Positions 1-21,690 of a DNA stretch of 21,690 bases are shown piece by piece. The DNA comes from a virus. How positions within the stretch are numbered: the first letter of the stretch is position 1; each line of letters opens with the position of its first letter. The DNA lies in IMG/VR virus record IMGVR_UViG_3300023179_000575, positions 1 to 21,690 of that record, one strand, 5' to 3'. The notes under the pieces were generated by a model. That model made no database searches and was not told where the DNA came from. It was given only the letters and a program-made list of their open reading frames with translations. Position numbers and translations under genes: made by a program.

Positions 1-204
1 TCTTGTAGCTGCACGGATCTTCTTGCTAACGATCTCTTGCTCGGGCGCAGAGAGCTTTGTCAGCGCTTCAGCGAACATCGTCATCATGTAGCCGAATGCA
101 TAGTGCATCGCCATGTCCTCAGAGAACCCGTGCTGCACCCGCTCAGCATCTACCAGAGCATCTTTCAAGTCGTCAATCAACAGCATTGCATTTTCTTTGT
201 TCAT
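1..204 (-). CDS. Hypothetical small phage protein, 3' end outside window
   Basis: The reading frame stays open to the left edge, so only the first 68 residues are seen. The start is ATG at 204, which shares ATGA with the stop of the upstream gene. An in-frame ATG four codons earlier (216) is possible but would overlap that gene more. The visible part begins MNKENAMLLIDDLKDAL, is rich in Met, Ala and acidic residues, and looks helical. There is no signal peptide or recognisable domain. It is the last visible member of a GC-richer cluster of mini-genes read from the promoter at 1331-1359. Function unknown. Confidence 0.7.
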   Translation of the reverse strand, partial: MNKENAMLLIDDLKDALVDAERVQHGFSEDMAMHYAFGYMMTMFAEALTKLSAPEQEIVSKKIRAATR

Positions 205-443
205 GCTTGCATCCATGGTTGGAGTTTAGTTGCAATCTCTTCTGCGACCTTCTTGATCGCCCGCCCGGCAGCCTCTTTAGCGTTTGTATACGCATAATCA
301 TCGCTCAGCGAATTGAACCCGTGATAGAACTTCCACTCTTCTCCGGGCAGCGCTCTAGTTTCTACGGTGATATCATACGCCCGCCCGAACGGATCTCCGT
401 GGCTGACGATCCTCACTAACCCGTAATCGCTTATAATTCTCAT
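201..443 (-). CDS. Hypothetical protein, 80 aa
   Basis: The start is placed at ATG 443, which shares one base with the upstream stop (TGATG). The GTG one codon earlier is less likely. An AGGAG ribosome binding site lies about 8 bases upstream. The protein is mixed: a beta-looking N-terminal half (MRIISDYGLVRIVSHGDPFG) and an Ala/Lys-rich helical C-terminal half (NAKEAAGRAIKKVAEEIATK). No Cys pairs, membrane segments or catalytic motifs are visible. It sits inside the early-type mini-gene cluster and is probably co-translated with both neighbours. Family not recognised. Confidence 0.75.
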   Translation of the reverse strand: MRIISDYGLVRIVSHGDPFGRAYDITVETRALPGEEWKFYHGFNSLSDDYAYTNAKEAAGRAIKKVAEEIATKLQPWMQA

Positions 444-625
444 CACAGACTCCTAGGAAGATACGTTACTGATAACACCCGCGCGGCCGCACTGCCGCTG
501 GTTTTAAACACATCAACCGTGTGCTGCACGAGCTTGGCAGCTTCAGCGAGCGATAAAGCGTAGACTTCTTGGCAAACTTCCTTGCCATCAATCAACAACA
601 TCGCTTCGTAGTACTTTAGTCTCAT
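443..625 (-). CDS. Hypothetical protein, 60 aa
   Basis: ATG at 625 is preceded by an AGGAA-type ribosome binding site. The upstream GTG at 628 is not favoured. The N-terminus MRLKYYEAMLLIDGKEVCQEVYALSLAEAAKLV looks like a short beta-beta-alpha fold (a strand pair, then an Ala-rich helix). The C-terminus is Ser/Ala-rich. The stop overlaps the next start by one base, suggesting coupled translation. No known domain recognised. Judged real from spacing, ribosome binding site and coding strand shared with its neighbours. Confidence 0.7.
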   Translation of the reverse strand: MRLKYYEAMLLIDGKEVCQEVYALSLAEAAKLVQHTVDVFKTSGSAAARVLSVTYLPRSL

Positions 626-634
626 CACAAATTC

Positions 635-829
635 CTATTCAAATTCAAGTTCAACGTAGTCATCCGCCCGCGCTGCACCATTCTGCTGTTCTTGCTCGAG
701 CACTTCCGTCAGAGCAAGGTACACCCAATTCAGCGGCACACCGTAGAGAGAAGCGATCTCGCTAAAGCTCAGGTTGCCGCGCATCACTGCTTCCTGCAGG
801 TCGAACATCACGTCTTTCATCTTACTCAT
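635..829 (-). CDS. Small HTH-like phage protein, 64 aa
   Basis: ATG at 829 overlaps the stop of the preceding gene through ATGAGTAA. Residues about 10-43 (VMRGNLSFSEIASLYGVPL, then WVYLALTEVLEQ) have the spacing of a helix-turn-helix: a helix, a Gly turn in LYGVP, and a possible recognition helix. The tail is acidic (DDYVELEFE). Small phage proteins with the pattern IA..L.IP..WVY are common in aquatic phages; their role is unknown to me. By inference it could be a DNA-binding early regulator, possibly acting on the inverted repeat near 1346-1372, but nothing here proves that. The first 16 bases are identical to the start of the preceding gene. Confidence 0.75.
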   Translation of the reverse strand: MSKMKDVMFDLQEAVMRGNLSFSEIASLYGVPLNWVYLALTEVLEQEQQNGAARADDYVELEFE

Positions 830-968
830 TGCAGAACTCCACTACAAAATCCACATGAACGATAAAGGACCCTGCACCGTGTGCTGTGGGCGCCAATTCG
901 ATCATTTCACCCAATGTGCTGATCACAAAGTACTCGACGTCTTTGTAAATTGCTTTCATCTTACTCAT
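822..968 (-). CDS. Hypothetical protein, 48 aa
   Basis: Starts ATG at 968 inside the ATGAGTAA junction with the upstream gene and stops at 822 in a second ATGAGTAA junction, so it is linked to both neighbours by 8-base overlaps. The product begins MSKMKAIYKDVEYFVIST and continues through a Gly/Ala stretch (PTAHGAGSF) to a hydrophobic end (IVHVDFVVEF), suggesting a small beta-rich fold. No motif recognised. The exact fit between two overlapping genes is the main support. Confidence 0.65.
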   Translation of the reverse strand: MSKMKAIYKDVEYFVISTLGEMIELAPTAHGAGSFIVHVDFVVEFCNE

Positions 969-1113
969 AGTAGTAGTTCACATCCTCTGCTGCATCCTGC
1001 AGCCTTTCGTTGACATCATCCCAGCTTACACCATCTTGCCTATCAAGCCAACGGTTGTACTCATACTCGTACTCCATGATCTCTTCAGCACTCATCCAGC
1101 TTGGATAGCTCAT
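961..1113 (-). CDS. Hypothetical acidic protein, 50 aa
   Basis: ATG at 1113, stop TAA at 961-963. The protein is rich in Tyr, Trp, Glu and Asp: it starts MSYPSWMSAEEIMEYEYEYN and ends in DAAEDVNYYYE. It is strongly acidic, has no Cys, and has no membrane segment. The high acidic and aromatic content is reminiscent of small phage early proteins that mimic nucleic acid or bind host enzymes, but that is only a guess from composition. It overlaps the next gene by 8 bases. Confidence 0.65.
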   Translation of the reverse strand: MSYPSWMSAEEIMEYEYEYNRWLDRQDGVSWDDVNERLQDAAEDVNYYYE

Positions 1114-1120
1114 GATCACC

Positions 1121-1294
1121 TCAGTTAAGTTCGTCTAACTCAGATTCAACTGCTTCAACAGCAAGCTCGACGATGTCTGCTTCAAACTTCAGAGACAACT
1201 GAGCGATGCACTCGTCACGATCAAGCTCAGTCTCAAGCAGCAGTCTTGTGTACTCTTTCTTTGCCGCCCGCGCGGCGCTCAATTCCCTTCCCAT
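1121..1294 (-). CDS. First gene of left early cluster, 57 aa hypothetical
   Basis: The frame opens at ATG 1324, but that codon falls on the expected transcription start of the promoter at 1331-1359. The better start is ATG 1294, which has a GGAG five bases upstream and leaves a leader of about 30 bases. The product (MGRELSAARAAKKEYTRLL, then an acidic half ending ESELDELN) is an amphipathic, probably all-helical protein, basic at the N-terminus and acidic at the C-terminus. Family not recognised. As the promoter-proximal gene it should be among the first made after infection if the promoter is used by host polymerase. Confidence 0.7.
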   Translation of the reverse strand: MGRELSAARAAKKEYTRLLLETELDRDECIAQLSLKFEADIVELAVEAVESELDELN

Positions 1295-1330
1295 CTCAAC
1301 TCCGTTTGCGTTTGTATTCATCATGAGTCC

Positions 1331-1359
1331 ATTATAGCATCAAACAATAACCATGTCAA
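1331..1359 (-). promoter_or_regulatory. Strong sigma70-type promoter, leftward
   Basis: Read on the minus strand there is TTGACA (1354-1359), a 17-base spacer, then TATAAT (1331-1336), both consensus. The bases before the -10 box are TGC, giving an extended -10 (TGCTATAAT). Transcription should start near 1322-1326 and run into the left mini-gene cluster. A host-type consensus promoter fits an immediate-early phage promoter. Confidence 0.9.
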
Positions 1360-1372
1360 CTGTAAGGTTATT
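1346..1372. promoter_or_regulatory. Inverted repeat over the -35 box, possible operator
   Basis: AATAACC at 1346-1352 and GGTTATT at 1366-1372 form a perfect 7-base inverted repeat separated by 13 bases. The TTGACA box (1354-1359) lies between the arms, so a protein bound here would cover the -35 region of the leftward promoter. It could equally be a chance palindrome in AT-rich sequence. Confidence 0.45.
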
Positions 1373-1385
1373 CACTGCGAAGATT

Positions 1386-1393
1386 TATAAATA
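1386..1393 (+). promoter_or_regulatory. T4-type late promoter motif, uncertain
   Basis: TATAAATA matches the T4 late promoter consensus exactly. It points toward the plus-strand gene block but lies about 140 bases before the first start codon, in very AT-rich DNA, and that block has its own sigma70 promoter. Chance occurrence is quite possible. Confidence 0.3.
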
Positions 1394-1482
1394 CTTGTTT
1401 CTAAAGGATATTTATTTTTGTTGTCTTTTTGCCTAATATAAGATACATTGTTTTTTGATCAAATCAAATGTTACTTTACATG

Positions 1483-1511
1483 TTGACCAATTTTTCATTA
1501 ACCTTTATGCT
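1483..1511 (+). promoter_or_regulatory. Sigma70-type promoter, rightward
   Basis: TTGACC (1483-1488), a 17-base spacer, then TATGCT (1506-1511). Transcription would start near 1518, leaving a leader of about 18 bases that holds an AAGGAG ribosome binding site (1523-1528) before the ATG at 1536. It is divergent to the promoter at 1331-1359. The region between the two is AT-rich with no gene. Confidence 0.75.
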
Positions 1512-1535
1512 TTCCACATCTTAAGGAGATTACAA

Positions 1536-1724
1536 ATGGACGAAATCGTAAATTTCATCAATAGCCAGCTCCAGATTCTTGGTCAAGAGGCCCATCAAGA
1601 AGTTGTCGATATTCAGTATTCTGACATGGTTGAGGAATACTTGAATCAGTGCAATGCTTATATGGTCTGGTCAAGAGATCGTGAGGCTGAAGTTTTTGCC
1701 GATTTGGATTCAATGGTATACTAA
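1536..1724 (+). CDS. First gene of rightward cluster, 62 aa hypothetical
   Basis: The frame is open from 1455, but ATG 1536 is the start. It has a strong AAGGAG seven bases upstream and lies just after the predicted transcription start, whereas the upstream in-frame codons lie before or inside the promoter. The product (MDEIVNFINSQLQILGQEAH...) is acidic and helical with no Cys pairs or membrane segment. Function not recognised. Its position behind a host-type promoter suggests early expression. Confidence 0.8.
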   Translation: MDEIVNFINSQLQILGQEAHQEVVDIQYSDMVEEYLNQCNAYMVWSRDREAEVFADLDSMVY

Positions 1725-1726
1725 CA

Positions 1727-1879
1727 ATGGAAACGCTAATATTCAAGATCAAACCTCTAAAGCGTAGGGCGATCGAGCTCTATCACGCCGATAGCCCTTT
1801 TAAGCCTAAGGTTGTAACTCCAAAAAACAAATACAACCGTAAAGCAAAGCATAGGAAAGCTAATGAACATCTACACTAG
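1727..1879 (+). CDS. Small basic conserved-type phage protein, 50 aa
   Basis: ATG at 1727 is two bases after the previous stop, and the gene overlaps the next by 17 bases. The product is very basic: METLIFKIKPLKRRAIELYH, then DSPFKPKVV and NKYNRKAKHRK. The pattern of a short beta start, an SPFKPKVV segment and a YNRK.KHK tail resembles small basic proteins I associate with many T7- and T4-like aquatic phages, of unknown function. Nucleic acid binding would be an inference from charge alone. No clear ribosome binding site, so translation is probably coupled to the upstream gene. Confidence 0.65.
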   Translation: METLIFKIKPLKRRAIELYHADSPFKPKVVTPKNKYNRKAKHRKANEHLH

Positions 1880-2150
1880 CCGTTATCGTAATGCATTGAA
1901 AAAAGCAGCGAAGATCAATCGCCTGATGAAGAAGGGTTACATCGTTCTACATGCAGGCAATCCCGATCATCGCGGGTTCGTACTTCGAGGCAAAGAACTC
2001 TTGCTTGAAGCAGCAGACAACGTATTCTATTGTTACTACGAGCATAATCCAAATTTCGATCATGGTTACTATACAAACATTCATGATTGGAATGCATCAT
2101 TCAATGATGCTTTTGAAGTGTACGCACCTACAGCAAGGGTACAATTATGA
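1863..2150 (+). CDS. Hypothetical protein, 95 aa
   Basis: ATG at 1863 follows GGAAAGCTA, which can serve as a weak ribosome binding site inside the end of the previous gene. The N-terminus is a basic helix (RNALKKAAKINRLMKKGY). The rest is mixed alpha/beta with many aromatic residues and His (CYYEHNPNFDHGYYTN). No catalytic motif or membrane segment recognised. The stop overlaps by ATGA a 12-codon micro-ORF. Confidence 0.75.
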   Translation: MNIYTSRYRNALKKAAKINRLMKKGYIVLHAGNPDHRGFVLRGKELLLEAADNVFYCYYEHNPNFDHGYYTNIHDWNASFNDAFEVYAPTARVQL

Positions 2151-2185
2151 ACGAACAAATTTTAGACAGCGAGATGATCCTATGA
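2147..2185 (+). CDS. 12-codon micro-ORF, likely remnant or coupling ORF
   Basis: Encodes MNEQILDSEMIL. Both ends are ATGA overlaps: its start with the stop of the 95 aa gene, its stop with the start of the 73 aa gene. Its first 15 bases match the start of the MNERI-family genes at 2400 and 2881 with one difference. By inference it is the truncated leftover of a fourth paralogue, possibly kept because it passes ribosomes on to the next gene. A working peptide is not excluded. Confidence 0.4.
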   Translation: MNEQILDSEMIL

Positions 2186-2403
2186 GTACAGAATTTTGGA
2201 TTGGCATAATTTTTTGGTGTATTGGTAAAGATTGTGGTATGATTACTACAAGAAATACTTTTGCTTCTAAAGCAGAATGTCGAGTAGAAGTAGATAAAAT
2301 GGAGCGCCGTCTCAAGGAAGAACCGACCAAAAAAGATATCATAGATGGGAGATGTAGTGACCATAGTATTACATTTGATAAAAAACATGATTTTAATACA
2401 TGA
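2182..2403 (+). CDS. Small protein with hydrophobic N-terminus, 73 aa
   Basis: The frame is open far upstream, but ATG 2182 fits the ATGA junction and avoids a long overlap with the 95 aa gene. The N-terminus MSTEFWIGIIFWCIGKDCGM is hydrophobic and could be a short membrane anchor or uncleaved signal. The rest is charged (ECRVEVDKMERRLKEEPTKK) with Cys at about residues 13, 18, 33 and 58, which could form disulfides if exported. The family is not firmly recognised, though small proteins of this layout occur in aquatic phages. The stop overlaps the next start by ATGA. Confidence 0.65.
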   Translation: MSTEFWIGIIFWCIGKDCGMITTRNTFASKAECRVEVDKMERRLKEEPTKKDIIDGRCSDHSITFDKKHDFNT

Positions 2404-2618
2404 ACGAACGAATTCGAAAACTTGCTGAACAATGTTGGGATCAGCGATTAGATGGTCGGCATTTCGATCAGGAAATGTTCGCCGAGTTGATTGTTCAAGA
2501 ATGCCTATTATCCCTGGAGCCAGATTTATACAGTAAAGAAATTGATTATGAGTTTGAACAACGATTCTACAAACGTTGCAGAGACAAAATCATAAAACAC
2601 TTCGGAGTTGAACAATGA
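2400..2618 (+). CDS. MNERI-family mini-protein, copy 1, 72 aa
   Basis: One of three paralogues in this block. Shared landmarks are MNERIRKLAEQ at the start, FAELIVQEC in the middle (about residues 27-35) and IIKHFGVEQ at the end. The region between the second and third landmarks differs in sequence among copies. Small proteins with this pattern recur in aquatic phages, often several per genome; no function is known to me. Likely all-helical, with no Cys pair motif. The first 32 bases match those of copy 2 with one difference, pointing to recent duplication or recombination. Linked to both neighbours by ATGA overlaps. Confidence 0.8.
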   Translation: MNERIRKLAEQCWDQRLDGRHFDQEMFAELIVQECLLSLEPDLYSKEIDYEFEQRFYKRCRDKIIKHFGVEQ

Positions 2619-2878
2619 ATAGCCAAGAAATCAGTGATGCTGTGTATAACTACGCAATGAGTCGTAGTGACTTTACAGCACCTTATGGCGTATTACAAGG
2701 TGAACATGTCAACAAGAAAGGCACCAAGTTCAAGAGTGTGACTTTTGGTCGTGCTCGTACACTTGATGCTACAGTAGAAATCTATAATCGCAATTTCATG
2801 ATTCTCCGATGTAGTCGTGCTGCTGACCAAGTATACAAGAATTATGATGATTTAATGGTCGCATTGCAGGAGCTATAA
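2615..2878 (+). CDS. Hypothetical protein, 87 aa
   Basis: ATG at 2615 shares ATGA with the previous stop. The product opens with a short helix (MNSQEISDAVYNYAMSRSDF) and then looks beta-rich and basic (GTKFKSVTFGRARTLDATVE, then YNRNFMILRCSR). It has none of the FAELIV or KHFG landmarks of the paralogues on either side, so it is an unrelated gene lodged between copies 1 and 2. No domain recognised. Confidence 0.75.
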   Translation: MNSQEISDAVYNYAMSRSDFTAPYGVLQGEHVNKKGTKFKSVTFGRARTLDATVEIYNRNFMILRCSRAADQVYKNYDDLMVALQEL

Positions 2879-3117
2879 TGATGAACGAACGAATTCGAGA
2901 ACTTGCTGAACAGGCTTGTGACGAAACTAAAGAATTTGGCAGTTTTGTCGATAACAGTGGAGAAATAGATTTTACTTTCCTACATGCTTATACGGAGAAG
3001 TTCGCTGAGTTGATTGTGTTAGAGGTTTTGGCAGTACAGGAGAATCTCATCAGTAATGGTCATAATGCCTGGCATTTGCACAAACCTACGAAAAAACATT
3101 TCGGAATTAGAGAATGA
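2878..3117 (+). CDS. MNERI-family mini-protein, copy 2, 79 aa
   Basis: Two adjacent ATGs (2878 and 2881) follow an AGGAG at 2868-2872. The second gives better spacing (8 bases) and an N-terminus aligned with the paralogues (MNERIRELAEQ), so 2881 may be the true start. Landmarks are FAELIVLEVL (about residue 42) and KKHFGIRE at the end. A longer acidic insert (FVDNSGEIDF) separates the first two landmarks compared with the other copies. Function unknown; probably helical. Confidence 0.8.
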   Translation: MMNERIRELAEQACDETKEFGSFVDNSGEIDFTFLHAYTEKFAELIVLEVLAVQENLISNGHNAWHLHKPTKKHFGIRE

Positions 3118-3332
3118 ACCAACGTATCCAAAAATTATTCCTTGAGGCACAGAAGTCTGTGCAGTTTCTCGCCAACTCCGAGGAATCCAAACAGCGTATT
3201 GTAATGGAACGATTCGCTGAGTTGATCGTTAGGGAATGTGAGCAAGTATCACTAAAGAATAGTCACCGAAATGACGATATGGGTGCTATTATTGCTAAAC
3301 AAATTAAAAAACATTTCGGAGTTGTAGAATGA
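3114..3332 (+). CDS. MNERI-family mini-protein, copy 3, 72 aa
   Basis: ATGA overlaps at both ends. Landmarks are MNQRIQKLFLEAQ at the start, RFAELIVRECEQ (about residues 33-44) and QIKKHFGVVE at the end. It is the most diverged of the three at the N-terminus, both in bases and residues, yet keeps the FAELIV and KHFG blocks, which suggests these blocks are the parts under selection. No known function. Confidence 0.8.
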   Translation: MNQRIQKLFLEAQKSVQFLANSEESKQRIVMERFAELIVRECEQVSLKNSHRNDDMGAIIAKQIKKHFGVVE

Positions 3333-3595
3333 AGGAACAGACCAAAGAAATACTAACTATTCTACAAGAAGAAGCCGCAGAAGTTATTGTAGAAATAAGT
3401 AAATGCCTACGTTTTGGAATTGATGATGACAAAATTTCGAGATTAAATAAAGAAATTGGTGATCTTTGTCTGATGGTAGACCTACTTATAAATGAGAATA
3501 TCGGAGTTGATGCCGGCCTTATAGATCAAGCAAAACAAGACAAGATAAAAAAATTAAAAATCTATTCTAATATTGATGTAGACCAAAATGACTAA
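3329..3595 (+). CDS. MazG-like nucleotide pyrophosphohydrolase
   Basis: The all-alpha MazG/dUTPase-type NTP pyrophosphatases bind Mg through an ExxE...ExxD pattern. Here EEAAE (residues 14-18) is followed by KCLRFG (25-30) and EIGD (42-45), then MVDLLI and a basic C-terminal helix (AKQDKIKKLKIYS). At 88 aa it matches the short single-domain form common in T4-like aquatic phages. Such enzymes cleave (d)NTPs to NMP and PPi; suggested roles are dNTP pool cleaning or lowering host ppGpp signalling, but the substrate cannot be read from sequence. ATGA overlap upstream and an 8-base ATGACTAA overlap downstream. Confidence 0.8.
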   Translation: MKEQTKEILTILQEEAAEVIVEISKCLRFGIDDDKISRLNKEIGDLCLMVDLLINENIGVDAGLIDQAKQDKIKKLKIYSNIDVDQND

Positions 3596-3758
3596 AGATA
3601 AATGTGACTATATTCTTAGATCAATAGTAGGTTCAGAGGAACTAATTGAAAGGTGGTGGAACTCCCCTAACCAGGCGTTCCAGTTGCAAAAACCTAAAGA
3701 TGTCGATATAATTAAAGTATTTAATTATTTGTTAGATCAAATGGAGGCACCACACTAA
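3588..3758 (+). CDS. 56 aa protein resembling Xre/MbcA toxin-binding domain
   Basis: Starts in ATGACTAA with the MazG-like gene and stops in TAATG with the next gene. Residues about 16-52 (GSEELIERWWNSPNQAF, then KPKDVDIIKVFNYLLDQM) resemble the MbcA/ParS/Xre antitoxin toxin-binding domain (DUF2384), whose typical pattern is W..sPN.aF...tP.el....... v..yL. It lacks the N-terminal HTH and is only that domain. By inference it could interfere with a host RES/Xre-type toxin-antitoxin pair or simply be a protein-binding adaptor. The similarity rests on about 35 residues, so it needs a profile search. Confidence 0.65.
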   Translation: MTKDKCDYILRSIVGSEELIERWWNSPNQAFQLQKPKDVDIIKVFNYLLDQMEAPH

Positions 3759-3994
3759 TGAAATTTGATAGATTTGATTTTGAGCAACAACTATTAGAGT
3801 GTTGGAATATTACGAAAGACATCAAAGCTCTATGTGAGGCAGTGTGTGATAGAAATCCTGCCATGACTGAGGATGAGATTACTAATGTTCTAATTGGATT
3901 AGAATATCTTTACGAATTGAAGTTTAACAAACTTTGGTCTATGTTTGAGAACGGTGTTAGAACTAAACATATTACAGGCAGCGCCAATGAATAA
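3758..3994 (+). CDS. Conserved-type phage hypothetical, 78 aa
   Basis: ATG at 3758 follows a strong GGAGG (3742-3746). The product is acidic and helical: MKFDRFDFEQQLLECWNITK, then TEDEITNVLIGLEYLYELKF and KLWSMFENGV. The pattern FD.EQQ...CWN...D and YELKF..LW..FE is one I associate with small T4-like phage proteins of unknown function. No metal or catalytic motif is clear (three Cys, not paired in CxxC form). The stop overlaps the next start by 8 bases (ATGAATAA). Confidence 0.75.
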   Translation: MKFDRFDFEQQLLECWNITKDIKALCEAVCDRNPAMTEDEITNVLIGLEYLYELKFNKLWSMFENGVRTKHITGSANE

Positions 3995-4130
3995 ATGGCT
4001 AGTAACAGTTGATGGTAAATCATGGATAGAATATGGTACATATCAACAAGTAAGAGAAAAAGTTTTAAACTTTAAGTCATGGAATATTGTTTTAATTGAT
4101 TACCATGCTTTGCCAGCTAGAAATTTATAA
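3987..4130 (+). CDS. Hypothetical protein, 47 aa
   Basis: ATG 3987 lies in the ATGAATAA junction; a longer frame from 3945 would overlap the previous gene heavily and is rejected. The product begins MNKWLVTVDGKSWIEYGTYQ and contains NIVLIDYHALPARNL at the end, a small beta-strand-rich protein. Its stop directly abuts the TTG start of the amidotransferase-like gene with no space, suggesting reinitiation. Family not recognised. Confidence 0.65.
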   Translation: MNKWLVTVDGKSWIEYGTYQQVREKVLNFKSWNIVLIDYHALPARNL

Positions 4131-4754
4131 TTGAAAATAGCCTTATTCCTCAATCACCCTCAGTGCAGTGTTCAATCTATCAATGCAGTAATTAGCGCAT
4201 TGGCAGATTATTCCTTCAAAATTTTTACAAAGCATAAGGTAGAAGATCATTTTTTTAATGATGTTGACATGGTTTGTTTTCCTGGGGGTATTGGACAAGC
4301 TGATTCATTTGATTCTATTATGAGGAATCATTTTCAGCCTATTAAAGATTTTGTTAAGAAAGGAAAACCATACTTAGGGATTTGTATGGGTGCTTATTGG
4401 GCCGATCAATATTATTTTGATATCTTAAAAGAAACAAGAGTATTACAATATATCAAACAGCCAAATGCTTGCACAAAAAGGCCGCATGCCAAATCAATTT
4501 GTTTTAATTGGCAAGGATATCGTAGTGAGATGTTTTTTTATGATGGATGCACATTTAAAGGTGGTGAATTTAGAACAGTAGCTGATTATGGTATGGCAGA
4601 CTTACCAATGGCAATCAGGCAGGATAACATAGGATTAATTGGTTGTCATCCTGAGGCTGAAGAATTTTGGTATGATATGTATTCTTATACTAAAAATAGA
4701 TACATCTCAAATGCAACATTGTTAAGCCAATTTGTAGAAGATCTACTTAGCTAA
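4131..4754 (+). CDS. Class I glutamine-amidotransferase-like protein (BPL_N type)
   Basis: Class I amidotransferase-like fold: KIALFLN forms the first strand, VCFPGGIGQADSF (residues 48-60) the GG loop, GICMGAYWAD (83-92) the nucleophile elbow with Cys85, and GLIGCHPEAEEF (168-179) supplies His173 and Glu175. The triad Cys-His-Glu is thus present, as in the DJ-1/GATase1-like family related to the N-terminal domain of some biotin-ligase-like proteins. The partner and acceptor are not visible. The start must be TTG 4131: it abuts the upstream stop, and the next ATG would remove the first strand. It is much the largest gene of the plus block and overlaps the opposing GIY-YIG gene by 12 bases. 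Confidence 0.75.
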   Translation: MKIALFLNHPQCSVQSINAVISALADYSFKIFTKHKVEDHFFNDVDMVCFPGGIGQADSFDSIMRNHFQPIKDFVKKGKPYLGICMGAYWADQYYFDILKETRVLQYIKQPNACTKRPHAKSICFNWQGYRSEMFFYDGCTFKGGEFRTVADYGMADLPMAIRQDNIGLIGCHPEAEEFWYDMYSYTKNRYISNATLLSQFVEDLLS

Positions 4755-5147
4755 TTTATTTAAATGGCTTCTATTTACTCTGACCATAATCCAGGTATTA
4801 TACCACTTACTTGAATCCTCTAATACATTATTGAGAAATTGTTCTTTTGCTTCTAAGTAATTTGTTACACCCTTAGATAAACAAAGATGAATGATTTCTC
4901 TCTTGAAATGCTCTTTGCCAATCTTTTCAATATCAGCTTTCAGTTCATCAGAGCTCGACCAATATTCTTTCCAATCACTCTCAACTTTATACCTAACCCT
5001 TTTCTTATTTACTTGCTTACGCTTTGGCGTCCAAAATAGCTTTTTTCCAATGTATTTCTTATTATTAAGAAGATTAGTTATAATATAAACAAATCCGACA
5101 TAATTACCTGGCTCAGTAAATTCTTGATCCTTGTAAAACCATGTCAT
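4743..5147 (-). CDS. GIY-YIG family nuclease
   Basis: GIY-YIG signature variant: GFVY at residues 18-21 and YIG at 32-34, followed by basic KRKQVNKKRVRYK, SDWKEYWSSS (57-66), a possible catalytic Glu99 in YLEAKEQF and Asn117 in WYNTW. The 134 aa length matches a single nuclease domain with no DNA-binding tail. Such proteins in T4-like phages are usually called homing or Seg-like endonucleases, but similar small ones may be repair or host-DNA nucleases. ATGA overlap with the zinc-ribbon gene. It is the last gene of the leftward metabolic block, and its end overlaps the opposing gene. Confidence 0.85.
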   Translation of the reverse strand: MTWFYKDQEFTEPGNYVGFVYIITNLLNNKKYIGKKLFWTPKRKQVNKKRVRYKVESDWKEYWSSSDELKADIEKIGKEHFKREIIHLCLSKGVTNYLEAKEQFLNNVLEDSSKWYNTWIMVRVNRSHLNKLAK

Positions 5148-5296
5148 TCATCTTCCTCATCATCATCATCATCGTCAATTTCGTATAATTCACGGCCACA
5201 AAAAGGACAAAAATTTACTTGATAATAGCTCTCATCTAAGTTATACTTTATCTTAAACATAGCACCACATTCATTACAATCGAATTGTTTTTGCAT
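5144..5296 (-). CDS. Zinc-ribbon mini-protein with acidic tail, 50 aa
   Basis: Encodes two Cys pairs of a zinc ribbon, CNECG (residues 7-11) and CPFCG (30-34), followed by a tail of almost only Asp and Glu (residues 41-50). ATG 5296 directly abuts the dCMP deaminase stop, and the end shares ATGA with the GIY-YIG start. Acidic-tailed zinc ribbons can bind RNA polymerase or nucleic-acid-binding partners; here that is inference. The tail is encoded by a GAT repeat, so its length may vary between relatives. Confidence 0.75.
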   Translation of the reverse strand: MQKQFDCNECGAMFKIKYNLDESYYQVNFCPFCGRELYEIDDDDDDEEDE

Positions 5297-5701
5297 CTAT
5301 ATTTCCTCTACCCTGACACCGCACTTCTTGAGAAATTGTAATCCATCGCTTGTTCTATATTGATTGCGATAGTAGACCGACCTAATACCTGTCGCGTATA
5401 TCAGTTTAGAACATTCCATACAAGGGACATGTGTAATAAACATATCAGCAGCAAGCCCGCTCTCATTTGATCTAGCAAGTTTAGAGATGGCATTAGCCTC
5501 TGCATGAATAACTTCAGTTTTCGTTTTATTCTCAGAATCTTCACATGCGTTATCCCATCCACTAGGTGTGCCGTTGTAGCCTATACTTACGATTCTATCA
5601 TCTTTAACAATAATAGAACCAACTTGTAATCTTTTCGCGTAACTTAATTTAGCAAACGTCTCAGCTACTTCCATGTAAGCACGTTTTAATTTATTTTGCA
5701 C
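5297..5701 (-). CDS. Deoxycytidylate (dCMP) deaminase
   Basis: Converts dCMP to dUMP, feeding thymidylate synthesis by the ThyX encoded at 12044-12712. The zinc deaminase motifs are complete: HAE at 66-68 (His ligand and catalytic Glu) and PCMEC at 93-97 (two Cys ligands). Also typical are VGSIIVKDDRIVSIGYNGTP (27-46) and the C-terminal strand-helix pattern. At 134 aa it is shorter than T4 Cd (193 aa). The start appears to be GTG at 5701, overlapping the upstream gene by 11 bases. ATG 5674 would remove the first helix. Confidence 0.92.
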   Translation of the reverse strand: MQNKLKRAYMEVAETFAKLSYAKRLQVGSIIVKDDRIVSIGYNGTPSGWDNACEDSENKTKTEVIHAEANAISKLARSNESGLAADMFITHVPCMECSKLIYATGIRSVYYRNQYRTSDGLQFLKKCGVRVEEI

Positions 5702-6044
5702 GTTTCTTTCTTTCTGTCATATCAAGGAATAAAATCTCAATGTCTGCGTGTTCACCAAAAGCCTTGTGAAACTTTTTTAATGAATCTTGGAAGTAAAGAG
5801 AGCTTGGATTATTACGACCAAAATATACATCATTAATTAGAATGTCTTTATATTCTTGCGAATCTTCTGTCAACGGAGCCCATTTGTTGAGTGGACATGT
5901 ATTAAGTGGAATTACAGCTTTCAACTTAATTACACATCCACATTCAGAACACATCTCAATACCGCCCATTGATTCTACATGTTTATCACATGAGCGGCAA
6001 ATCTCTAATCTTTTTGATATATAGTTCAAGCTACCTTGCCCCAT
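5691..6044 (-). CDS. Cys-rich zinc-binding phage protein, 117 aa
   Basis: Start placed at ATG 6044, with GGGAAG just upstream, inside the 3' end of nrdB (19-base overlap); a GTG at 6056 is the alternative. The N-terminal half carries a Cys pattern: CRSC (about residues 16-19), CSECGC (about 32-37) and CPLNKW (about 50-55). The order CxxC...CxxCGC...CPxxKW matches small zinc proteins I have seen in aquatic phages. The C-terminal half is acidic with SLYFQDSLKKFHKAF and IEILFLDMTERKKR. Unknown function; the position between nrdB and dCMP deaminase suggests co-expression in nucleotide metabolism. Confidence 0.75.
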   Translation of the reverse strand: MGQGSLNYISKRLEICRSCDKHVESMGGIEMCSECGCVIKLKAVIPLNTCPLNKWAPLTEDSQEYKDILINDVYFGRNNPSSLYFQDSLKKFHKAFGEHADIEILFLDMTERKKRAK

Positions 6045-7018
6045 ACATCTTCCCACGATCCACTCAAAGCACCTTTAGCATAGTCAGTTGCTCTGTTTTC
6101 AAAAAAATTCGTATGAATTGGCGCATTTATTTGTTCTTCCACCCAAGGCAAAGGATTTTTCTTAACTTTCATGATTCCTTTAAGACCCATACTGATAAGG
6201 CGACGATCAGCAATATAGCGGATATACTGTTTAACGTCACGAGCGTCCAGGTCAGCCACACGTACCATGCCAAATGCCAGGTCAATAAACTTATCTTCCA
6301 AATCAACCATCTTAGTTGCAATGGTATAAATTTTAGATTTAAGATTGTCATTCCAAATTTCTCTATTTTCTTCTATATAGGTTCTGAATAACTTAATCAT
6401 ACTTTCAGCATGCATTGTTTCATCGACAATTGACCAGGTTACAATTTGCCCCATGCCCCTCATCTTACCGTGGCGTGGAAAATTAAGTAGCATAATAAAT
6501 GATGAAAATAATTGCATACCCTCGGTGAATGCACTAAATGCGGCAATGTGTTCAGCCGTAGATTCTTTAGCGCTATTCCTAGAACTTAAGTCTAGCAAGT
6601 AATCATGCTTTTCTCTCATTTCGGCATATTCTAAAAATTGATTATAAGTTGTTTCTGGCATACCCAATGATTCAATCAAATGTGAATAGGCAGCAATATG
6701 CAATGCTTCTCTTGCAGCAAATCCAGCTAACATCATTCTAACCTCTGGCTGTGGAAAGTATGGTAGGTAATTCTTCACATAACCACCAGCAACATCAATA
6801 TCTCCTTGTGTAAAGAATCTGAAGATGTGTGTTAGAAACTTTTGTTCATCCTCTGTTAATTTATTTTTCCAATCCTTAACATCCTCAAGCATTGGAACTT
6901 CTGTATGTAACCAATGTGCTTGTTCATGCTTTAACCACGCCTCATACGCCCAAGGATAGTTAAATGGTTTGTAGTAGCTTCTGTCTTCTAGTAAGTTAGT
7001 TTTTGTTTTTTTAATCAT
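6026..7018 (-). CDS. nrdB: Ribonucleotide reductase class I beta subunit
   Basis: Small subunit holding the diiron/tyrosyl radical centre that drives NDP reduction by NrdA. By alignment to E. coli R2, the metal ligands are Asp73 (QGD), Glu104 and His107 (REALH), Glu166 (FTEGM), Glu200 and His203 (DETMH), and the radical tyrosine is Tyr111 at H+4. All are kept, so it is not the metal-free Ie type. 330 aa is near the short end of the family. ATG 7018 overlaps the upstream stop by 8 bases (ATGATTAA). It is separated from nrdA by four genes, unlike the adjacent arrangement in many phages. Confidence 0.95.
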   Translation of the reverse strand: MIKKTKTNLLEDRSYYKPFNYPWAYEAWLKHEQAHWLHTEVPMLEDVKDWKNKLTEDEQKFLTHIFRFFTQGDIDVAGGYVKNYLPYFPQPEVRMMLAGFAAREALHIAAYSHLIESLGMPETTYNQFLEYAEMREKHDYLLDLSSRNSAKESTAEHIAAFSAFTEGMQLFSSFIMLLNFPRHGKMRGMGQIVTWSIVDETMHAESMIKLFRTYIEENREIWNDNLKSKIYTIATKMVDLEDKFIDLAFGMVRVADLDARDVKQYIRYIADRRLISMGLKGIMKVKKNPLPWVEEQINAPIHTNFFENRATDYAKGALSGSWEDVWGKVA

Positions 7019-7559
7019 TTGTTATTGTTCCTGGAACTATGTCCACAACCATGTGGATTCTTTCTTGTAGTGATAAGTTAATTACGTGATGGGGTTGTTG
7101 ATTATTGATCTCAATTACTTGACCTTCAGCCATGTTAATTGTTTTTTCGCCACATTTAAAATAGACAAAAGGATTAGTTATGATCGGCGCGTGTATTCTA
7201 TGTGTTTTTTCGAGATAATCTCCTCCATCTACATGAAGAGGAATATTGCTTGCCGGTAATAGCTTTGTTAATATAATTTTAAAAATACTACCATAATTAT
7301 AAAACTTTGTCAACCCAGATAACAAATCTGATGCTATATTTGTTATATCTGTGTAAAGAGGTTCATAAATTTCCTCTTTACACACATCCCAAGGTACCCA
7401 CTTTACCTTTATTGTCCTAGTGTTCATATGAACGGGGAATTGTTCTCCACGTTCTTTTTCGGCATCCCACCATGTATTAGGAATGTTTAATACGTAATTC
7501 TTCAATCTAGTATGATCAAAGCCAATACCTATATCCAAAAAACCATCTGGTTTAATCAT
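7011..7559 (-). CDS. AspH-like 2-oxoglutarate/Fe(II) oxygenase
   Basis: Resembles the aspartyl/asparaginyl beta-hydroxylase fold. Residues about 105-175 carry PLHVDGGDYL (His109, Asp111), RIHAPIITNPFVYF (Arg121), GQVIEINNQQPHHVIN (His157/His158) and ERIHMVVDIV (Arg167 for the 2-oxoglutarate carboxylate). The facial triad HxD...H is complete. Family members hydroxylate protein side chains or small molecules; the substrate here is unknown. The first 100 residues (FPVHMNTRTIKVKWVPWDVC) are a less familiar extension. ATG 7559 lies in an ATGATTAA overlap with the 32-residue ORF. Confidence 0.8.
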   Translation of the reverse strand: MIKPDGFLDIGIGFDHTRLKNYVLNIPNTWWDAEKERGEQFPVHMNTRTIKVKWVPWDVCKEEIYEPLYTDITNIASDLLSGLTKFYNYGSIFKIILTKLLPASNIPLHVDGGDYLEKTHRIHAPIITNPFVYFKCGEKTINMAEGQVIEINNQQPHHVINLSLQERIHMVVDIVPGTITND

Positions 7560-7650
7560 TTGATATAAACTTTAAAAATTGTTTTTCCTTTAATACGCCT
7601 GTATGTCTTTTTACTTCGCCATCTTCATTAAGTAGAATTATCTTGCTCAT
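7552..7650 (-). CDS. 32-residue ORF between glycosyltransferase and oxygenase
   Basis: Encodes a protein starting MSKIILLNEDGEVKRHTG and ending KQFLKFISND. It fills the only gap between the GT9-like gene and the AspH-like gene, starts within an ATGA overlap and ends within an ATGATTAA overlap, so it fits the coupling pattern of this block exactly. No ribosome binding site is visible, in line with reinitiation. It looks like a beta hairpin plus a short helix. No family recognised. Confidence 0.55.
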   Translation of the reverse strand: MSKIILLNEDGEVKRHTGVLKEKQFLKFISND

Positions 7651-8546
7651 GCTTTTGAACGAATATGTTGAATTAGGTTTTCACAAATGGTGTCAATTTC
7701 TTCTTTAGTAAAATCCATCAAACCATCATTGCATGTTTCACTAATGTACATATCAAATTCGGCTAGCCGGTAGGGCATATAAGATCTTTCATCACTTTTT
7801 TCTATATTTGTAAACCATTCTGGATAGCCACAATTGATTGTAGTTGTACCGCCAAATATAACCATTCCAGGTTTATCAAATGCGTAAGCAAGATGCTGCC
7901 CCGCACTATCACAACCAAAATAATAATCACATTGTGATGCAATTATTGCCCATTCTCTAATTCCAACTCCTCTTATTGGCAAGACCATGTTGCGGTCTAT
8001 AAAAGGAATTTCCCTATCATCAAACAATGCAATTTGTAATCCCGCATTTATTAGCGTTTGAATAGTTTTAATTGTAAGTTCTCTTGAAAAAGATCTTACT
8101 GTGTTATCTAATACTTCTTTATCAGTAAATGTTGCAGTGCTTCCGAAGGGTTGAAATAAGACAGTCTTTTTTCCAGACTTCTTAATTACATCATTAAATC
8201 TATTTTTCTCTGACTTTGTTAGATATATTCTAGGTTTATCTACTTGACCTTCTATGTTATTGATATCTTCGTTGAATGCTTGAGCTAAGCTAATTTTGTT
8301 GTTGATATAATTGCTGTTGAAGTATGGCTCTGGTTTAATAATCTTACTATCTCTAATTCGATCAAATAACCCTTTAGTATTATTATCAAACACTCTTGGT
8401 GCTAACTTCTTATTACCCCAAAACAAAGGTGTCCAAAAGTATGTAATGATAGTTGTATCTGGATTATTATCAACGAATTCTTCAAGAGCTGGAATGGCAC
8501 AAATCTGACGGCCTGCACCACCATCTATTAATAACGTAGTTTTCAT
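7647..8546 (-). CDS. GT9 (heptosyltransferase-like) glycosyltransferase
   Basis: GT-B fold layout. The N-terminal domain begins MKTTLLIDGGAGRQICAIPALEE, the G-rich first loop plus alpha1. The C-terminal sugar-nucleotide domain has VLFQPFGSTATF, NAGLQIALFDD, DYYFGCDSAGQHLAYAF and KPGMVIFGGT, the pattern seen in family 9 ADP-heptose:LPS transferases (D...G.DSG..HLA.A...P...IFG.T). The start ATG 8546 follows the previous stop by one base; an in-frame upstream ATG at 8579 is rejected because it overlaps the oxygenase. Length 299 aa. The donor sugar and acceptor are unknown: host LPS, a virion protein, or something hydroxylated by the neighbouring oxygenases are all possible. Confidence 0.8.
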   Translation of the reverse strand: MKTTLLIDGGAGRQICAIPALEEFVDNNPDTTIITYFWTPLFWGNKKLAPRVFDNNTKGLFDRIRDSKIIKPEPYFNSNYINNKISLAQAFNEDINNIEGQVDKPRIYLTKSEKNRFNDVIKKSGKKTVLFQPFGSTATFTDKEVLDNTVRSFSRELTIKTIQTLINAGLQIALFDDREIPFIDRNMVLPIRGVGIREWAIIASQCDYYFGCDSAGQHLAYAFDKPGMVIFGGTTTINCGYPEWFTNIEKSDERSYMPYRLAEFDMYISETCNDGLMDFTKEEIDTICENLIQHIRSKA

Positions 8547-8547
8547 A

Positions 8548-9135
8548 TTATTTAAATTTTGGACCGTTAACCCATCCAACGAGGCTATATCTAGTTCCTA
8601 GAGTAACAGGTGTGACTTCATGTAGTGTAAAGCTTGGAAAGAAATTAATGGTACCTTGTTTCTTTGATGGTTTTGTGGGTGCAGGCCCTCCTATATGAAG
8701 AAGTAATTCACCACCTTCATAACTATTCTCGTTTGATAACTGAACACTAAAACTTAACTTCCTTGAATTAGCGGTATCAAATCCATAATCACAATGTTTA
8801 TCATACATGCCACCTTCACCGTCATTATCCTGATAACCAGTAAATTGCAATTGCTCTAATGCTATCAGATCGAACTGAAAGAATTGCTTGTTAATATTTG
8901 TAATTAAATCAGTACATTTTCTATACAACCAATCACATTCTGGATTTAAGTAATCTAACCAACTTATATCAGACCTTCTCAATTTATCATCATAGGGATT
9001 TTCACCAAATGTATTCGCTCTAATCTTAGGAAATACTTCAGTGCCTAGCCTAATAATTTCTTTACATTCATCTTCACTAAATGCATTTTCAATATATGCC
9101 CAAGATTCATTTTTCCAACCTGTTAAAAACCACAT
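8548..9135 (-). CDS. PKHD-type 2-oxoglutarate/Fe(II) oxygenase
   Basis: Prolyl-4-hydroxylase-like double-stranded beta helix. The iron ligands are His114 and Asp116 (KHCDYG) and His172 (LHEVTP), and Arg182 (GTRYSLVGWV) binds 2-oxoglutarate. SFSVQLSN and YEGGELLLH between them are the usual P4Hc core strands, and NFFPSFTLHEVTPV is the typical third-ligand strand. 195 aa is a normal single-domain length. Common in T4-like aquatic phages as a PiuC-like hydroxylase; the target is unknown. A good AGGAG lies eight bases before ATG 9135, and it follows nrdA by 15 bases. Confidence 0.88.
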   Translation of the reverse strand: MWFLTGWKNESWAYIENAFSEDECKEIIRLGTEVFPKIRANTFGENPYDDKLRRSDISWLDYLNPECDWLYRKCTDLITNINKQFFQFDLIALEQLQFTGYQDNDGEGGMYDKHCDYGFDTANSRKLSFSVQLSNENSYEGGELLLHIGGPAPTKPSKKQGTINFFPSFTLHEVTPVTLGTRYSLVGWVNGPKFK

Positions 9136-9150
9136 AATATATTCTCCTAA

Positions 9151-10950
9151 TTATCCCTCACAAGCTAAGCAAACTTCCTCGCTTTGTGCTAATTGTTTTA
9201 AGTCTATTTCTTCGATAACTTGACGTTCTATTTTCTTAGAGACTTTATCAGCTTTCGAAATCTTCTCGCTGCGGCAGTAGTAAAGCGTTTTGAGTCCTTG
9301 CTTCCATGCCAGGAAGTGTACTGCATGAATATACTTGATATTCGAATCGGGTCTAAAAAATAAATTAACGCTCTGTGCTTGGTCGATATAATGCTGGCGA
9401 TCGGCTGCATGCTGTACAATCCACCTTTGGTCAATTTCCATTGACGTCTTAAATACATCTTTGGTCCATTCGTCTAGGAATTCAAGATGTTGAACGCTGC
9501 CATCGTTGGCGATAATAGACGACCAGATTTCGTTATAATCCATCTTAGAGTCGGCATCACATTTCTCCATAATAATTTTGTCTAACCATTTATTCTTGTT
9601 TAACCACGCACCGCTGAGAGTGTCTTGCCTATATGCATTTGCTCGGTATGGTTCGATTGAGGGAGATGTATTGCCCATAATAATTGAAGAACTGGCATTA
9701 GGAGCAATAGCCATAACATGACTGAACCTACGACCCGTACCTTTGGCATCGGGAGCTTCGCCCCTTTCTTTACCCAATTCAATATTTGCATGATCTAATC
9801 CTTCACGGATGTGTTTGAATATTTGCTTGTTTTTACCAACAGCCATTGCCGATTCCCATGGCAAGTTGATTTTCTGCAAATAAGCATGGAATCCAAGTGC
9901 GCCAATACCAATCGAACGTTCCCGGAAAGCCGAATATGTTGCCCTGCCAATTGATTGTGGAGCATTATCAATAAAATATTGGAGAACATTATCAAGCATT
10001 TCAGCTATGTCACGAAGAAAAACCTTATCATTTTTCCAATCATCATAGTATTCCAAATTAACAGAGGATAAACAACATACGGCTGTACGTTCCTTGTCTG
10101 TTGGCAATACAATTTCAGAACACAAATTACTTTGACGAATCTTTAATCCAAGTTTCTTTTGAAACTCTGGCATTGTCCTATTACTTGTATCAATAAAATG
10201 AAGATAGGGTTCACCAGTTTGCATTCTAAGTTCTAAGATACGTTGCCATAGTCCTCTGGATGAAATCTTTTCACGGATTTCTCCATTATGCGGGTCTTTT
10301 AGCTCCCACGTATCGTCTGCTTTAGGATCAATCATACACTTTTCTATAATGTGCATAAAGTCATCAGTGATATTAATTCCATGATGCAAGTTCAGTGCTC
10401 GCATATTGGGATCACCAGTAGGCTTTCGCATATCTAAGAAGAGGAGAACATCCGGATGACTGATGTCAAGATAAGCAGCATAGCTACCGCGACGAGTACG
10501 ACCCTGTCTGTAAGCGAGAGAAGATGCATCGTAAGTCCGAAGATGAGGCATAACCCCAACAGACTTATCATCAGCACTACGAATACCAATTCCGATTCCA
10601 ATTCCACCTCCTAGCATGGATAACCAGTTTACTTCTGATAATGTATTGACTAATCCTTCTGCACTATCGTCTAGAAAGGGCAAAAAGCACGATATAGGCA
10701 GACCACGCTTCGAACGACCAAAAGATAAGATAGGTGTGCTATAGGAAAGCCAGTGTTTGCTAGAGTATTCATATAGGCGTTGTGCGTGGTCTTGATTGCT
10801 TCCGAAAGCGGCTGATACATATGCAAATCTTTCTTGTGGAGATTTTTCGCTTTCTAACATATAAGATTCTTGTAATCTTTTTATACCCAATTCATCGAAT
10901 AATTTGTCTCGAGAATAGTCTACCACAATACCGTGAATTGTATTTTGCAT
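9151..10950 (-). CDS. nrdA: Ribonucleotide reductase class I alpha subunit, short form
   Basis: Catalytic subunit reducing NDPs to dNDPs with NrdB. Active-site residues can be placed by alignment to E. coli R1: Cys88 (PISCFL), Asn275-Cys277-Glu279 (SNLCSE), Cys292 (AVCCLSS), Tyr557-Tyr558 (LYYC) and the C-terminal thiol pair Cys594/Cys597 (VCLACEG). The 599 aa protein is much shorter than E. coli or T4 NrdA (about 750-760). It begins near the 10-stranded barrel region and has no room for the N-terminal ATP-cone, so overall activity control by dATP is probably lost. ATG 10950 has AAGG upstream. Confidence 0.95.
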   Translation of the reverse strand: MQNTIHGIVVDYSRDKLFDELGIKRLQESYMLESEKSPQERFAYVSAAFGSNQDHAQRLYEYSSKHWLSYSTPILSFGRSKRGLPISCFLPFLDDSAEGLVNTLSEVNWLSMLGGGIGIGIGIRSADDKSVGVMPHLRTYDASSLAYRQGRTRRGSYAAYLDISHPDVLLFLDMRKPTGDPNMRALNLHHGINITDDFMHIIEKCMIDPKADDTWELKDPHNGEIREKISSRGLWQRILELRMQTGEPYLHFIDTSNRTMPEFQKKLGLKIRQSNLCSEIVLPTDKERTAVCCLSSVNLEYYDDWKNDKVFLRDIAEMLDNVLQYFIDNAPQSIGRATYSAFRERSIGIGALGFHAYLQKINLPWESAMAVGKNKQIFKHIREGLDHANIELGKERGEAPDAKGTGRRFSHVMAIAPNASSSIIMGNTSPSIEPYRANAYRQDTLSGAWLNKNKWLDKIIMEKCDADSKMDYNEIWSSIIANDGSVQHLEFLDEWTKDVFKTSMEIDQRWIVQHAADRQHYIDQAQSVNLFFRPDSNIKYIHAVHFLAWKQGLKTLYYCRSEKISKADKVSKKIERQVIEEIDLKQLAQSEEVCLACEG

Positions 10951-10979
10951 ATTGTTACTGCCTTGTTATTTTTATTGGA

Positions 10980-11240
10980 TCACAAACCTAAAATATTTCT
11001 TTTAGGAGCCTCGAGTTTTATAGTATCATTTTTACATTTTTCAGCCAATGCAATTGCACTAATTTTAACTCCATTATCACCTTGTTTTGCTATTTCAGCA
11101 ACCGCTGCAAAGCAAGCTGTTTGTGATACTGTGGCGTCTCGGCTAATTGCTTTAGCTGTATCATAATACAGCTGATCATTTGATGTCGTTGCACATCCTC
11201 CCAAAATTAGGCATAACAATATTAACATTATCTTTTTCAT
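10980..11240 (-). CDS. Small lipoprotein, third in lysis-like group
   Basis: Lipoprotein signal: MKKIMLILLCLILGGC with the lipobox LGGC and Cys16 as the lipidated residue, followed by ATTSND. The mature part (about 70 aa) has a helical Ala-rich stretch (TACFAAVAEIAKQGDNGVKI, then AIALAEKC) with two further Cys. The segment with AEIA..GD resembles small lipoproteins I have seen in other aquatic phages. It shares ATGA with the Rz1-like gene, suggesting a joint role at the outer membrane in lysis, but this is inference. Confidence 0.75.
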   Translation of the reverse strand: MKKIMLILLCLILGGCATTSNDQLYYDTAKAISRDATVSQTACFAAVAEIAKQGDNGVKISAIALAEKCKNDTIKLEAPKRNILGL

Positions 11241-11512
11241 TTTTTATTGTATATTTCTTTTTGCTTTTTATACCAATCATTCCAACCATCGTTTTTAACA
11301 CTGCATTCATAATATAGAGTATAATTGGTAACTACAGCTTTTAGCAACTCGGTTATAGCTGTTTGATTATTCTCTATTTGTTTTAAATCTGGACATTTTT
11401 CCTGAAGGGCAGCAGGTGCTTCTGGCCATTGTGGTTTAGCAGGTAAAAACTTTGTAACCAAACCGCAACTAGAAAGAATTAATGAAAGGAGAGCAATATA
11501 TATGATTTTCAT
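11237..11512 (-). CDS. Rz1-like outer-membrane spanin lipoprotein
   Basis: Lipobox LSSC with Cys16 after MKIIYIALLSLILSSC. The mature protein is Pro-rich near the start (PAKPQWPEAPAALQEKCPDL), then has a helical segment and WNDWYKKQKEIYNKK at the end. The order WP..P..L...CPDL...V..NY..Y.EC...W..WY..Q resembles phage Rz1-type o-spanins. It would sit in the outer membrane and bind the inner-membrane partner encoded just upstream. ATGA overlaps on both sides. Named from pattern memory, so a profile search should confirm it. Confidence 0.75.
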   Translation of the reverse strand: MKIIYIALLSLILSSCGLVTKFLPAKPQWPEAPAALQEKCPDLKQIENNQTAITELLKAVVTNYTLYYECSVKNDGWNDWYKKQKEIYNKK

Positions 11513-12042
11513 TTCTTCTCTCCTAAACCCTTTGCAGCTTCATTATGCATGTTTAGGATAACGGCTGGAACAGGGCATTCCTTTAAACTACGCTTTAGCT
11601 CTTCAATCTCATCTTCTAGCTTTTTCTTTTGTTCGGGTGATAAATCTTTGGTTATTTCTTTAACTACTTCTGGTCCTTGAATTATTTTATCAACAAACTT
11701 GGTAATAATTTCACCCTTTTCACGAACGATCTTAGTTTTTTCTACGATCTTTTCTTGGATTTCAGTAGTTACTTGCTTGCCTTTGCTTTCAGCTTCTGCA
11801 ACCTGTTGTTCTAATTCCTTGACTCTATTTTCCCATTTTTGTTCATTGCTTGCTGCACCAAGGAACCAAATTGAAATTACTGTCAAAGCAATACCAACAC
11901 CTTGGACAGCAAATCTATTTGCAGTAACTAATGGAATTTTAGAAAGGAACCAGGCAGCTGCAATTGCTGAGACTCCTAGAGCTAGTGTGAATGCCCAAAA
12001 CCAGGTTGGGATCCAACTAAAGAGCATGGTTAGTTGCCACAT
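11509..12042 (-). CDS. i-spanin (Rz)-like membrane protein with coiled coil
   Basis: Two hydrophobic segments (about residues 13-33 and 44-63), then a long charged coiled coil (about 65-160: KELEQQVAEAESKGKQV, VEKTKIVREKGEIITKFVDK, SPEQKKKLEDEIEELK), ending ECPVPAVILNMHNEAAKGL. This matches the layout of phage i-spanins, where the periplasmic coil reaches the outer-membrane Rz1 partner; the CPVP...HN.AA ending is also seen in such proteins. The second membrane segment is unusual, since Rz normally has one. It is followed by the Rz1-like gene with an ATGA overlap. Confidence 0.75.
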   Translation of the reverse strand: MWQLTMLFSWIPTWFWAFTLALGVSAIAAAWFLSKIPLVTANRFAVQGVGIALTVISIWFLGAASNEQKWENRVKELEQQVAEAESKGKQVTTEIQEKIVEKTKIVREKGEIITKFVDKIIQGPEVVKEITKDLSPEQKKKLEDEIEELKRSLKECPVPAVILNMHNEAAKGLGEKK

Positions 12043-12043
12043 A

Positions 12044-12712
12044 TTATTCTAACCTCGTTATTAGTGGAAAAATCTTTGAGATTACTTCTGCACAGGTAAA
12101 AGCAATCTGTTTATGTTCTTTTTGTGTACCGTTTTCTTGTCTTAATGATATATAGTGGATCCAAGATCTCAACGTTCCATTCATATAAAGTCTAGATTCG
12201 GTTAAACCTTCTGGTAATACAGCTCTTGCCTGTTCTTTTGCTATACCGTTTTCTATAGCCCATGTATACGCTTCTTCTGCAGCGTTAATCACCTTTGCTT
12301 GATGGGTGATCCAAAGAGCCTGAAGCTCAGTATCATTTACTTCAATGGAGTTTTGTCTATTTGATGTGTCTTGTAACCTTGCTTCTCTAAAAACGAAATT
12401 GAGTTCTTTAATAGGATCAGCGTATCGCTGGGAGAATTCTTGGAAACTAAAACTTCTGTGTCTGAGGATTTGTCTTGCAATGTCTCGAGTTGTTGTAATT
12501 TCGAGACAAGCTGAGACCATTTCGAAGGGGGACCAATGTTTGTTCTTAATAAGGTATCTGAGTAATCTGTCCGTGGTTTCAGTATTGGATTGATTACTTG
12601 GGTTCGACACTCTGGCACAATAGGCAATGAGGTCTTGCAAATCTGGTTCGTTCTGAAAATCATCCATTATCTCGCTTGACGGTTTAGAATAACTAATCAA
12701 TTTTATCTTCAT
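12044..12712 (-). CDS. thyX: Flavin-dependent thymidylate synthase ThyX
   Basis: Makes dTMP from dUMP using FAD, NADPH and methylene-tetrahydrofolate. The diagnostic ThyX motif RHRxxSxxExSxR is present as RHRSFSFQEFSQR (residues 84-96), with YCARVSNP and HWSPFEM before it and EQARAVLPEGLTESRLYMNG with SWIHYISLR after it. 222 aa is the usual length. ATG 12712 is chosen because it shares ATGA with the primase stop and has GGAAG upstream; ATG 12724 would add four residues. Works with the dCMP deaminase and RNR of this block. Confidence 0.96.
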   Translation of the reverse strand: MKIKLISYSKPSSEIMDDFQNEPDLQDLIAYCARVSNPSNQSNTETTDRLLRYLIKNKHWSPFEMVSACLEITTTRDIARQILRHRSFSFQEFSQRYADPIKELNFVFREARLQDTSNRQNSIEVNDTELQALWITHQAKVINAAEEAYTWAIENGIAKEQARAVLPEGLTESRLYMNGTLRSWIHYISLRQENGTQKEHKQIAFTCAEVISKIFPLITRLE

Positions 12713-13722
12713 ACTCTCTTCCATGCTGTAAATTTCAATTTTGCTTGCAAACCCTGATGTGTATTTGTATTTATAAGGTTTTTAATGTTACGGCCTGCTA
12801 AAACCATGTCATTTATATCTTTTTCTTGTAAAGTCTGCGGCCAAATTACTACTTTATAATTATTATCAATAACCTTACCAAGCAACTTAACAACTTCCTT
12901 GTTACGTGGTTGATTATCGACAATGACAACCATATTGTCTTTTGGCAAATTAAGTTCTGTTAGCTTAGTAAATGCAGTTCCTGCTACTGCAATGGCGTTA
13001 TCTACAAATAAACTATCTAAAGGACCTTCAACAACGAATATATCCTTGTTTTTTTCAATATTATTAATATTATACACCATTAATGCATCTTCATCGATCT
13101 TTACTGTTAAATACCGTAATGCTTCGCCTCTCAAGGCTCTGCATGTGAGTCCAACAAGTTTATCTTCTTGATTATAAAAGGGAATTACAAGTCTAGGTTC
13201 TGTTGTTTTCAGTGCTTCTTTGTATTTTTCAGATAATTGGCCAATCTTACTAACATCATCAATAAAATAAAGGTTTTTAAATTTTTCTCTTGGTATTTTT
13301 CTCTTAATAGCAAACTGAACAGCTTCGTTATCATCTGGCAGCTTATCCAATCGATCCATTAAAGTATCAATCAGTCTTTTTTCAAACTTTGGTTCTTTGA
13401 ATTTAGACGTCTCTATTGCACTCGTAACATTTGCTTTCTTTTGATCACCGTCTGCATATGCTTCAAATAAGTACTGTCTAAAGAGGTTACCATCAAGGTC
13501 TTTCAAGAAAGAACCAAAGGACATGCTAGCATCACAATTATGACACTTATAATTTAGTTTGTTGCTTTTACCGTAGAAATATCCACGAGTCTTCAACTTA
13601 TTCTTTGTTGAGTCGCCACAGATAATACAGCGACAATTGTAAAGGTTGCCGCCCTTCTTCTTAAAGAGAGGCAGCCTGTTACTAATTAGGTGAAGGTACT
13701 TAAGATCAAGATATAATGACAT
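12709..13722 (-). CDS. DNA primase, T4 gp61-like
   Basis: Makes RNA primers at the fork, partnering the replicative helicase (gp41 type, not in this window). N-terminal zinc domain: CRCIIC (Cys30, 32, 35) with CHNC (Cys60, 63), followed by SMSFGSFL. Toprim core: FVVEGPLDSLF (Glu232, Asp236), VIVDNQPRN (Asp269) and KDINDMV near 310-316. The 337 aa length fits T4 gp61 (about 342). ATG 13722 is preceded by GGAG eight bases upstream and by the extended -10 promoter at 13746. It heads the metabolic operon. Confidence 0.93.
   Translation of the reverse strand: MSLYLDLKYLHLISNRLPLFKKKGGNLYNCRCIICGDSTKNKLKTRGYFYGKSNKLNYKCHNCDASMSFGSFLKDLDGNLFRQYLFEAYADGDQKKANVTSAIETSKFKEPKFEKRLIDTLMDRLDKLPDDNEAVQFAIKRKIPREKFKNLYFIDDVSKIGQLSEKYKEALKTTEPRLVIPFYNQEDKLVGLTCRALRGEALRYLTVKIDEDALMVYNINNIEKNKDIFVVEGPLDSLFVDNAIAVAGTAFTKLTELNLPKDNMVVIVDNQPRNKEVVKLLGKVIDNNYKVVIWPQTLQEKDINDMVLAGRNIKNLINTNTHQGLQAKLKFTAWKRV
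12768..12775 (-). promoter_or_regulatory. Possible T4-type late promoter before thyX
   Basis: TATAAATA on the minus strand, 56 bases before the thyX start and inside the 3' end of the primase gene. The motif is exact, and the spin-off transcript would cover thyX and the spanin-like genes, which makes sense for lysis genes needed late. It lies in AT-rich coding sequence, so chance is possible. Confidence 0.45.
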
Positions 13723-13745
13723 AATACAGGCTCCATAGATCTTTT

Positions 13746-13774
13746 ATTATAGCATCAAATGCTATAAAAATCTA
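13746..13774 (-). promoter_or_regulatory. Extended -10 promoter before primase operon
   Basis: On the minus strand TGCTATAAT (13746-13754) is an extended -10 box. The -35 position (13769-13774, TAGATT) is weak. A 14-base stretch, TTTGATGCTATAAT, is identical to that at the strong early promoter (1331-1344). The start would be near 13739, 17 bases before the primase ATG. This separates the metabolic operon from the late module transcribed ahead of it. Confidence 0.65.
13747..13767. repeat. 9-bp perfect hairpin in intergenic gap
   Basis: TTATAGCAT and ATGCTATAA pair perfectly around a 3-base loop. The -10 box of the primase promoter forms one arm. Neither strand has a T-run directly after it, so it is not a standard intrinsic terminator. 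Confidence 0.7.
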
Positions 13775-14080
13775 CTAGCCTGTAAATATTTTAATAAAGA
13801 CTGGGTTATGTAATAGCCAACCTGCTGCTGCTATTGCGCCAAGAACAAGATAAGTCCATTTGGTCTTAACTTGATCAACTTCATCGAGTCTTGCTGCCAT
13901 CTTTTTATGTTGTTCAATAGACTCTGAACGCATTTCTTTGAGAGTTGCTGTTAAGTCGTCACGAGTCTTATCAAGACAATCGTGCATCTTGTTTATCTCT
14001 ACAAAAAGAACATCGATCTTTTCTTCAAGGTTTTTTACTTGTGTTTCTAACACAGCAATTCTCTCTTGATTCTCGGCCAT
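13775..14080 (-). CDS. Coiled-coil protein with C-terminal TM, XhlA/holin-like
   Basis: ATG 14080 is chosen; the longer frame from 14212 would run through the end of the upstream gene. The first 75 residues are heptad-rich (MAENQERIAVLETQVKNLEE...). The end has one membrane segment (TYLVLGAIAAAGWLLHNPVF) with a very short tail. This layout matches the XhlA/haemolysin-like group of phage membrane accessory proteins often linked with holins. No endolysin is visible in the window. A structural role is not excluded, since it follows the virion gene group. Confidence 0.75.
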   Translation of the reverse strand: MAENQERIAVLETQVKNLEEKIDVLFVEINKMHDCLDKTRDDLTATLKEMRSESIEQHKKMAARLDEVDQVKTKWTYLVLGAIAAAGWLLHNPVFIKIFTG

Positions 14081-14087
14081 GGACTCA

Positions 14088-14591
14088 TTACTTTTTCTTT
14101 GGAGTTGCTTTTTTATGTGCAGACTTAGCTGGTGCTTTAGCTGGTGCTTTATCTGCAGGCTTTTCTGCTGGCTTTGCTTCAACCTTAGGTGTAATAAGAG
14201 CAATATACTCATCGCTCTTCATAAATTCAACCTTAATAGTATCTAGATCGTGTGGTGTAGATACCCAATATTCTAGACCAGCTTGATCTGGTTCACGCTT
14301 TAAAACTTCACGGTAAAGATTAGCTACAGCCTCTTTGCGCATCTTGGCTTTGAATTCATCGCTCTTCATAAATTCTTCACGAATCACATCGATCGAATGT
14401 TCTGTAGAAACCCAATATTCTAGACCTCCCTGATCTGGTTCTCTACCAAGTACTTCTTGATAAAGTTTAGTAACTTCTACAATACGTTTTTTGCTCATAT
14501 TTTCACCTTCTGTAGATAATTGTTGTGGTAACTGTGGTTTAACTGGAATAGATTTTTCTAATCCAAATAATTTTTTCAAAAAACTAAGCAT
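14088..14591 (-). CDS. Protein with two DUF4214 repeats and basic tail
   Basis: Two tandem copies of about 45 residues: VTKLYQEVLGREPDQGGLEYW...FMKSDEF and VANLYREVLKREPDQAGLEYW...FMKSDEY, the DUF4214 pattern seen in many surface or secreted proteins and in phage structural regions. They are followed by a low-complexity basic Ala/Pro/Lys tail (APAKAPAKSAHKKATPKKK), and preceded by a short leader with LFGLEKSIPVKPQLPQQ. 167 aa. ATG 14591 overlaps the previous stop by 8 bases. Probably a minor virion or lysis-time protein; function unknown. Confidence 0.8.
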   Translation of the reverse strand: MLSFLKKLFGLEKSIPVKPQLPQQLSTEGENMSKKRIVEVTKLYQEVLGREPDQGGLEYWVSTEHSIDVIREEFMKSDEFKAKMRKEAVANLYREVLKREPDQAGLEYWVSTPHDLDTIKVEFMKSDEYIALITPKVEAKPAEKPADKAPAKAPAKSAHKKATPKKK

Positions 14592-15141
14592 TTGGTTTTC
14601 TCCTGAACATATCTAACTTATTTGACTTGCCTTTAGGTTTACCTCCAACTGGATCAGTAGCCAGTGTATATGTTGATTTTACACCAGTACTAGTTCCAAT
14701 AACACTACCTGAGGTATTTGCAATGGCAGCGTCTTCAGAGTATTGTTTAAACGTTCTAATAAATTGTTCTGAAAAGAATTTATTAACGATTGTCTTTTCT
14801 TCTGCTAATGGCTTTGTAGCTTTATTTATGAACTGCATTTCAAGGTCTACATCTTCTTTATGCTTTTCCATTCCTTCTCTAATTAAGGCAAGAGCCGCAG
14901 CAATAGAAGTTAATTTTTTATTTTCAGTGGGGATCTTTTCTATAATTCTTTTCATTCTAAACACAAGGCGGTGAAGCAATGTATAGTTTTCTAACTCCTC
15001 TTGCGTTTGTAACTTAGACTTTATTAATTTACCTTTTTTATCAATAATACCTAATTTAAATGCCTCTGTTTCCTCAAATGGTGTCACCAGCATTTTAAGT
15101 ATTCTGTAAGTAATTAATCCATCTACAAATCTATTTGACAT
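14584..15141 (-). CDS. Conserved-type T4-like hypothetical, 185 aa
   Basis: Helical protein: MSNRFVDGLITYRILKMLVT, then FEETEAFKLGIIDKKGKLIK, a coil (LLHRLVFRMKRIIEKIPT), FFSEQFIRTFKQYSED, and a Gly/Ser/Thr-rich C-terminal tail ending KLDMFRRKPNA. The segment TPF..T.AFKLGIID..GK is one I recognise from other T4-like aquatic phages next to structural genes, without an assigned function. TAATG overlap with the upstream gene. A role in head or tail assembly is inferred from position only. Confidence 0.8.
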   Translation of the reverse strand: MSNRFVDGLITYRILKMLVTPFEETEAFKLGIIDKKGKLIKSKLQTQEELENYTLLHRLVFRMKRIIEKIPTENKKLTSIAAALALIREGMEKHKEDVDLEMQFINKATKPLAEEKTIVNKFFSEQFIRTFKQYSEDAAIANTSGSVIGTSTGVKSTYTLATDPVGGKPKGKSNKLDMFRRKPNA

Positions 15142-15527
15142 TATAGGTTCTTTAAAGTCTCTAAAATTTTATTATCTATTTCAATGTCATTTTCTTTAAT
15201 ATATATCTCTCTGGATACTATTACAATTCTAGGCATAAAATTTAAAAATACGAGAAATGTTTTTAGCTCTTTCCAGTATTCTTTGTCTATTTTAAAAAAT
15301 AGCAATTTTGTAGCAGCTTCGACACCAAACAGGTTATAGATAATTATCAGATGATTAAGAATAAGTCTTTCTCTAAGTTGTCCATCTGCATGGTATTTCT
15401 TAAATAATCTCTTGAGGTACTTGAACCTATTGAGATCATCAAAAAATTCATCTAGTCCACTGCAATTTTTATTATCGTAATGCTTAATTGCATACATGAT
15501 ATAAGTTTCTTCATTCAAATCAAACAT
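15141..15527 (-). CDS. Conserved-type T4-like hypothetical, 128 aa
   Basis: Begins MFDLNEETYIMYAIKHYDNK and contains FFDDLNRFKYLKRLFKKY, LRERLILNHLIIIYNLFGVE and AATKLLFFKIDKEYW. The protein is helical, rich in Phe, Ile, Leu, Lys and acidic residues, without a real membrane segment. The pattern DEFF.DLNR.KYLKRL and RLILNH.I.LYN.FGVEAA looks conserved among T4-like aquatic phages, always near the preceding 185 aa gene as far as I recall. Function unknown. Confidence 0.8.
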   Translation of the reverse strand: MFDLNEETYIMYAIKHYDNKNCSGLDEFFDDLNRFKYLKRLFKKYHADGQLRERLILNHLIIIYNLFGVEAATKLLFFKIDKEYWKELKTFLVFLNFMPRIVIVSREIYIKENDIEIDNKILETLKNL

Positions 15528-15540
15528 TCATTAAAAAACC

Positions 15541-15984
15541 TTAACTATTATATAAACTGATAACGTGCCAATTGGTTGTTGCTGTGTTATATATTAAGGT
15601 TGCTGTATGCCCAACATTTGAGAATACTACATTACCACTATTTGCAATATTTGAATTAATCCAATAGTCTCCACCATATACAGTCATGGTGACTACTTTT
15701 AATTGATTTTCTACGCCTCGGGGAATAAAGATTCTACCAGGACCCCCTGTAGAATTTAAATTTGTAACCGTAGCTGTTAACGCTACTGATTCACCCGCAG
15801 ATGTAATAGTCGCAGTTGAAGATCCAAGTTGTACCTTGGATTTCATATTAACATTTGCTGCAGATGAATTTAAATTTTCGATTGAAATTTTTCTGCTGTT
15901 TACACCCTGAACAATGTAAAGCAAATCTGCCCCCGTGGCCGGAGTAGTAGCAGCATTTAGTTCTGAAAGTTTTGCGTCAGCCAT
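15541..15984 (-). CDS. Fibre-related protein, 147 aa, shared N-terminal domain
   Basis: Residues 1-40 (MADAKLSELNAATTPATGAD, then LLYIVQGVNSRKISIENL) are the same module as at the start of the 165 aa and 582 aa proteins, a typical adaptor-like N-terminus of aquatic phage tail fibre genes. The rest is Thr/Ser/Val/Asn-rich beta structure (STATITSAGESVALTATVTN, then YGGDYWIN and WHVISLYNS), fitting a small trimeric fibre or collar. TAATG overlap with the 165 aa gene. Confidence 0.78.
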   Translation of the reverse strand: MADAKLSELNAATTPATGADLLYIVQGVNSRKISIENLNSSAANVNMKSKVQLGSSTATITSAGESVALTATVTNLNSTGGPGRIFIPRGVENQLKVVTMTVYGGDYWINSNIANSGNVVFSNVGHTATLIYNTATTNWHVISLYNS

Positions 15985-16481
15985 TAGATTTCAATTGTAG
16001 TATAAAATAATGCAATCGATACTGAATTATCGCTTGCGGATAAGTTAGTTACATTGACGTAAATTGTTCCATTAGGATTAATATCACTATTAAAACCAGT
16101 TACAGCTGGAGCAATGTAAGCATTTACATTAGAAACCGGATTGTAGTAATCGAGCACTACACCAGCATTTGCATTAGGAGTTGTAGCTGCTGCTCTTGCA
16201 ATATCATTTGCCCTCATTCTGCTATCTGTGTAGATTCTAATCCGACTAGCAACATTAGATCCTGCACGATACAATGAATAAATGTTTGCGCCTGATATTT
16301 GAATATTAGCATTAGCACCTACAGCAATATTAGCTGTACTTGCAATCTTTACAAATCTTGTTTTTGCTAATAAATTAGCCGATGTAATCTTTCTGCTGTT
16401 GCCACTCGATACAATGTAAAGTAGGTCGTTGGCCCCAGCAGAATTCACTTCAATTAAATCAGATACTCTTGAATCGGCCAT
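15984..16481 (-). CDS. Fibre-related protein, 165 aa, shared N-terminal domain
   Basis: Residues 1-41 (MADSRVSDLIEVNSAGANDL, then LYIVSSGNSRKITSANL) align with the first 40 residues of the flanking fibre genes. The remaining part is beta-rich with many Asn, Ala and Ile (ANIAVGANANIQISGANIYS, then SVSIALFYTTIEI). No S74 chaperone is attached. Probably a short fibre or accessory tip. It lies 10 bases after the large fibre gene and overlaps the next gene by TAATG. Confidence 0.78.
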   Translation of the reverse strand: MADSRVSDLIEVNSAGANDLLYIVSSGNSRKITSANLLAKTRFVKIASTANIAVGANANIQISGANIYSLYRAGSNVASRIRIYTDSRMRANDIARAAATTPNANAGVVLDYYNPVSNVNAYIAPAVTGFNSDINPNGTIYVNVTNLSASDNSVSIALFYTTIEI

Positions 16482-16491
16482 ATTTTATCTC

Positions 16492-18240
16492 TTATTGGTT
16501 CTTTAGTTGATTAACTTCGTCACTAAGTGTCTTTACGGCATTTACAAGAGCCGCAACTATTTGGTTTACATCAATACCCAAATACCCACGCCTATCTGCA
16601 ATAATGGGTGACATATCTACATAATTATTTGCTGCATTGTAAACATCCTGAGCAATAAAACCTATCATCCTTGAACTGAAACCTGCATCTTCATTGACTG
16701 TAGAATTTCTCATCTCAAATGATTTTACATCTAATGATTTAACAAAATCTAAACCAACAGTACTTGGTGTAACATTGCGTTTTAAGTTTACATCAGAAGG
16801 CACTGCACCAATTGTTCCATCCCCACGATATACCTGTGCAGATGTACCAGATGGATCTTCTAACAATGATGCATTAAAGTGAACTCCATCTAAACCAAGT
16901 CCAACCGATCCAGAAGCTCCTGTGCCAGGCCAATAATATCTAAACCCACCTGCTGCAACATCGTTATAGAAATAGGCACCAACCGATCCAGTATGGTTAC
17001 CATATCTAAATGAATAGATGTTAGCTGACATACTATAAATATTAGCAGAAAAACCACCTGGTGTTAATGCTGCGCTTCCACCATCGTTTTTAAGATAAAC
17101 CGCATTACCTTGCTTTGCAGATAAAAGAGTATCTTGATCTAAAATGTATCCTGATGCAGAAATCTTAGCTTTATTGACGCCAGCTGAATCAAATCCCCAA
17201 TTTTGGTTGGCAGGAAAACCTACTGAATTGTTCCAATAGAATGAAGTGCCGCTATAACGATTATAAAATGTTACAGCGTTATCAGTAAATGCTGTATTAG
17301 TGAGGTTTGCCCAACGAAGTGTTAGATTACCTACCTGTTGTGATGCACCTAATGCAGAAGCTACAACATAAGTAGCATTTGCTGTCTTAAATGTTGGAAT
17401 GGTATTTTGACCAGCTGCAGCATCAGCTACAGGCCACCCATCAACAACGATGTAGGCGTAATCCGATCCCTTTCTCGCGAAAGCATAATAGCCATCTCTT
17501 GCCAATGCGTTTTCAACCCAATAAAATGAAATGCCAGCAAATGTATTATAAAAGTTTAATGCATTGCTGGTTAATGTACTACTAGAAATATTTGCCCAAT
17601 TTAATGTAATATTTCCAACTGTTTGACCACCACTGCCTACATTATTACCAGATTTAATGTATGTGACGTTAGCAGTCTTAAATGTTGGTATGGTATTTTG
17701 GCCGGCAGCACTATCAGCTACTGGATAACCATCACCTGTAATAAAGGCTCTATCATTATTTTTTCTATTAAATGCCCAGTAACCATCTCTTCCCAACGAA
17801 TTTTCTAGCCAGTATATAGAAAGTCCAGCAAATTTATCGTGGAAGTTAATTGTATTACTTGTAACTGTAAATCCGTTAACATTTGCTGTAGTTAACGTAA
17901 CATTACCAATAAACTGAGAATTTAGAGCTTTAGCTAGCTGAACATTTGATACTGTACCAGAGGAAACACCAGCGATAGAAGTAAATCCACCACCGCTTTG
18001 TGGTTCCCATGTTACAGTTACAGTATTCCATGTTAATACTTGACCGTTTGCTGGGGTAAGTCCTGATACATCATAAAGGTTGGCAAGACTAGCGGCACCG
18101 ACTCTTGCATCTATTCTTGCGTTAGAAACCACATTGGCAACAGTAGCTTTCTTACTTGTAGAACTTTGAACCAAGTAAAGAATGTCTGAACTGTTTACCG
18201 ATGTAGCTTCAGTAAGTTCTGATACCTTAATATCTGCCAT
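16492..18240 (-). CDS. Tail fibre with internal repeats and S74 chaperone
   Basis: N-terminal module MADIKVSELTEATSVNSSDI (residues 1-40), a linker NGQVLTWNTVTVTWEPQSGG (65-84), then three related repeats of about 80 residues (about 112-195, 209-294, 305-384). The C-terminal peptidase S74 / endosialidase intramolecular chaperone starts at Ser482 (SDVNLKRNV), with LDVKSFEMR, IGFIAQDV and a final coiled coil (LVNAVKTLSDEVNQLK). In this family the chaperone trimerises the fibre and cuts itself off just before the conserved Ser. Likely the host-recognition fibre; 582 aa. Late expression from upstream TATAAATA promoters is expected. Confidence 0.9.
   Translation of the reverse strand: MADIKVSELTEATSVNSSDILYLVQSSTSKKATVANVVSNARIDARVGAASLANLYDVSGLTPANGQVLTWNTVTVTWEPQSGGGFTSIAGVSSGTVSNVQLAKALNSQFIGNVTLTTANVNGFTVTSNTINFHDKFAGLSIYWLENSLGRDGYWAFNRKNNDRAFITGDGYPVADSAAGQNTIPTFKTANVTYIKSGNNVGSGGQTVGNITLNWANISSSTLTSNALNFYNTFAGISFYWVENALARDGYYAFARKGSDYAYIVVDGWPVADAAAGQNTIPTFKTANATYVVASALGASQQVGNLTLRWANLTNTAFTDNAVTFYNRYSGTSFYWNNSVGFPANQNWGFDSAGVNKAKISASGYILDQDTLLSAKQGNAVYLKNDGGSAALTPGGFSANIYSMSANIYSFRYGNHTGSVGAYFYNDVAAGGFRYYWPGTGASGSVGLGLDGVHFNASLLEDPSGTSAQVYRGDGTIGAVPSDVNLKRNVTPSTVGLDFVKSLDVKSFEMRNSTVNEDAGFSSRMIGFIAQDVYNAANNYVDMSPIIADRRGYLGIDVNQIVAALVNAVKTLSDEVNQLKNQ
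17089..17907 (-). repeat. Three tandem repeats inside the tail fibre gene
   Basis: Protein-level repeats at about 17656-17907, 17359-17616 and 17089-17328. Repeats 1 and 2 are close: FAG[LI]S[IF]YW.EN.L.RDGY.AF.RK, then GQNTIPTFKTANVTY against TANATY. Repeat 3 keeps NAVTFYNRYSGTSFYWNN and GNAVYLKN but has lost the RDGY and IPTFKT parts. At DNA level GTCTTAAATGTTGG occurs in both repeats 1 and 2. Confidence 0.85.
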
Positions 18241-18259
18241 GTTTTGTTACTCAATAAGA

Positions 18260-18796
18260 TTAGGAATCTGCCAAGGTTGAATCGTCGTTTGCATCGACTT
18301 GTAAGTGGCCAGTTGCATTAGCATTAAAGTTTTTAGACATAGCAACTAGAGCTTCAGTCTTATAACGAGTGCTACCTTGAGAAGTAGTATAAGACATATG
18401 TGAAGACCATCCAGGAATGCTAAATCCTTTTGACTTGTTTGATGCAACAGCAACTTCAACACGATCTACACCAAACACATTAGCCTTACCGACTGTATTT
18501 GCACCAGCAGCTGCAGTAATACCCCAGCCATATGTACGAATACCTTTTGGTGATTGTTGAGCAGCAGTCGTAGTTTGTGCACCAGTTGTTGCAGCATATG
18601 GAGCATCTAATGTTAGCACATTAGATGAGAGGATCACATTAACAGCATAAGCAACGTTATTTAATAAAATAGCATCACCAGACTTAATATTGCCAGTGAA
18701 TACTGTAGTAGCATTACCAACCAAGTATACATTACCTTGTGTTGCTGTAATACTACCTAAGATAGCTGATCTATCTAGTTTACCCCATTGTGACAT
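18260..18796 (-). CDS. Probable virion structural protein, 178 aa
   Basis: Begins MSQWGKLDRSAILGSITATQ, then beta-rich segments (TTVFTGNIKSGDAILLNNVA, VLTLDAPYAAT) and a second half with KGIRTYGWGITAAAG, GVDRVEVAVASN and KTEALVAMSKNFNANATG. The opening MSQWGKLDR...G...... and the GD..L...Y.V strand pattern fit structural proteins of T4-like aquatic phages. AAGGAG and a late promoter lie directly upstream (18817-18824), so it should be strongly made late. Head decoration or neck/tail position cannot be decided. Confidence 0.75.
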   Translation of the reverse strand: MSQWGKLDRSAILGSITATQGNVYLVGNATTVFTGNIKSGDAILLNNVAYAVNVILSSNVLTLDAPYAATTGAQTTTAAQQSPKGIRTYGWGITAAAGANTVGKANVFGVDRVEVAVASNKSKGFSIPGWSSHMSYTTSQGSTRYKTEALVAMSKNFNANATGHLQVDANDDSTLADS

Positions 18797-18816
18797 CTTT
18801 GTATCTCCTTTATTTT

Positions 18817-18824
18817 TATTTATA
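18817..18824 (-). promoter_or_regulatory. T4-type late promoter
   Basis: TATAAATA on the minus strand in the short gap between two structural genes, 21 bases before ATG 18796, with AAGGAG between. Exact match to the T4 late consensus, at the expected distance and position. Confidence 0.85.
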
Positions 18825-18834
18825 GGGGTGAAAA

Positions 18835-20130
18835 TTAGTCTTGTTTGACGTCTTTTTTGGTACGGGTACCCATATTTTCAACCCTTCTAATATTTCCGTG
18901 ATGGATGTACTTACGGCGTACACCTGTTTCTTTATCAGTTACGACATATTCACCGTAAGGCTTGCCATCTTTCATACTAAATTTCTCACCGGAGATCATG
19001 TGACCGGCATCCATATGAGCTTTCATTTTTTGTTTTAGATCGTCACGGGTAAGTTCTTCTAAAACAAGTTCTTCTTCCTGTACCTTAAATGCATCGTGGG
19101 CAAGTTTAACAATTTCGTATTCTTCTACACCCTCTTGTGATTCTGCAAGAGATGTTGCAGCTTTTAAGTAGTCTGCAAACGTAAATTCCATTGGAGCTTC
19201 GAAGTTAAAATCTTCTTTAATAATTGTTTCATCAAATTGCTGATCTTCATCTTCCTCTTTAGCCATTACTTTTTTAAGTACTGCACCAGCGACTCTGTTT
19301 CCAGCTTCTTTAGATCCATAACGTTTTGCAGCAGAAGCAGCGATCTTTTTAAAATTCATACCAGGGGCACCAACATCTTGACCTTTCTTGAATCTAGTTT
19401 CATCAAGATCTTCGACTTGCTCATTTTCTTTAGTCATACCAGTTGCTTTTCTCATAGCTAAAACAGTTCTAATCGTTCTAGCTTTTTGAGCTAAACGATC
19501 ATTAGAACTAACACCACCTTTTGCATTAATTTTTTTTATGACTTCATCGTGTTGATTTTTAAGCTCTTGATCACTCATATTTTTCATAGCTTTAGCTTCA
19601 TCAACATCTTCAACTTCTTCACTCTGAAGTTCTTTTTGTGTCGCACCAGCTTTTCTAGCGGCTTCAGCATCTTTAGGATTCTTAGTCTTGTGATACTTAG
19701 CAAGCAATTCTTTTCTTGTGCCGCCTTGACTTTTTGGATTGTAATCTGTTACACCAGTGGATTCTTCTACGCTTTCATCGATTTCAACTTGCTCAATCAA
19801 CTTCTTAGCATGAATTTCATATCCCTTCTTTTCCATGCTTGCAATATGCTTTTTAGCAGCAGCAACAGCACTATGAGTTCCAATAAACTTTTGTTTATGG
19901 ATTTCACCTGAATCTTTATGCTTCATATGGACTTCAACACCCTTTGGTATAGAAGCAAATACTTTTTCAAAATCTGCACTCATAGCCTCATCAACCTGAG
20001 TTTCTACTTGTTGTTCATTTTTCTCTTCGACAAGTAAAGTAGTCTTTTCTTCTTTAGGTTGCTCAGGATTTGTAACCTTTTGAATAGCTTCAAAAAGACT
20101 CTGTGTGATTCTAGTATATTGTTGTTCCAT
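18835..20130 (-). CDS. Acidic modular virion-associated protein, 431 aa
   Basis: Made of short modules joined by acidic connectors. The modules include GVEVHMKHKDSGEIHKQKF (about 58-77), PKSQGGTRKELLAKYHKTKN followed by DAEAARKAGAT, MSDQELKNQHDEVIKKI, GQDVGAPGMNFKKIA followed by KRYGSKEAGNRVAGAVLKK, and a C-terminal KMKAHMDAGH...DKETGVRRKYIHHGN. The connectors look like EExExxDEA(K) or EQVEDLDETR. Several modules are ones I recall in other aquatic phage structural-region proteins. Highly charged, with no Cys and no membrane segment. Possibly a head-interior or scaffold-like protein; not proven. A late promoter lies 34 bases upstream. Confidence 0.7.
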   Translation of the reverse strand: MEQQYTRITQSLFEAIQKVTNPEQPKEEKTTLLVEEKNEQQVETQVDEAMSADFEKVFASIPKGVEVHMKHKDSGEIHKQKFIGTHSAVAAAKKHIASMEKKGYEIHAKKLIEQVEIDESVEESTGVTDYNPKSQGGTRKELLAKYHKTKNPKDAEAARKAGATQKELQSEEVEDVDEAKAMKNMSDQELKNQHDEVIKKINAKGGVSSNDRLAQKARTIRTVLAMRKATGMTKENEQVEDLDETRFKKGQDVGAPGMNFKKIAASAAKRYGSKEAGNRVAGAVLKKVMAKEEDEDQQFDETIIKEDFNFEAPMEFTFADYLKAATSLAESQEGVEEYEIVKLAHDAFKVQEEELVLEELTRDDLKQKMKAHMDAGHMISGEKFSMKDGKPYGEYVVTDKETGVRRKYIHHGNIRRVENMGTRTKKDVKQD

Positions 20131-20163
20131 AGAAATACCTTCGGTGGGAATAAGTTATTGTAA

Positions 20164-20171
20164 TATTTATA
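20164..20171 (-). promoter_or_regulatory. T4-type late promoter
   Basis: TATAAATA on the minus strand, overlapping the stop codon of the upstream 507+ aa gene and lying 34 bases before ATG 20130. Exact consensus in a position suited to late transcription of the 431 aa gene and those after it. Confidence 0.85.
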
Positions 20172-21690
20172 GTTTTGAAACTGGTGTACTTGACCAGAAC
20201 TTACATGACCAATAGTTTGCTTTCCACTTAGGTCCTGGATTATCACATCCATGACGTGCTCTAAAACTTGCTCTGCGCGCTGGATCATCACGTTTAATTT
20301 CTAAGTTAGGATCACCAAAGTTTACTTTGACAACATTACCCTTGTCATTCTTTACATATACTGCTCGTTTCTTTGGACCACCTGGTGTAAGAAATGGTTT
20401 ATTTAACTTAGGTGTTTTTCCACCCTCTTCATTAATCTTAGTTAAAAAGTTTCTAAAGTTTTTAGGTTGATCATCAACTTCACCCCAATCCTCATACTGC
20501 TCATCTCCTGTAACAACAAACGATTCTTCTGTAAATCCATCTTCCTCGCAACAATTAGCATTAAAAGCTGCTTCTCTTAGTGATTTAAAATCTAGATGTG
20601 AATTATTTACTTTACTTTCGTTAGTTTTTTTACCAACCACATTATGCTGTTTTTCTTCAGTAAATTCAGATTTCATATAATTTCTTACTGTACTGATATA
20701 ATCCTCAGATTTAGTAATTTTACTCTGTACCCATTCCGGAAGATTGGTATTATCTTCTAACATATCGTGAACTTCCTGCGCATTCATGATAATGGATTTT
20801 AAATCTGATTTTGCCATATCACCTTCATAATCATATTCTCTTGGATCTTGCAATTCTTTAACTACTTTGGCAGTTCCTACCATTTGATCTTTAGGCTCAA
20901 TAGGAGGCTTATTCTTTTCTTGCTCCTTACGCTTCATCAAAGCGTTATAAGCTACAGATCCTTTGCGTGGAGGTTTAGAACCGTAACTAAAAGGTCCTGC
21001 TTCCTCTACACGTTCCTTGGCTTTATTTTCCTGTTCTCTACGACGGAAATAGTCTAATGTTTTCGCCACACCTTTTTTAATTTCTCCTGTTTTAGGATTT
21101 TCGTGGTCACCTTTATTCACTCCTGACTTATATACTTTTTTACCAGTACTTGGACTTATATAATAATCACCTTTAATATCTTTACCAATAGATTTAACTT
21201 TATATTTTGCTCCACTATCGCCTTCCGCCACACTTTGCTTTTCTCTTTCTTCACGCTCTTTCTTTTGTTTGGCTAAAAGATCTTGTATTCGTTTTAAACT
21301 GGCATTTACATCATACCCTGCACGTGCCAAAGAATTAGTAAATTTTTGTCGAGGAGTTAATTTTTGATATTTAGCTTCATCTAATTCGGTTTCTTCTCTA
21401 ACCACATAGCTAATATTCTTCATACCGGAGGTGGGATGGATGAATGTCTTTTTCATGACCTTACCTCCATGCTTCTTGGCATGAGCAAACGCATCTTCTT
21501 TCTTGGCAAACTCATTGGTCGGGGGCTTAATCATAGGCGATGCTTCTTCTTTCTTAACACTTGCCATTCCTTGCTTAGCTAAATGTTTTGCAATAGAAAA
21601 CCCTTGTCCATATTTGCCTGCTTTAGCCACTGGATTTTTCTTGGGCATATCCGGGTCGAAAGGTCTGTTGGGATCTAGATGCATGGGCAA
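20167..21690 (-). CDS. Modular Lys/Glu-rich virion-associated protein, N-terminus cut
   Basis: Runs off the right edge; about 507 residues are visible and the true start lies outside. Modular like the following gene: basic segments (KNPVAKAGKYGQGFSIAKHL; NPKTGEIKKGVAKTL) joined by acidic stretches such as REETELDEAKY. The C-terminal 60 residues (KKRAVYVKNDKGNVVKVNFG, DPNLEIKRDDPARRASFRAR, then CDNPGPKWKANYWSCKFW) are a domain I associate with phage head-region proteins, with a Cys pair and the pattern F.ARH.CD....K..YWSC, possibly DUF5872-like. Probably virion-associated and made late. Length and start unknown. Confidence 0.75.
   Translation of the reverse strand: MPMHLDPNRPFDPDMPKKNPVAKAGKYGQGFSIAKHLAKQGMASVKKEEASPMIKPPTNEFAKKEDAFAHAKKHGGKVMKKTFIHPTSGMKNISYVVREETELDEAKYQKLTPRQKFTNSLARAGYDVNASLKRIQDLLAKQKKEREEREKQSVAEGDSGAKYKVKSIGKDIKGDYYISPSTGKKVYKSGVNKGDHENPKTGEIKKGVAKTLDYFRRREQENKAKERVEEAGPFSYGSKPPRKGSVAYNALMKRKEQEKNKPPIEPKDQMVGTAKVVKELQDPREYDYEGDMAKSDLKSIIMNAQEVHDMLEDNTNLPEWVQSKITKSEDYISTVRNYMKSEFTEEKQHNVVGKKTNESKVNNSHLDFKSLREAAFNANCCEEDGFTEESFVVTGDEQYEDWGEVDDQPKNFRNFLTKINEEGGKTPKLNKPFLTPGGPKKRAVYVKNDKGNVVKVNFGDPNLEIKRDDPARRASFRARHGCDNPGPKWKANYWSCKFWSSTPVSKL

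Follow-up and report, generated by a model that had tools for sequence, protein, structure and literature searches.

In the Skp1 and collagen systems, a prolyl or lysyl hydroxylase acts first and a glycosyltransferase (GT) then acts on the new hydroxyl. Both systems are eukaryotic, with GT families unrelated to the phage GT described here, for which step order and acceptor are proposals. Phages carry very many 2-oxoglutarate (2OG) oxygenases and glycosyltransferases without known targets (PMC9602691, PMC3037559). In cyanophage sugar islands near tail fibers (P-SSM2 T4-GC 302-308, S-CAM3, and S-SSM7), a member of the same GT family (32 to 35% identity) precedes a NodU-like carbamoyltransferase and heptose genes; a 2OG oxygenase is present in P-SSM2 and S-SSM7, as it is in the locus analyzed here. 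Unlike in these islands, this GT sits in an RNR operon with an oxygenase immediately upstream and no carbamoyltransferase beside it. The operon lies in a window (the whole stretch of DNA analyzed) of 21,690 nt from a T4-like virus of bacteria (IMG/VR record IMGVR_UViG_3300023179_000575, positions 1 to 21,690). In T4-like phages, the nrdA/nrdB intergenic site takes insertions such as mobE (PMC2988022, PMC3653736), and the same site is used in the phage group of the window. In contrast to mobE, the cargo in this group consists mostly of metabolic or modification genes, and no homing-endonuclease Pfam match was found among those site genes tested. No description of the cassette reported below was found in the literature searched, which was mostly without subscription journals.

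Cargo between nrdA and nrdB

All genes of the operon are on one strand and are transcribed in the order nrdA, 2OG-A, GT, a 32-residue ORF, 2OG-B, nrdB (Table 1). The initial annotation had placed four ORFs between nrdA and nrdB, and all four are real features at those positions. The coordinates also confirm the tight packing it described: 2OG-A and GT are separated by 1 base, whereas GT overlaps the 32-residue ORF by 4 bases and the latter overlaps 2OG-B by 8 bases. A further 8 bases are shared by 2OG-B and nrdB, and 15 bases separate nrdA from 2OG-A. In T4-like relatives, the nrdA-nrdB gap ranges from 7 bp to 4.6 kb and is a hot spot for cargo of about 40 unrelated gene families, the usual resident being a thioredoxin adjoining nrdB. 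Their inserts here are generally packed this tightly, so that coupling by itself is no argument for joint function.

Table 1. Features of the operon and of the tail-fiber region in the window
Feature	Position	Strand	Description
nrdA	9151-10950	minus	PF02867 (2 × 10−102); left border of hot spot
2OG-A	8548-9135	minus	195 aa; PF13640; Fe(II)/2-oxoglutarate oxygenase; cassette gene 1
GT	7647-8546	minus	299 aa, ATG at 8546; predicted GT9 fold, phrog_8954 family; cassette gene 2
32-codon ORF, deletion scar	7552-7650	minus	66-aa ORF start plus thioredoxin end
CAAATGATTAAA, left copy of 12-bp direct repeat flanking 2OG-B	7551-7562	minus	
2OG-B	7011-7559	minus	182 aa; PF05118; separate insertion adjoining nrdB
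CAAATGATTAAA, right copy of 12-bp direct repeat, at nrdB start	7010-7021	minus	
nrdB	6026-7018	minus	PF00268 (2.5 × 10−75); right border of hot spot
Tail-fiber protein, C-terminal S74 intramolecular chaperone	16492-18240	minus	PF13884 (9 × 10−10); phrog_1980 tail fiber
Small neighbor protein	15984-16481	minus	N-terminal module similar to that of the fiber; coexchanged with the fiber

In alignment, the first 7 codons of the 32-residue ORF are the start of a conserved 66-aa ORF, and its remaining 25 are the 3' end of thioredoxin. At this position, relatives L009, L010, and L012 carry an intact 66-aa ORF and a WCGPC thioredoxin, and the window matches the two ends in relatives at 20/21 and 69/78 bases, respectively. 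The thioredoxin tail was kept and WCGPC lost, and the 32 residues contain no CxxC redox motif. By this alignment, the ORF is a remnant and not an independent gene; a deletion of ∼340 bp in the window phage removed most of the thioredoxin and left the scar. Since the ORF matches the two ends of neighboring genes in relatives, we rejected its interpretation as a microprotein or regulator. Deletion scars in compact phage operons can be mistaken for microproteins, and such a scar accounts for the odd small ORF.

2OG-B matched PF05118 (Asp_Arg_Hydrox; E = 4.3 × 10−9; 36.8 bits versus a cutoff of 22.6) and retains the metal- and 2OG-binding residues H109-x-D111...H157 and R167, which identify it, by profile and residues, as an aspartyl/asparaginyl-β-hydroxylase-like oxygenase. 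It is flanked by an exact 12-bp direct repeat, CAAATGATTAAA, which has no further copies in the window. The gene is absent from the site in the three closest relatives (L009, L010, and L012), and L009 and L012 have the same nrdB junction without the insert. From these junctions, 2OG-B is a separate insertion outside the pathway proposed below, gained by its own entry into the nrdA-nrdB gap. The sole viral relative found by alignment search was L029 (36%), a single-sequence search found none, and a PDB sequence search with 2OG-B gave no credible match.

The initial annotation had named separate carriage in relatives as evidence against a joint system, and separate carriage does occur: 2OG-A is present without GT in L015, GT without 2OG-A in L017 and L020, and GT downstream of nrdB in L016, and both are present but apart in L028. 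The scar, the separate insertion of 2OG-B, and these split occurrences exclude the proposal in the initial annotation that 2OG-A, GT, the small ORF, and the AspH-like 2OG-B form a single four-gene unit.

Folds and active sites of 2OG-A and GT

2OG-A matched PF13640 (2OG-FeII_Oxy_3; E = 1.4 × 10−14; 55 bits versus a cutoff of 27) and phrog_61 (8.7 × 10−33). It is an Fe(II)/2OG oxygenase, with HxD...H and a 2OG-binding Arg on a DSBH fold. The active-site residues H114, D116, H172, and R182 were invariant in eight homologues, and the initial call of complete HxD...H and Arg sites holds for both oxygenases. The best PDB fold matches of the model (AF2 pLDDT 78) were prolyl hydroxylases and PKHD enzymes (Z, 16.5 to 18.3). 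2OG-A shares the double-stranded β-helix with PHD2, Pseudomonas P4H (which acts on EF-Tu), chlorovirus vCPH, and PKHD-type PiuC/YbiX, and it shares HxD...H and Arg with peptidyl prolyl hydroxylases and PKHD-type hydroxylases. In contrast to those enzymes, to which it is 18 to 24% identical, 2OG-A is phage encoded and paired with a GT. Its fold suggests a peptidyl prolyl hydroxylase-like enzyme.

GT falls in phrog_8954, a family without assigned function (E = 6 × 10−60), and gave a partial match to Pfam GT9 (PF01075; E = 0.0015; 18.3 bits, under the cutoff of 22). A 310-aa version of the ORF beginning at TTG was unsupported by the family alignment, and the ATG was preferred. A PDB sequence search with the GT family returned no matches, and the fold search of GT alone was informative: VIA Z scores were 22.9 for GT9 3tov, 20.4 for TibC, 20.2 for WaaF, and 18.8 for WaaC, followed by a further group of GT9-like chains (17.7 to 17.8) and the next fold class at 11.8. 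According to the model (AF2 pLDDT 95.6), GT has a GT9-type GT-B fold across the whole chain. Thus, although the Pfam match is weak, the phrog_8954 match and the fold uphold the earlier GT-B/GT9-like assignment. WaaC, WaaF, and TibC/BAHT share the GT-B fold with the phage GT (Z, 18 to 23), but identity to the GT9 heptosyltransferases is only about 11 to 13%, and the extra N-terminal domain of TibC/BAHT is missing (model residue 1 aligns to TibC residue 97). Close bacterial homologues of GT were absent from the genome collection when searched with single-sequence patterns, which reach close relatives only.

In WaaC, D13 is the catalytic base, and the D13A substitution costs 4,688-fold activity (PMC5713226). 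The position of this Asp (WaaC D13, TibC D110) is occupied by Arg13 in 90 of 91 members of the phage GT family and by Lys in one, in a register given by the ungapped match of G12, P19, A20, and L21 to WaaC, the N-terminus lying outside hhalign coverage. Hence, the standard heptosyltransferase reaction is not assured. D213 and the C-terminal DSxGxxH motif were aligned to the donor-site Asp of WaaC, D261 (the former by hhalign), and each is conserved in 90 of the 91 proteins.

In a further parallel with the GT9 heptosyltransferases, ADP-heptose-pathway genes lie near relatives of the phage GT: heptose-7-P kinase and heptose-1-P adenylyltransferase-like genes adjoin GT in P-SSM2, and relatives are accompanied by sugar-biosynthesis genes (epimerase, cupin, and heptose kinase). 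A NodU-type carbamoyltransferase is directly downstream of GT in 59 of 91 family loci, and tail-type genes are near GT in 54; PF02543 had no match in 14 related RNR-site records, which are fragments. The only adenylyltransferase-like genes in the RNR-site records were those of L028 and L015, where they follow dCMP deaminase; they score below family cutoffs, so that they lend weak support. PF13640 oxygenases were enriched near GT (11 of 21 within 2 kb versus 1.5 expected). This enrichment may simply mean that accessory genes gather around tail fibers, and several of the matches share one record.

Allele exchange of 2OG-A, GT, and a tail-fiber gene

Between two backbones that are mostly 94 to 100% identical, 2OG-A and GT were replaced as a block by a ∼70% identical allele (62 to 84% nucleotide identity in 150-bp windows across both genes), the exchanged segment running from the nrdA stop codon to that of GT; nrdA itself is mosaic (75 to 99%). 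Values of pN/pS were 0.17 to 0.27 for 2OG-A and GT, indicating that both are maintained by selection. Sequence comparison thus gives good support to a two-gene hydroxylase-glycosyltransferase cassette. The earlier suggestion of a hydroxylate-then-glycosylate cassette stands for this pair, which is swapped as one block, and falls for the tiny ORF and 2OG-B. Hydroxylation would precede glycosylation.

To place this exchange, allele histories were compared for 22 genes across the window and the L009 and L012 contigs. Synonymous divergence between L009 and L012 was saturated (pS 0.59 to 0.75) only in GT, 2OG-A, and the two genes of the tail-fiber region, ∼7 kb from the cassette; in the other 18 genes, pS was 0.03 to 0.35. 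The same four genes alone showed reversed affinity, with L009 nearer the window. For example, the small neighbor protein is 92.1% identical to that of L009 and 80.6% to that of L012 (L009 versus L012, 81.2%). All fiber-bearing contigs found (047551, 046777, the window, and 044527_000445) were concordant with the cassette. Contig 044527_000445 ends about 11 bp before the start of L010, from the same sample; its fiber is of the L009 type (94.4%), as is the L010 cassette. These alleles change in step with the tail fiber, suggesting that the cassette decorates it. The coexchange evidence comes from about four genomes, with the second allele type from one contig (046777_002561) for which chimeric assembly is possible. 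Fibers are often exchanged alone, so the match could be coincidence, and L016 has GT and lacks a full-length fiber of the S74 kind.

Candidate substrates of the cassette

The reading we favor, to which we assign somewhat less than an even chance, is that 2OG-A and GT hydroxylate and then glycosylate a virion fiber, the scar and 2OG-B having arisen independently. The most likely acceptor among phage proteins would be the S74 tail fiber, which has a repeated NTIPTF motif. 2OG-A would hydroxylate a side chain of this acceptor, and GT would attach an activated sugar to the same protein, perhaps onto the new hydroxyl; from gene context, the donor is probably an ADP-linked, heptose-like sugar. Decoration of the fiber may change how it binds the receptor or may shield the virion, with 2OG-B and the scar taking no part. 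The chemistry is inferred, and the fiber as target is a lead. The most specific form, a two-step peptidyl hydroxylation and glycosylation of the phage's own fiber by a rewired GT9-fold site, with hydroxylase, GT, and fiber swapped as a matched set across ∼7 kb, we regard as doubtful. The exchange of the pair with one tail-fiber gene names a candidate substrate that one proteomics run could address. If true, host-range genes would be linked to posttranslational modification, and the reaction of the large phrog_8954 family, with its unusual active site, would be easier to define.

Fiber covariation fits equally well a role in host-surface modification, since a fiber would have to match an altered receptor. 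Here, GT would add a sugar to a host surface glycan such as LPS, for serotype conversion or superinfection exclusion, 2OG-A would tailor a sugar, lipid, or host protein, and the fiber would have tracked the cassette through the same receptor. GT9 heptosyltransferases classically build the LPS core and are, besides TibC, the nearest GT folds, and the epimerase, cupin, and heptose kinase genes beside GT relatives also agree. We nevertheless consider this role unlikely: the nearest folds of 2OG-A are peptidyl prolyl hydroxylases, not sugar or lipid oxygenases; an acyltransferase, a flippase, and a membrane gene are all absent beside the pair; and slow surface remodeling would presumably bring little gain to a lytic T4-like phage. 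DNA or nucleotide modification, in which a sugar is added to a hydroxylated base in the manner of base J or of TET-GT phages, would explain why the genes lie between those for the two RNR subunits, in the vicinity of dCMP deaminase and ThyX. It is highly improbable, and we rejected it, since neither oxygenase matched Tet_JBP in profile searches and PF00303 (thymidylate synthase/dCMP-hydroxymethylase) was absent from 13 relative records, one of 166 kb. Moreover, the fold neighbors shown for 2OG-A are prolyl hydroxylases and PKHD enzymes, the PDB matches of GT are GT9 enzymes, and unrelated cargo occupies the same site in relatives. The evidence agrees with the initial annotation that DNA is a less likely target than a protein or a surface structure.

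Cyanophage 2OG oxygenases have been proposed to lower 2-oxoglutarate, affecting host nitrogen signaling (PMC3037559). Such a draw-down by the oxygenases of the window would leave the GT pairing and fiber covariation unexplained, and we give it almost no credence. It also appears rather improbable that 2OG-A and GT each have a substrate of their own and were moved together by mere adjacency at a permissive, coupled site. The diversity of unrelated families at this site, its generic translational coupling, the single occurrence of cassette parts in relatives, and the many oxygenases without known role in T4-like cyanophages (PMC9602691, PMC3037559) are consistent with such a pile-up. Against it stand the exchange of exactly these two genes as a block, bounded by gene ends, and the history that the fiber pair shares with the cassette. 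In addition, a different PF13640 oxygenase lies immediately 5' of GT in L020 and L097, which suggests repeated pairing.

The nrdA-nrdB interval as a cargo site

The entire 21,690-base IMG/VR virus fragment encodes a primase kin to the T4 gp61-type primase of T4-like phages. On its minus strand, the genes run nrdA, 2OG-A (a PKHD-type Fe(II)/2-oxoglutarate oxygenase), GT (a GT9-fold glycosyltransferase), a 32-codon ORF, 2OG-B (an AspH-like oxygenase), and nrdB. The coordinates, overlaps, and active-site motifs of the inserted genes agreed with those of the initial annotation; its hydroxylate-then-glycosylate interpretation was right in part, but the four genes do not make up one unit.

Features of the window discussed here
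Feature	Position	Strand	Remark
GATase/BPL_N-like gene	4131-4754	+	
SegE-type GIY-YIG gene	4743-5147	-	PF19835, 5e-38; near dCMP deaminase; 80% identity in relatives
2OG-B	7011-7559	-	
32-codon ORF	7552-7650	-	
GT	7647-8546	-	
2OG-A	8548-9135	-	
Small lipoprotein-like genes (two)	10980-11240, 11237-11512	-	between nrdA and thyX
Membrane-anchored coiled-coil-like protein	11509-12042	-	between nrdA and thyX
Small protein	14088-14591	-	internal tandem repeats, type LYxEVLxREPDQxGLEYWV
Small protein beside fibre	15984-16481	-	
Tail fibre	16492-18240	-	Peptidase_S74 chaperone domain

Three inspected cyanophages have nrdA and nrdB after this type of primase, uninterrupted by any insert; the T4 gap is also occupied, by the homing endonuclease gene mobE (PMC2988022). 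Across 80 loci collected by nrdB similarity, the interval ranged from 7 bases (L037, L040) to 4571 bases (L060) and held about 40 gene families, a hypervariable cargo site in T4-like contigs. Cargo included staphylococcal-nuclease-like, SET, NifU and IscA-type Fe-S assembly, class II aldolase, non-specific endonuclease, Rieske oxygenase, PstS-like, and Mpo1-like proteins and several 2OG oxygenases. Thioredoxin was the most frequent resident (cluster C0, with 38 entries that count a few contigs twice), mostly immediately 5' of nrdB. Because most inserts are tightly coupled to adjoining genes, the 4- and 8-base overlaps alone do not mark a functional unit. The GATase/BPL_N-like gene appears to shift between sites, since proteins of its kind (cluster C2) lie within the interval in about 20 relatives.

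The 32-residue ORF and 2OG-B have separate, ordinary explanations. In the three closest relatives (L009, L010, and L012), nrdA, 2OG-A, and GT are followed by a 66-amino-acid ORF beginning MSKIILL, an 83-amino-acid thioredoxin (WCGPC motif, C terminus GEVKRHTGVLKEKEFLKFIAND), and nrdB. The 32-residue ORF reads MSKIILL plus NEDGEVKRHTGVLKEKQFLKFISND: its 5' part corresponds to the first 7 codons of the 66-amino-acid ORF (20/21 bases identical) and its 3' part to the last 25 thioredoxin codons (69/78 bases). It is a deletion scar that cost a net 340 bp and left both overlaps and the reading frame intact; downstream coupling is therefore retained. 2OG-B is a separate insertion. It is missing from all three relatives, and the searches made found one viral relative (L029, 36%), among other neighbors. 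The trx/nrdB junction sequence, CAAATGATTAAA, flanks 2OG-B as two exact copies, one on each side, with no further copies in the window.

A two-gene cassette

What stands of the proposed unit is the pair 2OG-A and GT, which form a real cassette. L009 and L012 are mostly 94 to 100% identical across the region (150-bp windows; nrdA is mosaic, 75 to 99%), but between the stop codons of nrdA and GT identity drops, with sharp borders, to 62 to 84%. Protein identities were 99.7% for nrdB and 97.6% for thioredoxin versus 69% for 2OG-A and 73% for GT. Values of pN/pS (0.17 to 0.27 in both) point to purifying selection. The pairing has exceptions: L015 carries 2OG-A but no GT, and L017 carries GT but no 2OG-A; in L028 the two lie about 5 kb from each other; in L016 a GT is found 3' of nrdB; and in L020 and L097 the gene directly 5' of GT is a different PF13640 oxygenase.

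The 2OG-A model (pLDDT 78) matched prolyl hydroxylases (PHD2, Z 18.3; Pseudomonas P4H, 18.2; chlorovirus vCPH, 16.8) and PKHD enzymes (PiuC, 16.8). Across 49 records with a GT, 11 of the 21 PF13640 oxygenases lay within 2 kb of it (1.5 expected; P = 4e-8), and 8 of 17 did so without the RNR-site clade (P = 5e-6). This enrichment is confounded by the tendency of accessory genes to cluster near tail fibers and by several matches sharing one record. The L118 record (G025) has four PF13640 oxygenases within 6 kb of one GT.

GT belongs to phrog_8954 (no PHROG function). Its AF2 model (pLDDT 95.6) matched GT9 enzymes over its full length (3tov, Z 22.9; TibC, 20.4; WaaF, 20.2; WaaC, 18.8), followed by a plant NDH-PSI supercomplex chain (17.7 to 17.8) and the next fold class (11.8). 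Its DSxGxxH motif is the counterpart of WaaC D261. The WaaC base D13 is equivalent to TibC D110 (PMC5713226, PMC4358343). In contrast, by an ungapped N-terminal match (hhalign aligned the C-terminal part alone), family members have Arg (90/91) or Lys (1/91) there. The invariant E73, D147, and R151 may supply a substitute base and contacts to the donor.

Covariation with the tail fiber and possible targets

We compared all 22 window genes for which the L009 and L012 contigs each have a homologue. Eighteen were close (pS 0.03 to 0.35) and exactly four were saturated (0.59 to 0.75): GT, 2OG-A, the S74 tail fiber, and its small neighbor. For these four, L009 is nearer to the window than to L012. 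The fiber pair and the cassette pair lie about 6.8 kb apart, with normal backbone in between. Two scans found the S74 fiber only in the L009 and L012 contigs and in 044527_000445, which shares its sample of origin with L010 and, by its coordinates, probably stops about 11 bp before L010 begins. Its fiber is L009-type (94.4%), agreeing with the L009-type cassette of L010. Among 48 related records, this fiber occurred at full length only in the two with the cassette. The cassette thus appears to be exchanged in step with the fiber, as seen in four closely related genomes with one contig for the second allele.

Fold, context, and covariation make virion-protein modification the simplest reading: 2OG-A would hydroxylate the S74 fiber, and GT would then transfer a sugar onto it. 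Fibers, however, readily vary on their own, and the fiber as acceptor is a lead, not proven. The main rival, modification of the host surface with the fiber adapted to the changed receptor, explains the covariation almost equally well. DNA modification, also among the targets first proposed, is unlikely, because there is no Tet_JBP match, PF00303 was not found in 13 related records, and the same RNR site holds unrelated cargo.

Tail-type genes lie within six genes of GT in 54/91 family loci (seven clusters counted, two without a PHROG match). In P-SSM2, GT sits between tail fiber genes with heptose kinase, heptose-1-phosphate adenylyltransferase-like, and 2OG oxygenase genes. Directly 3' of GT, 59/91 loci have a gene for a NodU-type carbamoyltransferase (e.g., L173:8929-10644), a conserved pair often near tail fibers; no such carbamoyltransferase was seen in the RNR-site records, which are fragments. 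An adenylyltransferase-like gene of the same heptose type follows dCMP deaminase in L028 (5795-6286) and L180 (1474-1920), in L028 directly 5' of a 2OG-A homologue (6387-6989). Within the window, the two lipoprotein-like genes and the coiled-coil-like gene are possibly spanin/holin-like.
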